Assembly: GCF_018437505.1 (NCBI RefSeq)
Contig: NZ_CP072467.1
Location: forward strand, 5,418,010 to 5,482,009
DNA from: Spiractinospora alimapuensis
GTDB lineage: Bacteria > Actinomycetota > Actinomycetes > Streptosporangiales > Streptosporangiaceae
DNA: 64,000 nucleotides
Direction: 5' to 3'
In this document: positions 1 to 64,000 of the stretch, in pieces
How the letters are laid out: each line of letters starts with the position of its first letter
Numbering within the stretch: position 1 is the stretch's first letter
Notes under the pieces: model-generated
What the model was told of the DNA's origin: nothing
The model's database searches: none
What the model saw: the letters and a program-made list of their open reading frames with translations, nothing else
Program-made: the position numbers and the translations under genes

Positions 1-2
1 AC

Positions 3-932
3 TGCTCTCCCCGCATGGACAGTGCCCCCTTCGACAGCGACGCCGTGAACGCGTGGGGACCGATCGACCAGTACGTCGGCGGCGTCGAGCACGCGGTGCT
101 GCACCTGCTGTACGCGCGGTTCTTCACCAAGGTGCTCCACGACATGGGCATGATCCGCTTCACCGAGCCCTTCACCCGGCTGCTCAACCAGGGCCAGGTC
201 ATCAACCAGGGCAAGGCGATGTCGAAGTCGCTGGGCAACGGGGTCGACCTGGGCGTCGAGATCGACAACTACGGTGTGGACGCCGTGCGGCTCACCATGG
301 TGTTCGCCGGTCCTCCCGAGGACGACATCGACTGGGCCGACGTCTCGCCCGCCGCCTCCCTGCGTTTCCTGAGCCGCGCCCTGCGGGTCATGACCGAGGC
401 GGGCGCCGCCTCCGAACCCGGCAGCGACCCGGCCAGTGGCGACATCGCCCTGCGTAAGGTCACCCACCAGACCATCGACAAGGTCACCACCGCGATGGAG
501 GCGTTCCGGTTCAACGTCGCCGTGGCTCGCCTGATGGAGTTGGTGACCGCCGCCCGCAAGGCCATCGACGCGGGCCCTGGAGCGGCGGACCCGGCCGTGC
601 GTGAGGCCGCCGAGACCATCGCCGTCGTGCTGTCCCTCGTCGCCCCCTACGCCGCGGAGGAAGGCTGGGAACGCCTGGGCGGAAAGGGCTCGGTCTCACT
701 GGGCAACTGGCCTAAGGCCGAACCCGACCTGCTGGTCCAGGAGTCGGTGACCTGCGTCGTCCAGGTCCAGAGCAAGGTCCGCGACAAGCTGGAGGTCGCC
801 CCCGACATCGACGACGCCGAACTGGAACGCCTCGCCCTGGCGTCGGAGAAGGTCCAGGCCCACCTCCAGGACCGCGAGATCCGCCGCGTCGTCGTCCGCG
901 CCCCCAAGCTGGTGAACATCGTCGTGGGGTGA
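3..932 (+). CDS. leuS: Leucyl-tRNA synthetase, C-terminal part (5' end outside the window)
   Basis: This is the 3' part of a class I aminoacyl-tRNA synthetase that charges tRNA-Leu in the cytoplasm. The reading frame is open from the first bases, so the true start lies upstream of the window. The visible part begins in the catalytic domain: the GGVEHA and LLYARFF segments are typical of LeuRS, and the KMSKS loop appears as KAMSKSLGN. The anticodon-binding helical domain and a short C-terminal extension ending in VNIVVG follow. No internal stop or frameshift is seen. No terminator hairpin separates it from the toxin-antitoxin pair that starts 55 nt downstream, which has its own promoter. Confidence 0.95.
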
Positions 933-956
933 GCTCGAAGCACCCGGTGAGTGGAC

Positions 957-974
957 TTCGGAATATGTTCCGAA
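957..974. promoter_or_regulatory. Inverted repeat, likely operator of the toxin-antitoxin pair
   Basis: TTCGGAA-TATG-TTCCGAA is a perfect dyad with 7-bp arms. It lies directly upstream of the -10-like hexamer TAGTCT (976-981) that precedes the antitoxin start. Antitoxins of the Phd/YefM group usually repress their own promoter through such dyads, so this is the likely binding site. Binding is inferred, not shown. Confidence 0.55.
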
Positions 975-975
975 C

Positions 976-981
976 TAGTCT
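976..981 (+). promoter_or_regulatory. -10 element of a leaderless promoter
   Basis: TAGTCT ends 6 nt before the ATG at 988, the spacing expected when transcription starts at or very near the start codon. No Shine-Dalgarno sequence precedes the ATG. The same layout recurs at many genes in this window. Confidence 0.45.
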
Positions 982-987
982 GTTGGT

Positions 988-1449
988 ATGTGTACGCCAA
1001 CGGTCCCGTTCTCAGACCTGTCGAAGAACGCCACTCGGGTGCTCGACACGTTGTCTCGCTCTCATCGCGTGCACGTGACCCGTCGTGACGGTGAGGACCT
1101 GTATCTGACGACGGCGCGCCACGAGCGGCACCGAGACGAGACGGTCGATGTCGCCGCGCGGTTCCTCGTCGCTCTGTCCCAGAGTGCCGAGGGCGAGTTG
1201 ATGGTGCGCCGGGCTTTCCCCGATGTCTTCCCGTGGGTTCGTCACCTGTCGGACGCTGAACTCGGGGAGTTCGCCTCCGACCTGATCTCAGCAACCCGTG
1301 ACGCCGCTGAACTCGATGTTCACGCTGCCTTACATCGCATCATCATCGAATGGCGAGCGACGGCCCGAATTCTCGCCGATCCGGAGCTGACGGAGAAGCT
1401 GACGACGGCTCTGCCCGACGAGGACCATGGGTGTGTGGCCGAGCCGTGA
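988..1449 (+). CDS. Phd/YefM-like antitoxin
   Basis: A 153-residue protein whose N-terminus (FSDLSKNATRVLDTL, then VHVTRRDGEDLYLTT) has the Phd/YefM fold pattern of a DNA-binding antitoxin. The longer C-terminal part (residues about 55-150, with VFPWVRHLSDAELGEF) resembles actinobacterial prevent-host-death proteins and probably holds the toxin-binding segment. Its last codons overlap the next gene by four bases (GTGA), which indicates translational coupling. It likely neutralises the RelE-like product of that gene and represses the shared promoter through the dyad at 957-974. It is about twice the length of classical Phd. Family assignment is from sequence pattern; the pairing is from gene order. 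Confidence 0.75.
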   Translation: MCTPTVPFSDLSKNATRVLDTLSRSHRVHVTRRDGEDLYLTTARHERHRDETVDVAARFLVALSQSAEGELMVRRAFPDVFPWVRHLSDAELGEFASDLISATRDAAELDVHAALHRIIIEWRATARILADPELTEKLTTALPDEDHGCVAEP

Positions 1450-1799
1450 GTCCCAAGCGTGGCGACGACGTCGCGCCCCCTCCCGTTGGAGACGAGTGGA
1501 GACTGCGGTTCGCCACGAACGAGGCGGCCAAAGGATGGGGGAGTCTGTCCGCCGAGGCGCCGGGTAACACGCGCCGGTGTTTCGAGGACCTACGGCGCGA
1601 CCCACGGTGCCTCAATCAACCTGACCGTCAGCACCGGTTGCGCGGACGACTCGCCAACGGGGTCTTGGGAGGAGTCGGGTATCCCCAGTGGGAGTTCGAG
1701 GTGACCGCGGGGGGACGGGTTCGGTACCTCGTTGACGAAGGTCGGCGCATCGTGCATGTGGTGTACGCGTCCCCTCGCCATCCCAGGGACACGGAGTAG
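1446..1799 (+). CDS. RelE/ParE-type toxin
   Basis: A 117-residue basic protein starting at the GTG that overlaps the antitoxin stop. The segment QPDRQHRLRGRLANGVLGG, then WEFEVTAGGRVRYLVDEGRRIVHVVYA, shows the RelE/ParE superfamily strand pattern, with the conserved Arg and Tyr of the barrel and a C-terminal VVYAS strand. Members either cleave mRNA on the ribosome or poison gyrase; which applies here cannot be told from sequence. The start is chosen because it gives the four-base overlap and because the extension upstream in this frame lies wholly inside the antitoxin gene. The context as second gene after a Phd-like antitoxin strongly supports the role. Confidence 0.75.
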   Translation: MSPKRGDDVAPPPVGDEWRLRFATNEAAKGWGSLSAEAPGNTRRCFEDLRRDPRCLNQPDRQHRLRGRLANGVLGGVGYPQWEFEVTAGGRVRYLVDEGRRIVHVVYASPRHPRDTE

Positions 1800-1930
1800 A
1801 CCTCCGGCGGTCCCACGGAGGTGCGGGGCGGCTCGGGTATGGGAAGCGCGCTTTTCTTCCGTTCTCCTGCGGGGCGGGGGTGGAGGCGGAATACTGCTGC
1901 GCGTAGCGACGAATCCCCCTGGAGCATTCC

Positions 1931-2857
1931 ATGACCTATTTCTCTGTGCTGGTTACGGTCAAAGAACGCGAAGAGCTGGACGCGGTGGTCTCCGTGTTCG
2001 ACGCGGCGCGGCGGGTCGCCCCCCATCGCCGGCCCCTGGATCCGCGCGAGCTCGCCAACGCGCGGGCGTGGGCGCGATCTGAGGAGACACGGGCGCCGGG
2101 GGTGGACCCCGACCAGGTGGACGACCACGAGGGGCAACGGACGCTCCTCGCCGCGTACCTGGGAGAACCGGTGGACTTGGCGCACGTGGACGGAGAACCG
2201 GTGTACTCCGTGACGAGCAGCGCGAATCCCGACGGACGATTGAGCTCGTGGACGGTGGGAGGTGGGTTCTCCCACACCTTCCGGGCCGTGGATCCCGCCC
2301 ATCCCGACCTCGTGCGTGGGGCCCGCCGGCGGGACAAGCCGCCGGCGCACCGCATGGAGTGGGTGGACGGCGGACCCAAGTGGTTGCTGGACCTGGAGGC
2401 CACCCGTTCCGCGGCGGCGAGCTACGCCACCGAGCTGTTCGACCGCTACACCGAGATCGCGTCCGAGCACCCGCCGGCCGAGGGGATGTCGGCGTTCCTC
2501 GCCCGGCACGAGGCGGACCCGGAGGGCTACCCACGGGAGAGGCTGCGCGAGGAGTACCACGCCCAACCACTGGTTGGCGCGTTGGACAAGGCGGGCCTGG
2601 GTGGGTTCTTCGACTGCCCCATCGACATCTTCGCGGTGGGACGGGACTCCTATCTCGCCACCCATCGTGACGCGGCGATTCCCGCCTGGGCGTTGGTCAC
2701 CCTGGAGCGGGAGTGGGTCGCACCGGGGGAGATCGGTCGGTTCGGGACCTCCACGGAGTCCAGCGACGACCTCGCCGCCTACCAGCGGCGCACCAACGCC
2801 TATCTGGACGCGCTCCCTGACGACGCGTGGCTGATCCAGCTCGAGTGCCACAACTAG
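1931..2857 (+). CDS. Hypothetical protein, 308 aa
   Basis: I do not recognise this family. The protein has no signal peptide or membrane segment and is rich in acidic residues and Trp. Recognisable stretches include MTYFSVLVTVKE at the start, a Gly-rich SWTVGGGFSHTF near residue 110 and a Trp/Tyr-rich C-terminal half ending LIQLECHN. A GGAG sequence six bases before the ATG supports the start. It stands alone: the toxin gene ends 131 bases upstream and the TetR gene is convergent 15 bases downstream. The segment AVGRDSYLATHRDAAIPAWALVTLE reads like a globular domain, but no function can be assigned. Confidence 0.8.
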   Translation: MTYFSVLVTVKEREELDAVVSVFDAARRVAPHRRPLDPRELANARAWARSEETRAPGVDPDQVDDHEGQRTLLAAYLGEPVDLAHVDGEPVYSVTSSANPDGRLSSWTVGGGFSHTFRAVDPAHPDLVRGARRRDKPPAHRMEWVDGGPKWLLDLEATRSAAASYATELFDRYTEIASEHPPAEGMSAFLARHEADPEGYPRERLREEYHAQPLVGALDKAGLGGFFDCPIDIFAVGRDSYLATHRDAAIPAWALVTLEREWVAPGEIGRFGTSTESSDDLAAYQRRTNAYLDALPDDAWLIQLECHN

Positions 2858-2872
2858 GGCACTCGGTTCTGG

Positions 2873-3466
2873 CTAGGGGCTGGGTACCGTGGCGCGCACC
2901 TGGGCCATTGCCGAGTCGAACCGGTTCCAGACCTCGCCGCCGGCCGTGAGGTCGGCACGGTCGGGGAACGGCGTGCGCAGCCAGGACCGCAGTACGTGGT
3001 TGTGTGCCGAGATCACCGCGGCGGCGAAGATCTCGGCGGACAGCAGGGCCCTGCCGTCCGTGGCGCCGCCGCTCAGGTAGTGGCTGAACGCGGCCTGGTA
3101 GCGCGCGGTCATCGCGATCTCGCGGTCGCGCAGGCGCGGGTGCGCCCGGACGAGTCGATGCCGGTCGATGGTCACGGTCGGAGCGCTGACGTAGGCCTGG
3201 AAGACGAGCCGTGCGGCGGCGCACACGGTGTCCGACGGCCGGTCCGGCGACGCCGCGAGGAACCGTTCCACGGTGGCGAGCAGGTCGTCGTGTTCGGCGA
3301 ACAGGACGTTCTCCTTGCCGCCGAAGCGCCGGAACAGGCTGCGTCGGCTCATCCCGGTGGCGGCGGCGAGGTCGTCCATCGTCGTCGCCTCGTAGCCGCG
3401 CGTGGTGAACAGGTGCACCGCCGCGAGAACGACCTCCCGGCCGGCGCCCACCGACATCGCACGCAT
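2873..3466 (-). CDS. TetR-family transcriptional regulator
   Basis: A 197-residue one-component repressor. The N-terminal helix-turn-helix is clear: AAVHLFTTRGYEATTMDDL, then AATGMSRRSLFRRF, matching the TetR signature with the recognition helix near residues 35-50. The C-terminal ligand-binding domain is not diagnostic. The chosen ATG has a strong Shine-Dalgarno (GGAGGGAG, five bases upstream); the frame is open for 20 more codons without a better site. It is divergent from an acyl-CoA dehydrogenase gene, and a 15-bp palindrome lies between them beside a -10-like box, so control of fatty- or branched-chain acyl-CoA oxidation is the likely role. The ligand is probably an acyl-CoA, by inference. 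Confidence 0.85.
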   Translation of the reverse strand: MRAMSVGAGREVVLAAVHLFTTRGYEATTMDDLAAATGMSRRSLFRRFGGKENVLFAEHDDLLATVERFLAASPDRPSDTVCAAARLVFQAYVSAPTVTIDRHRLVRAHPRLRDREIAMTARYQAAFSHYLSGGATDGRALLSAEIFAAAVISAHNHVLRSWLRTPFPDRADLTAGGEVWNRFDSAMAQVRATVPSP

Positions 3467-3533
3467 CGTATCTCCCTCCACCTGATGTCCCCCCACACCG
3501 TGGACGGGTATGTCCAGGACCACCACTCGACGC

Positions 3534-3553
3534 TATCCTGGCACCGCGTGCCA
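3534..3553 (+). promoter_or_regulatory. -10 box with overlapping palindrome, candidate TetR operator
   Basis: TATCCT (3534-3539) is a plausible -10 for the acyl-CoA dehydrogenase gene. It abuts the dyad TGGCAC-CGC-GTGCCA (3539-3553), which would cover the transcription start. TetR proteins commonly bind dyads of this size between divergent genes. Confidence 0.4.
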
Positions 3554-3612
3554 TGGTGAGGCACATGGTGACGCGCGGGTGTGATGATGGCGACGACGAT
3601 GATGGAGGGCCC

Positions 3613-4767
3613 GTGGCTGACGTCGACTACTTCTCGATCGGTGCGGACAACGAGGAACTGCGCTCGGTGGTGCGGGAGCTCGCAGCGGACAAGATCGCCC
3701 CACACGCCGCGGAGGTCGACGAGCGCAGCGCGTTTCCCCAGGAGGCCTACGACGCCCTGCTGTCCTCCGACCTGCACGCGGCGCACATCCCCGAGGAGTA
3801 CGGTGGCGCGGGCGCCGACGCGCTGGCGACGTGCGTCATCATCGAGGAGGTGGCGCGGGCCTGCGCCTCGTCGTCGCTGATCCCCGCGGTGAACAAGCTG
3901 GGCACCATGCCGCTTCTGCTCGCCGGGTCCGACGAGGTCAAGCGGCGCTACCTCCCACCGGTGGCCCGGGGGGAGGCGATGTTCTCCTACGGGTTGTCCG
4001 AACGTGAGGCCGGTTCCGACACGGCGAGCATGCGCGCCCGCGCGGTCCGTTCGGGCGATGACTGGATCCTGAACGGACAGAAGTCCTGGATCACCAACGC
4101 CGGACTCAGCGACTACTACACCGTGATGGCGGTGACCGACCCCGACGGTCCTCGTGGACGCAACGTCTCGGCGTTCGTGCTGCACGCCGACGACGCCGGG
4201 TTCACGCTCGGTGAGCCGGAACGAAAGCTCGGGATCAAGGGGTCACCCACCCGCGAGCTCTACTTCGACGACGTCCGGATCCCCGGGGATCGAATCGTCG
4301 GCGAACCGGGGGAGGGCCTCAAGATCGCCCTGCGGACACTCGACCACACCCGCATCACCATCGGCGCGCAGGCGGTGGGCATCGCGCAGGGGGCGATGGA
4401 CCACGCCCTGGCCTACGTGAAGGAACGCAAGCAGTTCGGCAAGGCGCTCGCGGACTTCCAGGGGCTGCAGTTCATGCTCGCTGACATGGGGATGAAGCTG
4501 GAGACCGCCCGACAGATGGTCTACACGGCCGCGGGAAAGTCCGAGCGCGACGATTCCGACCTCGCGTTCTTCGGTGCCGCCGCCAAGTGCTTCGCCTCCG
4601 ACACCGCGATGGAGATCACCACGGACGCGGTCCAGTTGCTCGGCGGCGCGGGATACGTCAAGGACTTCCCCGTCGAACGCATGATGCGCGACGCGAAGAT
4701 CACCCAGATCTACGAGGGCACCAACCAGATCCAGCGGTTGGTGATGGCGCGACAGCTTCTGCGCTGA
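3613..4767 (+). CDS. Acyl-CoA dehydrogenase
   Basis: A 384-residue flavoenzyme of the usual length for the family, expected to oxidise an acyl-CoA to the trans-2-enoyl-CoA with electrons passed to ETF. Features seen are the N-terminal helical domain with HIPEEYGGAGAD, the FAD/substrate loop YGLSEREAGSDTASM, the ITNA strand, the GIKGSPTRELYFDDV segment, and the C-terminal YEGTNQIQRLVMARQLL, whose Glu is at the position of the catalytic base in short/medium-chain enzymes. The GTG at 3613 is preferred because GGAGGG lies just upstream and the residues before it are an acidic run unlike the family; an ATG at 3553 is also in frame. Substrate chain length cannot be read from sequence. It is divergent from the TetR gene. 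Confidence 0.9.
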   Translation: MADVDYFSIGADNEELRSVVRELAADKIAPHAAEVDERSAFPQEAYDALLSSDLHAAHIPEEYGGAGADALATCVIIEEVARACASSSLIPAVNKLGTMPLLLAGSDEVKRRYLPPVARGEAMFSYGLSEREAGSDTASMRARAVRSGDDWILNGQKSWITNAGLSDYYTVMAVTDPDGPRGRNVSAFVLHADDAGFTLGEPERKLGIKGSPTRELYFDDVRIPGDRIVGEPGEGLKIALRTLDHTRITIGAQAVGIAQGAMDHALAYVKERKQFGKALADFQGLQFMLADMGMKLETARQMVYTAAGKSERDDSDLAFFGAAAKCFASDTAMEITTDAVQLLGGAGYVKDFPVERMMRDAKITQIYEGTNQIQRLVMARQLLR

Positions 4768-4780
4768 GCCGAGGCTCAGC
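4763..4780. promoter_or_regulatory. Dyad overlapping a stop codon and the next promoter
   Basis: GCTGAGCC-GA-GGCTCAGC has perfect 8-bp arms. It contains the dehydrogenase stop codon and ends at the base before the -10-like TAGGGT (4781-4786) of the next gene. A two-base loop is too tight for a normal terminator, so a protein-binding site is as likely as an RNA hairpin. Confidence 0.4.
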
Positions 4781-4792
4781 TAGGGTGAGCGC

Positions 4793-5392
4793 GTGATCGC
4801 TCGGAGACTCCTCGACAGCACCCCCCGGCGTGCCCTCCTGCTGGCCGGCGGAGTGGTCGTGCTCAGTGCCGCCGGGATCGGCGCTGGGCTCCTGCTGAGC
4901 GGACCGGAACCGGGGACCGAGCCGACCGATGCGGACGCCTTCGCCGCCCCTCCCGCGTGTGCCAGCGTGGAGGAGGCGGAGGGCGCGCCGATCGAGACGC
5001 ACCTCTCCGGAGGGCAGCTCGACACCGCCGAGTCCACCCCACTGCACCACGGGGCGAGTCAGAGCTGCGTGTGGACCTCGGTGGACAATCCCGACACCAA
5101 CGCCGGTGCCCTGCAGGTGGACTTCCAGGTTTTCTACTCCACTGGTGACTCCTCCGGTGCTGACCAGGCGCAACAGAGCGGCCTGGACCCGGGGGACCAG
5201 GAGGCGCCCGATCCGCTGACCGTCTCCACGGCCAGCGGCGGCGGGACGTCGCACGCGGGTTTCGTGCGCGACAACCTCGTGGTTCGCGTCGCCTACACCG
5301 CCACGGACCCAGACTCGGGCTCCGCCCTGGACGCGGACGCCGCCACCCAGGTGGCGACAGAGGTCGCCAACGCCATCGATGCCGGACTCTGA
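4793..5392 (+). CDS. Membrane-anchored secreted protein, DUF3558-like
   Basis: A 199-residue protein with an Arg-rich N-terminus and one hydrophobic segment (about residues 14-36, ALLLAGGVVVLSAAGIGAGLL), then an extracytoplasmic domain. That domain has an early Cys (PPACASV), a second Cys in SQSCVWTSV and a final amphipathic helix DADAATQVATEVANAI. This layout, with two Cys flanking the first half and a C-W-x-S motif, resembles actinobacterial DUF3558-type lipoproteins, though no lipobox is present. The same layout recurs in the two following genes, so the three look like diverged tandem copies. GTG is the start: TAGGGT lies six bases upstream, as in other leaderless genes here. Function unknown. 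Confidence 0.75.
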   Translation: MIARRLLDSTPRRALLLAGGVVVLSAAGIGAGLLLSGPEPGTEPTDADAFAAPPACASVEEAEGAPIETHLSGGQLDTAESTPLHHGASQSCVWTSVDNPDTNAGALQVDFQVFYSTGDSSGADQAQQSGLDPGDQEAPDPLTVSTASGGGTSHAGFVRDNLVVRVAYTATDPDSGSALDADAATQVATEVANAIDAGL

Positions 5393-5596
5393 CCTGAGCC
5401 GCTGTCCACGGTGCGCCATGAACGATGAGCCCGGTGACGTTTCTGTCCCCGAAAGGCCCCAGGTCCGACGGTCGCCCGGCGTGGGCGACCATGTGCGGTC
5501 TGTCCTTTATCACGTATCGTTTCGTAATTGGCCTAGTACGGTGGGACCGCTGGTCATCTCGTACTCCCCACGCCGGCACGAGAAAGGGGCCCACTG

Positions 5597-6418
5597 ATGT
5601 CGCAGCCGCCCTACGGCAACCCCCCCGAGGGGCCCTACGGGGGCCCTGGTGATCCGAGCGGTGGCCATGGACCACAGGATCCCTCCTGGGCTCAGCCGCC
5701 CTATCCGCCACCCGGTCCGTCGGGGCCACAGCCCTCGTACGGAGCCCCGAACCCCTACCCAGAACCGCAGTACTGGGGTGGATCCGGCGCACCGCCACCT
5801 CCTGGTGGCCCCTACGGGCCGCCCGGACCACCGCCCGCACCACAACGACGCGGACTGCTCATCGGTCTCATCGCCGCCGGTGCCGCGCTGGTCCTGATCG
5901 TGGTCGGGGTCGCCGCGGTCCTGATCTTGCGCGGTGGTGGAATGACGCACGAGGCGACACCCCAGTGCCAGGACATCATGCCCGCGTCCCTCGACCAACA
6001 CGTGCCCGACCCCGAGCTCACCCGGGACGAGTTCGCCGAACACGACTTCTGGGACAGTCTCAACTGCGACTGGCAGAGCGAGTCCGGGACCGCGGGCGCC
6101 CCCGGGTACGCCCAGGTCTTCCTGATGCGCAACGAGGGCAACGACCCTGTCGGCATCACGGAGCAGGACCTGGAGAACGAGATTCTCGATCGCACGACGA
6201 GCCCGGTCGACGGTATCGGGGACGAGGCTCACTCCTTCTACGAATCGGCCAGCCAGTGGGGGTGCGTCGCCGCTATCACCGACAACATCTACGTCGTCAC
6301 CTGTTACGACGCCGCGGTGGACTTCATGGACCTGGAATCGATCGACGAGCAGGCCGCTATCGACGGTGCGACCCAGCTCAGTCGCGAGGTCGTCGGTGAG
6401 ATCGAGGCCCGCGCCTAG
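5597..6418 (+). CDS. Pro-rich membrane-anchored secreted protein, paralogue 2
   Basis: A 273-residue protein in three parts. A Pro/Gly/Tyr-rich cytoplasmic region (residues 1-88, repeated QPPYG and PPGPSGP units) is followed by one transmembrane helix (about 91-113, LLIGLIAAGAALVLIVVGVA) and an extracytoplasmic domain of about 150 residues. The latter has Cys in TPQCQDIM, LNCDWQSES, QWGCVAAIT and VVTCYD, suggesting two disulfides. The motif DGIGDEAHSFY and the last helix AIDGATQLSREVV align with the next gene. AAAGGGG before the ATG is a good ribosome site. Pro-rich tails of this kind in actinobacteria often mark proteins near the cell-wall or septal machinery, but no partner is evident. Confidence 0.8.
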   Translation: MSQPPYGNPPEGPYGGPGDPSGGHGPQDPSWAQPPYPPPGPSGPQPSYGAPNPYPEPQYWGGSGAPPPPGGPYGPPGPPPAPQRRGLLIGLIAAGAALVLIVVGVAAVLILRGGGMTHEATPQCQDIMPASLDQHVPDPELTRDEFAEHDFWDSLNCDWQSESGTAGAPGYAQVFLMRNEGNDPVGITEQDLENEILDRTTSPVDGIGDEAHSFYESASQWGCVAAITDNIYVVTCYDAAVDFMDLESIDEQAAIDGATQLSREVVGEIEARA

Positions 6419-6600
6419 CGCCGGCGCTGGTTTCGGTCGTCCGGCACGGTGGCCGGTTGCGGACCGTTCCGTACGCGCACCGAACCCGCCGGCGCCGTCG
6501 GTGTAGCGGGCGAGACCCGAGACGTCCCAATCCCCACCGTGACAGCCCCTTCGAACGTTGACGATCCGGTCGGTGCCCCACCGACCATGAGGAGCGAGAC

Positions 6601-7410
6601 ATGAGCCTGCCTCCGCGGGGCGGCTCCACGGAGCCGGCCCCGTCCCCAGTCGGGAGCCCCGGGCCACCTCCCGGCCAGGGGCTTCCGCCACGGCCGCGAC
6701 GCGAGGCGGATCCGTCCGGGGGAGGCCGCGGCCGGGAACGGCGGAAGCGCCGTTCCACGCGGGCCCCTCGACGGCGTGGGCTCGCGGCGGTCGCCGCCGT
6801 GGGGCTGTCCATCCTGCTCGCCGCGGTGGTCGCCGTCGTCGCCGTCATCATCCTCACTGACGACGGCGGCGGGGTCGCCGACGACGCCGCGCCGCCGACC
6901 GGCGAACCCGTGGGCGAACACGGCGCGCTTCCCGAGTGCGACACCGCCGAGGGATCAGTGTTGTCCGGTCTGGTGCCCAACGCGGAGCACACCGTCGACG
7001 AGGCGGACAACGAGGACGGCTGGGAGCTAAGGGACTGCCAGTGGAGCAGTGCCTCGCTGCGCTACGGACAGACCGCCGGATTCGCCGCGGTGGTGTTCAT
7101 CCGCAACAGAGACGACCCGGTCGTCGGTGTCTCCGGCGGCGACGTCGCACTGGAGGACCTGGAGGCCGACATCGCCGACCACTCCGGCACCGCTGTCGAG
7201 GGCATCGGCGACGCGGCGGCCACCTGGTACAACGTCAGCGACGAGGTGGGCTGCGTCGGTGCGGTGACCGCGAACATGTACACCGTCACCTGCCACGACG
7301 CCCAGGACGATGACGGGCGGTGGGGTGGTCTGGGCCAGGAGGACGCCATCGCCGGCGCGCGGGAGCTCGCCGAACACGTGGTCGCCCACGTCGCCGTCGG
7401 TGACTACTAG
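6601..7410 (+). CDS. Membrane-anchored secreted protein, paralogue 3
   Basis: A 269-residue relative of the preceding protein. The cytoplasmic part (residues 1-60) is Pro/Arg-rich rather than Tyr-rich. One membrane helix (about 60-82, LAAVAAVGLSILLAAVVAVV) is followed by an extracytoplasmic domain with Cys in LPECDTA, LRDCQWSSA, EVGCVGAVT and TVTCHD at matching places. VEGIGDAAATWYN aligns with DGIGDEAHSFYE of the upstream copy, and both end in a helix starting AI(D/A)GA. The ATG follows GAGCGAGAC, a weak ribosome site. The gap of about 180 bases after the previous gene suggests a separate or weakly linked transcript. Function unknown; the four conserved Cys argue for a disulfide-stabilised sensor or binding fold. 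Confidence 0.8.
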   Translation: MSLPPRGGSTEPAPSPVGSPGPPPGQGLPPRPRREADPSGGGRGRERRKRRSTRAPRRRGLAAVAAVGLSILLAAVVAVVAVIILTDDGGGVADDAAPPTGEPVGEHGALPECDTAEGSVLSGLVPNAEHTVDEADNEDGWELRDCQWSSASLRYGQTAGFAAVVFIRNRDDPVVGVSGGDVALEDLEADIADHSGTAVEGIGDAAATWYNVSDEVGCVGAVTANMYTVTCHDAQDDDGRWGGLGQEDAIAGARELAEHVVAHVAVGDY

Positions 7411-7450
7411 GTCGTGTTCCTTGGGCGGGCCGCGGAGCGGGTTGGCCACT

Positions 7451-7511
7451 CCCATCAGGACTTCTCCACCCCCACCGGGATCACGCCACATCCAACCGGT
7501 GGGGGCGCACC
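7451..7511 (+). repeat. 61-bp dispersed repeat, copy 1
   Basis: One of four gapless copies in this window. All share CTCCACCCCCACC followed about 18-20 bases later by GGTGGG. In this copy CCCACCGG (7471-7478) and CCGGTGGG (7496-7503) form a perfect 8-bp inverted repeat, so the RNA or single strand can fold into a hairpin. It lies between the third secreted paralogue and the lexA terminator. Confidence 0.75.
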
Positions 7512-7579
7512 TCGACCCGCTCTGCCGCGGTCGACAGCACCCACCACCGATGCACGGGAACCGAAGCGGCGAGGCCGCG

Positions 7580-7621
7580 CGAAGGAAGAGGGCGGGGCCC
7601 AGGCCCCGCCCTCTTCCTTCG
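7580..7621. terminator. Strong bidirectional terminator hairpin after lexA
   Basis: A perfect stem of at least 19 bp: GAAGGAAGAGGGCGGGGCC (7581-7599) pairs with 7602-7620 around a two-base centre, extended by a C-G pair at 7580/7621. It lies seven bases past the lexA stop on the minus strand and also serves the plus-strand genes upstream. The arms end in purine/pyrimidine runs that give a CTTCCTTC tract on exit. Confidence 0.8.
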
Positions 7622-7628
7622 TTGACCG

Positions 7629-8399
7629 CTAGACCTTGCGCATCACGGTGACGACCTTGCCGAGGATGGTCGCGGCGTCGCCGTTGATCGGCTCGTAGGC
7701 GTCGTTGCGGGGCAGCAGCCACGCGTGGTCGCCGTCGTGCTTGAACACCTTGACGGTGGCCTCGTCATCCAGCAGCGCGGCGACGATGTCGCCGTTGCTG
7801 GCCTCCGGCTGTTGGCGCACCACCACGAGGTCGCCCTCGGTGATCGCCGCGTCGCGCATCGAGTCGCCGACGACGCGCAGCATGAACAGGCGCCCCTCAC
7901 CCACCAGTTGCTTGGGTAGCGTGAGCACGTCCTCGATGTGTTCCTCCGCCAGGATCGGACCACCGGCGGCGATGCGTCCCACGACGGGGACGTCGGTCAC
8001 GGGGCCGGGGTCGTCGGGCGCGGAGGACGCGTCGGAGCGGACCGGCGGCTGGCCGGGAATCTGGATCTCCATGGCCCGCGGACGGTTCTGGTCGCGATGC
8101 AGGTAGCCCTTGCGCTGGAGCACGTTGAGCTGGTGGGCGACGCTGGAGGGGCTGGAGAGGCCGACCGCGTCGCCGATCTCGCGAATGGACGGCGGGAAAC
8201 CGCGCTGACGGACGTAGCGCAACATGAAGTTCAGGACGTTCTGTTGTCGCGCCGTCAGTTTCGGCGGCGCCTCGGCGTCTCCCGGGGACGTGGTGTCGCC
8301 GTTGGCGTCCGGCGCGCTCGCCGTGGTCGGGCGCAGCGTCGCTGTCGCCGTGCCACGCCCGTTCGAGCGTCGTGCCTTTGGCGACGGGGTCTTCTGCAC
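7629..8399 (-). CDS. lexA: LexA SOS repressor / autoprotease
   Basis: The SOS-response repressor, cleaved when RecA filaments form. After a disordered N-terminal extension of about 47 residues comes a winged helix-turn-helix (residues 48-112, [24 protein letters not shown]). The S24-type peptidase domain follows. The cleavage site is the Ala145-Gly146 bond in GRIAAGGPI; the catalytic pair is Ser180 (VVGDSM) and Lys217 (ATVKVF). All residues needed for self-cleavage are present. GTG is the start, with AGGAGG seven bases upstream. The intergenic region with nrdR holds two SOS boxes, so the gene is almost certainly autoregulated. A very strong hairpin follows the stop. Confidence 0.97.
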
Positions 8400-8499
8400 T
8401 TCCGGCCTCCTCGGCGGATCGTCGGGCGGCGTAGATGGGGGAGTGTGTTCCGCGGCTACGTCACGTTACGGCTCACATTACATACCTCCCTGAGATATC

Positions 8500-8515
8500 T
8501 CAAACAAACGTTCGA
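8500..8515. promoter_or_regulatory. SOS box (LexA site), lexA-proximal
   Basis: TCAAACAAACGTTCGA matches the actinobacterial/Bacillus-type LexA site TCGAAC-N4-GTTCGA with one mismatch in the left arm. It lies about 100 bases upstream of the lexA start, where autorepression is expected. Confidence 0.75.
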
Positions 8516-8605
8516 CGAGAATCCCGTTGCGTGCGGCCCCTCAACACTTCTGTGGCCGCGCGGGGCACCCGTGGAATGCGTTCTCCTGCCCTCGCCAATT
8601 CGATG

Positions 8606-8621
8606 GCGAACTTTTGTTCGA
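8606..8621. promoter_or_regulatory. SOS box (LexA site), distal
   Basis: The core CGAAC-TTTT-GTTCG (8607-8620) is a perfect dyad matching the LexA consensus core. It lies about 140 bases upstream of the short ORF at 8759, on the side facing nrdR. In mycobacteria and corynebacteria this position controls an SOS-induced division inhibitor. Confidence 0.75.
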
Positions 8622-8758
8622 ATTTTGTGTTATTTGACCGGCATGGTCGGCCGTCGCGTGGTGGTTCGTGGGGATGGTCCCGCCGGTCCGTGTTGTTTTA
8701 CCTAGAGAACGGCGAACGCTGGATAGGCTGTCCGGCGCCCAGGGGTGGGGAGGTGAGG

Positions 8759-8842
8759 ATGTCAGCTCGCGCGGCGCGATACGCGTCACCGCCGGCGCGC
8801 CCCGTTTCGGGTTGCGTATCTCTCGCGACGGTCGTAGGTTAA
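8759..8842 (+). pseudogene. 27-codon stub at the position of the SOS LysM division inhibitor (ChiZ/YneA-like)
   Basis: A very good ribosome site (GGGGAGGTGAGG directly before ATG) and a -10-like TAGGCT (8723-8728) introduce a reading frame of only 27 codons: MSARAARYASPPARPV, then SGCVSLATVVG and a stop. The first 16 residues look like the N-terminus of the actinobacterial LysM proteins encoded between lexA and nrdR (Rv2719c/ChiZ in Mycobacterium, DivS-type in Corynebacterium). In those proteins such a start is followed by an Arg-rich stretch, a membrane helix and a LysM domain. None of that is found before nrdR. I read it as a remnant after an internal deletion; it could instead be a genuine short peptide. 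The resemblance is from memory of the family, not a search. Confidence 0.45.
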
Positions 8843-8890
8843 CCACAACATCTTGTGCTGATCGAAGTTCACTCGACTACACCTTGTGCT
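8843..8890 (+). promoter_or_regulatory. Paired NrdR boxes upstream of nrdR-nrdJ
   Basis: Two 16-bp elements, CCACAACATCTTGTGC (8843-8858) and GACTACACCTTGTGCT (8875-8890), have centres exactly 32 bp apart, about three helical turns. The first contains a perfect CACAA-N4-TTGTG dyad; the second keeps the right half (CTTGTGCT). Tandem boxes at this spacing are the hallmark of NrdR operators in front of ribonucleotide reductase genes. They lie 54 bases before the nrdR start, so the nrdRJ operon is probably repressed by its own first product. Confidence 0.75.
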
Positions 8891-8944
8891 CATGAGGGGT
8901 GTAGGCTCAGCCGGGCCGTGTGGCACGTGGGGAAGGGGATCGGT

Positions 8945-9400
8945 GTGCGCTGTCCATTCTGCCGTCACCCGGACACCCGGGTGATCGACAGCCGGTCGGC
9001 CGAGGAGGGGACGGCGATTCGGCGACGCAGAGCCTGTCCCGACTGTGACCGGCGTTTCACGACCCAGGAGACCGTGTTGCTCATGGTGTCCAAGCGGTCA
9101 GGCGTTACCGAACCGTTCTCGCGCGACAAGATCATCGCTGGGGTGCGGCGCGCATGCCAGGGGCGGTCTGTGGCCGAAGACTCCCTCGCTCTCCTGGGGC
9201 AACGGGTGGAGGACGAGATCCGCGGGCGAGGCGTCGCGGAGGTTCCCGCGCATGACATCGGTCTGGCGATCCTGTCGCCGCTGCGGGAACTGGACGAGGT
9301 GGCCTATCTCCGCTTCGCGTCGGTGTACCGAGGATTCGAGTCCATCGAGGACTTCGAGCGGGAGATCGAGGGACTGCGCGCGGAGCGGGCGTCCCAGTAG
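8945..9400 (+). CDS. nrdR: Transcriptional regulator NrdR
   Basis: A 151-residue repressor of ribonucleotide reductase genes that responds to ATP/dATP. The N-terminal zinc ribbon has its four Cys in RCPFC and ACPDC, separated by the conserved DSR...GTAIRRRR segment. The ATP-cone follows (about residues 46-140, [24 protein letters not shown] and later [17 protein letters not shown]). Length is standard. The GTG is chosen because it gives the family start VRCPFC and has AAGGGG upstream; the longer frame would put translation inside the second NrdR box. It is followed by nrdJ in the same direction, the arrangement seen in Streptomyces, and the paired boxes upstream imply autoregulation. Confidence 0.96.
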
Positions 9401-9449
9401 CTGGTGGTTTGAGTCCCGACGGGTGCGAGTTCGGGCGAGAGAGACGATG

Positions 9450-9480
9450 ACACGCCCGCGGAGCGGGTCCCGCGGGTGTT
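9450..9480 (+). other. GC-rich hairpin between nrdR and nrdJ
   Basis: ACACGCCCGCG (9450-9460) pairs with CGCGGGTGTT (9471-9480) with one bulged G. There is no T-tract, so it may act as an RNA stabiliser or attenuator rather than a full terminator. It sits 30 bases before the nrdJ start. Confidence 0.4.
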
Positions 9481-9510
9481 GTGGGTATGGCGAGATTCAG
9501 GGGGAGTGAC

Positions 9511-12500
9511 ATGACAGAGACCGCGAGCGGCCCCACGGCGCGCAAGGGCCGGGGGAGTCAGCGCAAGGGGCTGCGGGTCCAGCGGATTCACACCACGGCA
9601 GGTGTGCACCCCTACGACGAGATCGAGTGGGAGCGCCGGGACGTCGTCATGACGAACTGGCGCGACGGCACGGTGAACTTCGAGCAGCGTGGCGTCGAGT
9701 TCCCCGTGGCCTGGACGATGAACGCCACGCAGATCGTGGCCAGTAAGTACTTCCGGGGCGCACTGGGCACCCCGGAGCGGGAGTGGAGCCTCAAGCAGCT
9801 CATCGACCGCGTCGCCGGCTCCTACACGCGCGCCGGCAGGGACAACGGCTACTTCGCGTCCGACGAGGACGCCGAGGTCTTCGACCACGAGCTCAAGTAC
9901 GCCCTCGCCCACCAGCTCTTCAGCTTCAACTCCCCCGTGTGGTTCAACGTCGGGACCCAGTCCGCGCAACAGGTCTCCGCGTGCCAGCCCTACGACGCGT
10001 TGGTGAGCACCCCGGCCGGGTTGGTGCCCATCGGTGAGTTGGTGGAGAGTGACGCGGTCGGCACCAAGGTGTACGACGCCCACGGGCTCACACGCGTCCT
10101 CGCCACCAAGATGAACGGCACCAAGGAGGTCCTCCGTCTCCACACCAAGGCCGGTTACACGCTGGACGTGACCGCTGATCACTTGGTCTGGAAGTCCACC
10201 GGCCCCGGTGTGGACGCGGGAGGGTTCGTCCCCGCTGGCTCCCTCGAGCCAGGCCACACGGTCCAGTGGCACCGGCGAGATGCCTTCGGCGAGGACGAGA
10301 TCACCAAGCAGGACATCGCGGAAGCCGCACTCGCCGGCTGGCTGCAGTCCGATGGATTCGTCGGACAGTACGAAGGGACGAACAGGTCACTGACGATCGA
10401 GGCCATGACCGTCAACGAGGCGGAACTGGACTGGGTCACTCGTGCGCTGGATCGGGTCTTTCCGCACGTCCACCGCAAGGAAAGTGCCGTCGAGACGCGT
10501 GACACCTCCCTGGACTGTCGACGTACCCGGCTCTACGGGAAGCCGCTCGCCGAGTTCGTCGAGCGGTGGGACCTTCGCGAGCGTGGTACGGAGATGACGC
10601 TCCCCAAGCGGCTTCTGACGGCGCCGCTGCCCGTCGTCTGCGCGTATCTACGGAGCCTGTTCCAAGCGGAGGGCTACGTCTCCCACCGAGAGCGGTCAAC
10701 CCTGGTCGGCCTCGACATGATCTCCGAGGATGTGGTTCGCGGAGTGCAGCGGCTGCTGCTGCGGTTCGGGATCTTCTCCCGCGTTCGTCGCAAGCAGGAC
10801 AAGCGGCCGAACCGCCACGACACGTGGTCACTGGGAATCCAGGGACTCGGCGAGCGGACGACCTTCTTCGACGAGATCGGCTTCCTCGACGAGCGCAAGT
10901 CCGCGAAGCTGGAGGAGAGTCTGGCGCGTCCTGGGCGCATCGCCGGGAATACCAAGCAGCTGGAGATCTCCGAGGTCGAGAACCTGGGACCGATGCCGGT
11001 CTACGACATTCAGACGGAGAGCGGCGAATACCTCTCCGGCAACCTCCGGGTGCACAACTGCTTCATCCTCTCCGTCGACGACACCATGGAGTCGATCCTC
11101 GACTGGTACAAGGAAGAGGGGATCATCTTCAAGGGCGGCTCCGGTGCCGGGGTCAACCTGTCGCGGATCCGCTCCAGCCGGGAGCTGCTGTCCTCCGGCG
11201 GAACCGCCTCCGGGCCGGTCTCCTTCATGCGCGGGGCCGACGCCTCCGCCGGAACCATCAAGTCGGGTGGGGCGACCCGACGTGCCGCGAAGATGGTCGT
11301 GCTCGACGTGGCCCACCCCGACGTCGAGGAGTTCATCGAGACGAAGTCCCGTGAGGAACACAAGATCCGGGCACTGCGTGACGCCGGATTCGACGTGGAC
11401 CTCGGCGGGTCGGACATGTTCAGCGTCCAGTACCAGAACGCGAACAACTCAGTGCGGGTGTCCGACGCCTTCATGCGGGCCGTGGACTCCGGCGCGGACT
11501 TCGGGCTGACGTCCCGCACCACGGGCGAGGTCGTGGCCACGGTGGACGCGAAGGACCTCTTCCACAAGATGGCCAAGGCCGCCTGGGAGTGCGCGGACCC
11601 CGGGGTGCAGTACGACGACACCATCAACGACTGGCACACCACTCCGGAAAGTGGCCGCATTTCCGCCAGTAACCCGTGTTCGGAATATGTGCACCTGGAC
11701 AATTCCTCGTGCAACCTGGCGTCGATCAACCTGTTGAAGTTCCTCAACGACGACAATTCGTTCGACGTCGACCGGTTCGTGAAGCTCACCGAGCTCGTGA
11801 TCACCGCGATGGACATCTCCATCTGCTTCGCCGACTTCCCCACCCAGAAGATCGGCGACACCACGCGGGCGTTCCGTCAGCTCGGTATCGGGTACGCGAA
11901 CCTGGGCGCGCTGCTGATGGCGACCGGCCACGCCTACGACTCCGACGGTGGTCGCGCGGTCGCGGGCGCCATCACCTCGCTGATGACGGCGGTGTCCTAC
12001 CGGCGTTCGGCGGAGATGGCCGGCGCGGTGGGCCCCTACGACGGCTACGCGCAGAACGAGGACGCCCACAAGCGCGTGATGCGTAAGCACGCCGCCGCCA
12101 ACGACGACCTGCGCACGGTCGGCACTATGGAACGGCCCATCTACTCCGCGGCCACCAAGGAATGGCAGAACTGCCTGAAGGTCGGGGAGAAGAACGGCTG
12201 GCGGAACGCCCAGGCGAGTTTGCTCGCCCCGACCGGGACCATCGGCTTCATGATGGACTGCGACACCACCGGAATCGAGCCGGACTTCTCGTTGGTGAAG
12301 TTCAAGAAGCTCGTCGGCGGTGGGTCGATGCAGATCGTCAACCAGGCGATCCCGCGCGCGCTGCGCAACCTCGGTTACCAGGAGGAGCAGGTCGAGGCGA
12401 TCGTCGACTACGTGTCGGAGAACGGACACGTCGTGGACGCGCCGGGGCTGCGCACCGAGCACTACGAGGTGTTCGACTGCGCCATGGGCCGTCGCTACAT

Positions 12501-13410
12501 CGAGCCCATGGGTCACGTCCGGATGATGGCGGCGGTGCAGCCGTTCCTGTCCGGCGCGATCTCCAAGACGGTGAACGTGCCGGAGGAGGCGACCGTCGCC
12601 GATTTCGAGCACATCTACTTCGAGGGCTGGCGTCTGGGACTGAAGGCCCTGGCCGTGTACCGCGACAACTGCAAGGTCGGCCAGCCTCTGTCCACCGCGA
12701 AGACGGAGACCACCGAGGAGCCCGAGCCGGCGGTCATCGAGGTGAACCGGCCGGTCCGGCGGCGCCTGCCGAAGAAGCGGCCCAGCGAGACCGTGTCCTT
12801 CAGCGTCGGCGGAGCCGAGGGCTACATCACCGCGGGCTCCTACCCCGACGGTGGGCTCGGCGAGGTCTTCATGAAGCTCGGCAAGCAGGGCTCGACCCTG
12901 GCCGGGGTCATGGACGCCTTCTCCATCGCCGTGTCCATCGCCCTGCAGTACGGGGTGCCGCTGGAGACCTACGTCGAGAAGTTCACCAACATGCGCTTCG
13001 ACCCGGCGGGCATGACGGACGATCCCGACATCCGGATGGCGCAGTCGGTGGTGGACTACATCTTCCGCCGCCTCGCCCTGGACCACCTGTCCTACGAGGA
13101 GCGGGAGGCCCTCGGGGTGCTCACCGCGGAGGAGCGCGCGGCCCAGGTCGCGGGTGAGGACCCGGCACAGGTCGCGGCGCAGGTGGAGTCCTACGCCCAG
13201 TCCGCGCCGGTCGCCGAGCCCAACGCGATCGAGCAGGCCCAGCCGGCGGAGGAGTCCGCCCAGGCGGCGCACAGCACGGCCGAGGTTCTCGAGCGCACCC
13301 AGGGCCGCACGGCTGACGCACCCCTGTGCGTGACCTGCGGAACCAAGATGCGTCCCTCCGGTAGCTGCTACGTCTGCGAGGGCTGCGGCTCCACCAGCGG
13401 ATGCAGCTGA
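9511..13410 (+). CDS. nrdJ: Adenosylcobalamin-dependent (class II) ribonucleotide reductase, intein-containing
   Basis: Vitamin-B12-dependent reductase that makes dNTPs without oxygen requirement. The 1,299-codon gene gives about 940 residues after removal of a 359-residue intein (residues 158-516). The mature sequence shows the N-terminal RNR region (FNSPVWFNVGTQSAQQVSA), the active-site Cys at the splice junction (CFILSVDD), the GGSGAGVNLS loop, NPCSEY, and LLAPTGTIGFMMDCDTTGIEPDF. A long linker leads to a C-terminal Cys-rich motif (CVTCGTKMRPSGSCYVCEGCG) that relays electrons to the active site. The ATG at 9511 has AGGGGGAG upstream; an earlier GTG at 9481 lacks one. It is the second gene after nrdR, and the only RNR in the window. 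No B12 riboswitch is seen upstream. Confidence 0.95.
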   Translation: MTETASGPTARKGRGSQRKGLRVQRIHTTAGVHPYDEIEWERRDVVMTNWRDGTVNFEQRGVEFPVAWTMNATQIVASKYFRGALGTPEREWSLKQLIDRVAGSYTRAGRDNGYFASDEDAEVFDHELKYALAHQLFSFNSPVWFNVGTQSAQQVSACQPYDALVSTPAGLVPIGELVESDAVGTKVYDAHGLTRVLATKMNGTKEVLRLHTKAGYTLDVTADHLVWKSTGPGVDAGGFVPAGSLEPGHTVQWHRRDAFGEDEITKQDIAEAALAGWLQSDGFVGQYEGTNRSLTIEAMTVNEAELDWVTRALDRVFPHVHRKESAVETRDTSLDCRRTRLYGKPLAEFVERWDLRERGTEMTLPKRLLTAPLPVVCAYLRSLFQAEGYVSHRERSTLVGLDMISEDVVRGVQRLLLRFGIFSRVRRKQDKRPNRHDTWSLGIQGLGERTTFFDEIGFLDERKSAKLEESLARPGRIAGNTKQLEISEVENLGPMPVYDIQTESGEYLSGNLRVHNCFILSVDDTMESILDWYKEEGIIFKGGSGAGVNLSRIRSSRELLSSGGTASGPVSFMRGADASAGTIKSGGATRRAAKMVVLDVAHPDVEEFIETKSREEHKIRALRDAGFDVDLGGSDMFSVQYQNANNSVRVSDAFMRAVDSGADFGLTSRTTGEVVATVDAKDLFHKMAKAAWECADPGVQYDDTINDWHTTPESGRISASNPCSEYVHLDNSSCNLASINLLKFLNDDNSFDVDRFVKLTELVITAMDISICFADFPTQKIGDTTRAFRQLGIGYANLGALLMATGHAYDSDGGRAVAGAITSLMTAVSYRRSAEMAGAVGPYDGYAQNEDAHKRVMRKHAAANDDLRTVGTMERPIYSAATKEWQNCLKVGEKNGWRNAQASLLAPTGTIGFMMDCDTTGIEPDFSLVKFKKLVGGGSMQIVNQAIPRALRNLGYQEEQVEAIVDYVSENGHVVDAPGLRTEHYEVFDCAMGRRYIEPMGHVRMMAAVQPFLSGAISKTVNVPEEATVADFEHIYFEGWRLGLKALAVYRDNCKVGQPLSTAKTETTEEPEPAVIEVNRPVRRRLPKKRPSETVSFSVGGAEGYITAGSYPDGGLGEVFMKLGKQGSTLAGVMDAFSIAVSIALQYGVPLETYVEKFTNMRFDPAGMTDDPDIRMAQSVVDYIFRRLALDHLSYEEREALGVLTAEERAAQVAGEDPAQVAAQVESYAQSAPVAEPNAIEQAQPAEESAQAAHSTAEVLERTQGRTADAPLCVTCGTKMRPSGSCYVCEGCGSTSGCS
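9982..11058 (+). other. Intein with LAGLIDADG homing endonuclease inside nrdJ
   Basis: A 359-residue in-frame insertion. It starts with Cys (block A, CQPYDALVSTPAGLVPIG), has block B TADHLVW and a block F/G ending MPVYDIQTESG...LRVHN, and is followed by the +1 Cys of the extein, so all splicing nucleophiles are present. Two LAGLIDADG-type helices, LAGWLQSDG (about nrdJ residue 274) and YLRSLFQAEG (about 380), mark a homing endonuclease that keeps both acidic residues and may be active. The insertion splits the extein exactly before the first active-site Cys, so splicing is required for enzyme activity. Confidence 0.93.
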
Positions 13411-13456
13411 CGCGGAAATGCCGAGTGACCCCGGGAGCGTGTTCGGGGTGAACTGA

Positions 13457-13494
13457 CGGGGAGTGGTGGTCGAGACAGCGGCCACCACTCCCCG
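13457..13494 (+). terminator. Terminator after nrdJ
   Basis: CGGGGAGTGGTGG (13457-13469) pairs perfectly with CCACCACTCCCCG (13482-13494) and is followed by the T-rich CGTTTGTG. It lies 47 bases past the nrdJ stop and closes the nrdRJ operon. Confidence 0.8.
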
Positions 13495-13572
13495 CGTTTG
13501 TGCGTCATCTGAGCGCCCGTGAAGTTCGTTATCCGTCTGACGTACCCCGCCCGCGGTGGCAGGCTGGGCCCT

Positions 13573-13980
13573 GTGTCGAATGACGACGTCCGGATCGCCG
13601 GCGTTCACCGTGACAGCCCTGTGGGGCCTCGACAGTTCGCTGAGATGAGGATCGCGGACGTCACGCGGTCGGGTGAGCTCCCCGCCGTGGCGAGTCCCGC
13701 GGACGCCCACGTGGTCGCGGAGGGCGGAGGCTGGTCGGTCGTCATACCCGGAGTCCCGATCGCCGCTGATGGTGCGACGTTCGACGAAGCCCTGGTCGAG
13801 ACGGTCGAGGCGCTGCGGGAGTATGCCGAGGACTGGCGAGATCACCTGCTCGACGCGTCGAACCATCAGGACCACTGGGCGTTGGTCCAACGGGTCATGT
13901 TGAGTGACGATGCCGAGCCGCGTGCGTGGCTTCTGGGTGGCGAGGCGGGTGACGAACGCGCCAACGAGACGCGGCGGTGA
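13573..13980 (+). CDS. HicB-like antitoxin-type protein, no partner found
   Basis: About 135 residues. The centre (DAHVVAEGGGWSVVIPGVPIAADGATFDEALVETVEALREY) follows the HicB/RNase-H-like antitoxin pattern: a beta hairpin with W-x-V-x-I-P-G, then a helix beginning at the T-FDEAL motif. The N-terminus could be a Phd-like part and the C-terminus is a Trp-rich helix. No HicA or RelE-like gene lies next to it, so it is an orphan or belongs to an unrecognised pair. The start is uncertain: GTG at 13573 is preferred because GGCAGGCTG lies just upstream as a leaderless -10-like element; GTG at 13519 and ATG at 13645 are also in frame. A toxin-antitoxin role is inference only. Confidence 0.6.
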   Translation: MSNDDVRIAGVHRDSPVGPRQFAEMRIADVTRSGELPAVASPADAHVVAEGGGWSVVIPGVPIAADGATFDEALVETVEALREYAEDWRDHLLDASNHQDHWALVQRVMLSDDAEPRAWLLGGEAGDERANETRR

Positions 13981-14074
13981 CCCCGGGATTTCGACGCCGG
14001 CGACGGCCCGGTGGACACAGCGTGTCACCCCATCCCTCCGTCTCCCTCGGGTTCACGTGCGGGCATAGGAGCGC

Positions 14075-14104
14075 TAGTCTGATTAGGAAACGAGGCGTTT
14101 CCTA
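14075..14104 (+). promoter_or_regulatory. -10 box with operator-like inverted repeat upstream of the methyltransferase
   Basis: TAGTCT (14075-14080) is a -10-like hexamer. TAGGAAACG-AGG-CGTTTCCTA (14084-14104) is a perfect 9-bp dyad with a 3-base centre placed over the expected transcription start. It could be a repressor site or a 5' RNA hairpin. No regulator gene is adjacent. Confidence 0.5.
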
Positions 14105-14142
14105 GTTGTGGATTCGGGTTCGTCGTCTCGTTCGACCATGGG

Positions 14143-14631
14143 GTGACGGGAAGGCCGACGACGCTCGCACGCGCAGTGTTTCTCCACGTCCACCCGCTGT
14201 TGATGGTGGCGGGATTTCCCGCGCTGGTCTGGCTGGTCACTGACATACAGAACCCGTCGGCCTGGCGTACGGCAGCGGCGCTCGCGGTGGTCGTCGTCGG
14301 CGGGACGTTGCTGCTGCGTGCGCATTGGCTCCTGTATCGTCCGGAACCATGGGTGGGCCGGGACTCCCCCTTCGGAGAGCCCAACCGACTCGTGACACAC
14401 GGCCCGTACCGACACATCCGGCATCCGTACCTTGTCGGTATTTACCTCGTGATCCTCGGTTGGGTCGTCGCCTTCCCCGGGTGGTTGCTGGCGACCTATC
14501 TCATCGTCGTGGTGGTTCTGAGTTCCGTGGTCGCGAACACCTTCGAACGGCGGGGGCTGGAGAGGACGTTCGGAGCGGAGTACGAGGCGTACCGACGTGC
14601 CACCAGCCAGTTCGTGCCGCGACTGTTCTGA
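14143..14631 (+). CDS. Isoprenylcysteine carboxyl methyltransferase-family membrane protein
   Basis: A 162-residue integral membrane protein with about four hydrophobic segments. It has the family's conserved C-terminal half: LVTHGPYRHIRHPYLVGIY, then ERRGLERTFGAEYEAYRRATSQFVPRLF. The R-H-P and E-E/Y motifs form the S-adenosylmethionine pocket in ICMT/PEMT-like enzymes, so it probably methylates a lipid or prenylated substrate at the membrane; the substrate is unknown. The GTG start overlaps the stop of a 12-codon upstream frame (14108-14146, starting GTG) by four bases, which could couple translation. The operator-like dyad at 14084-14104 lies in the 5' region. It is convergent with ackA. 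Confidence 0.75.
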   Translation: MTGRPTTLARAVFLHVHPLLMVAGFPALVWLVTDIQNPSAWRTAAALAVVVVGGTLLLRAHWLLYRPEPWVGRDSPFGEPNRLVTHGPYRHIRHPYLVGIYLVILGWVVAFPGWLLATYLIVVVVLSSVVANTFERRGLERTFGAEYEAYRRATSQFVPRLF

Positions 14632-14659
14632 CCCGTGGTGCCCCGCCGGCCGCCCGCGT

Positions 14660-15751
14660 TCACCGGTGGTCCAACACGCGCCGCACCTCGGTGGCGATCT
14701 GGATGTCCTCGCGAGCGGAGACCACGAGAGTGCTGACGTCGGACTCCTCGGACGAGATGTCGGCGTCGCCGGTGGTGTCGGCGTTGGTGGTTCCGTCGAT
14801 GGCAAGGCCAAGGAAGACGAGGCCGGCGGCGGCCCCGCTGCGGACCATGGGGGCGTTCTCGCCCACGCCGCCGGTGAAGACCAGGGTGTCGATGCCGCAC
14901 AGGGCGGCGGCCATCGCGCAGATGCCGGCGCGCAGGCGGTGGAGGTAGACGTCGAGGGCGAGCCGGGGGTGGGGTTGGCCGGCGTGGAAGCGACGCACGA
15001 TCTCCGCCATGTCGGCGGTGCCGGCGAGCGCCACCAAGCCGCCCTCCTGCTCCAAACCGGCGGACAGGCTCTCGAGGTCGATTCCGGGACGGCGCAGCAA
15101 CCACATCAGCATGCCCGGGTCGACCGAGCCCGAACGGGTGGCCATCACCAAGCCCTCGTCGGGGGTGAAGCCCATGGTGGTGTCCAACGAGCGGCCCCCG
15201 TGCACGGCGGCGAGCGAGGCGCCGCTGCCCAGGTGGGCGATGACCAGACGGCCCGGGTCGCGGCCGAGGATCTCCTCCGCGCGCCTGGTGGCGTATGCGA
15301 ACGACAGCCCCTGGAAGCCGTAACGCCGCAGCCCGTACTCCCGGCGCCACCGCTCGGGGATCGCGTACGTCGTGGACTCCGGCGGCAGGTCCGCGTGGAA
15401 CGCGGTGTCGAAGCAGGCGACGGCGGGAACGTCGGGCAGCGCGACCGAGGCCGCGTCGATCCCGGCGAGGGCCTTGGGCTGGTGGAGTGGCGCGAGGTCG
15501 ACGAACTCGTGCAGGCGGCGCAGCACCCGCTCGTCCAGCACGCGCGGGCCGGAGAAGTCCGGGCCGCCGTGGACGACTCGGTGCCCGACCGCGTCGATCG
15601 CGGGCATGCCGCGGATCTCGGTGACGATCTCGTCGTGCGGGACCCGTCCTCCGATGACGGGAAGGTCGTGTGAGGCCAGCACCGTGTCGGTGGAGTCCAG
15701 GAGGCGCAGCTTCACGCTGCTGGACCCGGTGTTCACCACGAGGATGCGCAC
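14660..15751 (-). CDS. ackA: Acetate kinase-family protein with altered active-site motif
   Basis: A 363-residue member of the acetate/propionate kinase family, expected to convert acetyl phosphate plus ADP to acetate plus ATP. Present are the N-terminal phosphate loop VNTGSSSVK with Asn7, GHRVVHGG with Arg58, LAPLHQP with His90, FDTAFH with the catalytic Asp115, and FTGGVGENAP. The usual GFHGTSH motif reads YGFQGLSF, with Gln147 at the place of the transition-state His (His180 in the Methanosarcina enzyme) and Phe151 replacing the second His. It is also shorter than the usual near-400 residues. Placed 37 bases after xfp on the same strand, it still fits the phosphoketolase pathway, but catalytic ability is open. 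Confidence 0.85.
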   Translation of the reverse strand: MRILVVNTGSSSVKLRLLDSTDTVLASHDLPVIGGRVPHDEIVTEIRGMPAIDAVGHRVVHGGPDFSGPRVLDERVLRRLHEFVDLAPLHQPKALAGIDAASVALPDVPAVACFDTAFHADLPPESTTYAIPERWRREYGLRRYGFQGLSFAYATRRAEEILGRDPGRLVIAHLGSGASLAAVHGGRSLDTTMGFTPDEGLVMATRSGSVDPGMLMWLLRRPGIDLESLSAGLEQEGGLVALAGTADMAEIVRRFHAGQPHPRLALDVYLHRLRAGICAMAAALCGIDTLVFTGGVGENAPMVRSGAAAGLVFLGLAIDGTTNADTTGDADISSEESDVSTLVVSAREDIQIATEVRRVLDHR

Positions 15752-15788
15752 GTGTTCGCTCCAGTCGCCGCGGATCGTCGTCGAGGTG

Positions 15789-18170
15789 TCAGTGAGGCCA
15801 GGCCCAGTCGCGGATGTCGGGCGCGTCCTCCCCGTACTCCCGGGTGAACGCCCGGCAGCGCAGGCGTTCCTCGCTCATGTGCTGGCGGAGGTGGGCGGCC
15901 CGTTCGGCGAGGCCGGGCACCCGGTCGATCACGTCCATGACGAGGTGGAACCGGTCGAGGTCGTTGAGCATCACCATGTCGAAGGGTGTGGTGGTCGTTC
16001 CCTCCTCCTTGTAGCCCCGTACGTGGAGGTCGTCGTGGCTGGCACGTCGGTAGGTCAGCCGGTGGATGAGCCACGGGTAGCCGTGGAAGGCGAAGATGAC
16101 CGGCACACCGGGCGGGAAGATGGCGTCGTACTCGTGGTCGCCCATCCCGTGTGGGTGCTCGGTCGCGGTCTGGAGCCGCATGAGGTCGACGACGTTGACG
16201 AACCGGACGCGCAGGTCGGGCAGATGGCGACGGACGAGGTCGGCCGCCGCGAGCGCCTCCAGGGTGGGGACGTCACCGGCGCACGCCAGCACGACGTCGG
16301 GTTGGGCCCCCTGGTCGGTGCTGGCCCACCCCCAGATCCCGATGCCGCGGGTGGCGTGGGCGACGGCGTCCTCCATGGGGAGGTAGGTGAGCTGGGGCTG
16401 CTTCCCCGCGACGATGACGTTGACGTAGTCGCGGGACCGTAGGCAGTGGTCGGCGACGGACAGCAGGGTGTTGGCGTCGGGCGGGAGGTAGACCCGGATG
16501 ATCTCGGCCTTCTTGTTGACGACGTGGTCGATGAACCCGGGGTCCTGGTGGGTGAACCCGTTGTGGTCCTGGCGCCACACGTGCGAGGTGAGCAGGTAGT
16601 TCAACGAGGCGATGGGGCGCCGCCAGGGGATGTCCCGGGTCACCTTCAGCCACTTGGCGTGCTGGTTGAACATCGCGTCGACGATGTGGATGAACGCCTC
16701 GTAGCAGGTGAAGAGGCCGTGCCGCCCGGTGAGGAGGTAGCCCTCGAGCCATCCCTGGCACAGGTGCTCGCTCAGGACCTCCATCACGTGCCCGTCGGGG
16801 GCGAGGTGTTCGTCGGTGGGCAGGGTGGCGGCGTCCCACGCCTTGGCGGTCGCCTCGTAGACGGTGTCCAGACGGTTGGACGCGGTCTCGTCGGGGCCCA
16901 TGAGGCGGAACCGGTCACGGTTGTCCGCCATCGCATCACGGAGGAAGGCACCGAGGACCCGGGTCGCCTCGGCGGTCGCCGTCCCGGGTTCGGGGACGGG
17001 CACCGCGTAGTCACGGAAGTCGGGCAGGACCAGGTCGCGCAGCAGCAGCCCGCCGTTGGCGTGCGGGCTGGCGCTGATGCCGCGTCCGGGCGGCGGGGCG
17101 AGCATGTTGATCTCCGCCCGGGGTCGTCCGTCGTCGTCGAAGAGTTCCTCGGGCCGGTAGCCGCGCATCCACGTCTCGAGTTGGCGCAGGTGGTCGGGGT
17201 TGGTGCGGACCTGGGCCAGCGGTACCTGGTGTGACCGCCAGGTGCCCTCCACCGGGAGACCGTCCACGAAGGAGGGGCCGGTCCATCCCTTGGGCGTACG
17301 CAGGACGATCATCGGCCACGGCGGTGTCTCCGCTCCCGGTGCGGTGCGGGACAGGTGCTGGATCTCGGCGATCGTGTCCAGTGCGCTGTCCAGGGCGGCC
17401 GCCAACGCCTGGTGTACGGCCTGGGGCTCGTCGCCGGCGACCACCAGCGGCCGGTAGCCGCAGCCGGAGAGGAGCGAGAGGAGTTCGTCCTCGGGGATGC
17501 GCGCCAGCACCGTGGGGTTGGCGATCTTGTAGCCGTTCAGGTGCAGGATGGGGAGTACCGCGCCGTCACGACGCGGGTTGAGGAACTTGTTGGAGTGCCA
17601 GCTCGCCGCGAGTGGCCCTGTCTCCGCCTCGCCGTCGCCGACCACGCAGGCGACCACCAGGTCCGGGTTGTCGAAGGCCGCGCCGTAGGCGTGGGTGAGG
17701 GAGTAGCCCAGTTCGCCGCCCTCGTGGATCGACCCCGGGGTCTCCGCCGCGACGTGGCTGGGGACCCCGCCGGGGAACGAGAACTGGCGGAAGAGGCGTC
17801 GCATGCCGACGCCGTCGCGGGAGACCGCGGGGTAGACGTCGCTGTAGGTCCCGTCCAACCACGCGCAGGCGACGGCGGCGGGACCCCCGTGTCCGGGGCC
17901 GACGACCCACATCATGTCCAGGGCTCGTGCCTGGGCCTGGCGCGAGAGGTGCGCGTAGATCATGTTCAGCCCGGGTGTCGTCCCCCAGTGGCCCAGCAGT
18001 CGTGGCTTGATGTGCCGTGGTTGGAGGGGTTCGGTGAGCAGGGGGTTGTCGAGCAGGTAGATCTGGCCCACGGACAGGTAGTTGGCCGCGCGCCAGTAGG
18101 CGTCCACCCGGCGCAGCTCGGCGCCGTCCAACGCGGCCCCGGCCCGAGGGCCGGCGTGTGAGGTCGTCAT
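15789..18170 (-). CDS. xfp: Xylulose-5-phosphate/fructose-6-phosphate phosphoketolase
   Basis: A 793-residue thiamine-diphosphate enzyme that splits xylulose-5-P or fructose-6-P with phosphate to give acetyl phosphate. Full family length. Seen in order: [27 protein letters not shown], the ThDP loop around [24 protein letters not shown], and the central [17 protein letters not shown] motif with the catalytic His/Glu cluster. The ATG at 18170 has GGGGGAG nine bases upstream; the frame runs another 29 codons without a ribosome site. Gene order xfp-ackA forms a two-step route from sugar phosphates to acetate with ATP gain. The divergent CBS-domain gene starts 170 bases away. Confidence 0.95.
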
Positions 18171-18284
18171 GTCGGCTGGCTCCCCCTGGCGTTCCCGTCG
18201 CGCACGCAACTGCCAGGTCACGTTACTGCGCCGCAGGCCACAGGCTCGGTAGGGCACTCCGAGGACCGCGATTCCGACGAAAGA

Positions 18285-18310
18285 GTTTCGGGAGGGCGGA
18301 CGGTGGGTAA
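18285..18310 (+). promoter_or_regulatory. SigB/SigF-type stress promoter
   Basis: GTTT (18285-18288), a 16-base spacer, then GGGTAA (18305-18310) closely matches the actinobacterial general-stress promoter (GTTT-N14-17-GGGTAT/C). It lies 30 bases before the CBS-protein start, with GAAAGG as ribosome site in between. Confidence 0.65.
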
Positions 18311-18340
18311 CCCCCGGGCACCGAGCGAAAGGCGCGCGTC

Positions 18341-18769
18341 ATGCGTATCGCGGAGATCCTTCGGCGCAAGGGAGACGAGGTCGCCACGGCGCGTCCGCAC
18401 CAGTCGGTGGCGGACCTGGTGATAGACCTACGGCGCTACAACATCGGCGCGATGGTGGTCCGGGACGAGGCGGAGACGATCCTGGGCATAGTCTCCGAAC
18501 GCGACGTGGTCCGCCGGCTCGCCGAACAGGGGAACGACCTGCTGGAACGGCCGATCTCGGCCATTATGACCAGGGTTGTCGTCACGTGTGACCCTGACGA
18601 TACGGTGGACGACCTGACGCTGGTGATGACGGAACGCCGGATCCGACACGTCCCCGTCGTGCGTGAAGGGGAACTGGTCGGCATCGTCAGCATCGGAGAC
18701 GTGGTCAAGAGCCGGATCAGTCAACTCGAGGACGACCGCCGGCACCTCGAGGCCTACATATTCCGCTGA
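18341..18769 (+). CDS. Tandem CBS-domain protein
   Basis: A 142-residue cytoplasmic protein made only of two CBS domains (about residues 8-62 and 72-128). Each shows the strand-helix pattern and the G-(I/V)-(V/I)-S-x-x-D motif: LGIVSERDVVRRLAE in the first and LVGIVSIGDVVKSRI in the second. Such stand-alone pairs bind adenine nucleotides and, in actinobacteria, often belong to the stress, hypoxia or dormancy regulon (Hrp1 type). The SigB/SigF-like promoter just upstream agrees with stress control. It is divergent from xfp. The ligand and target protein are unknown. Confidence 0.9.
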   Translation: MRIAEILRRKGDEVATARPHQSVADLVIDLRRYNIGAMVVRDEAETILGIVSERDVVRRLAEQGNDLLERPISAIMTRVVVTCDPDDTVDDLTLVMTERRIRHVPVVREGELVGIVSIGDVVKSRISQLEDDRRHLEAYIFR

Positions 18770-18968
18770 CGCCGCGACCAACGACCTGGTCGCGCCGCCT
18801 TGGGGATGGGACCCCCTTGGGTCGGTATGTCATCATGCACACACACTCCCGTCCTCGGTGACCTACCTGGGACGTGCTGCCCCGACGCTCGGATCCCGCC
18901 GGAACCGAGAGCGTTCCCGTCGCGTCTCACGGGCAGTTCCGCACGGTTTCTGAAGGAGACAAGAATTC

Positions 18969-20771
18969 ATGTCGTTCGCGCAGACAGTGCGCGGGGCCGC
19001 CGAATCGATCGCCCAGGGCGGGGATCCACGCGAAGTGGCCTCCGACGCGCTGCGTAAGACCTCGGAAGGGTTCGGGATCGATCCGAACGACTTCCTGGAG
19101 GTACGGGATCGCGCCCCGTCCATCGCGACCCGCATCGAGGAGCAGACGGCGTCCCTCGCCAACGCTGACGAGGCCATCAACCACAGCAAGCGTGAGCGAT
19201 CCCGACACGGCCCCGTACAGGTCGTGGCCCCGGTCGTCATCCCGCGCAGCCGTACCGCCGCCGCGGTGCTCCCGGTGCTGCTTCTCGCCGGCGCCGGTGT
19301 CGTCGGCCTCCTGGCCACGGGCGTCGTCTACGGTGTGGTGGCCAACCCGTTCTTCGGCATCCACTACTGGATCCTCGTCCTGCTGACCTTCGGCTTCCTC
19401 TGGTGGCGGCAGGGGTTGGTGCGTGTGCCGGAGGGCTGCGCGGCCCTCATCACGAAGTTCGGTCGCCTGGAGCACGTGGCCCCACCAGGACGCATCACGC
19501 TGTACGACCCACGCAAGAAGGTGGGCTACATCGTCAACACCTCGCGCGAGTTCCCCTACAACGCGCCCATCCGTGAGGCTCCCACCAAGGGGGGCGTAAA
19601 GGCCTCGGTCGACCTGTTCGTCCAGTTCCGCATCGAGGACCCCGAACAGTTCATCTTCGTGCTCGGCGGCGTGCAGGGCCTGCGTGAGAAGCTGGACAAC
19701 GCGATCAGCGAGACCACGCGGAGTCTGATCTACGAGCAGGAAGCCTCCAACATCTACGACCTGGTGGGGGAGAGCACACGCGGGCTCCTCGACCAGCTCA
19801 ACCGGCAGTTCCTGCCGGCGGTGCGGTTGACCAACGCCAACATCACCCACGCGGAGCCCTCCAGCCAGGAGTACCGGATGGACCTCGCCGCCACGGAGAT
19901 GGTGCGGGTGGCGAAGGAGGCCTACACCTACGAGTACGAGCTGAACCTGCTCAAGGAGCAGAACGAGGGCGTGCTCAACCGGGAGCTGGCCTCGCTCAAC
20001 GAGACCCTCTCCTCGATCCAGGCCGACATCGCCCAGTACCAGGCCCAGATGGACACCGCCCTGGAGCGGGAGACCAACCGGGCTCGCGCCGTGGCGCGCC
20101 AGCGCTTCGTCGAGGCGGAGAGCACCGCACACGCCAACGCGGCCCTGCTGGAGGCGCAGGCCCTGGACATCCGGGCCGTCGCCGCGGCCGAGGCGCCGGA
20201 GATCCTCAACTACCGCTACCAGCAGGACCTCCTGGACAAGCTGGAGTCCGTGGCGGCGAGCCTTCCGCAGGTCATCCAGGTGGGCGGCCACAGCGCCGCC
20301 GTCAACTTCCTGGAGACCGCGCAGCAGATCATCGGCATCAGCGAAGGCGAGCTGTTCAGCCAGCAGGACATGTCGGCGATCCGGATGCGGCTCGCGGAGA
20401 TCCAGGAGCGGATCAACTCCCGGGAGTCGGAGATCGAGGACCTCCTGAACACCGAGCAGGAGAGCACCGTCGACACCCCCGACCTGGAGGAGCTGGAGGA
20501 GGTGCCCGGCGCCGACATGGTCGAGGAACTCCGCCAGTCGGTGTCCACCGAGTCCGTCGAGGAGCGCATCGCCGAGCAGCGGACGTCGGAGACCCAGCGG
20601 TCGGTCGCCCCGTCCGAGCCCTCCGCCGCGCACACTCCACCCGAGACCCCCGCACCGTCGGCCGAGCCGGGCGCGCCGCCCAGCGGCCAACCCTACGGCG
20701 GGCCCCCACCCGCGACCGGGGTCTTTCCGCCCGACCAGCCGTGGGGAACGTATGAAGGGGGGCAGCGGTGA
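18969..20771 (+). CDS. SPFH/Band-7 membrane protein A
   Basis: A 600-residue protein. Cytoplasmic N-terminus (1-95), two membrane segments (about 98-122 and 130-146), then an SPFH domain (about 150-330) starting VRVPEGCAALITKFGRLEHVAPPGR. A long coiled coil follows (about 330-420, rich in Glu/Gln/Ala) and a Pro-rich C-terminal tail ends QPWGTYEGGQR. SPFH proteins build large oligomeric cages or rings on membranes and organise lipids or proteases (stomatin, flotillin, HflKC). The ATG follows GAAGGAGAC. The stop overlaps the start of the next SPFH gene by four bases, so the two are made together and probably form a hetero-oligomer, by analogy with HflK-HflC. No protease gene is adjacent. Confidence 0.85.
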   Translation: MSFAQTVRGAAESIAQGGDPREVASDALRKTSEGFGIDPNDFLEVRDRAPSIATRIEEQTASLANADEAINHSKRERSRHGPVQVVAPVVIPRSRTAAAVLPVLLLAGAGVVGLLATGVVYGVVANPFFGIHYWILVLLTFGFLWWRQGLVRVPEGCAALITKFGRLEHVAPPGRITLYDPRKKVGYIVNTSREFPYNAPIREAPTKGGVKASVDLFVQFRIEDPEQFIFVLGGVQGLREKLDNAISETTRSLIYEQEASNIYDLVGESTRGLLDQLNRQFLPAVRLTNANITHAEPSSQEYRMDLAATEMVRVAKEAYTYEYELNLLKEQNEGVLNRELASLNETLSSIQADIAQYQAQMDTALERETNRARAVARQRFVEAESTAHANAALLEAQALDIRAVAAAEAPEILNYRYQQDLLDKLESVAASLPQVIQVGGHSAAVNFLETAQQIIGISEGELFSQQDMSAIRMRLAEIQERINSRESEIEDLLNTEQESTVDTPDLEELEEVPGADMVEELRQSVSTESVEERIAEQRTSETQRSVAPSEPSAAHTPPETPAPSAEPGAPPSGQPYGGPPPATGVFPPDQPWGTYEGGQR

Positions 20772-22309
20772 CACAGCCTCAGGGTCAACCACGCCCACAT
20801 CCGCAGACACAGGCACAGGTCGCGGAGTCCCGCGACGTGTCGAGCATCAAGGAGGCACTGGCGGGCTGGGGTGACGTCACCCGTCTGCTGCGCAGCGGTG
20901 ACAACGGCTCGCTCGTGCCCGTCGTCGTTCCCCGCAACACCCGCGGCATGAAGTGGGCGATCCCGATCTGGGCCGCCCTTTTCTTCCTGGGCAGCGCCAT
21001 CTCGATGTTCATCTTCGCCGCGGGCGTCGGGGACACGATGTACGGCCTGGCGGCTGTCGCCAACACCGGTCTCGCGTTCATGCTGCTGCTCTTCGCGTTG
21101 CTCTCGCTGCTGGTCGCCCTGGTCTGGTGGTGGCGCAGTTCCATCTTCGAGATCGAGCAGGGCACCACGGGTGTCCTGACGCAGTTCGGGCGCGTCGTCG
21201 GGGTCCTGCCCCCAGGGCGGCACTACCTGTGGAACCCCTGGTCGGAGGTCGACTTCGTCGTCGACACCTCCACCGAGATTCCCTACACCGCACCGGTTCT
21301 CGCCTGCCCCACGCGGGAGAACGTCCCGCTGAAGTCCATCGAGTTCTTCCTGAAGTTCCGGATCACCGACGCGGTGGCGTTCGTCCGCACGATCGGCGCG
21401 AGCAACTTCGACATCGTGCTCGCCAACGCGGTGCAGGACGCGATCCGCCAGCGCAGCCGCAGGGTACAGACGGAGCGGGCCTACGACCTGCGTGGCTCCG
21501 ACGTCGCCGACATGCAGGAGCTGCTCAACCGTCAGCTGCAGCACTACGGTGTGCGGATCATGGGCTGCAACATCCCCGATGTCCGGCTGCCGGACCAGTA
21601 CCAGCAGCACCTGTCGACCCGGGAACGCGTGTCCAAAGAGCGGGTGGCGTTCGAGCAGGAGTGGGAGCTCACGCGCAAGCGTCGCATCGACACCCTGCTG
21701 ATGGACATCGAACGGTCGAAGCGGACGCGCGAGGCCAAGATCGTCGAGGTCAACGCCGCGTTGAACAAGGCTCGCAAGGACGTCGCGCAAATGCTGGAGG
21801 AGCAGGAGACCGAGGCCCAGCGGGTCCGGCACGAGATCGAGACGCAGGGGCGCGCCGACCTGGTCGCCGCGCAGAACCAGGGCAAGGCCCAGCAGCGGCT
21901 CGCCTCCTCCTACCGGGAGAACCGCGCGGTGCTGGAGTACGAGCTGGCGCGGCGGCGCCTGGACGTCGGCGCGAAGCTCGCCGAGCAGGCCCCGCAGCCC
22001 ATCGTGGTGCGCACGCCGGAGAACGGCGGCGACACCTCGGCGCTGACCACTCTGCTCACCGCGCAGTTGCTGCCGGAACTGTCCTCGGGTCGCCGTGGCG
22101 CACGGCGCGTCCCCGCCGACGTCCAGGACCAGGTGCCCGACAACATCCGGGACCTGGGCCAGAACGCCGAGGGCGCGATCGCCGCGGCGGCCGAGCGTCA
22201 ACAGCAGATGCAGAACGCCCAGGCGCGGCAGGCCGCTCAGCAGTCCCGCCAGCAGCAACAGGGCGGCGGGGGCGGCGGCCGTGGTGGCGGAGGACAACGC
22301 CGGCGGTAA
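20768..22309 (+). CDS. SPFH/Band-7 membrane protein B
   Basis: A 513-residue partner of the preceding protein. It has two membrane helices (about 60-84 and 92-120), an SPFH domain beginning FEIEQGTTGVLTQFGRVVGVLPPGRHYLWNPW, and a long charged coiled coil (about 290-400). The C-terminus is low-complexity, Gln-rich then Gly-rich, ending GGGGQRRR. The GTG start overlaps the upstream stop (GTGA). The two proteins share domain order but diverge outside the SPFH core. The Gly/Gln/Arg tail is unusual for the family and could mediate self-association. A perfect hairpin follows. Role inferred only at the level of membrane organisation or stress response. Confidence 0.85.
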   Translation: MTQPQGQPRPHPQTQAQVAESRDVSSIKEALAGWGDVTRLLRSGDNGSLVPVVVPRNTRGMKWAIPIWAALFFLGSAISMFIFAAGVGDTMYGLAAVANTGLAFMLLLFALLSLLVALVWWWRSSIFEIEQGTTGVLTQFGRVVGVLPPGRHYLWNPWSEVDFVVDTSTEIPYTAPVLACPTRENVPLKSIEFFLKFRITDAVAFVRTIGASNFDIVLANAVQDAIRQRSRRVQTERAYDLRGSDVADMQELLNRQLQHYGVRIMGCNIPDVRLPDQYQQHLSTRERVSKERVAFEQEWELTRKRRIDTLLMDIERSKRTREAKIVEVNAALNKARKDVAQMLEEQETEAQRVRHEIETQGRADLVAAQNQGKAQQRLASSYRENRAVLEYELARRRLDVGAKLAEQAPQPIVVRTPENGGDTSALTTLLTAQLLPELSSGRRGARRVPADVQDQVPDNIRDLGQNAEGAIAAAAERQQQMQNAQARQAAQQSRQQQQGGGGGGRGGGGQRRR

Positions 22310-22340
22310 GCCGGACATCCATCGCCACGGGCCGCACGCA

Positions 22341-22395
22341 CGACGAAGCCCTCACCGGTATCCGAGACGAACTCGGTCTGGTGAGGGCTTCGTCG
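22341..22395. terminator. Long bidirectional terminator between convergent genes
   Basis: CGACGAAGCCCTCACC (22341-22356) pairs perfectly over 16 bp with 22380-22395. A second small stem, CCGAG/CTCGG, lies inside the loop. It separates the SPFH pair from the convergent small gene. Confidence 0.8.
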
Positions 22396-22412
22396 TGGTC
22401 TGAGCGGGGCGG

Positions 22413-22604
22413 TCAGGCGGCCTGCGCGATGTTGGCGTAGGCGGGGGAGAGGTCAACACCGTGCCGGGCCGCGATCTCCACCAGGTCCTCGATCTCGGCC
22501 GCGCGCGCCTCCACTCCCGCGAAGTCCCCGGAGTCGCGTGCGGTACTCAGTTCTTCCAGGGAGTCGTAGATGCGAAGGTGCAACGCGATCATCAGCTCGG
22601 TCAC
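22413..22604 (-). CDS. Small conserved-looking hypothetical protein, 63 aa
   Basis: A short, almost wholly helical acidic protein: IALHLRIYDSLEELSTARDSGDFAGVEARAAEIEDLVEIAARHGVDLSPAYANIAQAA. The spacing of Leu/Ala suggests a two-helix hairpin. It has a clear start, sits 17 bases from a terminator, and its codon use is like its neighbours', so it is probably real. I do not recognise the family. It is convergent with the SPFH operon, and a membrane-protein gene follows upstream on the same strand about 115 bases away. Confidence 0.6.
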   Translation of the reverse strand: MTELMIALHLRIYDSLEELSTARDSGDFAGVEARAAEIEDLVEIAARHGVDLSPAYANIAQAA

Positions 22605-22720
22605 GTTCGTCCCCTGTCACTCGCCGGGCAACTGGTCACTCCCTGTCTAACCCACGCGAGTTAAGGGCGGCGTCAACACGCGTAACATCGTGACTGCGTC
22701 CACGCGAATCCCAGGGGTCC

Positions 22721-23383
22721 CTAGTACTCCAGCCAGACGTACCACGGGCCATCGATGTGCGCGTAGACCAGGTTTCCGTGCCCCGGCACGAACACGTCGG
22801 TCTCCAACGGTTCCTCGCTGTAGGCGAGGCCGTGGGTGCGCAGCACGCCGGCGCCGCTCACCGCGAACCGCATCGTCTCGTCGTGGACCGTCGCCGACTC
22901 CAGGTTGAACAGGCCGACCCGTTCCCCGTGCAGCTCCAGGGTGGTCTCGTCGGGGATGTCGGCCCCGGCCTCTAGCAGGGCGTCGGCCGAGGCGTTGATG
23001 CGCGCTTGCAACGGCAGGTCCGCGAGCACGACCCCGATGACCCCGACGGCGATCAGCGGTGCGGTGATCCACCGCAACCAGTAACGCAGGATCATGGGGC
23101 GCGCGACGGTTAACGCGATCCCCAGCCGCAGCGCGCCCATCGCCGCCAGGAGCCCGCCGGTCAGCGCGCCCAGGCCGAGGGTGATGAGGTTCCAGCCGGG
23201 GAAGCTGGCACTGTAGACGAGGATTCCCGCAGCGACCGTGCAGGCCGGAAGGTACAGACGGCCGGGCGGTCGCGACGCCCAGGAGATCAGACGCTGGCCG
23301 ACGGTCGGTCGATCGGCCATCTCGATCAGTCTGGCCACGGGACCGTCGTCGGCCGGGGGACCGGACGGTGTTGGAGCAGACAT
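22721..23383 (-). CDS. Membrane protein with C-terminal soluble domain, unknown function
   Basis: About 220 residues. A short Pro-rich N-terminus is followed by four likely membrane segments (YLPACTVAAGILVYSA, WNLITLGLGALTGGLLAAMGALRLGIAL and APLIAVGVIGVVLADL regions). The rest is a soluble domain of about 110 residues ending AHIDGPWYVWLEY, with TTLELHGERVGLFNLESATVHDETMRF. I do not recognise it. The start is uncertain: the cluster of Met codons at 23383, 23392 and 23398 and a GTG at 23431 are all in frame and none has a good ribosome site. On this strand TATGCT near 23490 could be the -10. Confidence 0.7.
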   Translation of the reverse strand: MSAPTPSGPPADDGPVARLIEMADRPTVGQRLISWASRPPGRLYLPACTVAAGILVYSASFPGWNLITLGLGALTGGLLAAMGALRLGIALTVARPMILRYWLRWITAPLIAVGVIGVVLADLPLQARINASADALLEAGADIPDETTLELHGERVGLFNLESATVHDETMRFAVSGAGVLRTHGLAYSEEPLETDVFVPGHGNLVYAHIDGPWYVWLEY

Positions 23384-23755
23384 GGTCGGCATTCCCATAC
23401 TGGTGGCTGCGGATGGGGAAGAGTCGCCCACGGAGCCGCGAGGTCGTTGGCCGGCCGCTTCCCGCCGAAAACGTACCGTCCCTCAGCATAGGGGAGTGGA
23501 GGGGCGTTTTCCGGACGTTTGGACGAACCCCGAAGGGGGCGCACGGAGTCCGAACCGGAGCTGGGGTCCGTTCACCGTGGTGAAACGCCATGTTATCCAC
23601 TCTGACACGTCCGGGGTCGTGGCGAGGGCGGGACGCACAAGATTGCGAAAGTGAGCCATAACTCAGGTGACAGTGGGACGAAAGGCCCGTGTGGGAAGGA
23701 GGAATCGGTCCGGACAGGCGGGTCGGCGGCCGAGTGCGGGAGTAGGGTGGGACCT

Positions 23756-24439
23756 GTGACCGGCGCGATCCCCACCCCGACCTACGACGTCGAACGCGAG
23801 CTGCCGTGTAGCGGCGGTGTCCCCGGCGTGGCCGGAGTCGACGAGGTCGGACGCGGCGCCTGGGCCGGTCCGGTCGTCGTCGGCGTCGCGGTGACCGACG
23901 GTTCACCGGCCCCGGAGGGGCTCACCGACTGCAAGCGGCTCGCCCCCAAGGCGCGCGTCGCCATGGCCGACCAACTCCGCGACTGGGTCGTCGACCACGG
24001 ACTGGGCCGCGCGGAACCGACCGAGATCGACACCTTGGGCATGACGGCCGCACTGCGCCTCGCCGCCCAACGCGCGCTCGACCAGCTCGCCGCGCCGCCC
24101 GAGTGGGTGCTCCTCGACGGCAAGCACGACTACCTCGGTACACCCTGGCAGGTGCGAACCGAGATCAAGGCGGACCTCACCTGCGTCAGCGTCGCCGCCG
24201 CCTCGGTCCTCGCCAAGGTCTACCGTGACAACCTGATGACCGCACTCGATCCCGACTTCCCCCAGTACGCATTCGCCTCCGCCGTCGGCTACCCCTCCCC
24301 CCAACACCGCCGGGCCTTGGCCGACCTCGGCCCCACGCGGCACCACCGCATGTCCTGGAGCTATCTCGACGACCTGCCCCAGTGGCGCCACCTCCGCAAA
24401 CCCCGCCCGGGCCCCCAAGGCCAGAGCGCACTGTTCTGA
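23756..24439 (+). CDS. rnhB: Ribonuclease HII
   Basis: A 227-residue nuclease that removes RNA from RNA/DNA hybrids, including single ribonucleotides in DNA. The signature [17 protein letters not shown] carries the first catalytic Asp-Glu pair. Further motifs are [12 protein letters not shown], the Asp in [10 protein letters not shown], and [24 protein letters not shown] at 23756 is chosen as a leaderless start: TAGGGT (23743-23748) ends seven bases before it, while the longer frame from 23651 has no family support. It appears monocistronic, divergent from the membrane-protein gene upstream. Confidence 0.93.
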
Positions 24440-24969
24440 CCCCGCCACCGCCACCGCCTCCGTCACCCCGCCTCGGCCGTGTGCTGGGCTCACCGCTGTC
24501 GGTCTCGTCGAGTCGACCTCGACACCTATGCCTCCGCCGGTCGTGGGAGTCCGCCGACGCGGGAAAGGTCTTTGGCGCCGGGGCAACCCACGCTGCTCCA
24601 GCACGGGGGCGGGGTTGACCGTGGCGAGGTGGGTCCCGGCTGCGCTTTCCCACATGTCGCTCGTCTTGGTCACGTTTCGTACCGCGTCCATTCGCGGCAC
24701 CGAACAACGTGGGGATGGGCCGCGCGGAACTCGATGAATGTGCCTGGCCTGGCGTCGCACCGTTGGTCGACCTCGCGCGCGGACTCGGGGGCGGGGTGGG
24801 GCACTGCCTCGGGTGTGACGGAGTTCGTGGAGGAGCGACGGAGAATGACGGAGATCGTGGAGATGACAGCGACAATCTCCGTCATCGTCATCCGGTTCCC
24901 GGGTCCCCAGGGACAGGGGCTGTGCGCTATACAGGTGGTCACGAGCGACGGACGCGGAAGAGGTGGGCA
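24440..24969. other. Gene-poor interval with an 11-bp inverted repeat
   Basis: No convincing gene. The frame upstream of the AAA+ gene stays open but is low-complexity and has no ribosome site. ATGACGGAGAT (24845-24855) and ATCTCCGTCAT (24875-24885) form a perfect inverted repeat with a 19-base loop about 85 bases before the AAA+ start. TATACA (24926-24931) is a possible -10 between the hairpin and the gene. Confidence 0.5.
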
Positions 24970-27492
24970 ATGGCGCGCGACGAGCGGCCCCGGACCACCG
25001 AGGTTCCGTCGAACTCCGCGATGGAGAGAATGCGCGTCCGGTACAGCGGTCTCACCCTCGGCGGGAAGCTCGCGGTCGCCGGCGCCGTGCTCGTCGCGGT
25101 GGCGGTCGCGGCGCTGTTCGCGGATGTGGCGCTGCTACCGGCGCTGCTGGTGACGGCCGTCGTCCTGGGCGTGGTCGCGGCGTTGATGCGGTTTCCCGAC
25201 GCGGTCGGCGCCGTGGGTGTGTCCCTCGTGTGGATCGTCATCGCTCACGTCGTGTTCCAGATCTCCCTGGGATACGCCTCCTCGTGGATTCTGGTCCTGG
25301 CGCTGCTTCCCCTGCCCGTCGCGCTGATCGCGAGTCGCATCCCGGGCCACCCGACCTGGCACACGACGCTGCTGAGTCTCGCCTGCGCCCTGATCGTCGG
25401 GCTGGCCTCCGTCGTATTCGGGATGGCCGTCACCGCGGTGGTCCCCGACCACGAGGGGGTCCCGCCCGCGGCGGTCGTCATCCTGGCGTTCGCCGCGGCG
25501 GGGGTGGTGCTGGTGTGGCGCGGGATATCCGGACGGCACCTCGCGGCCGAGGAGCGGCGCCGCCGTCAACGGTCCGAGAGTGCGGGGGGCGCCGATCCCA
25601 CGGCCCCTGGGGCCCCGGCCGGTTCGGGCCAGTCCGGCGCCGACCCTTCCGACGCGGGGCCGGCGAAGAGGAAGAGCGGACGTACGGCGACGAGTTCGGG
25701 GGAGCGGCAGCGGGAGCGGGCCGGTTCGTCGACGGGGAGCACGGCCCGCGGCTCCGACGACGAGACCGCCGTCCCGGTGGACGAGGCCCTCGCCCAGTTG
25801 GAGGCGATGGTCGGGCTCGACCCGGTGAAGCAGCAGGTGCGTTCGTTGGCGGCGGCGATCGAGGCGGCCCGGCTGCGCGCCGACGCGGGGATGGCGGTGG
25901 AGAAGCCGCTGCGCCATCTGGTGTTCTCCGGTCCTCCGGGGACCGGGAAGACCAGTGTCGCCCGAACCATCGCGACGATCTTTCACTCCTTCGGTCTCCT
26001 GCCCAGCGCCCAGGTCGTGGAGGTGCAGCGCGCCGACCTCGTGGGGGAGTACCTCGGGGCCACGGCGATCCGCACGAACGAGGTCATCGACCGGGCGCTC
26101 GGGGGTGTCCTGTTCATCGACGAGGCCTACGCGTTGGTCAACTCCGGTGACGGCCAGCCCGACCGCTTCGGCCAGGAGGCGGTACAGACTCTGCTCAAGC
26201 GGGCCGAGGACGACCGGGACCAGCTCGTCGTCATCCTGGCCGGCTACTCCGAGGAGATGGACCGGTTCCTGGCCTCCAACCCCGGTCTCGCGTCGCGGTT
26301 CTCCACCCGAGTCCGCTTTCCCGGCTACACCCCGGACGAGCTGATCGAGATCTCCGAAGGACTGTTCGAGCAGCGGGGCGACGAGTTGGACGACAGCGTC
26401 GTCCCGGCGCTGCGCCAACGTTTTGACCAGGCGGCCCAGCTCGGTGTGATCGACGACCTCGGTAACGGCCGGTTCGTTCGTTCCCTGGTGGAGCGGGCGG
26501 CGGAGGCGCGGGACGTGCGGGTCGTGACCACGAGCCGCGAAGGCCAGGCCCCGGCGCCCGAGGAACTGGTCACCGTGCGCGACGTCGACGCGATCCGCGC
26601 CTTCGAGCAGCTCACCGAGGCCCTCTCTGGGTACAGCAAGCCGCCCGACCTCGAGGAGGCCCTCGCCGAGCTCGACGCCATGGTGGGCCTGGAACCCGTG
26701 AAGCGTCAGGTCCGGTCCATGACCGCCCAGTTGCGTCTGGCGCGGATACGTCAGGAGCGCGGGCTGCACAACCAGCCCCCCATGCGGCACTTCGTGTTCG
26801 TCGGCCCCCCGGGGACGGGAAAGACGACCGTGGCCCGCGTGCTCGGCCGCATCTTCGCGGCCCTGGGGTTGCTGACACGTGCCGAGGTGGTCGAGGCCAG
26901 TCGGGCCGACCTCGTGGGCGAGCACCTGGGCGCCACCGCGATCAAGACGAACAAGCTCATCGACTCCGCGGTGGGCGGCGTCCTGTTCGTCGACGAGGCC
27001 TACGCCTTGTCCAACCCCGGCTACAGCGGAGGTGACGCGTTCGGCGCCGAGGCGATCCAGACGTTGCTGAAGCGCGCCGAGGACGACCGGTCCCGCCTGG
27101 TCGTGGTCCTGGCCGGCTACCCAGACGAGATGGACCGGTTCCTGTCGACCAACTCGGGCCTCGCCTCCCGGTTCAACGTGCGGGTCTCGTTCCCGAGCTA
27201 CTCCCCCGAGGAGCTGTTGCGGATCACCGAGACATTGGCCGAGCAGCGCGGTGACACCATCGAGGACAGGGCCCGGGACGATCTGCGCCAGGTGTTCGGC
27301 TACGTGTGCTCCGAGGGCTGGGTCGACACTCTCGGCAACGGTCGCTTCGCCAGGTCCCTGTTCGAGAAGGCCTGTTCCGCGCGTGACCTCCGGGTCGCCG
27401 AGGACGTCGGGGACGCCGCCGACCAGGAGGATCTCACGGTGGTCACGAGCGCTGACCTCCGGGAGGCCTACAGCGAGCTCACTCAGCGTTAA
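24970..27492 (+). CDS. Membrane-anchored protein with twin CbbX-like AAA+ domains
   Basis: An 840-residue protein. The N-terminal third is hydrophobic, with about five or six membrane segments (residues 30-195), followed by a basic/Ser-rich linker (200-260). Two AAA+ modules of the CbbX/CfxQ type follow. Module 1 has Walker A GPPGTGKTS near residue 322 and Walker B VLFIDEAYAL near 380. Module 2 has GPPGTGKTTVAR near 612 and VLFVDEAYAL near 667. Both keep the sensor and the NGRFVRS/NGRFARS arginine region. CbbX proteins remodel Rubisco, and the same ATPase type occurs in EccA of type VII secretion; neither system is nearby, so the substrate is unknown. The ATG at 24970 follows GAGGTGGG. A promoterless 29-base gap leads to the nucleotidyltransferase. 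Confidence 0.85.
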   Translation: MARDERPRTTEVPSNSAMERMRVRYSGLTLGGKLAVAGAVLVAVAVAALFADVALLPALLVTAVVLGVVAALMRFPDAVGAVGVSLVWIVIAHVVFQISLGYASSWILVLALLPLPVALIASRIPGHPTWHTTLLSLACALIVGLASVVFGMAVTAVVPDHEGVPPAAVVILAFAAAGVVLVWRGISGRHLAAEERRRRQRSESAGGADPTAPGAPAGSGQSGADPSDAGPAKRKSGRTATSSGERQRERAGSSTGSTARGSDDETAVPVDEALAQLEAMVGLDPVKQQVRSLAAAIEAARLRADAGMAVEKPLRHLVFSGPPGTGKTSVARTIATIFHSFGLLPSAQVVEVQRADLVGEYLGATAIRTNEVIDRALGGVLFIDEAYALVNSGDGQPDRFGQEAVQTLLKRAEDDRDQLVVILAGYSEEMDRFLASNPGLASRFSTRVRFPGYTPDELIEISEGLFEQRGDELDDSVVPALRQRFDQAAQLGVIDDLGNGRFVRSLVERAAEARDVRVVTTSREGQAPAPEELVTVRDVDAIRAFEQLTEALSGYSKPPDLEEALAELDAMVGLEPVKRQVRSMTAQLRLARIRQERGLHNQPPMRHFVFVGPPGTGKTTVARVLGRIFAALGLLTRAEVVEASRADLVGEHLGATAIKTNKLIDSAVGGVLFVDEAYALSNPGYSGGDAFGAEAIQTLLKRAEDDRSRLVVVLAGYPDEMDRFLSTNSGLASRFNVRVSFPSYSPEELLRITETLAEQRGDTIEDRARDDLRQVFGYVCSEGWVDTLGNGRFARSLFEKACSARDLRVAEDVGDAADQEDLTVVTSADLREAYSELTQR

Positions 27493-27521
27493 CCCGTGTG
27501 TGAACTGTTAGTCTCCGAAAC

Positions 27522-28283
27522 ATGAGTGCCTCCCCCGAGCCGCCGGCCCGCGAGGCGGTCATCCTCGCCGGTGGCCGCGCTACGCGCCTTCGTCCCTACA
27601 CCGACACCCGTCCCAAGGCCATGGTGGAGATCGCCGGCCGCCCCATCATCGATTACCAACTGGAGTGGTTGGCGTCGTACGGCGTCGAGCACGTGGTCGT
27701 CTCCTGTGGACACATGGCCGACGTCCTGCGGGGCCACCTCGAGGAGACGACCGGGGACCGGCATCCTCGCCCCGAGACCACGGTCGTGGTCGAGGAGGAG
27801 CCGCTGGGCCGTGGCGGTGGGCTACGGTACGCGGCGGGGGCGCTGCGGGATCCGAACCGTGCCTTCTACGCCCTGAACGGCGATGTCCTCACCTGGTTCC
27901 CGCTCGACGACTTCAGCGCGTTCCACACCAAGCACGGCGGGACGGTGAGCGTCGCCCTGGCCGCCTTCCGCACGAGCTGGGGGATCGTGGACGCGGAGGA
28001 GTCCGGACGGATTCGGGGTTTCACGCAGAGCCCGATCCTGCCCTACTGGATCAACGCGGGAATCTACCTGGCCGAACCCGAACTGGTGGGCCTCCTGCCC
28101 GAGCGCGGCGACCACGAGACGACCACGTTTCCCGAACTCGCCCAGCAGGGCCGCCTGTTCGGATACCGGATCGAGGGGTTCTGGCGCGGGGTGGACACGG
28201 TGAAGGACGTGGAGGAGGCGAGCGCCCAGATCGCGTTGCTGGAGGGGACCGCTCACGACCTCAGAGGTCATCCAACCGCTTGA
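27522..28283 (+). CDS. Sugar-phosphate nucleotidyltransferase (NDP-sugar pyrophosphorylase family)
   Basis: A 253-residue enzyme of the RfbA/ManC/GlmU-like fold, expected to join a sugar-1-phosphate to an NTP. The nucleotide loop AVILAGGRATRLRPYTDTRPK opens the protein with its catalytic Arg and Lys. ALNGDVLTWF gives the metal-binding Asp, and PYWINAGIYL and FWRGVDTVKDVEEA are the sugar-binding and C-terminal motifs. At this length it lacks an acyltransferase domain, so it is a stand-alone pyrophosphorylase; base and sugar specificity cannot be fixed. It follows the AAA+ gene by 29 bases. Its last 23 bases overlap the end of the convergent gene downstream. Confidence 0.88.
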   Translation: MSASPEPPAREAVILAGGRATRLRPYTDTRPKAMVEIAGRPIIDYQLEWLASYGVEHVVVSCGHMADVLRGHLEETTGDRHPRPETTVVVEEEPLGRGGGLRYAAGALRDPNRAFYALNGDVLTWFPLDDFSAFHTKHGGTVSVALAAFRTSWGIVDAEESGRIRGFTQSPILPYWINAGIYLAEPELVGLLPERGDHETTTFPELAQQGRLFGYRIEGFWRGVDTVKDVEEASAQIALLEGTAHDLRGHPTA

Positions 28284-29922
28284 CCAGGACCGACGTTGGC
28301 GAACCAGCGCCAACCGTCCGTTCCAACGTGTCGCAGAGTGTCGAGATCACGGTGACCCGTGTCATGCCGCGGTCCAGGAGCCGCTGGGCGGCGGACCACA
28401 GGTTGGGCGGGTCGCCGTGCCACAGACGCAGCGCCAACATCTCGTGCACGTCGAGCGCCTCCTCGAGCTCGGGACTTCCCTCGAAGGTGTTCGACGCGTG
28501 CTTTCCCTGGCTGGGCTGTTGACCGTCGAAGTGGTCCAGGCGCAACAGCGCGCGTCGGCCCTCGACCGTGCTCGGGTCGTAGTGCTCCTTGTCCGGGATG
28601 ACGTCACTGGCCAGCAACGGGAACGCGAACATCCGACGGGGCAGGGCGGAGAGGTCGCCGTCGGGGATCAGCCGGTTCACGACGTCGCGGGCGAGACCGT
28701 ACCCGCCGGCCGCGTGGTCGGGATAGGAGTCGGTGAAGGAGTTGGTCACCCCCCACACCGAGTCCAGCGTGGCGGCGATCGCGTTCTCCGGGAGGCCGGT
28801 GCGGCGACCCGCCCACCGCACCCACGCGGCCAGGATGTGCGGCACGGCCTCCTGCTCCGCGGGACTGAGCGCCACGCGGCTGGGCAGCCACGTCATCAGG
28901 AACGCCTCGGCCTTGCGCGGGCTGATGCGCATCGGCCGGCCCGCGTCCACGTCGCAGCCGTAGTCGACGATGTGGTCGGCGCAGCGGCTCGCGACGAAGC
29001 TGTCCGACAGTTCCTCGGCCTCGGGTGAGGACAGGAAACGCGCCACCAGCGTCGCGCGGTGCTCCCGCAGCCACACGGTGCTGCGCGTTGGAGCCCCCTG
29101 CCCCGGCAGCGCCCGCACCCGGGCGCGCAACAGGGCGTGACTCGTTCCCAGGGAACCGGCGCCGGGATCCGGCACGCCCGACTCGGCGCGGACCGGCAAC
29201 AGGGCGGTACGCCCACCGCTTCCCGGCGGCAGCGCCGACTCGGTGCGCGCGGAGGCGGAGCGCAACAGGGAACGCGCCCGCTCCGGCGCGAGCGCGACGA
29301 ACGTGGACATGCGGTCGGCCCGGGCGCCGGCACGGCAGTGCTCGATGAGAGCGTCCACCTTCGTGGTGACCCACGCGTCACGCAGGATGCCCCCCGCGTT
29401 GTAGTCGACGACGGCGATCAGCGCGTGCCGCCCCGTCCGCTCTCCGTCGCCGGTCTCCGCGTCCGCGTAGTCGAACACACAGATCACGTCGTCGGCGTCG
29501 CCAAATCGTGACCCGGAGAGATAGCACTCGCGCGGCTCGAGGGTCGGGAGGGCGGACACCCACGGAGGACAGGCGACGCCGCGATCGACCAGGGCGGCCG
29601 CGGCGGTCTTCGCGTCCAGACGCTGGCGGCGTGTCCGTCCCAGACCGGCCAGCGCGTGCAGGAGCGCGGCGGCGGCCGGGCTCCCCTCGGCCGCGGCGTA
29701 GGCGATCAGGCCCTCGCCGAAGATACGTTCGGCGTTGTCACCGCGGGGGCGCTGTCCCCACCACGCGCCGAGGATCTCACTGACCACGATCTCGGCGTCC
29801 AGCGGATCGCGTAGGGGGAGGAGTCCCCGTGCCGCGCCGAGCATCGCCGCGAACACGCCACCTTCCTCCGACGGGGTACCGGGGTCGGAGGGGGTACCTG
29901 GGGCGGGGGAAGGGAGGGACAC
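28261..29922 (-). CDS. Hypothetical protein, 553 aa
   Basis: A large soluble protein that I cannot place in a family with confidence. The N-terminal part has Ala/Leu-rich helices (FAAMLGAARGLLPLRDPLDAEIVVSEILGAWWG), then a mixed segment with CVFDYADAETGDGERTGRHALIAVVDYNAGGILRDAWV that could be a beta-rich core. The C-terminal half is helical with many Trp. No membrane segment or nuclease motif was seen. GTG at 29922 is chosen: TACCCT lies seven bases upstream on this strand, the leaderless layout used elsewhere here; 26 more codons are open upstream. Convergent overlap of 23 bases with the nucleotidyltransferase gene. Confidence 0.75.
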   Translation of the reverse strand: MSLPSPAPGTPSDPGTPSEEGGVFAAMLGAARGLLPLRDPLDAEIVVSEILGAWWGQRPRGDNAERIFGEGLIAYAAAEGSPAAAALLHALAGLGRTRRQRLDAKTAAAALVDRGVACPPWVSALPTLEPRECYLSGSRFGDADDVICVFDYADAETGDGERTGRHALIAVVDYNAGGILRDAWVTTKVDALIEHCRAGARADRMSTFVALAPERARSLLRSASARTESALPPGSGGRTALLPVRAESGVPDPGAGSLGTSHALLRARVRALPGQGAPTRSTVWLREHRATLVARFLSSPEAEELSDSFVASRCADHIVDYGCDVDAGRPMRISPRKAEAFLMTWLPSRVALSPAEQEAVPHILAAWVRWAGRRTGLPENAIAATLDSVWGVTNSFTDSYPDHAAGGYGLARDVVNRLIPDGDLSALPRRMFAFPLLASDVIPDKEHYDPSTVEGRRALLRLDHFDGQQPSQGKHASNTFEGSPELEEALDVHEMLALRLWHGDPPNLWSAAQRLLDRGMTRVTVISTLCDTLERTVGAGSPTSVLVKRLDDL

Positions 29923-30119
29923 GCCTCGAGGGTAAGGGGTACCGCGCGGAACTCGTAATGCGATCAGGCGTGACCGACAGTACTGAGGACATCCCGCCAC
30001 GAGGTGGTGCCCGCTATGCGGGAAAAGTGGTGATTTGGCGGCCAGAAACGCGGCCCAGCCGGAGGATGCGCCTGGACTTGGGTCGACAGGCCCAAGGAAA
30101 CGTGGCCTATGCTATAGCG

Positions 30120-30473
30120 ATGACTGAGGCGCTCCCGGTTGACTCAGCGGTGTTGCGTCGTTCGCGGTGGAGGTGGAGCCGCTCCGGTTTCGGGGCAGGT
30201 CAGCGCACGGCGATACGTCCGTGGCGGACAGTGTCGGAGTCACGGCGAGCTGTGACGATCGCCCGGCGCGTCCGGTCGGGACGCGCCGGCCTCGGGGTCG
30301 ACGCGCGACGGTCGCGGCCGGCGGCACCCGGCAGCACGACCGATCGGGTCGGTACGGGCGGCGCGAGGGGCGCCGGGTACGACCGCACCGCGGAACGATC
30401 CCCGGCACACTCGTCCGGCGCCCGGGGCGTAAACCAGATCCCAGGTAGGCACGGGACACGATCCCGGAGGTGA
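30120..30473 (+). CDS. Possible leaderless ORF, 117 aa, basic
   Basis: TATGCT (30107-30112) precedes an ATG whose frame runs to a TGA that overlaps the Shine-Dalgarno of the next gene. The predicted product is very Arg-rich and low in complexity, with no family resemblance, so it may be only the transcribed leader of the phosphatase gene. The stop position just before the downstream start would allow coupling. The interval 29923-30119 before it shows no gene. Listed with low confidence. Confidence 0.25.
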   Translation: MTEALPVDSAVLRRSRWRWSRSGFGAGQRTAIRPWRTVSESRRAVTIARRVRSGRAGLGVDARRSRPAAPGSTTDRVGTGGARGAGYDRTAERSPAHSSGARGVNQIPGRHGTRSRR

Positions 30474-30478
30474 CAGCT

Positions 30479-32560
30479 TTGAGCACCGAGGCCTCGGTTC
30501 CCCTGGCGCGGGGAGCACGGTCGGTCATGCCGGAGTCGGCGCGGCTCGCTTCGCTGGTGGAGGACGTGTCGATCGGCGTCGGTGTGTTCGACGCCGACAT
30601 GCGCTGTCTGAAGCTCAACGACACCTTCCGGGTGATGTGCGAGATCGCCGACCCGACCGAACTGGTTGGTCGGACCCTGGACGCCGCCCTTCCGGAGGCG
30701 TCGGCCTGCCCACATATGGCGGCGCTGTCGGAGGTGGTGGGCGGCGCGCGGGTCGCCAGCAGTGAGCACCACGGGACCGCGTCCGACCGTCACTGGCTGG
30801 TGTCGTGGTTCCCGCTCTCCTCGGCGCACGACGACGACAGGGGAGTGGCCGTCGCGGTCGCCATCGACGTCACCGATCGTCACCGCGCCGAGGTCGCGCT
30901 GCGTCGCAGCGAGGAACGCCACCAGGCACTGTTGGCCGCGGCGAACCAGATGGTCTGGGCGGCGACCCCGTCGGGTCAGGTGACCGAGGACTGTCCACAG
31001 TGGCGCGCGATCACCGGCCAGGACCTCGACGAGTACCTCGGCGACGGCTGGCTGGACGCGGTGCACCCCGATGACGTCGACGCCGTGCGGGAGGCGTGGC
31101 GGGACGCGGTCGCCGAGGGCGAGGTCTTCGAGCACACGTTCCGGGTGCGCACACGCAGTGGTGAGCCGCGCCACTATCGGGCGCGGTGCGTCCCGCTGGT
31201 GCGCGACGGACGACTCGCAGAATGGGTGGGTACGCACACCGACGTCACCACCCAGCACGAGGCCGACGAGATGCGTCATCGGCTCACGCACCAGCTCAGT
31301 GAGGCGGCGCTGCGCACCGTGCGGTTGCAGAAGGCGACGTCCGGTCTCGCCGAGGCGCTCACCGTCGACCAGGTGGTGCAGACGATCTCCGAGATCGCCC
31401 GCACCGAGGCTGGGGTCGACCGGGTCGGCGTCGCTCTTCTGGACAGCCAACGCATCCGGTTTCGCGCGCTGACCCCCGGGGCTGTCTCCGAGACGGCGCC
31501 GGTCGCCGACGGTGAGGCACACGAACCGCCCGAGGTACGGCTGGACCAGCCCGGTGTGGTGGCCAACGCGGTGCGGGAACGCCGCACGGTGGTCGTGGGG
31601 TCCCGGGGGGAGCTGCTGCACCTCCTCGGCGGGGGCGACTCGATCCGGGAGTTCCTGCGCCATACCGACGAACAGGCCTGGGTCGGCCTGCCCCTCCTCA
31701 GCGCTGGATCGCCGATCGGTGCCGTGCGGTTCGCGTTCCGGGCGCCACGGAACGTCTCCGACGAGGAGCGTGTCTTCCTGGAGGCGTTGGCCGGCCAGTG
31801 CTCTCTCGCGTTGGAACGCGCGGAGATGTTCGAACGTGAGCACCGCACGGCGGAGGCCCTGCAGCGCAGTCTCCTGCCGCAGAAACTTCCCACGGTCCCA
31901 GGTATCGGTTTCGCGGCTTTCTACCGTTCCGGTACTGAGTACGTCCAGGTCGGTGGCGACTGGTACGACGCCTTCCCGCTGCCCGACGGTCGGGTGGCGG
32001 CGGTGCTGGGCGATGTGATGGGCAAGGGGGTGAAGGCGGCGACCGGGATGAGTCGGGTCCGCAACGCCCTGCGCGCTCTCGCGCTGAACGGTCCCGAACC
32101 CGCAGACGTCCTCAGCGGTCTGGACCGGATGTTCCTGGCGACCGAGGCCGACGAGCAGGTCACGACGCTCGCGTACTGGGTTCTGGACCCCGGAACGGGA
32201 CACGGTCACATGGGCAACGCCGGACACCTTCCGGCGCTCATCGTGGGCCCGGGCGGCGCGCCACGATTGGCCGACACGCCGGCGGGAACACCTTTGGGCA
32301 TGCCATCGGAACGAGAACAAGAAATTCTTGTCGTCCCACCCGGTAACACCGCGGTGCTCTACTCCGATGGACTAGTAGAGAACCGAAAGCGTGGGCTCAG
32401 CGCGGGACTCGACCGGCTGGTCGAGGTCGCCTCCCGCGCCCCGACGGAGGTGGTGGGGGATCCACAGGAGTTGCTCGACTATCTTGTCGGGAGCATGCTC
32501 GAAGGCTACAACCAGGACGACGACGTCACCCTGCTCGCCGTCCACGTTCCGGTCTTGTAG
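30479..32560 (+). CDS. PAS-PAS-GAF-SpoIIE/PP2C serine phosphatase
   Basis: A 693-residue soluble signalling phosphatase. Order: a PAS domain (about 20-130), a second PAS with PAC segment (about 140-260, YLGDGWLDAVHPDD then HTFRVRTRSGEPRHY), a GAF domain (about 285-440), and a SpoIIE-type PP2C domain (about 470-690). The last has the metal-binding Asp in GGDWYDAF, GDVMGKGVKA and the final DDDVTLLAV. Such proteins dephosphorylate anti-anti-sigma factors and so release stress sigma factors. The start is a TTG: GGAGGTGA ends a few bases before it, while the in-frame GTG at 30470 lies inside that ribosome site. No anti-sigma gene is adjacent; the principal sigma gene follows about 390 bases later. 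Confidence 0.9.
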   Translation: MSTEASVPLARGARSVMPESARLASLVEDVSIGVGVFDADMRCLKLNDTFRVMCEIADPTELVGRTLDAALPEASACPHMAALSEVVGGARVASSEHHGTASDRHWLVSWFPLSSAHDDDRGVAVAVAIDVTDRHRAEVALRRSEERHQALLAAANQMVWAATPSGQVTEDCPQWRAITGQDLDEYLGDGWLDAVHPDDVDAVREAWRDAVAEGEVFEHTFRVRTRSGEPRHYRARCVPLVRDGRLAEWVGTHTDVTTQHEADEMRHRLTHQLSEAALRTVRLQKATSGLAEALTVDQVVQTISEIARTEAGVDRVGVALLDSQRIRFRALTPGAVSETAPVADGEAHEPPEVRLDQPGVVANAVRERRTVVVGSRGELLHLLGGGDSIREFLRHTDEQAWVGLPLLSAGSPIGAVRFAFRAPRNVSDEERVFLEALAGQCSLALERAEMFEREHRTAEALQRSLLPQKLPTVPGIGFAAFYRSGTEYVQVGGDWYDAFPLPDGRVAAVLGDVMGKGVKAATGMSRVRNALRALALNGPEPADVLSGLDRMFLATEADEQVTTLAYWVLDPGTGHGHMGNAGHLPALIVGPGGAPRLADTPAGTPLGMPSEREQEILVVPPGNTAVLYSDGLVENRKRGLSAGLDRLVEVASRAPTEVVGDPQELLDYLVGSMLEGYNQDDDVTLLAVHVPVL

Positions 32561-32949
32561 TACCGGGTAACAAATGTACGGAGAACTCCGTGGTCTTGCC
32601 TAAGGTAGGTAGGCGCCTTCCGCACTGGGGAGGCCGCGGGGGACGTGCCAACCGAGCCACGGAAGCACGTACTCTCACATGTGAACCGCCGAGCTGGCGG
32701 AATCGGTCTGTGGAGCCGGTGTAGGCCTCGACGGGAGTCGCCCGGAAAGGCAGTCGGCGGTGAAGCAGGAAATCCGGCGGGCCACCGCTGGACTCCCCTC
32801 CCACCGAGGGGGAAGTACAAACGTAAAGAGTGCATCTTCCGCATCCAGCGGGAGAGATTCCGGGCCTAGAGCACGATCGAGTTACACCCGCGAGGCTCCC
32901 GGCTGCCGGATACCAACAAACTCGCCACACGTCCGTTCGAGAGGTGTTT
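32561..32949 (+). other. Gene-less 5' region of the principal sigma gene
   Basis: Nothing coding is convincing. The frame before the sigma start stays open for 40 codons but its residues are unlike the family. A promoter must lie here, yet I could not fix a -35/-10 pair. GGAAT at about 32701 has no GTT at the distance needed for a SigR-type promoter. Confidence 0.4.
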
Positions 32950-34641
32950 GTGTCGCCTGCCAGTTCGACCCGCTCCAAGCAGCCCGATGTGCTGCGGGAG
33001 CCTGTCATTCAGCAGCTGATGGAGCGAGGGCGGTCCCAGGGGTATCTGGAGCCCGAGGATGTGCGCCGGGCCTTCGAAGAGGCTGAGATCCCCATGTCGC
33101 AGGCCCAGGCGGTGCTGCGCAGCCTCAGCAAGGAAGGCGTGACCGTTGTCGTCGGCGCCGCCGAGTCCGCGCCGGAACGTCGGCGTTCGGCACGGCGCAA
33201 GGCCGCCGAGGGCTCCAAGCGTGCCGCCGCCGCGCAGCGTCGGACCGGGACGGTCACGGCCGTCGTGGACCAGGACGCTGGCGGGGAGTCGGCCGGGACG
33301 ACCGGTGCCGCGGCGAAGCCCGCGAAGCCGGCCAAGCCCGCCAAGTCCCAGACCAAGAAGCGTTCCGCCGGGAAGGCGGCCCCCGCCGCCGCCGAGACCG
33401 CCGCGCAGCCCGCCGGGACCGAGTCTGAGGGTCTCGCCGAGCCGGGTGAGCCGCAGGACCTCGCCGCCGACTCCCACGACGACCCCACGGGTCTCGAGCT
33501 CGAGGTGACCGACACCGACACCGACGACTCCGGTGTCGAGCTGGAGATCGTCGAAGACAACGACAGCGGGCCGCTGGAAGCAGTGGACGGCCCGGTCGCG
33601 GGCTCCGGCGTGGTTCCCGAAGCCGTGGGAATGCCGGAGAAGGCCGCCGCCAACACCTCCGAGGAGGAGGCGTTCGTCCTCTACGAGGACGACGACGACG
33701 CCCCCGCCGCGCAGGTCGTGGCGGCCGGTGCGACGGCCGACCCCGTCAAGGACTACCTGAAGCAGATCGGTAAGGTTCCGCTGCTCAACGCGGAGCAGGA
33801 GGTCGAGCTCGCCAAGCGGATCGAGGCGGGTCTCTTCGCGGAGGAGAAGCTCGCGGAGGACGGTCGGGGACTTCCCTCCGAGGCGTGGGAGGAACTCGAC
33901 TGGATCGCCGAGGACGGCCGGCGGGCGAAGAACCACCTGCTGGAGGCCAACCTTCGTCTGGTGGTGTCCCTCGCCAAGCGCTACACCGGGCGCGGCATGC
34001 TGTTCCTGGACCTGATCCAGGAAGGCAACCTGGGCCTGATCCGCGCCGTGGAGAAGTTCGACTACACCAAGGGCTACAAGTTCTCCACCTACGCGACGTG
34101 GTGGATCCGCCAGGCCATCACCCGAGCGATGGCCGACCAGGCCCGCACCATCCGGATTCCGGTGCACATGGTCGAGGTCATCAACAAGCTCGCCCGGGTG
34201 CAGCGCCAGATGCTGCAGGACCTCGGGCGTGAGCCCACGCCGGAGGAGTTGGCCAAGGAACTGGACATGACCCCGGAGAAGGTGGTCGAGGTCCAGAAGT
34301 ACGGTCGGGAACCCATCTCGTTGCACACCCCGCTCGGCGAGGACGGCGACAGCGAGTTCGGTGACCTGATCGAGGACTCCGAGGCGATCCAGCCGGGTGA
34401 GGCGGTCAGTTTCACCTTGCTGCAGGAGCAGCTTCACTCCGTGCTGGACACCCTGTCGGAACGTGAGGCGGGCGTGGTGTCGATGCGCTTCGGCCTCACC
34501 GACGGTCAACCCAAGACGCTGGACGAGATCGGCAAGGTCTACGGCGTCACCCGTGAGCGGATACGGCAGATAGAGAGTAAGACGATGTCCAAGCTTCGGC
34601 ATCCGTCTCGCTCCCAAGTGCTTCGCGACTACCTCGACTGA
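32950..34641 (+). CDS. hrdB: Principal RNA polymerase sigma factor (HrdB/SigA type)
   Basis: A 563-residue sigma-70 of group 1. An N-terminal region 1.1-like segment (residues 1-75) is followed by a long Ala/Lys then acidic linker (80-255), as is common in actinobacteria. Region 1.2 ([28 protein letters not shown]) precedes a canonical region 2 with [21 protein letters not shown] and [18 protein letters not shown]. Region 3 ([14 protein letters not shown]) and region 4, with the helix-turn-helix [22 protein letters not shown], complete it. GTG at 32950 has GAGAGGTG upstream. It sits beside the DUF7455 gene and parE, an order seen in Streptomyces relatives. A hairpin 11 bases past the stop ends the transcript. 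Confidence 0.96.
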
Positions 34642-34651
34642 TTCGGTGTGC

Positions 34652-34678
34652 TGGGCGAGTGGCAGCGCTGCTCGCCCA
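34652..34678 (+). terminator. Hairpin after the principal sigma gene
   Basis: TGGGCGAG (34652-34659) pairs with CTCGCCCA (34671-34678); the loop contains CAGCGCTG, itself a small palindrome. It lies ten bases past the stop codon and has no long T-tract. Confidence 0.6.
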
Positions 34679-34868
34679 ACGCCGCCGTTCACCGGTGGTC
34701 GCGGTCCGCGGGCCGGTTTGGCGGCGGGGATCCCGTCGGCGTACCACCGAGGCGGTACCAACCGGGCTCAGGGTGGTCGACACGGTCAGCTGGTCGCTGG
34801 GCGTCACCGCGGTGAGTGCCGGTTCGGTTCGCGAGACCCTGTTCGACGTCGGGCGCCGAGGCAGATAG
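34659..34868 (+). CDS. Possible small ORF, 69 aa, between two hairpins
   Basis: A GTG-initiated frame gives a basic protein ending TLFDVGRRGR, with its stop inside the loop of the hairpin at 34851-34885. No ribosome site or family resemblance was found, and it begins in the previous terminator, so coding status is doubtful. It is listed because a second strong terminator directly at its end suggests that something here is transcribed. Confidence 0.2.
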   Translation: MAALLAQRRRSPVVAVRGPVWRRGSRRRTTEAVPTGLRVVDTVSWSLGVTAVSAGSVRETLFDVGRRGR

Positions 34869-34914
34869 GCGCTGCCTCGGCGCCCCTGACGTCCCCTCCC
34901 CGCAGTGGGACGTC
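34851..34914. terminator. Two back-to-back hairpins
   Basis: GGGCGCCGAGGCAG (34851-34864) pairs perfectly over 14 bp with 34872-34885 across a 7-base loop. GACGTCCC (34888-34895) then pairs with GGGACGTC (34907-34914). The first is a strong terminator-like structure 210 bases past the sigma gene. The following stretch to 35296 shows no gene, only weak unsupported frames on both strands. Confidence 0.6.
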
Positions 34915-35296
34915 CGGCGGAGCCGTATGACGTCTGAAATCCCCTTCATCCGACACCAGTAATGATGGCTGACGGGTGATATGGGCGAGATAAAGGGACG
35001 ATCCTGAGGTGGAGGCGTGTTCGCCATCACACCGGACGCGTGGAGCGTTTCGGGACGCGGACGCGTCGATCGACGCTCGCGCGAGACACCTCATTCGACC
35101 GGAGACCGAACCGCGACAGCGATTCGATCCGGCGCGGGTCGTTCACTGGTAGATCGGGCCGGTCCTGTCGATCCGGTCGGCCTGGCGGCCGAGCCGTGGG
35201 AGTCGACGCGAACGGTGCCGGGCCGCTGGCGCGGCCAGGAGTCCATGGCGTGGGACACGCGATGGGTGTGCCGTAACCCGGCGGTGGGCCAACGCG

Positions 35297-35326
35297 ACGG
35301 CGGTGACCCCGAAGGGTCACCGCCGT
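35297..35326 (-). terminator. Terminator of the DUF7455 gene
   Basis: ACGGCGGTGACCC (35297-35309) pairs perfectly over 13 bp with GGGTCACCGCCGT (35314-35326) around a CGAA loop. It begins 15 bases past the minus-strand stop at 35342. Confidence 0.75.
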
Positions 35327-35341
35327 GCGACGTCTAGAGGC

Positions 35342-35572
35342 CTAACGCTCCTCTTTGTCCGCCGTGGCTGGCGTCTCCTGCAACTTGCTCGTCTCGTCGT
35401 GGATGTCCGTGGCAACCTTCCGAAGCGACTCTTCGTGCTTGCGCGCGTGGTGCGCACAGAACAACAGCTCGCTACCGGAGCTGAGTACAACTCGGACATA
35501 GGCCTGAGCGCCGCACCGGTCGCACCGGTCAGCCGCCGTCAGGGGCTGCGTGGGGGCAAGAGTTCCAGTCAC
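35342..35572 (-). CDS. DUF7455-family small zinc-binding-type protein
   Basis: A 76-residue protein with the pattern DRCDRCGAQAYVRVVLSSGSELLFCAHHARKH: a CxxC pair and a C-x2-H-type second half that could bind one zinc ion. This small actinobacterial family is typically encoded between the principal sigma gene and a topoisomerase/gyrase subunit B gene, exactly as here. The C-terminal half is a charged helix. GTG is the start with GAGGAAGG upstream. Function unknown; conservation of place next to hrdB suggests a link with transcription or nucleoid proteins, but this is inference. It is divergent from parE, whose 290-base upstream region holds no other gene. Confidence 0.85.
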   Translation of the reverse strand: MTGTLAPTQPLTAADRCDRCGAQAYVRVVLSSGSELLFCAHHARKHEESLRKVATDIHDETSKLQETPATADKEER

Positions 35573-35862
35573 TGCGCCTTCCTCAATACTCGGCGTTAGT
35601 CACCTCAGACAACATCTAACCGAACTGAGAGCTTCCCAGCGAGCGCTGGTGTACGCCGACAGCGGAATGTGTCCGATTTGTTCCCGAAGCTTACTCGATG
35701 TCGGATTATTTCTGTGGTCCTCGTGGTCGGGATCATTACCGCGAAGGGCGTAACTCATCCCCAGGACCTGTGGGCACCGTGCACGCGGCGCGGCATGTCC
35801 CGCTACGCTGCATTTCGAACTACTGTGCCTATTGGCTTGACGACCTGATCCTGGAGAGGCCC

Positions 35863-37962
35863 GTGACCGCGCTCCCCGCAGCCGTTCCCGACCCGGACGA
35901 CTACTCCGCCCGGCATCTGTCGGTGCTGGAGGGTCTGGAGGCTGTCCGTAAGCGCCCAGGCATGTACATCGGGTCCACCGACAGCCGCGGCCTGACGCAC
36001 TGCATGTGGGAGATCGTCGACAACTCGGTGGACGAGGCGCTCGGCGGCAACTGCGACCGGATCGACGTCACGCTGCACGCGGACGGCTCCGTCGCGGTGG
36101 GTGACAACGGGCGCGGTATCCCGGTCGACACCGAGCCGCGCTCCGGCCTGTCCGGCGTGGAACTCGTCATGACCCGGCTGCACGCCGGCGGAAAGTTCGG
36201 CAACGGGTCCTACACCGCGTCGGGCGGGCTGCACGGCGTCGGCGCCTCGGTGGTGAACGCGTTGTCCGCGCGCCTCGACGTCGAGGTGGACCGCAACGGC
36301 CACACCCACAGCATGAGCTTCCGGCGCGGAATCCCCGGCGAGTTCCAGGACGCGGGGCCCGACGCCGCCTTCACGCCGCGTTCCGGCCTGAGCGAGGGCC
36401 GGCGGGTGGCGCGCAAGGTGACGGGAACACGGGTGCGCTTCTGGCCGGACCGGGAGATCTTTCTCAAGGAGGCGGACCTGGCGCGCGACGCCCTCTGGGA
36501 CCGTGCGCGACAGACCGCCTTCCTGGTCCCCGGGCTGACCGTGGCGGTGCGGGACCTACGCGACGGCGGCGATACCTCCGAGGAGTTCCGCTTCGACGGC
36601 GGGATCGGTGAGTACTGCACCTACCTCGCGTCCGACGAGCAACTGTCGCCCAACCTGCGTTTCCAGGGGACCGGGAGTTTCGTCGAGACGGTCCCCGTGC
36701 TCGACGACAGCGGCCACATGACGGCGACCGAGGTGGAGCGCCGCCTGGACGTCGACATCGCGCTGCGGTGGGGGAGGGGCTACGACCCCACCGTGCGGTC
36801 GTTCGTTAACGTGATCGCGACGCCCAAGGGCGGGACGCACCTGGTCGGGTTCGAGCGGGCCCTGGTGCGCGTGCTCAACGACCAGTTGCGCGCGGCGAAG
36901 CTGCTGAAGGCGGCGGACGAGCCCATCACCAAGGAGGACGCGCTCGAGGGGCTGACCGCGGTGGTCACCGTGCGACTGCCGGAGCCGCAGTTCGAGGGAC
37001 AGACCAAGGAGATCCTGGGTACCTCCGCGGCGAGCAGGATCGTCTCCCAGGTCGTCTCTCGGGAGCTGCGGACCTTCCTGACGTCGACCAAGCGTGCGGA
37101 GAAACAGCAGGCGAAGGCCGTCATGGAGAAGGTCGTCGGGGCGGCCAAGGCGCGTCTGGCGGCACGACAGCAGCGAGAGAACCAGCGGCGCAAGACGGCG
37201 CTGGAGAACTCCGCGCTGCCGGCGAAGCTCGTGGACTGTCGCAGCGAGGGCCTGGACCGCAGTGAACTGTTCATCGTGGAGGGGGACTCCGCGCTGGGTA
37301 CGGCCAAGCTCGCCCGGGACTCGGAGTTCCAGGCGCTGCTGCCGATCCGCGGCAAGATCCTCAACGTGCAGAAGTCCTCGCTGGCCGACATGTTGAAGAA
37401 CGCCGAGTGCGCGGCCATCCTGCAGGTCATCGGCGCGGGCTCGGGCCGGTCGGTGGACCTGGAGGCGGCGCGCTACGGCCGGGTGATCCTGATGGCCGAC
37501 GCCGACGTCGACGGTGCGCACATCCGCTGCCTGCTGCTCACGCTGTTCTACCGGTACATGCGACCCATGCTGGAGGCCGGCCGGGTGTTCGCGGCCGTGC
37601 CGCCGCTGCACCGGATCGAGCTCACCAACGCCGGTCGGAAACGTGGCGCCAAGGCGGAGGACCGTTACATCTACACCTACTCCGACGCCGAGCTGCGCCG
37701 CCGGTTGCTGGAGCTGGAGCGCAAGGGCCTCTCCTGGAAGGAGCCGGTGCAGCGCTACAAGGGTCTGGGCGAGATGGACGCCGACCAGCTCGCCGAGACC
37801 ACCATGGACCCGCGTCGGCGGACGCTGCGCCGCATCAACGTCTCCGACGCCGAGGACGCCGCCAGCGTCTTCGACCTCCTGATGGGCAACGAGGTCGCGC
37901 CCCGCCGTCGCTTCATCGCCCAGGGCGCGGCCGAACTGGACCGCGAACGCATCGACGCCTGA
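35863..37962 (+). CDS. parE: Topoisomerase IV subunit B (GyrB/ParE family)
   Basis: A 699-residue ATPase subunit of a type IIA topoisomerase. The GHKL fold shows the N-box EIVDNSVDEAL, the DNGRGIP loop, and GGLHGVGASVVNALS. The transducer domain contains the GTHLVGF segment. The TOPRIM domain has EGDSALGTAK, PIRGKILNVQ and DADVDGAHIR with its metal-binding acids. The C-terminus holds RYKGLGEMD. No insertions are seen. GTG at 35863 is selected because GGAGAGG lies upstream and the N-terminal residues then match the family. The gene is the partner of parC, encoded separately near 44-46 kb. Assignment to ParE rather than GyrB rests on context beside hrdB and DUF7455. Confidence 0.9.
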   Translation: MTALPAAVPDPDDYSARHLSVLEGLEAVRKRPGMYIGSTDSRGLTHCMWEIVDNSVDEALGGNCDRIDVTLHADGSVAVGDNGRGIPVDTEPRSGLSGVELVMTRLHAGGKFGNGSYTASGGLHGVGASVVNALSARLDVEVDRNGHTHSMSFRRGIPGEFQDAGPDAAFTPRSGLSEGRRVARKVTGTRVRFWPDREIFLKEADLARDALWDRARQTAFLVPGLTVAVRDLRDGGDTSEEFRFDGGIGEYCTYLASDEQLSPNLRFQGTGSFVETVPVLDDSGHMTATEVERRLDVDIALRWGRGYDPTVRSFVNVIATPKGGTHLVGFERALVRVLNDQLRAAKLLKAADEPITKEDALEGLTAVVTVRLPEPQFEGQTKEILGTSAASRIVSQVVSRELRTFLTSTKRAEKQQAKAVMEKVVGAAKARLAARQQRENQRRKTALENSALPAKLVDCRSEGLDRSELFIVEGDSALGTAKLARDSEFQALLPIRGKILNVQKSSLADMLKNAECAAILQVIGAGSGRSVDLEAARYGRVILMADADVDGAHIRCLLLTLFYRYMRPMLEAGRVFAAVPPLHRIELTNAGRKRGAKAEDRYIYTYSDAELRRRLLELERKGLSWKEPVQRYKGLGEMDADQLAETTMDPRRRTLRRINVSDAEDAASVFDLLMGNEVAPRRRFIAQGAAELDRERIDA

Positions 37963-38054
37963 GTGGTGGCGGGCACTCGGTACGCGAGGGTTTCCCTGTC
38001 CTGTCGTTGAGGTGTGCGTCCCCTTGTGTGCGCCCTGGACTACGCTGCGGGCGC

Positions 38055-38477
38055 ATGGACCCGATCTTCCGGCTTCCCGTCGCCTCTCCGCTGGCCGCCG
38101 CTGTCTCGTGGAACTGGGGCCTGATCCCGCTGCGCGTCCCGGCCGGTTGGAACGTCATCCACAACCAGTTGTGGGCCCGACGCCTACCGGACGGGGGAGT
38201 GGAGACCAACGACTCCCAGGACCTGTACTGGGCGCGAACCGCACCTCGACCGTGGCTGAGCGCCGAGGAGGTGGCGGAGCGGGGCGGCCCGCAGGCTCGG
38301 GAGATCAACATCGACGCCGGTTGGTACGACGGCGTCGGCTTCCGTGTCGTCGTTCTCGATCCCGACTGGGACCACGAACGGGCCTCCCACACCACGTCCG
38401 ACCCGGACGACTTCGTCGCCACCCTTGAGGCGTGGATGTGGACGATCACCGAGGAGGGAAGGCTCCCCGAGACGTGA
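38055..38477 (+). CDS. Hypothetical protein, 140 aa
   Basis: A small soluble protein, Trp- and Asp-rich: it opens MDPIFRLPVASPLAAAVSWNWG and contains VPAGWNVIHNQLW and INIDAGWYDGVGFRVVVLDPDWDHE. I do not recognise the family. The ATG is placed eight bases after TACGCT (38041-38046), the leaderless promoter layout common in this window, and this also sets it clear of the parE stop. It is convergent with the Cds1-like gene 34 bases downstream. The compact beta-rich pattern resembles immunity or SMI1-like small proteins only vaguely, so no function is assigned. Confidence 0.7.
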   Translation: MDPIFRLPVASPLAAAVSWNWGLIPLRVPAGWNVIHNQLWARRLPDGGVETNDSQDLYWARTAPRPWLSAEEVAERGGPQAREINIDAGWYDGVGFRVVVLDPDWDHERASHTTSDPDDFVATLEAWMWTITEEGRLPET

Positions 38478-38511
38478 GCGACGCGTCGTCGGGAACCAGC
38501 CGGGGCGATCC

Positions 38512-39630
38512 TCACCCGGCGGTGGGTGGGTTCCAGTTGGCCGAGGTGAGGAACTCCTCGATGGCATTGGTGTAGGGGTCCAGGTCCCAGCCACGTTCGG
38601 AGACCCACTCGTCGGAGTAGTAGCTGTGCCGGTAGCGGTCGCCGCCGTCGCAGATCAGGGTCACCACGCTGCCGCTGCGCCCCTCGTGCAGCATCCGGGC
38701 GACGAGGTGCCACACGCCCCACAGGTTGGTGCCGGTGGAGCCGCCGGCACACAGGCCGGTGACCCGCTGGAGGTGGCGCATGGCCGCGACGCTGGCCGCG
38801 TCCGGGACGGGAATCATCAGGTCGATGACCGAGGGCACGAAACTGGGTTCGACGCGGGGGCGGCCGATGCCTTCGATCCGTGAGGGCATTCCGGTGGCGT
38901 AGTCGCTGGCGCCTGTCGCCCAGCCCGGGAAGTAGGCGGAGTTCTCCGGATCCACCACCGCCACTTTGGTGGGGTGACGCCGGTAGCGGACGTAGCGGCC
39001 GATCGTCGCCGAGGTGCCGCCGGTGCCCGCGCCCATCACGACCCAGTCGGGCACCGGGAAGCGTTCCAGGGACAACTGGTCGAAGATGGATTCGGCGATG
39101 TTGTTGTTGCCGCGCCAGTCCGTGGCACGTTCGGCGAACGTGAACTGGTCCATGTAGTGGTGGTCCGCCTTCGCGGCGAGCCGCTCGGCCTCGGTGTACA
39201 TGTCGGGAGGCGCGTCCACGAAGTGGCAGCGTCCGCCGTACCGCTCGATGAGCGCGATCTTCTCCGGGCTGGTCCTGCGCGGTACGACCGTCACGAAGTC
39301 CAGCCCCAACAGGTGCGCGAAGTACGCCTCGGAGACCGCTGTCGACCCGGAGCTCGCCTCCACGATCGTGGTGCCCTCGGTGATCCACCCGTTGGCCAGT
39401 CCGTACAGGAACAGCGACCGCGCGAGTCGGTGCTTGAGGCTTCCCGTGGGATGGACCGACTCGTCCTTGAGGTAGAGGTCGATGTTCCAGTGCGACGGAA
39501 GCGGGAACACGTGCAGATGTGTGTCAGCCGACCGATTCGCGTCGGCCTCCACCCGCCGCACCGCCTCGTCCACCCAGGCACGCTGCCGCGAGGAACCGTG
39601 TTCAACCCAGTCTTCCGATGGCATAGGCAT
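38512..39630 (-). CDS. PLP-dependent cysteine synthase-family enzyme, Cds1 (L-cysteine desulfhydrase)-like
   Basis: A 372-residue fold-type II pyridoxal-phosphate enzyme. The Lys that forms the Schiff base is in [11 protein letters not shown], followed by the SSGSTAVS loop (substrate carboxylate) and the phosphate-binding [14 protein letters not shown] segment. Compared with CysK it has extra N-terminal residues ([15 protein letters not shown]...HVFPLP) and a CAGGSTGTN motif, both typical of the Rv3684/Cds1 group, which releases H2S, pyruvate and ammonia from cysteine. ATG at 39630 is chosen because TACCCT lies just upstream on this strand. It stands alone. Cds1 activity rather than cysteine synthesis is inferred from family resemblance. 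Confidence 0.85.
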
Positions 39631-39694
39631 GCCAGCAGGGTAACCGGAGCCCCTCGCGGATGTGGGCGGCGCGAACTCCGCCATGACAGGCAAA

Positions 39695-39755
39695 TATGCA
39701 CACCCACCCGTTCGGTGCGGGCGAAACCTGGTGGGGGTGGAGAAATCCTGATCGG
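39695..39755 (-). repeat. 61-bp dispersed repeat, copy 2
   Basis: Read on the minus strand it begins CCGATCAGGATTTCTCCACC and aligns without gaps to the copies at 7451, 41460 and 48900. It lies in the interval between the Cds1-like gene and the small gene at 39947, which otherwise has no gene. The CCCACC / GGTGGG arms are kept. Confidence 0.75.
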
Positions 39756-39848
39756 GGAGCTGGGAACGCTGGTCGGCGGTCACCGGCGCTCCCAGGAATC
39801 ACGCTCTCGGTCCAGATCGGCGGCCTCAGCGATGCCAGGAGCGGATCC

Positions 39849-39878
39849 GATGGCGGCCTCCAGCCGGAGGCCGCCATC
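39849..39878 (-). terminator. Hairpin terminator
   Basis: GATGGCGGCCTCC (39849-39861) pairs perfectly over 13 bp with GGAGGCCGCCATC (39866-39878) across a 4-base AGCC loop. It lies about 70 bases past the minus-strand stop at 39947. Confidence 0.65.
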
Positions 39879-39946
39879 CCCCTCCCCTTCGGGCGGTTCC
39901 CCCTGGTCGATGGTCGTATCGCCTCGGCCCGGAGGAACTCGGGGTG

Positions 39947-40213
39947 TCAGCTCCAATGCAGGATGCCACCCACGCGGTCGGCGAAGCGCTCCGGGGTGAG
40001 CGGCGAGAAGATCTCGCGGCCTCGGCAACTCCGCGCGATCACACCGCCTTCGGGGTAGACGGCACCGTAGTAGGCGGGTTCGGTGTCGTCGGTCTCGTCA
40101 TCCGTATAGACGTCCACGCGGAACGCACGCGGCATGGTCTGTGGATCGGGCGGAGCGATGTCGTCATCGGGGTGGTAGACAGAGTTGTCGGGAGCGGTTC
40201 GATCGTTGTCCAT
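39947..40213 (-). CDS. Small hypothetical protein divergent from an XRE/DUF397 pair
   Basis: An 88-residue acidic protein with a disordered N-terminus (MDNDRTAPDNSVYHPDDDIAPPDPQ) and a compact second half (YYGAVYPEGGVIARSCRGREIF, then PERFADRVGGILHWS). AGGAGGG eight bases before the ATG is an excellent ribosome site, so the gene is real. Small proteins of this sort are often encoded next to XRE-DUF397 pairs in streptomycetes and relatives, but I cannot name a family. The dyad in the shared promoter region may control both directions. Confidence 0.65.
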   Translation of the reverse strand: MDNDRTAPDNSVYHPDDDIAPPDPQTMPRAFRVDVYTDDETDDTEPAYYGAVYPEGGVIARSCRGREIFSPLTPERFADRVGGILHWS

Positions 40214-40297
40214 ACGAGAGTCCCTCCTGAAGTGGGACCGCCCCGGTGGACGAGCGCCAACTCATGTTGCCCGGGCGGTCCCTTGTGACAATCCAGG

Positions 40298-40315
40298 TGA
40301 GTGGTAGGCCACTCA
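40298..40315. promoter_or_regulatory. Inverted repeat in the divergent promoter region of the XRE gene
   Basis: TGAGTGG-TAGG-CCACTCA is a perfect 7-bp dyad. A -10-like TAGAGT (40320-40325) follows for the rightward gene. It is the most likely self-regulatory site of the XRE protein. Confidence 0.5.
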
Positions 40316-40382
40316 GTGTTAGAGTGTCACCCAACAAATGCCGGTGCAAGCGCCAATTGGAAATCTGTGGATTGGAATCTTC

Positions 40383-41243
40383 ATGGCGAAGCGGGAGCGT
40401 CGGGTAACCCTGCGGGCTCAGTGGCTCGGACAGCTTCTACGCAAGCTCCGTGAGGACAACAGCATCACGCTCAAGGAGGCGGGAGAATACCTGCAGAAGG
40501 ACTTCTCGTCAGTGAGTCGGTTCGAGCTGGGCACCTTCCCCGTCCGACGAGGTGACCTCACCGCGCTGATGGATCTGTACGGCATTGATGACCGAGCGCA
40601 ACGGGACATGCTGATCCAGATGTGCAGCGAGGTGTGGCAGACCGGCTGGTGGGAGTCCTACTCCAAGGACGATGTGTGGGGCAGCACCATCGATTTGGTG
40701 TGGCTTGAAGGACGGGCAAAGAAGCTACAGATGTTCGCTGCGCTTACGCTGCCCGGAATGCTGCAAACCGAGGACTATGCGCGTGCGTTGATCACGGCTG
40801 TGGATGATCAGGCGACGACGCAGCAAATTAACCGCTGGGTTGAACTGCGAATGGGACGACAGCAGATTCTCGGCAGGGACGACGGCCCGGCAGTCTCGGT
40901 TGTCCTCGATGAGGCGGCGATCCGCCGTCCAGTAGGAGGATCGCAGGTCATGAGTCAGCAGCTTCAGAGCCTCTTGTCCCAGATACGGTCTGGATGCATC
41001 GAGGTGCGCGTCCTGCCGTTTGCGGTCGGCCCTCATGCCAGCCCCGAGGGCGGGTTCACCCTGCTTACGCTGAATGAACCCTTCGATAGCGTGGCGCATA
41101 TCGAATCCAGAGGCGGAGGGATCTACCTCGAACGCGGCGATGTTGATCATCTTTTGCGCGTATACGATCGACTCAAAGAGAGCGCGCTCGGCCCGCAGGA
41201 TTCAGCCGCGTTCATTTCCGGAGCGGAGAAGGACATCCGATGA
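40383..41243 (+). CDS. XRE-family regulator, Scr1-type (paired with DUF397)
   Basis: A 286-residue protein. An N-terminal XRE helix-turn-helix (residues about 10-65: LGQLLRKLREDNSITLKEAGEYL, then SSVSRFELG) is followed by the large C-terminal domain typical of actinobacterial Scr1/WhiJ-like regulators (WWESYSKDDVW, ALTLPGMLQTEDYARALI, IEVRVLPFAVGPHASPEGGFTLL). Such proteins act with a DUF397 partner encoded directly downstream, here overlapping by four bases (ATGA), and affect development or antibiotic production; some authors treat the pair as toxin-antitoxin-like. Start uncertain: ATG at 40338 is also in frame and would be near-leaderless after TAGAGT; 40383 gives the more usual N-terminus. 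Confidence 0.9.
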   Translation: MAKRERRVTLRAQWLGQLLRKLREDNSITLKEAGEYLQKDFSSVSRFELGTFPVRRGDLTALMDLYGIDDRAQRDMLIQMCSEVWQTGWWESYSKDDVWGSTIDLVWLEGRAKKLQMFAALTLPGMLQTEDYARALITAVDDQATTQQINRWVELRMGRQQILGRDDGPAVSVVLDEAAIRRPVGGSQVMSQQLQSLLSQIRSGCIEVRVLPFAVGPHASPEGGFTLLTLNEPFDSVAHIESRGGGIYLERGDVDHLLRVYDRLKESALGPQDSAAFISGAEKDIR

Positions 41244-41455
41244 GTGACATCAAGGCGACCTCACCCCACGTCGCCTGGCACATCAGCAGCTACAGCGCGA
41301 ATGGTGGCGGCCAGTGTGTCGAGGCGGGTCGAATGCTCGACGGGTCCGGCCAGGTGGCGGTGCGGGACTCCCAGCGCCGCGACCAGGGGCATCTAGCCTT
41401 CACCCACCGTGAGTGGGCCGCCTTCCTCCAGGCGACCCAACACGGCCAGCTCTAG
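41240..41455 (+). CDS. DUF397-domain protein
   Basis: A 71-residue protein that is almost only a DUF397 domain: WHISSYSANGGGQCVEAGRM, then VAVRDSQRRDQGHLAF and a final EWAAFLQAT helix. These are the family's usual SSYS-GG-CVE and VRDS-EW-FL motifs. The ATG overlaps the XRE stop. DUF397 proteins are thought to bind the C-terminal domain of their XRE partner and modulate DNA binding. The gene is followed immediately by copy 3 of the dispersed repeat, which starts four bases after the stop and could serve as its terminator. Confidence 0.9.
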   Translation: MSDIKATSPHVAWHISSYSANGGGQCVEAGRMLDGSGQVAVRDSQRRDQGHLAFTHREWAAFLQATQHGQL

Positions 41456-41459
41456 CACC

Positions 41460-41520
41460 CCCATCAAGGTTCCTCCACCCCCACCGGGATTAGCTCACCC
41501 CGAACAGGTGGGTGCCCATT
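41460..41520 (+). repeat. 61-bp dispersed repeat, copy 3
   Basis: Starts CCCATCAAGGTTCCTCCACC and ends GGTGGGTGCCCATT, aligning gaplessly to the other three. CCCACC and GGTGGG arms can pair. It starts four bases after the DUF397 stop. Confidence 0.75.
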
Positions 41521-41541
41521 CACCTGCTACAGCGGGGTGCA

Positions 41542-41575
41542 CGTCACCCAGGCGCCTGGTCGGGCCTGGGTGACG
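41542..41575 (-). terminator. Terminator of the ECF41 operon
   Basis: CGTCACCCAGGC (41542-41553) pairs perfectly over 12 bp with GCCTGGGTGACG (41564-41575). It lies 28 bases past the minus-strand stop of the decarboxylase-family gene. Confidence 0.7.
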
Positions 41576-41603
41576 CTCGGCTCCTGCCGTGAAGCGTTAG
41601 CGC

Positions 41604-42047
41604 TCAGGCATCGCCGCCGGCGGTCTTGTGCAGGGGGACCGCGATCCGGTTCAGCAGGTTGATCTGGGCGATCGTGAGAACCAGCGCGCTGAGGGACTCC
41701 TCGTCGAAGTGGCGGGCCGCTTCGTTCCACACGTCGTCCGGGACGGGGTCGGGGGTGTCCGCCATGCGGGTCACCGCCTCGGTGAGGGTGAGTGCGGCGC
41801 GTTCCGCGTCGGTGAAGTACTCGGTTTCCCGCCAGGCGGCGACGGTGAAGAGACGTTCGTCGGTTTCGCCGGCCTTCTTGGCGTCCCGGCTGTGCATGTC
41901 GACACAGTAGCCACAGCCGTTGATCTGGCTCGCGCGGATCTTCACCAACTCCAGGACGGTATGGGGTAGCGCGCTCTCATCCAGGTACTTCTCAGTGGCG
42001 AAGATGCCCTTGTAGGCCGCCGCCGACATGGTGAGACGTGGACTCAC
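41604..42047 (-). CDS. Carboxymuconolactone decarboxylase / AhpD-like protein (ECF41 partner)
   Basis: A 147-residue all-helical protein of the carboxymuconolactone decarboxylase fold. The motif NGCGYCVDMHSRDAKK carries the redox CxxC and the following His seen in AhpD-like peroxidase partners; WRETEYFTDAERAALTLTEAVT and the C-terminal NLLNRIAVPL helix complete the domain. GTG start, overlapping the stop of the sigma gene by four bases (GTGA), so translation is coupled. Genes of this type are the standard neighbour of ECF41 sigma factors, and the pair is thought to act in an oxidative or aromatic-compound response whose signal is unknown. A terminator follows. Confidence 0.9.
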   Translation of the reverse strand: MSPRLTMSAAAYKGIFATEKYLDESALPHTVLELVKIRASQINGCGYCVDMHSRDAKKAGETDERLFTVAAWRETEYFTDAERAALTLTEAVTRMADTPDPVPDDVWNEAARHFDEESLSALVLTIAQINLLNRIAVPLHKTAGGDA

Positions 42048-42901
42048 GTGATTCTCCTCAGTTTCTCGGGACTCAGAACGAGACCGATCTCGGTGATGCG
42101 CCCGTTGTCGACGGTGAACGCCGCGACGTTGCGCTTGCCCTCGGCGCCGTCGTTCACCAGCCCCGGCATGCCGTTGACGACGACCGGTCGCCAGCGGCCC
42201 GCTCCGCTGATGGCGGCGCTGACCCCCACCAGGAACCGACCGACCTTCTCCGCGCCCCGAATCGGGTTGAGCGCGGCGCGGACACGGCCGCCCCCGTCGG
42301 TACGCAGCACGACATCCGGGTCCAGGAGCCGTAGCAGCTCCTGGAGACTCCCTCCGCTGACGGCATCGGTGAACGCGTCCACGACGCGGCGTTGTTCCGT
42401 CACGTCGACGTCGAAGCGTGGCGTGTTCGCCTCGACGTGTGACCTGGCACGTCGAGCGAGCTGACGGCAGGCGGCCGGAGTGCGACCGACCATGCGCGCC
42501 ACCTCGTCGAAGGCCACCCCGAACACGTCGTGGAGGACGAACACCGCGCGTTCCGCGGGGCTCAACGACTCGAGCACGGTGAGCACCGCGAGACTCAGGG
42601 ACTCGTGGAGTTCGATCCGGGTGCTGGGGTCGTCGTGGTCCACGTACGGCTCCGGCAACCACGGGCCGACGTACTCCTCACGGCGGTGCCGCGCGGACCG
42701 CAGGTAGTCGAGGGCGATCCGGGACACCGTCGTGACGAGCCACGCCTCGAGGTCGATGATCTGACCGGGATCGACCCGGGCGAGCCGCAGCCACGCCTCC
42801 TGAACGGCGTCCTCGGCCTCCTCCAGGCTGCCGGTCAGCGCGTACGCAGCCCCGACCAGGCGAGGACGCAGTGCGTCGAAACGGGAGCTGAGATCGTTCA
42901 C
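42044..42901 (-). CDS. ECF41-group RNA polymerase sigma factor with SnoaL-like C-terminal domain
   Basis: A 285-residue ECF sigma factor. Sigma-2 (about 1-75) has DAVQEAWLRL; the linker has WLPEP, the ECF41 hallmark; sigma-4 (about 110-165) has LSPAERAVFVLHDVFGVAFDEVARMVGRTPAACRQLARRAR. The remaining 110 residues are a SnoaL-like domain with DGGGR and a C-terminal SPEKL, close to the NPDKL motif that tunes activity in this group. No anti-sigma factor is needed. The GTG at 42901 is chosen because a consensus ECF41 promoter lies directly upstream and would place the transcript start at this codon; longer in-frame starts (42919, 42937, 42952) would overlap the promoter. It is coupled to the decarboxylase-family gene. 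Confidence 0.92.
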   Translation of the reverse strand: MNDLSSRFDALRPRLVGAAYALTGSLEEAEDAVQEAWLRLARVDPGQIIDLEAWLVTTVSRIALDYLRSARHRREEYVGPWLPEPYVDHDDPSTRIELHESLSLAVLTVLESLSPAERAVFVLHDVFGVAFDEVARMVGRTPAACRQLARRARSHVEANTPRFDVDVTEQRRVVDAFTDAVSGGSLQELLRLLDPDVVLRTDGGGRVRAALNPIRGAEKVGRFLVGVSAAISGAGRWRPVVVNGMPGLVNDGAEGKRNVAAFTVDNGRITEIGLVLSPEKLRRIT

Positions 42902-42909
42902 GTGATGAG

Positions 42910-42936
42910 GACGAGTCACCGCCCGATTATGTGACA
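42910..42936 (-). promoter_or_regulatory. ECF41-type autoregulated promoter
   Basis: On the minus strand the sequence reads TGTCACA, 16 bases, CGTC, which is the reported ECF41 target motif. It is placed so that the start codon at 42901 lies eight bases after CGTC. This indicates positive autoregulation and a leaderless transcript. Confidence 0.75.
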
Positions 42937-42952
42937 TCTGGTCCGCGAACAC

Positions 42953-42990
42953 ACCACGGCCGGGAGGGATGCTTCCCTCCCGGCCGTGGT
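42953..42990 (-). terminator. Terminator between the TPR gene and the sigma gene
   Basis: ACCACGGCCGGGAGGG (42953-42968) pairs perfectly over 16 bp with 42975-42990 across a 6-base loop. It lies 13 bases past the TPR gene stop on the minus strand and insulates the ECF41 promoter. Confidence 0.8.
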
Positions 42991-43003
42991 CGTGGTGCTG
43001 GGC

Positions 43004-43330
43004 TCAGTCCCGTGAGCCGCCGGCCATGGCGGCGTGCAGTCGCCGGTACCGGCCGGCCTCGTCGTCGCGGTCCTGGCGTTCCAGGGAACGTGCCAGCGCG
43101 ATGTGGGCCCAGGCGTCGCAGGGGTCGAGATCGATCAGTTTCCGGAAGGTCTCCTCGGCCTTGCGTAGCTGCGCCGAGTGGAAGTAGGCGCGCCCGAGGA
43201 GCTCCAGAAGCGAGCGGCTCTCCGGCTGCTCGTCGCGCAGCGGCTCCAAGATCTTGGCGGCGCTGATCGGGTCGCGCAGGTCGAAGTGCCACTTGGCGCG
43301 TTCGAAGGTCTCGTAGAATCCTTCCGTCAC
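43004..43330 (-). CDS. Small tetratricopeptide-repeat protein
   Basis: A 108-residue protein with two to three TPR-like helix pairs: FYETFERAKWHFDLRDPISAAKIL, then RSLLELLGRAYFHSAQLRKAEETFRKLIDLDPCDAWAHIALARSLERQ. The conserved small/large residues at TPR positions (A-YF-AQ--KA, DP--AWAH-ALA) are clear. TPR proteins mediate protein contacts, so it is likely an adaptor; no partner is evident. GTG at 43330 has AAAGGAG six bases upstream. It lies downstream of the carbonic anhydrase gene on the same strand with an 82-base gap, and ends at a strong terminator. Confidence 0.85.
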   Translation of the reverse strand: MTEGFYETFERAKWHFDLRDPISAAKILEPLRDEQPESRSLLELLGRAYFHSAQLRKAEETFRKLIDLDPCDAWAHIALARSLERQDRDDEAGRYRRLHAAMAGGSRD

Positions 43331-43412
43331 CGGGAACTCCTTTCGTCGGTGGCCATAACAGCACACCCGCACGAGGAATTCCCGGTGCGCGTCGTCCCCA
43401 ATCCCCCGTGGC

Positions 43413-43916
43413 TCAGGCGTTCAGCGGCGTCACGGTCCCGGAGTCCACGTCGTACACCGCGCCGGCCACCGGCAGGTCGTCCGGCAGCAGCGGATGGTGC
43501 CGAATCCGCTCCAGATCCCGTTGCAGCGCCGCGCGCTGGTCGGTGACCGTGTGGAACTCCAGGCTCCGCGTGTCCACCCCGTAGTTCGCGCGAATGAAGT
43601 CGTGGACCTCGTCGTCGCTGGACACCGAGGCCATCTTGCACTGCGTGTGCGGCATGATCAGGACCCGGTCCACCTCCAACAGGTAGACGGCCAACACCAA
43701 GGTGCGCAGGGTGTCATCGGTGACCCGGCCGCCCGCGTTGCGCAGGATCTTGGCGTCGCCCGGTTCCAGGCCCAGCGCGCTCAGCGGCTCGATCCGTGAG
43801 TCCATGCACGTCACCAGGGCGAGCCCACGGCGCGCCACCGGTTCCAGCCCACCCAGACTGAACTTCTCCACATAGGCGGCGTTCGCCTCGAAGAGGTCGT
43901 CGAACTGTCCTGCCAC
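43413..43916 (-). CDS. Beta-class carbonic anhydrase
   Basis: A 167-residue zinc enzyme interconverting CO2 and bicarbonate. The zinc ligands are visible: Cys37 and the Asp39-Arg41 dyad in TCMDSR, then His90 and Cys93 in PHTQCKM. The segment ILRNAGGRVTDDTLRTL is the family signature. It is short for the class and of the compact Rv1284-like type. GTG start with AGGGGG upstream. It lies 14 bases after the parC stop on the same strand, so it may be co-transcribed with that damaged gene; a promoter inside the parC 3' end is not evident. Cytoplasmic. Confidence 0.9.
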   Translation of the reverse strand: MAGQFDDLFEANAAYVEKFSLGGLEPVARRGLALVTCMDSRIEPLSALGLEPGDAKILRNAGGRVTDDTLRTLVLAVYLLEVDRVLIMPHTQCKMASVSSDDEVHDFIRANYGVDTRSLEFHTVTDQRAALQRDLERIRHHPLLPDDLPVAGAVYDVDSGTVTPLNA

Positions 43917-43930
43917 TGTTCCCCCTGGTC

Positions 43931-46407
43931 CTACCCTTGGCCGTAATCAGCGGTGCCGCTTCCGATCGCGGCCACCGCCCGGGGAAGCTGCTCGCCCGAG
44001 CCGTCACGACGGTCGGTCACGTCCGGCAGTCGCATCGGACCACCGTCGGTCTTGGAGGCGCGAGCGGGCGAACGGCCGACCCACGCCGTCAGCAGCGTGT
44101 CCTCCCCCTTCAGGAAACGCTGACACCGCACGCCACCCGTCGCACGCCCCTTGGCGGGATACAGCGACAGCGGGGTGACCTTCGCCGAGCCGGCCTGCGT
44201 TCCCGGCAACGCGTCGGAGTTCCCCGCGATGGTGACCACCACCGTGTCGTCGGTGACGCTCGACGCGCCGAACCAGACGGCGTGGGCGTCCTCGGCGAGC
44301 TTGACCCCCGCGACACCCCCGGCGGCTCGTCCCTGGGGGCGAACGGAGTCGGAGGCGAAGCGCAGCAGTTGCGCCGTCGACGTCACGAACACCAGCTCCT
44401 CGTCCCCGTTCGCGAGCTGGGTCGCCCCGACGAGCCGGTCCCCGTCGCGCAACGTGATGAGCTCGAAGTCGTCCTGTTTGCTGGGGTAGTCCGGCGTCAC
44501 CCGCTTGACGACCCCCTGTCTCGTCCCCAGTGCGAGCCCCGGACCCTCGGAGTCCAGACTCGCCAACGCGATGACCCGCTCCTCCGAGGCCGTGTCGACC
44601 TCGACGAACTCCGACACCGGGGCGCCGGCGCTCAGCGGAACAACACTGTCGGTATCCTCGCCCGATGGCAACTCGGGCAGTTCGACCACGGGAACTCGAA
44701 TCAGACGACCCAGGTCGGTGACCAGCCCGATCTCGCCCCGAACCGTCGCGGACACCGCCGAGGCGATCGCGTCGTTACGCGCCCGCGGCCCCGTGTAGAC
44801 CGGAAGCGTCGCCCCGACCGTGCGCCCCAGCATCCCGCCAGTGGACAGCGCCACGACGCACGGATCGTCGCCGACCTCCAGGGGGACCGCGGCGCTACGG
44901 GTCTCGCCTGTGCTCTCCATGAGCAGTGTGCGGCGCGGTGTCGCGTAGTCCTTCGCCACCTCCTGCAGCTCCGAGGAGACCAGCTCCCGCAGCCGGGCGT
45001 CGGAGTCCAGGATCGCCGTCAGCTCCGCGATCTCCTTGTTCAGCGCGTCGCGCTCGGTCTCCAGCTCCAGTCGGTCGTACTTGGTCAGGCGACGCAGCGG
45101 CGTGTCCAGGATGTAGCGCGCCTGCACGTCGGACAGGTCGAACGTCGTCATCAGCCGTCGCCGCGCCGCGGCCGTGTCCTCGGAGTCGCGGATGAGCGCG
45201 ATGACCTCGTCGATGTTGAGCAGGGCCACGAGCAGACCCGCCACGAGGTGCAGCCGCTCCTCGCGGCGCGACCTGCGGTAGGCACAGCGGCGCCGCACCA
45301 CGTCCAGACGGTGGTCGACGTACACCTGGAGCAGCTCGCGCAGACCCAGGGTCTCGGGCTGTCCGGCGACCAGCGCGACGTTGTTGATCCCGAAGGTCTC
45401 CTCCATCGGGGTCAGCCGGTACAGGTCCTCCAGGACGGCCTCGGGGTTGAAGCCGTTCTTGAGCTCGATCACCAGGCGCAGCCCCTGGTGGCGGTCGGTG
45501 AGGTCCTTGAGGTCGGAGATGCCCTGGAGCTTCTTCGCCTGGACCAGTTCCTTGATGCGGGTGACGACCTTCTCCGGCCCGACCGTGTAGGGCAGCTCGG
45601 TGACCACGAGACCGGTCCGGCGGGCCGACACCTTCTCGATCCGTACGGTCGCCCGGGTGCGGAACGTGCCCCGCCCGTTGGTGTAGGCGTCACGAACACC
45701 GTCCAGACCGACGATGCTGCCCCCGGTCGGCAGGTCCGGGCCGGGGACGAACTCCATCAGCTCGTCCAGGCCCGCCTCCGGGTTCGCCAGCAGGTGGCGG
45801 GCGGCGGCGATGACCTCGCCCAGGTTGTGGGGGGCCATGTTGGTGGCCATCCCGACGGCGATGCCCGACGCCCCGTTCACCAGCAGGTTCGGAACGCGGC
45901 CGGCAACACCTCCGGCTCCCGCTCCTGGCCGTCGTAGTTGGAGTGGAAGTCCACCACGTCCTCGTCGATGGACGCCACGACGAGCCGCGCCGCCGCGTCC
46001 ATCCGCGCCTCGGTGTAGCGCATCGCCGCGGGCGCGTCGTCGCCACCGAGGGAGCCGAAGTTGCCGTGCCCGTCCACCAGGGGCACACGCATGGCGAACG
46101 GTTGGCTCAACCGGACCAGCGCGTCGTAGATCGGGCCGTCACCGTGGGGATGGAGCTTGCCCATCACCTCGCCCACGACCCGGGCGCACTTGACGTGGCC
46201 ACGGTCGGGGCGCAGTCCCATCTCGTTCATCTGATACAGGATGCGCCGCTGTACCGGTTTCAGGCCGTCGCGAGCGTCGGGGAGGGCGCGCTGGTAGATC
46301 ACCGAGTAGGCGTACTCGAGAAAGCTACCGCGCATCTCCTCGGAGACGTCGATGTCGACGATCTTCTCTGCGAACTCTTCGGGAGTCGGGGACGTGGTTC
46401 GGGCCAT
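43931..46407 (-). pseudogene. parC: Topoisomerase IV subunit A with a single-base frameshift
   Basis: Both halves of a GyrA/ParC-type DNA-cleaving subunit are present but in different frames. The first frame (46407 down to about 45891) has [30 protein letters not shown], the [15 protein letters not shown] helix and AMRYTEARM with the DNA-linking Tyr. The second resumes at [22 protein letters not shown] and runs to 43931 with the tower, coiled coil and beta-propeller repeats. The break is in the codons for AAFPNLL: the plus strand reads TTCGGAAC at 45889-45896 where TTCGGGAAC is needed, so one G of a run is missing. As read, a protein of about 176 residues would result. It may be a sequencing error or a true loss; topoisomerase IV is dispensable in streptomycetes with linear chromosomes. 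Confidence 0.9.
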
Positions 46408-46536
46408 GGACGCTATTGTGGCCCGCGGCGTTGACCAGATCGAACACAACCCCCGACACGAGCGCCGGACGTGTCCGTTTCCACAATGGCGTTCGCGCAT
46501 GTGGGGAACGGGTTTCGGTTCTGCTAGCAAGGAGTC

Positions 46537-48675
46537 ATGGACGCGACCGTGGACTGTGGACAGACCGACGAACAGGTTCGGGCCGAGGCGGAGGAGTGGC
46601 TGCGTGCTCTGGCCGGTCCGGACGCGTCGCTGAGGGAGGACCAGTGGACCGCGATCAGGGCGCTGGTCGTCGACCGCAGGCGGGCCCTCGTCGTCCAACG
46701 GACGGGGTGGGGCAAGTCCGCGGTCTACTTCGTGGCGACCGCGCTGCTGCGTCGTGCCGGGGCCGGCCCCAGCGTGATCGTCTCCCCGCTGTTGGCGCTG
46801 ATGCGGGACCAGATCGCCGCCGCCGAACGGGCCGGACTGACGGCGCGGACCGTCAACAGCGCCAACACGGCGGACTGGGACGCGGTCTACGCGGAGATCG
46901 CCGCCGGCGCCGTCGACGTCGTGCTCGTGAGCCCGGAACGGTTGAACAACCCCGAGTTCCGGGAGCGGGTGCTGCCGGACCTCTCCGTCGCCTGCGGTCT
47001 GGTCGTCGTGGACGAGGCGCACTGCGTGTCGGACTGGGGACACGACTTCCGGCCCGACTACATGCGCATCCGCACCCTGCTCGCCGACCTCCCGGCCCGG
47101 ACCCCGGTCCTGGCGACGACGGCCACCGCCAACGCCCGGGTGACCGCCGACGTCGCCGCGCAGGTCGGCGTGGGGGAGTCGCGGGACACCGTCGTGCTGC
47201 GCGGGCCGCTGGACCGCACCAGCCTGCGGCTCGCCGTGGTCGACCTGCCCGACGCCACGCGTCGCCTCGGCTGGTTGGCCACACACCTCCGTGACCTCCC
47301 GGGATCGGGCATCATCTACACCCTGACCGTCGCCGCGGCGGAGGAGACGACCGACTTCCTCGTCGGCCAGGGCTACGACGTGCGCGCCTACACGGGCCAG
47401 ACCGACCCCGAGGAGCGGCGGCGGGCCGAGGACGACCTACGCGAGAACGCGGTCAAGGCCCTGGTGGCGACGAGCGCGCTCGGCATGGGCTTCGACAAGC
47501 CCGACCTCGGTTTCGTGCTCCACTTGGGTGCTCCCCAGTCCCCGATCGCCTACTACCAGCAGGTGGGGCGTGCCGGGCGCGGGGTTCGCCGCGCCGAGGT
47601 CGTGCTGCTGCCGGGACGCGAGGACCGGGCCATCTGGGCCCACTTCACCGAGCGCGCCTTCCCGCCGGCCGAGACCGTCGCGACGACACTCGACGTGCTT
47701 CGCGCCGCGGCCGAGCCGGTCTCCCTGCCGCGCCTGGAGCCACGGGTGAACCTCGGCCGCTCCCGCCTGGAGCAGATGCTGCGGATCCTCGACGTGGAAG
47801 GGGCGGTGCGCCGGGTCCGTGGCGGCTGGGTCGCGACCGACGCCCCGTGGGAGTACGACGCCGAGCGCTACGCGGGCGTGACCGCCGCTCGACGGGCCGA
47901 GCAGGACGCCATGGTGCGCTACCTGGCGCACTCCGGGTGCCGGATGGAGTTCCTCCGCCGCGAACTCGACGACGCCGAGGCGGGCCCCTGTGGCCGCTGC
48001 GACAACTGCACCGGCGCGCACTGGCGTGCCGACACCGACTCCACGGCGATGGAGGCGGCGGCGCGTCACCTGAGCCGGGCCGGTGTCGTGGTGCCGCCCC
48101 GACGCCAGTGGCCCACCGGGATGGCCCAGCTCGGGGTCTCACTCTCCGGGCGGATCGCCGCCGAGCACTCCGCCGCGGAAGGACGGGCGGTGGCCCGGTT
48201 CACCGACCTCGGCTGGGGGACGCGGCTGCGCGCCCTGCTCGGAGAAACGGCGAGCGACACCTCGGTCGACGCCGAAGTGTTCGCCGCAGTGGTGAGCGTC
48301 CTCGCGGACTGGGGATGGCGCACCCGCCCCGTCGGCGTCGTCGCGGTTCCCTCGCACGCCCGTCCGCGCCTGGTCAGTGACCTGGCGCGGCGGATCGCCA
48401 CCGTCGGCCGGCTGCCCTACCTCGGCAGTCTCGCCTACCAGGACACCCACCGCCCCGGAGCCCGCCGCCACAACAGCGCCCAACGGTTGGCGTCGGTGTG
48501 TCAGTCCCTGCGCTTGGGCGACGAGATCCCCGACGCCCTGCGCGACACCTCCAGCGGCCCGCTGCTCCTCGTCGACGACTACACCGAGTCCGGCTGGACC
48601 CTCACCACCGCGACCGCCCTCCTGCGCGGGGCCGGCGCCCCCGAGGTGCTCCCACTCGTGCTGGCCACGAGCTAG
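46537..48675 (+). CDS. recQ: RecQ-family DNA helicase fused to a phosphoribosyltransferase-like domain
   Basis: A 712-residue superfamily 2 helicase. [12 protein letters not shown] is the Q/zero motif, [12 protein letters not shown] motif I (Walker A), [17 protein letters not shown] motif II with the RecQ aromatic loop, and ATTATAN motif [14 protein letters not shown] is motif VI. A zinc module ([24 protein letters not shown]) follows. The last 200 residues are not HRDC but resemble a type I phosphoribosyltransferase: [14 protein letters not shown] and [26 protein letters not shown], where [10 protein letters not shown] matches a PRPP loop. This fusion is known in actinobacteria, but its purpose is not established. 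It is divergent from parC with a 129-base gap. Confidence 0.9.
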
Positions 48676-48730
48676 GTGGTGCTTGTGGTTCGGCCGCGGT
48701 CGTTGGTCGCGCGCTGTTGGTGACGGATGT

Positions 48731-48898
48731 GTGGTTCGACGGCACGAGGTCACCGACCACGCCTGGGAACATGTCCGACGGCTGTTTCCCCTCAACCAGG
48801 GCCGAGGCGGGCGCGGGCGTGATCATCACAGAATGCTCAACTGCATGATCTACAAACTCGAGGGCGCTGTGTGCGATTCACTCCGCCAGAGCAGGTGA
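48731..48898 (+). pseudogene. IS5-type transposase N-terminal remnant
   Basis: A 55-codon frame, VRRHEVTDHAWEHVRRLFP, then NQGRGGRGRDHHRMLNCMIYKLEGAVCDSL, matches the start of IS5-family transposases (usually RHELTDAAWE...GRGGRWRDHRTVLNGILWRL...). The catalytic DDE part is missing. The frame ends at a stop one base before the outer edge of repeat copy 4, so the deletion junction and the repeat border coincide. No terminal inverted repeats were found. Not functional. Confidence 0.65.
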
Positions 48899-48899
48899 A

Positions 48900-48960
48900 T
48901 GCGCACACCCACCGGATGGATGTGTGTCAATCCTGGTGGGGGTGGAGAAACTTCGACGGG
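48900..48960 (-). repeat. 61-bp dispersed repeat, copy 4
   Basis: On the minus strand it begins CCCGTCGAAGTTTCTCCACC and ends GGTGGGTGTGCGCA, gapless with copies 1-3. It directly abuts the transposase remnant and precedes the end of the PfkB gene. Together these fill the 320-base gap after recQ. Confidence 0.75.
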
Positions 48961-48996
48961 GAAGCTGGTGGTGGCGGGCGGCAGGGTGGACCGTCG

Positions 48997-49893
48997 CTAG
49001 GTGAGTTCGGGGCGGGCGCCGGGTTGGATCAAGGCGCGGGCGGCGAGGCGGTGCGCGTTGGTGAGCGCCTCTTTGGGGTGGTAGTTGGCGAGGAAGGGCG
49101 GGAGGAATCCCGCGACGAAGGCGTCGCCGGCGCCGATGGAGCCGGGGGTGGTCTCCACGGGGGGCGCCTCGACCGTGATGGTCTCGTCGCGGCCCTTGGC
49201 GGTCCACAGGGCGCTCTCGTCGCTGGTCTTGATGACCACGTTGGGGTACCAGGCGGTGAGGACCTTGGCCGCGGCCTCGTCGTCGTCCCGGCCGGTGAGT
49301 ACTTCGGCCTGCCGGCTGTTGGCGAACAGCAGGCGCGCGCCCGTCGTCCACTCCAGGAACGACTCCGCGCCGATCCGTTCCAACTGGGCGTGCGAGGCGG
49401 CGTCCACCGACACCGACATCCCCATCTCGCGCGCGTGGGAGAGGGCGACCCGGCCCGCCTTGCGTGACCCCTCGTTGAGCAGGGTGTGGCCGGACAGATG
49501 CAGGTGCCGGTCCGGGGTGAAGAGGTCGCGCGGGAGGTCCTCGGGCTGCAACGCGGCGTTGGCGGCCGGATCACTGAGGGTGGTGCGGTCGCCCTTGTGC
49601 GTGACCATGACGACGCACGTGCCGGTCGGACGCTCCGGGTCCATGACCATGCGAGCGTCGACGCCGTACCCCATGAGCTCCATCTCGCGGGTGCGCCCAG
49701 TGATGTCCGAGCCCCGTCGCCCGATGAGGGCGATGTCCCCGCCTTCGACCGCGAGCCAGGACGCGATGTTCGCGCCCGATCCTCCGCCGTAGGTCGTGAC
49801 GGAGGACGGAGTGTTGCCTTCCCGGGCCAGGGGGTAGTGGGCTCGGGCGACGGTGTCGGTCATGAGTTCCCCGATCACCACCACGCGTGTCAT
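48997..49893 (-). CDS. PfkB-family carbohydrate kinase
   Basis: A 298-residue ribokinase-type enzyme that phosphorylates a sugar or nucleoside with ATP. The N-terminal motif (TTYGGGSGANIASWLAVEGG) is the first PfkB signature; the C-terminal GSIGAGDAFVAGF carries the catalytic Asp and anion hole. HLHLSGHTLL and VDAASHAQLERIG are internal fold elements. The ATG at 49893 follows AAGGCGGTGCAGG. Substrate not determinable; sequence is closer to ribokinase/sugar kinases than to 1-phosphofructokinase. It is alone on this strand, separated from the kinase-phosphatase cluster by a divergent 463-base intergenic region. Confidence 0.85.
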   Translation of the reverse strand: MTRVVVIGELMTDTVARAHYPLAREGNTPSSVTTYGGGSGANIASWLAVEGGDIALIGRRGSDITGRTREMELMGYGVDARMVMDPERPTGTCVVMVTHKGDRTTLSDPAANAALQPEDLPRDLFTPDRHLHLSGHTLLNEGSRKAGRVALSHAREMGMSVSVDAASHAQLERIGAESFLEWTTGARLLFANSRQAEVLTGRDDDEAAAKVLTAWYPNVVIKTSDESALWTAKGRDETITVEAPPVETTPGSIGAGDAFVAGFLPPFLANYHPKEALTNAHRLAARALIQPGARPELT

Positions 49894-50356
49894 CCTGCAC
49901 CGCCTTGCCGACCGTTTCCGCCGCGTGCTGTCCAACCGTGGGTTTCGACGTTAACAGCTTCCAGAGTGGCCGTGGGTAACGAACTGGCAGAGGTCCGGAC
50001 TATATGTGGATTACTTCCGCCACACCCGGCACGTCTGTCCAGTTCGGCGAATCCGGCAGATCGGCGACACCGCACTCAATCGACATCATTCCGGTTCGTC
50101 ATGATCACGCGTCCGGATACGGCCAGATATCCGGAACCGACGAATTCCGTCGCGACCACCGCTTCTCCGTGATTCGCTCGCGGAAGGATCCGTCACGCTC
50201 ATCTCATAGCACCCACCCGACACCGTGACGGCCAGGACGAGGCCGAATGACCGCAGGCGGCCGAAGACCACCTCGCCACTTGTGGTCGGAGTAACAGTTC
50301 CCCGAGACTCGGAGTAGACGAACTACCGCATACCCCCGCGCAGTAGGAGTGGTGCC
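49894..50356. other. Divergent intergenic region with a 24-bp palindrome
   Basis: No gene is supported here. TCCGGATA-N8-TATCCGGA (50112-50135) is a perfect dyad with 8-bp arms, about 220 bases upstream of the signalling cluster and 220 bases from the PfkB start. It has the size of a dimeric regulator site. The base composition is more A+T-rich than its surroundings, as expected for a promoter region. Confidence 0.5.
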
Positions 50357-51610
50357 GTGGAGCACGGCTCCCAACCCCCAGAACCGGTGATGACGTTGGC
50401 ACAGGTCGACGAGGCGCTCCTTGGCATGCGCACGGACCAGGCCCGCATCACCGAGAACCTGCTGGAGCTGGAGGGCACCGCCGGTTACCGCTTCCTGCAC
50501 GGTGGGGAGCTCCACGGGCGGACCCGCCAGCGCTGGCTGGAGGCGTCCGAGGACCTGGCGCGCCTGTGGCAGCTCTTCGACGTCTACCAGCGCCTGGTGG
50601 ACGCCGCCGAGGCCAGGCGTGGCACCCAGCGCCGCCTGGGTTCGGCGGAGTTGCGGGATCTCACCCACCTGTTGCGTGGTCCATCCATCGAGCTTCCGTG
50701 GGACACCGGTGGCCTCGCCGACCGTTCACTGTTGGACCCGCGACGCGGCCACGTCACCCCGTCGGAGGCACTGGAGCACATGGTGGAGCGCTACGGTCGA
50801 GCCACGGCCGTGGTGACCAGCGCGGACGCCGCGTGGAAGGTTCTTCACCCACGGCTGCGCACCGTCGAGGACCTCCACGAGGAGGCCGTCGCCCGCGCGA
50901 CCGAGCTCGGAGACGCTCCGGACGACCTGACGGACTTGTCGTCCCAGGTGGACCAGCTCCGGGACACGGTGCGCACGGACCCCCTGTCCTTGCTGCGGGC
51001 CGACGCGCCCACGGACCGGACCGACGACGTGGCCGCCGCCGTGGACACCACGGCCCTGGATGCGCTCCGCGAGCGTCTGATCGAGGTCCGGGACCGTCTC
51101 GACGCCGCCGTCGCCACACGTGACAACGCCGCGACGGCGCTGCACACGGTGCGCACGGCCGCCGAGGACGTGCGCCGTGCGGCGCGGGACGCGAACGAGC
51201 AGCTCGCGGGCATCCGAGCCCGGATCGCGGCCTCGGCGCTGGAGCCGATCCCCGAGACCCACACGACCCTGGAACCCCAGCTCGAACGGCTTGGTTGGTT
51301 GCACACCAACGGCCGCTGGGAGGAGTTGGACCGTCTGCTCCGGGAGACCCACCTTCACATCACCTCCCTCGCCGGGGCGGTGGAGTCGGCCGCCTCGGCC
51401 AACCGTGCGCGGCTCCACCGTCGCGACGAGCTCCGTGGCCGCATGGACGCCTACCGGGTGAAGGCGGCCCGGCTGGGGCGTGCGGAGGAACCGCGCGTCC
51501 ACTCGGCGCAGGAGCACGCGGAGAAGCTGCTCTGGGAGGCCCCCTGCGACCTGCCCGCGGCGGCCGAGGCCGTCGAGCAGTACCAGCGAGCGCTCAATGA
51601 AAGGGCATGA
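50357..51610 (+). CDS. Coiled-coil protein, first gene of the PknG-type cluster
   Basis: A 417-residue soluble protein that is almost entirely helical. Segments with heptad character run from about residues 12-75 (VDEALLGMRTDQARITENLLELEG), 150-200 and 225-290 (ALRERLIEVRDRLDAAVATRDNAATALHTV). The C-terminal part (about 300-417) looks TPR-like: LEPQLERLGWLHTNGRWEELDRLLRE. No enzymatic motif. TAGGAGTG precedes the GTG start. The kinase gene starts four bases after its stop. I infer a scaffold or substrate of the kinase from position; related genes of unknown role occur next to PknG-like kinases in other actinomycetes. Confidence 0.8.
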   Translation: MEHGSQPPEPVMTLAQVDEALLGMRTDQARITENLLELEGTAGYRFLHGGELHGRTRQRWLEASEDLARLWQLFDVYQRLVDAAEARRGTQRRLGSAELRDLTHLLRGPSIELPWDTGGLADRSLLDPRRGHVTPSEALEHMVERYGRATAVVTSADAAWKVLHPRLRTVEDLHEEAVARATELGDAPDDLTDLSSQVDQLRDTVRTDPLSLLRADAPTDRTDDVAAAVDTTALDALRERLIEVRDRLDAAVATRDNAATALHTVRTAAEDVRRAARDANEQLAGIRARIAASALEPIPETHTTLEPQLERLGWLHTNGRWEELDRLLRETHLHITSLAGAVESAASANRARLHRRDELRGRMDAYRVKAARLGRAEEPRVHSAQEHAEKLLWEAPCDLPAAAEAVEQYQRALNERA

Positions 51611-51614
51611 GCCA

Positions 51615-54026
51615 GTGACTCCGTGCACCACCTCCGGATGCCAGGGCTCCGTCATGGACGGCTTCTGCGACCAGTGCGGAATGGCCCCGACCGAGACGAC
51701 GACGAGCGCGCCCGACGTCCCGGCGCAGGCGGCACCGATCCATTCCGCGCCGCGACCCGCCCCCGTCGGGGCCAACGGGGAGGCGGTGACCAGTGGAAAC
51801 GGCGACAGCGCACGGGGACTGCCGCCCACCCCCTCGGGGCCGAGCGGCGCCGTGGTCTCGCGGCCGGTGGCGACCAGCGGCTCCCGGCGCAGCCTGCGCG
51901 GCCGTTCGGGGTCGAAGGGGAGCGGTCACTCCGGCCGGCTGAGCGGGCGCAGCGGTACGTCGGCACGGGGCATGCTCGGCGCCGGCATGGTGCAGGTGCC
52001 CTTCGTCGCCACCCGGGACCCCTCCAGCGCGATCATGCGACGGCCCGAGGTGCCCGAGGACGAACGGTACTGCGGCGCCTGCCAGCAACCGGTCGGACGC
52101 AGCCGCGACGGCCGCGCCGGACGCACCGAGGGGTTCTGCCGATCCTGCGGGACACGGTTCTCCTTCACCCCCAAACTCAACCCCGGGGATCGGGTGCAGG
52201 GGCAGTACGAGGTGCTCGGCTGCCTGGCCCACGGGGGGCTGGGGTGGATCTACCTGGCCCGGGACCGCAACGTCGATGACCGCTGGGTCGTGCTCAAGGG
52301 GCTGTTGAACACCGGTGACCTGGAGGCCTACCAGGGAGCGGCCGCCGAACGGTCCTTCCTGGCCGGGGTGGAACACCCCAACATCGTCAAGATCTACAAC
52401 TTCGTTCGTCACCCGGACCCGGTGTCGGGGATGGACACCGGCCACATCGTCATGGAGTACGTCGGGGGCAAGTCCCTGAAGGAGCTCCTCGTCGAGCGGC
52501 GCAAGGAGGGGTCGGGCGACGCGCTGCCGCTGGAGCAGGTCATCGCCTACGCCCTGGAGGTGTTGCGGGCCCTGGGCTACCTCCACAACAAGGGCCTGCT
52601 GTTCTGCGACTTCAAGCCGGACAACGTCATCCAGAGCGAGGAGCAGATCAAGCTGATCGACCTCGGTGGGGTGCGCCGGATCGACGACCAGATCAGCCCC
52701 GTCTACGCGACCCCCGGCTATCGCGTGCCCGAGGCGGAACTGCGGGACCCGGGCCCCACCATCGCGGCCGACCTGTACACGGTGGGCCGGTCCATGGCGG
52801 TGTTGAGCTTCCCATTCAGCTTCGTGCGCGAGCATCCCCACACCATTCCGCCGCGCCACACCGTGCCCCTCCTGGAGGAGCACGAGTCCTACGACCGGTT
52901 CCTGCGGCGTGCCACGGACCCCACCATGGGTAACCGTTTCCAGGACGCCAACGAGATGGCCGAGCAGCTCACCGGCGTGCTCCGCGAGGTCCTGGCACAC
53001 CAGGACGGCCAGCCCCGCCCCGCGACCTCCAACCAGTTCACCGGGGAGAACTTCACCGCGGGAGCCGACAGCGTTTCCACGGGGCGGGTCGACTGGCTGC
53101 TGGAGCTGCCCGACCCGGGCGAGGCGGTCGCCGCCCTGCCGGTGCCGCTGCCCAACCCGGCCGACCCCGCGGCCGACCAGTTCGACGACTTCCTGGACAT
53201 GCCGCCGGCCGACCTCGCCCAGACCCTGCGGTTGCAGGCCGCCGCGACCCCGGAGATCCAGCTCCTGCACGTCTGGGCCCTCATCGCCAATGGTGACCTC
53301 GCCGAGGCGGGGCGCCACCTGCACGAGATCGCCGACGAGCAGCGCGAGGCGAACCAGCCCACCGACTGGCGCCTCGCCTGGTACTGGGCGCTCTACACGT
53401 TGCGGGAAGGACAGTTCACCGACGCGCGACACCGCTTCGACGCCCTGTACAACTACCTGCCGGGTGAGGCCGCGCCCAAGCTCGGCCTGGCGATCGCCAG
53501 CGAGCTCGAGGGACAAAACGCGGCATCCTACTACGACGCCGTGTGGACCACCGACCACACCTACGTCAGCGCCGGGTTCGGGCTCGCCCGCATCCACCTC
53601 TCCGCCAACGGCGACCGGTCCCAGGCGGTCCGGGTCCTGGACACGGTGCCCCAGTTCTCGATCTTCTTCATCCCGGCCCAGATGGCGGCGATCAACGCCC
53701 GGGTCCTCGACACCGGACCGGGGCGCCCCGGGGTGACGGTGGAGGACATCATCGACGCCGGAGCTCGGCTGGAGCGCCTCGGCTTGCAGAGCGAGGCGCA
53801 CAGCCGGCTGGGCGTCCGCGTCCTGACCTCCGCCCTGACCTGGCTGTCCGAAGGAGGCCAGCCGCCGCCGGACGCGGTGCTGCTGGACGACGCCTTCACC
53901 GAGACCGGCGTCCGTGCCCGGTTGGAGAACGCCTTCCGGGACCTCGCCCGGTTCGCCCCGAACGAGCGTGGCGCCTACGAGCTCATCGACAAGGCCAACG
54001 CGGTGCGGCCGAGGACCCTGACATGA
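51615..54026 (+). CDS. pknG: PknG-like serine/threonine protein kinase
   Basis: An 803-residue soluble kinase with the PknG plan. It opens with a zinc ribbon (Cys4, 9, 18, 21; GFCDQCGM), then a disordered Ser/Gly-rich region and a rubredoxin-like motif (Cys153/156 and 175/178). The kinase domain (about 190-490) starts LNPGDRVQGQYEVLGCLAHGG, with ATP-binding Lys228 in VVLKGLL. The catalytic loop is FCDFKPDN (Asp332) and lacks the HRD Arg; DFG is replaced by DLG (349-351), both as in mycobacterial PknG. A TPR-rich C-terminal half follows (IQLLHVWALIANGDLAEAGRHL, PGEAAPKLGLAIASELEG). PknG controls 2-oxoglutarate/glutamate flux through FHA proteins. GTG at 51615 has AAAGGG upstream; ATG at 51597 is an alternative. 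Confidence 0.92.
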   Translation: MTPCTTSGCQGSVMDGFCDQCGMAPTETTTSAPDVPAQAAPIHSAPRPAPVGANGEAVTSGNGDSARGLPPTPSGPSGAVVSRPVATSGSRRSLRGRSGSKGSGHSGRLSGRSGTSARGMLGAGMVQVPFVATRDPSSAIMRRPEVPEDERYCGACQQPVGRSRDGRAGRTEGFCRSCGTRFSFTPKLNPGDRVQGQYEVLGCLAHGGLGWIYLARDRNVDDRWVVLKGLLNTGDLEAYQGAAAERSFLAGVEHPNIVKIYNFVRHPDPVSGMDTGHIVMEYVGGKSLKELLVERRKEGSGDALPLEQVIAYALEVLRALGYLHNKGLLFCDFKPDNVIQSEEQIKLIDLGGVRRIDDQISPVYATPGYRVPEAELRDPGPTIAADLYTVGRSMAVLSFPFSFVREHPHTIPPRHTVPLLEEHESYDRFLRRATDPTMGNRFQDANEMAEQLTGVLREVLAHQDGQPRPATSNQFTGENFTAGADSVSTGRVDWLLELPDPGEAVAALPVPLPNPADPAADQFDDFLDMPPADLAQTLRLQAAATPEIQLLHVWALIANGDLAEAGRHLHEIADEQREANQPTDWRLAWYWALYTLREGQFTDARHRFDALYNYLPGEAAPKLGLAIASELEGQNAASYYDAVWTTDHTYVSAGFGLARIHLSANGDRSQAVRVLDTVPQFSIFFIPAQMAAINARVLDTGPGRPGVTVEDIIDAGARLERLGLQSEAHSRLGVRVLTSALTWLSEGGQPPPDAVLLDDAFTETGVRARLENAFRDLARFAPNERGAYELIDKANAVRPRTLT

Positions 54027-55027
54027 ACGTACGTTCGGCCTGCCCCGCCTGCGACGAGCCGATCATCGCCGACGACGACTTCTGCGAACAGTGCGGACAC
54101 CGCCTCGACGGCACCATCGTGCCCAGCGACCGCTGCACCTGGTGCCAGGGGAGTCTCACCGAGGGGTTCTGCGACCAGTGCGGAATGCGTCAGCGCACGG
54201 AACGGGAACACGCCGAGGTCGACTTCGGGTTCGCCGTGGCCGTCACCGACCGAGGCCTTCGCTACAGCCGCAACGAGGACGCGCAGAAGGTCCTCGCCGT
54301 CCCGGGACGCACCATGGAGGATCCACCCACGGCGGTGGCGGCCGTGGTCAGTGACGGTGTCTCGGCCTCCCCACGCCCCGACGAGGCCGCCGCCGTCGCG
54401 ACCCGCCGTGGGTGCGAGTCGTTGGCGGCGGCCACCGCGACCGGCCGCGACCCCAAAGAGGCCACGTTCGACGCCCTGAACACGGCGGCCGCCGCGGTCG
54501 CGGGCCTCGCGGAGTCGGTCGAGCAGGCGCCCGCATGCACCTACGTCTCCGCGCTCGTCAGCGGTGGAACCGAGTCCTCGCCGTCGATCACCATCGGTTG
54601 GATCGGGGACAGCCGCGCGTACTGGCTGCCCGAGGACCCACACGCGCGTCCCCGCCTCCTCACTCGCGACGACTCCTGGCACGAGTACATGGTCTCCAGC
54701 GGACGTCTCACCGAGGAGCAGGCGAGCGCGTCCGCCAACGCCCACGCCCTCATCGCCTGGCTGGGGGCCGACGCCGTGTCGGTCGACGCCCATGTCGTGA
54801 CCTTCACGCCGCCCGAAGCCGGTGCGTTGGTGCTGTGCAGCGACGGGCTGTGGAACTACCTCCCCACACCAGAGGAGCTCCACGCAGCGATCCCCGACGC
54901 GCGCAGCAGCCCGCGGGACAGCGCCCGATCCAGCGTGAACTTCGCGTTGGAGAAGGGAGGACACGACAACATCACCGTTGTCATCGTTCCCGTGCCCACA
55001 GTCCCGCCCAGTCAAGGGGAGTCGTGA
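54023..55027 (+). CDS. PP2C-type protein phosphatase with two N-terminal zinc ribbons
   Basis: A 334-residue phosphatase, the likely opponent of the kinase just upstream. Two zinc ribbons occupy residues 1-60: Cys7/10/21/24 and Cys38/41/50/53. The second, CQGSLTEGFCDQCGM, is nearly identical to the ribbon at the start of the kinase. The PP2C domain (about 65-325) shows YSRNEDA, VVSDGVSAS, IGWIGDSRAYW, VLCSDGLWNYL and HDNITVVIV with the metal-binding Asp residues. The ATG overlaps the kinase stop (ATGA). Shared ribbons suggest that kinase and phosphatase dock on the same partner or on each other. Confidence 0.92.
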   Translation: MNVRSACPACDEPIIADDDFCEQCGHRLDGTIVPSDRCTWCQGSLTEGFCDQCGMRQRTEREHAEVDFGFAVAVTDRGLRYSRNEDAQKVLAVPGRTMEDPPTAVAAVVSDGVSASPRPDEAAAVATRRGCESLAAATATGRDPKEATFDALNTAAAAVAGLAESVEQAPACTYVSALVSGGTESSPSITIGWIGDSRAYWLPEDPHARPRLLTRDDSWHEYMVSSGRLTEEQASASANAHALIAWLGADAVSVDAHVVTFTPPEAGALVLCSDGLWNYLPTPEELHAAIPDARSSPRDSARSSVNFALEKGGHDNITVVIVPVPTVPPSQGES

Positions 55028-56331
55028 TGAGTCCAGCCGCCCCACAGTTCTCCGTCCACGTCGACCAGAACCGCTACCTGCACCGCGACGCCTCGGAGAT
55101 CCACGCGATCGTGAGCGTCGAGGCGACCGGTGACCACACGACGCCGGCCGGACCGGGTGTCGACGCCTGCCAGGTGATCATCGTCGACGCCTCCGGGTCC
55201 ATGTACGGCAACCGGATCGCCGAAGCCCGCGAGGCGGCCGCCGCCGCCATCGACAGTCTGCGCGACGGGGTGCACTTCGCCATCGTCGCGGGCACCCACC
55301 GGGCGACCATGGTCTATCCCCCCTCCCAGTCCCTCGCGGTGTGCACCGACGAGACCCGTGCCCAGGCTCGGGCGGCCGTGGGGCGGATCGGCGCCGACGG
55401 TGGGACGGCGATGAGTGTGTGGCTCGGCCTCGCACACGAGCTCCTGGCTCCCATGGCCGGCGCCGTGCGGCAGGCGATCCTGCTCACCGACGGCTACAAC
55501 AACGAACCCGGCCACCGGCTGGAGTCCGCCCTCGCCGCGTGTACCGGCGGCTTCGTCTGCCACGCGCGCGGGGTCGGGGTGGACTGGCATGTGGAGGAGC
55601 TGCGGTCCATCTCCTCGGCACTGCTCGGCTCCATCGACATCATCCCCGACCCCGCCGGCTTGGTGGAGGACTTTCGGGCGATGACGGAGGAGGCCATGGG
55701 CAAGTCGGTTCCCGACGTCGCCCTGCGGGTGTGGACCCCGCAGGGGGCCACCATCCAGTTCGTCAAGCAGGTGTCACCCACCGTGGAGGACCTCACCCAG
55801 CGGCGCGAGGACGTCGACGAGCGTACGGGGGACTACCCGACCCCGGCGTGGGGGGAGGAGAGCCGCGAGTACCACCTGTGTGTCCGGGTGCCACCGAGCG
55901 AGGTCGGCCGCCAGATGCGCGCCGCCTGGGTGCGGCTGGTGCGGGCCGACGGAGAGGGCACCGTTCTGGGCAGTGGCAACGTCCTGGCCGAGTGGACTGA
56001 CGACCAGCGGCGGGCCACCGAGATCAATAAGCGCGTCGCGCACTACACCGGTCAGGTGGAGCTGGCGTCGGCGATCCAGGAGGGCCTGCGTGCCCACCGG
56101 GAGGGCGACGCCGCGACCGCCACCTTCCGGCTGGGGAGGGCGGTGCAGCTCGCCTATGAGCACGGTGACCAGGCCAAGGCCGAGCAGTTGGCGGAGGTCG
56201 TGGTCGTGGAGGACGCCCGCAGCGGCACGGTGCACCTGAAGCCGAACATCGACCCCGCCAAGGAGATGTCCCTGGACACCCGCTCGTCACGCACGGTCCC
56301 GCTCTCGATCTCCAGGAACAAGCAGGCCTAG
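55027..56331 (+). CDS. von Willebrand factor A-domain protein
   Basis: A 434-residue soluble protein. After an N-terminal beta segment (FSVHVDQNRYLHRDASEIHAIVSV) comes a VWA domain (about 48-220) with a complete MIDAS: DASGS, Thr in DGGTAM and LLTDGYN. The C-terminal half is a beta-sandwich-like region (YHLCVRVPPSEVGRQMRAAWVRLV) and a helical end (ASAIQEGLRAHREGDAATATFRLGRAVQLAYEHGDQAKAEQLAE) that resembles a TPR. VWA proteins bind partners through the metal site, so it is probably an adaptor in the phospho-signalling complex. ATG overlaps the phosphatase stop by one base (TGATG), with AGGGGAG upstream. Confidence 0.9.
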   Translation: MSPAAPQFSVHVDQNRYLHRDASEIHAIVSVEATGDHTTPAGPGVDACQVIIVDASGSMYGNRIAEAREAAAAAIDSLRDGVHFAIVAGTHRATMVYPPSQSLAVCTDETRAQARAAVGRIGADGGTAMSVWLGLAHELLAPMAGAVRQAILLTDGYNNEPGHRLESALAACTGGFVCHARGVGVDWHVEELRSISSALLGSIDIIPDPAGLVEDFRAMTEEAMGKSVPDVALRVWTPQGATIQFVKQVSPTVEDLTQRREDVDERTGDYPTPAWGEESREYHLCVRVPPSEVGRQMRAAWVRLVRADGEGTVLGSGNVLAEWTDDQRRATEINKRVAHYTGQVELASAIQEGLRAHREGDAATATFRLGRAVQLAYEHGDQAKAEQLAEVVVVEDARSGTVHLKPNIDPAKEMSLDTRSSRTVPLSISRNKQA

Positions 56332-56382
56332 TCTGTCGCGTGTCCTGACGAGCATGAACAGCGGTGTAGGGAGGTAACAGCC

Positions 56383-57105
56383 ATGCCGAAGTGTCCGGCT
56401 GGCCACGAGTCGACCGACGACGAGTGGTGCCACGTGTGTGGACTCGGGCTGGCGGCGCCGCCGATGGGACCTCCCATCTCCACCGACCCGCCCGAGACGT
56501 TCGCCGGGGCACCCGCCTCGTCGGCCGCGGCGTCCGCCCCGCCCCCCACCCCGGCGGCACCTGCCGGTTCGCCCTCGAGCCAGTACTGTCCCGACTGCGG
56601 TCTGGAGCGCACCGGGAACTTCTGTGAGGGCTGCGGGTTCGCGTTCAACGAGCCACTGCGACACGTCTCCGGCGGCCAGCCCACGTCGGGCGGCATGTCA
56701 GTGGTGTGGACGGCGATCGTCGCCGCGGAGCCGGGGTACTTCCAGATCCTCGCCGACCGTGGATTCCTCGACCCGCAGGTGGTCCGGTTCCCCTCCCGGG
56801 CACCCCAGCGGCGGATCCGCCTCGTGGGCGACCTGATCCGTGTCGGTCGGCGAAACACCGCACGCGGCGTCGACCCCGAGATCGACCTGTCGGAGGCGAC
56901 GGGGGATCCGGCGATCTCACACCGGCACGCCGAGCTGCGTGCCCGTCCCGACGGTACGTGGGTCGTCGTCGACGTGGGTTCCTCCAACGGGACGGCCGTG
57001 AACGACACCGAGAAACACATCACCCCCAACGCGGAGGTCGCGTTGAAGGACGGCGACCGGATCTTCCTCGGCGCCTGGACAGTCATCACCTTGCGGAGAG
57101 GGTGA
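56383..57105 (+). CDS. FHA-domain protein with zinc ribbons
   Basis: A 240-residue phosphothreonine-binding protein. N-terminal Cys pairs (KCPAGHESTDDEWCHVCGLG) and a second ribbon (YCPDCGLERTGNFCEGCGF) flank a Pro/Ala linker. The FHA domain (about 145-240) contains RVGRR, ISHRHAEL and VDVGSSNGTAVN, with the Arg, Ser/His and Asn that read phosphothreonine. By analogy to GarA/OdhI, the FHA targets of PknG, it is the prime candidate substrate and effector of the kinase. It differs from those by its zinc ribbons and lack of an obvious N-terminal TTV phosphosite; whether it binds 2-oxoglutarate dehydrogenase is unknown. The ATG follows GGGAGGTAAC. Confidence 0.9.
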   Translation: MPKCPAGHESTDDEWCHVCGLGLAAPPMGPPISTDPPETFAGAPASSAAASAPPPTPAAPAGSPSSQYCPDCGLERTGNFCEGCGFAFNEPLRHVSGGQPTSGGMSVVWTAIVAAEPGYFQILADRGFLDPQVVRFPSRAPQRRIRLVGDLIRVGRRNTARGVDPEIDLSEATGDPAISHRHAELRARPDGTWVVVDVGSSNGTAVNDTEKHITPNAEVALKDGDRIFLGAWTVITLRRG

Positions 57106-57112
57106 ACCCCCC

Positions 57113-58699
57113 ATGTCAGTAGGCGCGACAGAGGCCGACAGGGCCGCCCAACGCGCGTACCAGCAGGCGCGGCAGGCACGCCTGTACCCCACCCGGCTGT
57201 TGCCCTCCCACACACCGGGACGGCTGCGATGGATGAGCGGCATCAGCGTCGTCGCGGTAGCGGTCCTGCTCGCGGTCGCCTGGAGCTTCGTGTCCTGGGC
57301 GCAGGACAGTGTCACGCTCATCGGAAGTGAGGCCGGACCTCGGGCGTCCAGTTCCGCCGAGCTGTACCACGCGTTGGCCGAGATGGACAACCAGGTCGCC
57401 CGTGTCGTCCTGATCGACAGCACCAGCGGAGTCAACGGAGCCGACCAGAACGGGGTAGAGGACGACGGACAGGCCACGGGCGACGCCGACGCGGACCGGA
57501 GTGAAGCGCTGGACCTCTACGAGGAGCGGCGCACCGAGGCGAACCGGGCGGCGCTGGAGACCAGCAGCCTCACCGCCGGCGACGACGAGGCCGTCGCCAC
57601 GATGGGCGAGATCCTCGACGGGGTCGGCCACTACGAACGGCTCGCCGCCGAGGTGCTGCTGCTCAGTGCCGAGTCCAACGGCGACGAGACGGTCAGCGCC
57701 GAGGTGCGGGAACTCTACGCGGAGGCGACCGACCACATGCGCGAGGAGGTGCTCCCCAAGGCGTACAACCTGAGCCTGGAGAGCACGTCCATCATCCGTG
57801 CCGCCACCGAGGAGGGCGACGCCACCCTGCAGCGGGGCCAACTCCTCGTCGCGTTGACCGGCGTCGTCGTGATCGCCACGCTGGTGATCCTCCAGCTCTA
57901 CGTCCGCGCGAAGTTCCGTCGGCGACTGAGTCCGGCACTGCTCGCGGCGAGCGTGGTCGTGGCCGTGATGGCTGTGGGCACCCTCAACTCCCTCGCCGTC
58001 GTCTCCTCCGACCTGCGCTCCGCGACCGACGACGGCCTCGACAGCGAGGTCCGGCTCGCCCAGGCACGGGCCATCAGCGCGGCCACCAACGGTGACCAGA
58101 CCCGGTACCTGATCGACAGCGCACGAGCGGACACCTACGAACAGACCTACCTGGAGGCCTCGCAGAGCGTCCTCTTCGTCCCCGGCGACAGCGTCGACAC
58201 CTTCGCGGAGGCGGCGGAGGCCGCGGTCGCGGAGTACCGGGGCGAGAGTCACGACACGGCGCTGTTCGACGAGATCGTCGAACAGCAGCCCGACGGAATG
58301 CTCGGCCTGCTCGGCGAGCACGCGAGCACCCAGGAGCTCACCGAGGAGCAGCGGGACGGAGTGGAGAGCGTCCTGGAGGCCTACCTCCAGGTCCGTCAGG
58401 CGGACCTGGAGATGCGGGACTCCTCCACCCTGCTCGACGCGGCCGAGCTCCGGCTCGACGAGAGCGACGACGGACTCGCCGGGGCGCAGCTCGCCTACGA
58501 AGCCGAACTGACCGAGCTCATCGAGGTCCACAACGAGACCTTCGTGGAGGCGGTGGACAGCGCGAACTCCGAGCTGGGCTCGTCCAACGTGATCCTCCCG
58601 GTGGGGGCGGTCCTCGCCGCGGCGCTCGTCGTCTTCGGGGTCCGGCCCCGCATCGTCGAGTACACACAGAATCGGCGCGAAACCGAAGGGACGGAGTGA
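57113..58699 (+). CDS. GlnX-like four-TM membrane transducer
   Basis: A 528-residue membrane protein with four predicted helices: about 44-63, 244-264, 276-297 and 493-512. Two extracytoplasmic helical regions (about 64-243 and 298-492) lie between them, each rich in acidic residues and heptads, like the sensory helices of chemoreceptors. No kinase or HAMP motif is present. In Corynebacterium and Mycobacterium, GlnX with this topology connects the binding protein GlnH to PknG across the membrane. Order FHA-GlnX-GlnH here supports the same role. ATG starts seven bases after the FHA stop. The name GlnX is inferred from topology and context; sequence divergence in this family is high. Confidence 0.8.
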   Translation: MSVGATEADRAAQRAYQQARQARLYPTRLLPSHTPGRLRWMSGISVVAVAVLLAVAWSFVSWAQDSVTLIGSEAGPRASSSAELYHALAEMDNQVARVVLIDSTSGVNGADQNGVEDDGQATGDADADRSEALDLYEERRTEANRAALETSSLTAGDDEAVATMGEILDGVGHYERLAAEVLLLSAESNGDETVSAEVRELYAEATDHMREEVLPKAYNLSLESTSIIRAATEEGDATLQRGQLLVALTGVVVIATLVILQLYVRAKFRRRLSPALLAASVVVAVMAVGTLNSLAVVSSDLRSATDDGLDSEVRLAQARAISAATNGDQTRYLIDSARADTYEQTYLEASQSVLFVPGDSVDTFAEAAEAAVAEYRGESHDTALFDEIVEQQPDGMLGLLGEHASTQELTEEQRDGVESVLEAYLQVRQADLEMRDSSTLLDAAELRLDESDDGLAGAQLAYEAELTELIEVHNETFVEAVDSANSELGSSNVILPVGAVLAAALVVFGVRPRIVEYTQNRRETEGTE

Positions 58700-58702
58700 G
58701 TG

Positions 58703-59653
58703 ATGCCGGCCATGGGTAGACGGCGACACGCCCCACTGGTGATGGCTCTGGCGGTCCTCGCGTCGTCGGGGTGCTCGGCCCTCGCCGCGGAGAAGGAGTC
58801 CATCCTCGACCAGGACGGTCTGGTGATCGGGGTCAAGGCCGACCAGCCGGGGCTGGGGCTGGAGGTGTCGGAGGGGCAGTTCGAGGGATTCGACGTCGAC
58901 GTCGCCACCTACATCGCCGACCACCTCGGTTTCGAGGAGTCCGACCTGCGGTTCGTCGAGGTCCCCTCGGCGGCGCGCGAATACGTCCTGATGAAGGGCG
59001 AGGTCCCCGACGACGAGCTTCCCGACGTCGACGACGAGGTCATCGACGGTCTCGAGGCCGACGAGGTGGACATGGTCATCGCCACGTACTCCATCACCCC
59101 GGCACGCGGTCGGATGGTGAACTTCGCCGGGCCGTACTACGTGGCGCGCCAGGACATCATGACGCAGGCGGGCGATGAGTCGGTGGACGACGTTCGCGAC
59201 CTGGACGGCACCACCATCTGTCAGGGCGCGGGGTCCAACTCCGCCAACCGCATCGTCGAGGGGCGGGGCGTCGACGCGGCCATCGAGGAGCCGCCCACCT
59301 ACGGTGAGTGCTTCGACATGCTGGAGGACGGCTCGGTCGACGCGGTGTCCACCGACGACCTGATCCTCGCCGGATTCGCGCTGGACAACCCCACGGCGTT
59401 CCGGATGGTCAACGCGCCATTCACCGCGGAACGCTATGGTGTGGGGCTGCGGCAGTCCGACGTGGCGGGATGTGAGGAGGTCAACCGTGCGATCACGTCC
59501 ATGTATCGCACGGAAGCCGCCAACGGCGCGGACGAGGACGACGACTCGGACGAGGGGGACATCTCACCAGCGCAACAGATGCTGGAGCAGTGGTTCGGCG
59601 AGACCGGTCTGGAGCTCACGACCTCGGTACCACAGTTCGACGGATGCGGCTGA
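58703..59653 (+). CDS. glnH: GlnH-like substrate-binding lipoprotein
   Basis: A 316-residue periplasmic-binding-protein-type lipoprotein. A signal peptide (APLVMALAVLASSGCS) ends at a lipobox-like SSGC. The type II binding fold follows: LVIGVKADQPGLGLE, FEGFDVDVATYIADHLGF, then MVIATYSITPARGRMVNFAGPYYVARQDIM and the ATSITPxR-type ligand motif typical of amino-acid (glutamate/aspartate) binders. An acidic insert (ANGADEDDDSDEGDIS) near the C-terminus is unusual. No ABC permease is encoded nearby, which favours sensing over transport, as with mycobacterial GlnH. ATG at 58703 sits just past the GlnX stop; GTG at 58700 is also possible. Confidence 0.88.
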   Translation: MPAMGRRRHAPLVMALAVLASSGCSALAAEKESILDQDGLVIGVKADQPGLGLEVSEGQFEGFDVDVATYIADHLGFEESDLRFVEVPSAAREYVLMKGEVPDDELPDVDDEVIDGLEADEVDMVIATYSITPARGRMVNFAGPYYVARQDIMTQAGDESVDDVRDLDGTTICQGAGSNSANRIVEGRGVDAAIEEPPTYGECFDMLEDGSVDAVSTDDLILAGFALDNPTAFRMVNAPFTAERYGVGLRQSDVAGCEEVNRAITSMYRTEAANGADEDDDSDEGDISPAQQMLEQWFGETGLELTTSVPQFDGCG

Positions 59654-59794
59654 GAACGTCTTCCTCGGTCGGGAATCCGCAATGAGTGGGAAACTGGGGC
59701 CGGGGACGACTATCGTCCGGACTTGGCACCTGTACTGGGAGCGACCGATCGCGCTTCCCAGTTATCACCCGACGGTTCTGGAGCCCCGTTGACC

Positions 59795-60493
59795 ATGGTC
59801 ATCGCCCACCGAGGCGACCCACACAACCACCGGGAGAACACGCTTCCCGCGCTGCGGGCGGCGCTCGACGCCGGCGCCGACGCCCTCGCGATCGACGTCG
59901 GACTGACGCGTGACGGCCACGTCGTCGTCCTGCACCACGACGCTCTGCGCCGAGTATGGGGACAGGCGCGGGAGTTGGCCGACGCGTCGTTCACCGACCT
60001 CGCGATGCTGAGTCGCGGCGGCCTGCGGATCCCGACCCTCCTGGAGGTGCTCTCGGAGTTCGCGCGTCCCGGGAGCCCACCGTTGATCCTCAACGTTCCC
60101 ACGGTGGAGACGGCCCTCGCGGCGGACCTCGCCGTTCGGGAGTACTCACGGACGGATCGCACCATCCTCCTGGGACCCCACGAACCCCTCCGGGCCCTGC
60201 GCGCCCGCCAGACTCCAACGTCGTTGGCGTTGACCTGGCAGGAGCAGGGGCTGCCACCACCGGAGCTGTGGGAGACGCTGCGTCCCGCGTGGTTCAGCGC
60301 GTTCCACGCGACGCTCGCCCCGGACCTGGTGGCGGAACTGCGGCGGCGCGGACACGGCGTTCTCGCCTGGCTCGTCAGCGATCACAACGACATGGCACGG
60401 CTGTTGCAGATGAACGTCGACGGGATCCTGACCGACCGGCCCGGGGAGCTCGCGCCGCTCGCGCGCCGCTACTCCTCGCCGGCCGTCGGCTAG
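59795..60493 (+). CDS. Glycerophosphodiester phosphodiesterase-family protein
   Basis: About 232 residues with the GDPD TIM-barrel pattern. MVIAHRGDPHNHRENTLPAL supplies the first His, Arg and Glu. ALAIDVGLTRDGHVVVLHHDAL carries the metal-binding Asp and the catalytic His, although the usual E-x-D-V reads AIDV (Glu replaced by Ile or shifted), so activity should be viewed with care. The second half is more diverged (WFSAFHATLAPDLVAELRRRGHGVLAWLVSD, then DGILTDRPGEL). Expected to release glycerol-3-phosphate from glycerophosphodiesters. Start uncertain: TTG at 59789, seven bases after GGAG, or ATG at 59795. It may have its own promoter after the GlnH gene (TATCGT near 59710). Confidence 0.85.
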   Translation: MVIAHRGDPHNHRENTLPALRAALDAGADALAIDVGLTRDGHVVVLHHDALRRVWGQARELADASFTDLAMLSRGGLRIPTLLEVLSEFARPGSPPLILNVPTVETALAADLAVREYSRTDRTILLGPHEPLRALRARQTPTSLALTWQEQGLPPPELWETLRPAWFSAFHATLAPDLVAELRRRGHGVLAWLVSDHNDMARLLQMNVDGILTDRPGELAPLARRYSSPAVG

Positions 60494-60632
60494 GCGGGCC
60501 CTGGGCGCCGCCACGGCGTCGAACGGGACATCCGGTATGGACCAAGGCGTAGCCGGACGGAGCCCAACGTTGGGGTGGGCCCCCTACGTTGGTCAGTGTT
60601 TCGCACCCCCATGACCTCGATACTGTCGGGTC

Positions 60633-62246
60633 GTGCGCCTATTTTCCCGTGTGGATCCCGAGATTCTGCGGGGTGTCCTGCTGCCGGTGGGCTGGTGGAC
60701 CACCCGCGGTGCCGTCGTCCGTGACGCCGTGCTCTGGCTGGCCCTGACGGTCCTGACCGGAGCCGGTACCGTCGTCGCCCAGGTCATCCCGTCCTCCCAC
60801 GTGCTGAGCCTGTTGGCCACCATGGCGGTTGTCGCGGTCGTGGTGGTGCTCACCCGCCCCTGCCCCCTCCTCGGGGTCGTGGTGGCGGTCGTGGCGTGCC
60901 TGTGGTCACCCATGTTCTTCCTCGCCGTGATCTGCGCCGCCTACCTGGCGGGCCGACGAATGCCCCGGTTGAGTCTCGCCATCGTCCTCCTCGACCTGAT
61001 CGCCCTGGCCGGGATCAGCTACGGGATCGTCACCGCGATCCTGGAGTGGGGCTGGTGGATCAACTCCGCGTTCTGGATGGTGTTCGCCCTCATCCTGCCG
61101 TGGCTGGTCGGGGTGCACCGCCGCCAGGAACAGCAGCTCGCCGCCGCGGGGTGGGAGCACGCCGCGCAGCTCGAACGGGAACACCAGATCGCGCGCGAGC
61201 AGGCGCGGCTGCGGGAGCGGTCCCGGATCGCCCAGGACATGCACGACTCCCTCGGGCACGAGCTCAGCCTGATCGCGCTACGCGCCGGTGCGTTGGAACT
61301 CGACGCGGAGATCGGTGAACGCCACCGGCAGGGAGCGGGTGAGCTGCGCGCCCACGCCACCGCCGCCACCGAACGCCTCCAGGAGATCATCGGGGTGCTC
61401 CGCGAACAGGGGGACTCCGTCCCGCTGGACCCCGCCGGCGAGGACATCGACACGCTCGTGGAACGGGCCAGCGCGTCCGGCGCGGACATCCTCCTGGAAC
61501 GCAGCGGGGCCGAACCGGAGGGCGAGCAGCCGGCCATGGTCGAGCGGGCCGTCTACCGCGTCGTACAGGAGGCCCTCACCAACGCCGCGAAACACGCGCC
61601 GGGCGCGCGGATCACGGTCCAGCTCCACCGGGGCGACGAGAACACCGTCGTGCGGGTGCACAACGCGGCCGGGCGTCGGGACGCGCCGTCGACGCTGTCC
61701 GGCGGCAGCGGGCTGGTCGCGTTGGCCGAACGGGTTCGGGTCGCCGGGGGAGCGTTCGAGGCGGGGCCCGCCGAGGATGGTGGTTTCGCGGCGCGCGCGG
61801 AGTTCGGACACAGCGCGGTCGGGATCGCCGAGACCGAGGAGAAGCGCACCGCGCCACCCGGGATCGCGGTCGCCATGCGCGCCGCGCAGCGCAAGTCACG
61901 TCGCGGCTTCGCGGTCCTGGTGGTCGTCGCGGTCCTCGCCATCCTCGTGTTCGGAGTGGGAGGGGTATTCACCATCTTCACCAGCGACGAGATCACGGCG
62001 AACGTCGTGACCGACTCCGAGCTCGATACGATCTCCGTGGGGCAGGACCGGGAACAGGTCGAGGAACGACTGAACGGCGTGGACCCGTTCAAGCCCGTGC
62101 ACTCCGACGTCGAGTCACCACCACCGCCGCCGGGCGCGATTTGCGAGTTCTACATCCCCTCGGACCTCTTCGCCGGTGGGAACGAGTTCATTCGGTTGTG
62201 TTACGAGAACGACGTGCTGACAGCGGTGGACAGGGTGGAGGGTTAA
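60633..62246 (+). CDS. Sensor histidine kinase (HisKA_3/NarL class) with C-terminal membrane-anchored extracytoplasmic domain
   Basis: A 537-residue two-component sensor. About five membrane helices fill residues 30-160. The dimerisation/phospho-acceptor motif follows (about 195-265): RSRIAQDMHDSLGHELSLIALRAG with the acceptor His in DMHDSLGH. The HATPase_c domain (about 300-395) has VVQEALTNAAKHA. Unusually, a further helix (about 425-447, FAVLVVVAVLAILVFGVG) leads to a C-terminal extracytoplasmic domain (ISVGQDREQVEERLNG, then CEFYIP and ENDVLTAVDRVEG) that resembles the SmpA/BamE-BLIP fold with two Cys. Leaderless GTG: TACTGT (60621-60626) ends six bases upstream. It is paired with the response regulator three bases downstream. 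Confidence 0.9.
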   Translation: MRLFSRVDPEILRGVLLPVGWWTTRGAVVRDAVLWLALTVLTGAGTVVAQVIPSSHVLSLLATMAVVAVVVVLTRPCPLLGVVVAVVACLWSPMFFLAVICAAYLAGRRMPRLSLAIVLLDLIALAGISYGIVTAILEWGWWINSAFWMVFALILPWLVGVHRRQEQQLAAAGWEHAAQLEREHQIAREQARLRERSRIAQDMHDSLGHELSLIALRAGALELDAEIGERHRQGAGELRAHATAATERLQEIIGVLREQGDSVPLDPAGEDIDTLVERASASGADILLERSGAEPEGEQPAMVERAVYRVVQEALTNAAKHAPGARITVQLHRGDENTVVRVHNAAGRRDAPSTLSGGSGLVALAERVRVAGGAFEAGPAEDGGFAARAEFGHSAVGIAETEEKRTAPPGIAVAMRAAQRKSRRGFAVLVVVAVLAILVFGVGGVFTIFTSDEITANVVTDSELDTISVGQDREQVEERLNGVDPFKPVHSDVESPPPPPGAICEFYIPSDLFAGGNEFIRLCYENDVLTAVDRVEG

Positions 62247-62249
62247 ACG

Positions 62250-62909
62250 GTGATTCGGGTCCTGCTCGCGGACGACGAGGCGATGATCCGGGCCGGAGTA
62301 CGAGCGATCCTCGCCTCGGACGCCGAGATCGACGTGGTCGTCGAGGTCGGGGACGGACGCGCGGCGATCGAGGAGTGTTCCCAGCACCGGCCGGACGTCG
62401 CCCTCCTGGATATTCGGATGCCGAAACTCGACGGGCTGGCCGCCGCCGCGGAGATTCGCCGAGCCTGCCCGAACACGGCGGTCGTCATGCTGACGACGTT
62501 CGGCGAGGACGCCTACATCGCGCGCGCCCTGAGCCTCGGGGCGAGCGGGTTCCTGTTGAAGGCCGGCGACCCGCGTGAACTCCTCCAGGGGGTGCACGCG
62601 GTGGCCGACGGCGCGGCGTTCCTTTCGCCCAAGGTCGCCAAGCGCGTCATCACCGAGTTCACCGGCGAGACGATGAGCCGTGGTTCGGCCGCCCGGGAGC
62701 GGGTCGCCACCCTCACCGACCGGGAACGCGAGGTGCTCGCACTGGTCGGCGCGGGCCTGTCCAACGCCGAGATCGCGCGGCGCCTGCACGTGGTGGAGGG
62801 AACGGTGAAGAGCTACGTGAGTCAGATCCTGACGCGTCTGGACGAACGCAACCGGGTCCGGGCCGCGATCCTCGCCTACGAGGCCGGCATCGTGAAGCAC
62901 CGAGAGTGA
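62250..62909 (+). CDS. NarL/LuxR-family response regulator
   Basis: A 219-residue regulator. The receiver domain (1-120) has the acidic pair in LLADDEAMIRAG, the phospho-acceptor Asp54 in ALLDIRMPKLDG, and the Thr/Lys pattern in VVMLTTFGED and FLLKAGDPREL. The LuxR-type helix-turn-helix (about 150-215) is LTDREREVLALVGAGLSNAEIARRLHVVEGTVKSYVSQILTRL. It forms the cognate partner of the histidine kinase just upstream; the start GTG is four bases past its stop. The targets are unknown. Its stop overlaps the HD-domain gene start (GTGA), so all three genes are one operon. Confidence 0.95.
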   Translation: MIRVLLADDEAMIRAGVRAILASDAEIDVVVEVGDGRAAIEECSQHRPDVALLDIRMPKLDGLAAAAEIRRACPNTAVVMLTTFGEDAYIARALSLGASGFLLKAGDPRELLQGVHAVADGAAFLSPKVAKRVITEFTGETMSRGSAARERVATLTDREREVLALVGAGLSNAEIARRLHVVEGTVKSYVSQILTRLDERNRVRAAILAYEAGIVKHRE

Positions 62910-63559
62910 TGATGGAGAAGACTCCGGAGCGCCACGAACTGGAGCGACGCTGGCGCGACCTGGTGGGGGACGGCCCCGGCCCGGCGTCCGTGCGCGACGA
63001 CGTGCTCCGCCGCTACGGTGAGCCGCATCGTCGCTACCACACGCCCACCCACCTGTGCGCTGTGCTGCGTGCCGTGGACGCGCTGGCGTCGGCGTGCGTG
63101 GACGTGTCCGCGGTGCGGATGGCGGCGTGGTTCCACGACGCGGTGTACAAGGGAGCGGCCGGAACCGACGAGGAGGAGAGCGCCCAGCTCGCCCTGCGGC
63201 TCCTGCCTCAGGTAGGCGTCGAACCGTCGCGGGTCGACGACGTGGCCCGCTTGGTGCGCCTCACCGCGACCCACGCACCCACGTCCTCCGACGCCGACGG
63301 TCAGGTGCTGTGTGACGCCGACCTGTCCATCCTGGGGGCGGCGCGGGAGGAGTATCGCGCCTACGCCGACGCGATCCGGCAGGAGTACGCACACGTCCCG
63401 ACTCCGCTCTTCCGGGAGGGACGCATCCGGGTGCTGCGGACACTGGGCGACCGGACACCGCTGTTCCACACCCCCCTGGCACGAAAGTGGTGGGAGGAGT
63501 CAGCTCGAAGGAACATCGCGGCCGAGATCACCACGCTGCGGGCGGCGTCGGCGCCGTAG
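62906..63559 (+). CDS. HD-domain metal-dependent phosphohydrolase-like protein
   Basis: A 217-residue protein with HD-superfamily spacing: RRYHTPTHLCAVLRAV, FHDAVYKGAAGTDEEESAQLA (the HD pair) and VLCDADLSILGAAREEYRAYADAIRQEY. It resembles the family annotated as predicted metal-dependent HD phosphohydrolases; substrate unknown, perhaps a nucleotide. The start has three in-frame possibilities (GTG 62906, ATG 62909, ATG 62912); the first overlaps the response-regulator stop. Its last 60 bases overlap the convergent DUF4031 gene. Membership in the two-component operon suggests regulation together. Confidence 0.85.
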   Translation: MMMEKTPERHELERRWRDLVGDGPGPASVRDDVLRRYGEPHRRYHTPTHLCAVLRAVDALASACVDVSAVRMAAWFHDAVYKGAAGTDEEESAQLALRLLPQVGVEPSRVDDVARLVRLTATHAPTSSDADGQVLCDADLSILGAAREEYRAYADAIRQEYAHVPTPLFREGRIRVLRTLGDRTPLFHTPLARKWWEESARRNIAAEITTLRAASAP

Positions 63560-63799
63560 CCCCGCCGCGGTGAGCCGGGCGAGCAGCTCCTGGCTCGAGG
63601 TCGCGTACGCGCCCAGGCTCACCGCCTTGGCGTGCAACGTCTCGGGGACGTCGTAGTGGTCGCGGTCGAACGCCCGCTCGGGGACGTCCAGGCGTCGGGC
63701 GAACGCGTGGAGCTCGGCGAGGGAAACGTCGCTCACGAGGTGGGACCACATGAGGCCGCGAGGTCCCGGCCAGTTCGGCGGATCGATCAGGATGGCCAC
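63500..63799 (-). CDS. DUF4031-domain protein
   Basis: A 99-residue protein whose N-terminal 80 residues match the DUF4031 family: MAILIDPPNWPGPRGLMWSHL, then VSLAELHAFARRLDVPERAF, DHYDVPE and AVSLGAYATSSQELL. This small, mostly actinobacterial family has no established function; the conserved DPP, H-x-V-D and D-x-Y motifs suggest a metal or nucleotide site. The C-terminal basic tail (LRRRRRPQRGDLGRD) overlaps the end of the convergent HD gene by 60 bases, so the tail may be less constrained. No upstream neighbour on this strand lies inside the window. Confidence 0.85.
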   Translation of the reverse strand: MAILIDPPNWPGPRGLMWSHLVSDVSLAELHAFARRLDVPERAFDRDHYDVPETLHAKAVSLGAYATSSQELLARLTAAGLRRRRRPQRGDLGRDVPSS

Positions 63800-63978
63800 A
63801 GCAGTCCCTGGGTCGGCGGCACCGGGCGGGTGGCGACTCCACCGTTGGGGGGGGTGCGGACGGCCGCCACGGTCGTGCCGCTCAGTCTATGTGGCGCCCC
63901 GCCCCCCGGTCCGAAGGTCCTGGGCGTCCGTGGTGGGGCTCGGGTGGGACGTTGGAGCGACGCCACGCCAGGGGATCG

Positions 63979-64000
63979 GCGTGGACAGCACCATCGTGCT
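63979..64000 (+). CDS. Possible 5' end of a gene cut by the window edge
   Basis: A GTG with AGGGGA five bases upstream opens a frame (MDSTIV...) that runs out of the window. The ribosome site is good, but only seven codons are visible, so the product cannot be named. Confidence 0.3.

Follow-up and report, generated by a model that had tools for sequence, protein, structure and literature searches.

Investigation of a 64,000-nucleotide stretch of the genome of Spiractinospora alimapuensis (the window) and of the genome itself, a single contig of 5,864,354 bases, revealed a dispersed repeat of about 95 bp that appears specific to this lineage and recurs in 75 places, most of them behind unrelated genes and in the sense orientation. 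The repeat could well be a transcript 3'-end element acting in the RNA of the preceding gene, a reading put forward tentatively here; in that case it would probably be a strand-specific Rho-type terminator or Rho-loading site, as its rut-like composition suggests.

Copies of the Repeat in the Window

The first-pass annotation of the window had described a 61-bp element in four gapless copies, and these were confirmed at 7451-7511 (+), 39695-39755 (-), 41460-41520 (+) and 48900-48960 (-), where they align without gaps over 61 positions with 43-47 identities of 61 per pair. Matrices made from three copies gave the omitted fourth copy 51.7-58.6 bits and the next-best place in the 64-kb window at most 10.9 bits. 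The length of 61 bp proved too short, homology extending in the 3' direction to about 95 bp in a model built from 24 copies, which all four window copies match over nearly its full length with 72-82 bits. The motifs CTCCACCCCCACC and GGTGGG, previously called invariant, are so in the four window copies; genome-wide they are strongly conserved, not invariant. The copies and the parts of the first of them are as follows.

7450-7544, + strand: copy 1 (82.2 bits with model R1), which begins 39 nt past the stop codon of a 203-aa gene (6799-7410, +) and faces a lexA-like gene (7629-8399, -)
7451-7497, + strand: 5' part of copy 1, rich in C and poor in G, in which a CCCCCAYCAGGATT-like motif occurs twice at a spacing of about 20 nt; the sense RNA of this part is rut-like
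7498-7544, + strand: 3' part of copy 1, with a GGTGGGGG block followed by CGACCCGC...GCGGTCGAC and CACCCA
39663-39757, - strand: copy 2 (74.4 bits), with a PLP-dependent enzyme gene (38512-39624, -) starting 38 nt downstream of it
41458-41551, + strand: copy 3 (72.3 bits), flanked by an HTH/DUF5753 regulator gene (40338-41243, +) and, in convergent orientation, a CMD-family gene (41604-42047, -)
48867-48961, - strand: copy 4 (78.7 bits), which follows a pfkB-family kinase gene (48997-49884, -) at 35 nt from its stop; the other neighbour is a convergent recQ-like gene (46537-48675, +)

The observation that copies often directly follow a stop thus describes copies 1 and 4, and copy 2, with no close stop, is an exception to it. 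Copy 3 lies about 214 nt behind the stop of the open reading frame at 40338-41243 and 52 nt from the convergent stop.

Copy Number and Genome-Wide Occurrence

A pattern allowing up to three mismatches matched 26 places in the genome and its reversed form none, and chance or composition was therefore rejected as the source of the repeat. The sequence-only model R1 found 75 places at E < 1e-4, all of which were aligned, and the doubt raised at first pass, that the four window copies might be the only ones in the genome, falls away. A second model (R2), rebuilt from all 75, returned 76 copies, and since it added just one weak place (25.6 bits) and two other-strand self-matches of the central dyad, the family looks closed. 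Two of 26 copies had been left out of the alignment A3, L001 being truncated and L004 divergent at its end.

The copies are scattered over the chromosome, with none of the 75 in the first 585 kb. The dnaA gene lies at 3.56 of 5.86 Mb, well inside the contig, and this position together with the copy-free first 585 kb raises the possibility of a linear chromosome with a core and arms.

Some individual loci have features of their own. L139 and L140 (genome positions 5626664 and 5856293) lie in near-identical segments of at least about 3.4 kb, which represent one duplicated segment, each with an rve/IS481-type transposase gene and one repeat copy, and one of them lies about 8 kb from the contig end. 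The window segment 48666-48840, from recQ to copy 4, is 85% identical to intergenic stretches in these two loci (near 5.63 and 5.86 Mb); it is possibly mobile-element debris and may account for the longer recQ-pfkB gap here compared with Nocardiopsis. With the element turned sense, L115 (2877-3118) and L143 (2859-3127) are alike over about 120 bp on its 5' side and identical over 31 bp on its 3' side, and the element here lies within a larger repeated unit of 230 bp. Window copy 1 (7450-7544), L099, L104 and L132 form a close subset with about 28-42 bp more 5' similarity than most pairs. At L001/L145 (genome position 967884), the segment between GGTGGGGGT and CGACAACACCCACC (second hairpin) is missing, as if cleanly deleted.

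Position and Strand Relative to Genes

Genes were called with a custom codon-usage caller for this genome, by which at least one gene was missed, namely the regulator gene beside copy 3 (40338-41243, +, HTH_31 and DUF5753), perhaps owing to atypical codon use. Of the 75 copies, 60 overlap no gene and are preceded on their 5' side by a sense gene; 50 of these begin 1-49 nt behind its stop. Regarding the type of gap, 37 copies are in convergent gaps, 23 are co-oriented in tandem gaps, 7 are anti-oriented, 6 are in divergent gaps, and 2 overlap a called gene. Stops of called genes within 60 nt are found in sense for 50 copies and in antisense for 32 (24 both, 26 sense only, 8 antisense only, 17 neither), sense-only cases outnumbering antisense-only ones (26 v 8, p 0.003). 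A recount based on open reading frames within 60 nt gave 52 sense and 33 antisense (26 both, 26 sense only, 7 antisense only, 16 neither; p 0.0013), the two extra sense copies (window copy 3 and, by elimination, L126) resting on uncalled frames and the antisense window being slightly wider.

Uniform insertion into element-free gaps, calculated from 327 element-free gene pairs near element loci (260 with gaps above 5 nt), predicts 11.4% of copies behind a sense stop, 79% with neither stop and 13% in convergent gaps, whereas 50/75 (p 2.3e-29), 17/75 and 37/75 (p 7.7e-14), respectively, were observed. In 12 convergent gaps where the two spacings differ by at least 45 nt, the element is nearer to the sense stop in 10 and to the other stop in 2. 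In the L124 gap two copies face each other, each starting 1 nt past the stop of its own gene, and at L108 two copies enclose a small gene, each at 7-14 nt from the sense stop in front of it. A called sense stop within 60 nt is lacking in 25/75 copies, 8 of which are behind an antisense stop only. In the recount by open reading frames, copies lacking a close sense stop number 12 among the 37 with better scores and 11 among the remaining 38, so that anchoring is no weaker in more divergent copies. Most gene ends in the regions around element loci are element-free, and the element is therefore not needed for termination in general.

The proteins encoded upstream were scanned against Pfam, the 50 scanned comprising 48 from the 50 copies within 49 nt, of which L160 and L161 were omitted, together with those of L099 and L104. 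Families were assigned to 46 and none to 4, and include a UvrD-type helicase, protein kinases, an aminotransferase, a phosphoglucomutase, an amino-acid kinase with a PUA domain (proB-like), NucS, SAICAR synthetase, glutamine synthetase, D-Tyr-tRNA deacylase, regulators, transporters and others. A few large families recur two or three times, no pathway stands out, and a regulon was rejected for want of a recurring theme among these 50 proteins; the lack of a functional theme is easier to reconcile with a 3'-end signal of general use, or with an indifferent repeat, than with a regulon. This bears on whether the repeat is instead a 3'-UTR element bound by an RNA-binding protein or a small RNA, which would set mRNA stability or processing and not termination. 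Strand preference and place behind the stop would suit such an element, as would the conserved motifs CCCCCAYCAGGATT and CACATC found among the copies, but the scanned upstream genes have no common function or pathway, which would be unusual for a regulon, and no Rfam family corresponds to the repeat, so this role seems distinctly unlikely.

Composition and Terminator-Like Features

In the 100 nt behind the stop, element ends are richer in C (0.43 v 0.354) and poorer in G (0.243 v 0.347) than control ends (50 v 170 ends), and the excess begins about 20-30 nt before the element. Criteria for rut sites in RhoTermPredict are a stretch of 78 nt with C/G above 1 and a C every 11-13 nt (PMC6407284); they were applied with a custom script that took the best 78-nt C/G ratio with spaced C. 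The element contains such a C>G stretch with spaced C, as in Rho-dependent terminators, and the median best ratio was 1.87 for the 50 element 3' ends, against 1.21 for the 201 controls. Ratios above 1.5 were found in sense at 37/50 element ends and 49/201 controls, and in antisense at 1/50 and 56/201, respectively, a result that describes the family and not 50 independent events, as the copies are related.

An intrinsic terminator with a strong hairpin was rejected, since no T-rich stretch or U-tract was seen behind the element on average over the copies and its hairpins are not above controls, the best hairpin being slightly weaker at the element than at ordinary 3' ends (-19.3 v -20.4 kcal/mol, p 0.022). 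The elemental-pause motif GGN8YG shows no enrichment on the sense strand, with 0.81 occurrences per copy v 0.85 in shuffled sequence and 2.0 in antisense. The genome has one Rho match over the cut-off, in an open frame of 682 residues. Actinobacterial Rho has been described as having an extra RNA-binding subdomain (PMC4167861), and the Rho of Mycobacterium tuberculosis as defining mRNA 3' ends (PMC5379054).

Thus, of the origins proposed at first pass, a family of terminators or regulatory RNAs gains support from position, strand and sense-strand composition, short of proof. In the mechanism envisaged, the ribosome would leave at the stop and thereby expose the C-rich 5' half, in which a 20-bp unit, CCCCCAYCAGGATTTCNCCA, occurs twice in tandem; the exposed half would load the termination factor Rho, and the G-rich block behind it could pair back or forward, which may slow RNA polymerase or protect the new 3' end. 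A stronger version is rather unlikely: a Rho-terminator cassette with conserved sequence and strand specificity would have multiplied in this lineage and come to lie behind dozens of core genes unrelated to one another, as a copy-and-paste terminator whose rut sites form a repeat family rather than a loose composition. If the Rho reading is true, the approximately 75 homologous copies, which for the most part follow unrelated genes of this one genome, would offer a natural series in which to measure the requirements of a Rho site in a high-GC actinobacterium.

Element Structure and Conservation

The majority consensus of the 74 distinct copies is CCCCCATCAGGATTTCTCCACCCCCATCAGGATTTCCCCACATCCAACCGGTGGGGGTGCACATCCACCCGCTATAGCGGGGTCGACCCCACCCA, the first 40 bases of which are the tandem pair of 20-bp units. 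Matches start at model positions 14-21 in 15 of 75 copies and at position 34 in one, and the first unit is therefore often missing or diverged. The 3' half contains GGTGGGGGTGCRCA, for which the possible partners are CCACCCCCAYC before it, CACATCCA just before it and YCACC after it, and these three pairings of the G-rich block are mutually exclusive. The GGTGGGGG block of copy 1 can likewise pair with CCCCCACC on its 5' side or with a block on its 3' side, with weak covariation, and a second hairpin, with CGGGGTC at its end, is possible.

The three exclusive pairings form in 76.4, 73.6 and 77.1% of cells, compared with 18-50% in slid registers. Their covariation scores were reached by 188, 10 and 19 of 500 shuffles, respectively, a control that related sequences can exceed without structure. 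Scans of mutual information and pair excess over the 74 distinct copies found no dominant helix (best five-pair window 4.2-4.3, with many others near), and RNAalifold on 24 copies gave 7 pairs. Covariation is at or near shuffle level, with no helix dominating the whole-alignment scans, and gives a covarying RNA fold no clear support. Fold z-scores against shuffled sequence averaged -2.0 in sense and -1.55 in antisense over 54 copies and -1.2 over 100 of 188 control ends, a modest difference, and an RNA fold of the element is possible on these sequence data.

Regarding the relatedness of the copies, a tree of the 54 near-complete ones among the 75 is star-like, with 82% of its length in terminal branches, and their median pairwise identity is 0.67. 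Changes per column are over-dispersed (variance/mean 3.96), and 22 of 93 columns have at most three changes, against 3.7 expected from a Poisson distribution. Over-dispersion persists within base classes (ratio 2.3-4.3), so that base-specific mutation alone is insufficient to explain it; CpG columns change more (mean 13.4 vs 8.1). The uneven conservation of columns rules out plain decay of the copies, and certain positions are kept either by the host or by whatever moves the repeat.

The same data address the idea that the repeat is a DNA element, with the near-palindrome GGTGGRTGTGCRCATYCACC bound by a protein and acting as a road block to RNA polymerase or as a chromosome organiser. Consistent with it, the dyad pairs in 77.1% of cells (36-47% in slid registers), the reverse strand of the model matches its own centre, and the dyad pairs are kept by sequence conservation rather than by clear covariation. 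Well-conserved columns are, however, as common in the C-rich half as in the dyad, so that a symmetric site alone cannot account for the element, and such a site would leave the strand preference unexplained; a DNA element of this kind is thus highly improbable.

Distribution in Other Genomes and Origin of the Repeat

The repeat was not found in 340 other genomes of the family, a set without a second genome of the same genus. In the search of 341 family genomes with model R1 (own genome included), 15 others passed E 0.001, the best with 23.9 bits compared with 89 in S. alimapuensis, and among 345 genomes of the order, mostly the same as the family set, only its own genome matched (R2, E 1e-4). 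A set of 60 genomes, again including its own, had strong matches in that genome only, while 50 others passed a loose threshold of E 0.1, with a best value of 2.3e-4 and 15-24 bits among the matches listed. These searches scored the best 12 candidates per genome in the family and order sets and the best 69 in the 60-genome set, at which depth a weak family in a relative could escape. Distant homologues were rejected after 26 loci were re-searched and 10 alignments inspected, matches in relatives having at most 23.9 bits and scattered model positions; L088 and L091 in relatives resemble the element, but are single.

One strict pattern had no match in named GTDB genomes (a set that possibly lacks the S. 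alimapuensis genome), one pattern had none in viral contigs, and plasmids contained no match to the element. In phages, a 26-bp match occurs in 42 Gordonia phage records (E 0.02), within the tape-measure gene in the 20 listed, and was taken as chance. Rfam gave no matches, the window being searched at the gathering threshold and 7 of 68 element loci at E 0.1, which agrees with the first-pass view that no named family has this sequence, and a literature search by title found no description of the repeat.

The nearest named relatives by the RecQ of the window, among 80 loci kept, are Nocardiopsis and Streptomonospora (67-69% identity). Regarding synteny at nucS and proB, the downstream protein was unmatched near the orthologues of the 18 and 17 relatives inspected. 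As the element is absent from the other order genomes sampled, the repeat family appears to have been gained in this lineage.

Such a gain would also fit the main rival to a 3'-end element, a non-autonomous mobile repeat (MITE-like or another unknown short transposing unit) that inserts by gene ends or existing terminators in a preferred orientation and provides no service to the host. Its dispersed, star-like family would fit this origin, as would three Nocardiopsis genomes that have the convergent recQ-pfkB pair of copy 4 and no match to the element, and the 230-bp unit common to L115 and L143; the uneven conservation would then mirror recognition by the mobilising enzyme. As to terminal inverted repeats, however, the best end-to-end complementarity score of the consensus is 6, which 110 of 1000 shuffled consensuses also reach and which is thus not significant, and target-site duplication gave no signal, the mean longest shared k-mer being 4.42 against 4.30 in shuffled sequence (sd 0.12) for the 50 of 75 copies with both ends, whose exact positions are uncertain by some bases. 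Neither of these two features of a MITE was thus seen, and the genome has no transposase match of the Y1 class, the class surveyed genome-wide. A mobile repeat without host function is possible, if on balance unlikely. The earlier suggestion of insertion-sequence relics encounters the same two difficulties, and the shared sequence mostly ends near the 95-bp borders, while the larger units at L115 and L143 leave some room for it. If the repeat is mobile instead, it would be a case of short repeats spread without the known REP transposase and settling at gene ends with a strand preference. The mobile and the 3'-end readings may also hold together, the repeat having spread by some route and been kept where it ends transcripts.

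Comparison With Known Systems

The REP, BIME and REPIN elements of Escherichia coli and Pseudomonas (TnpA-REP/RAYT), often found at a 3' location, resemble the S. alimapuensis element in being short, intergenic and present in many copies. Roles in termination and mRNA stability have been proposed for REP-type elements (PMC3733652). The present element differs in its 95 bp, rather than the 20-40 bp of REP, in being mostly non-palindromic and in its sense-strand preference. Its consensus contains neither GTAG nor CGTC, the outer 15 nt holding GTAG in 0/75 copies and CGTC in 10/75. The RAYT gene that a REP-like origin with a tyrosine-type transposase had called for is missing, a Y1_Tnp (PF01797) search having given no match in this genome and positives in 5 of 14 control genomes, and a REP/RAYT system was rejected on this result and on size and tags.

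The BOX and RUP repeats of pneumococcus are small interspersed repeats of little-known role, and the element is likened to them by description alone. Integron attC-like sites also lie behind stops on a fixed strand; they were set aside here, as the copies are mostly single and dispersed. The triplex motif TM-ECO of E. coli is likewise G/C-rich, intergenic and dispersed, with 23 copies in MG1655 for which its authors found no link to mobile elements (PMC4666352); it differs in its length of 37 nt, its sequence and its arm order, and no strand bias is reported for it.

Like Rho-dependent terminators, the element has more C than G, and regularly spaced C, on the sense strand past the stop codon. 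It differs in being a conserved repeat family in which the pause motif is not enriched and Rho action is putative. Descriptions of Rho sites usually stress their loose sequence and the difficulty of predicting them, and we know of no rut sites that form a sequence-conserved repeat family. Taken together with these systems, the element is a kind of dispersed intergenic repeat for which a terminator-like use is plausible.
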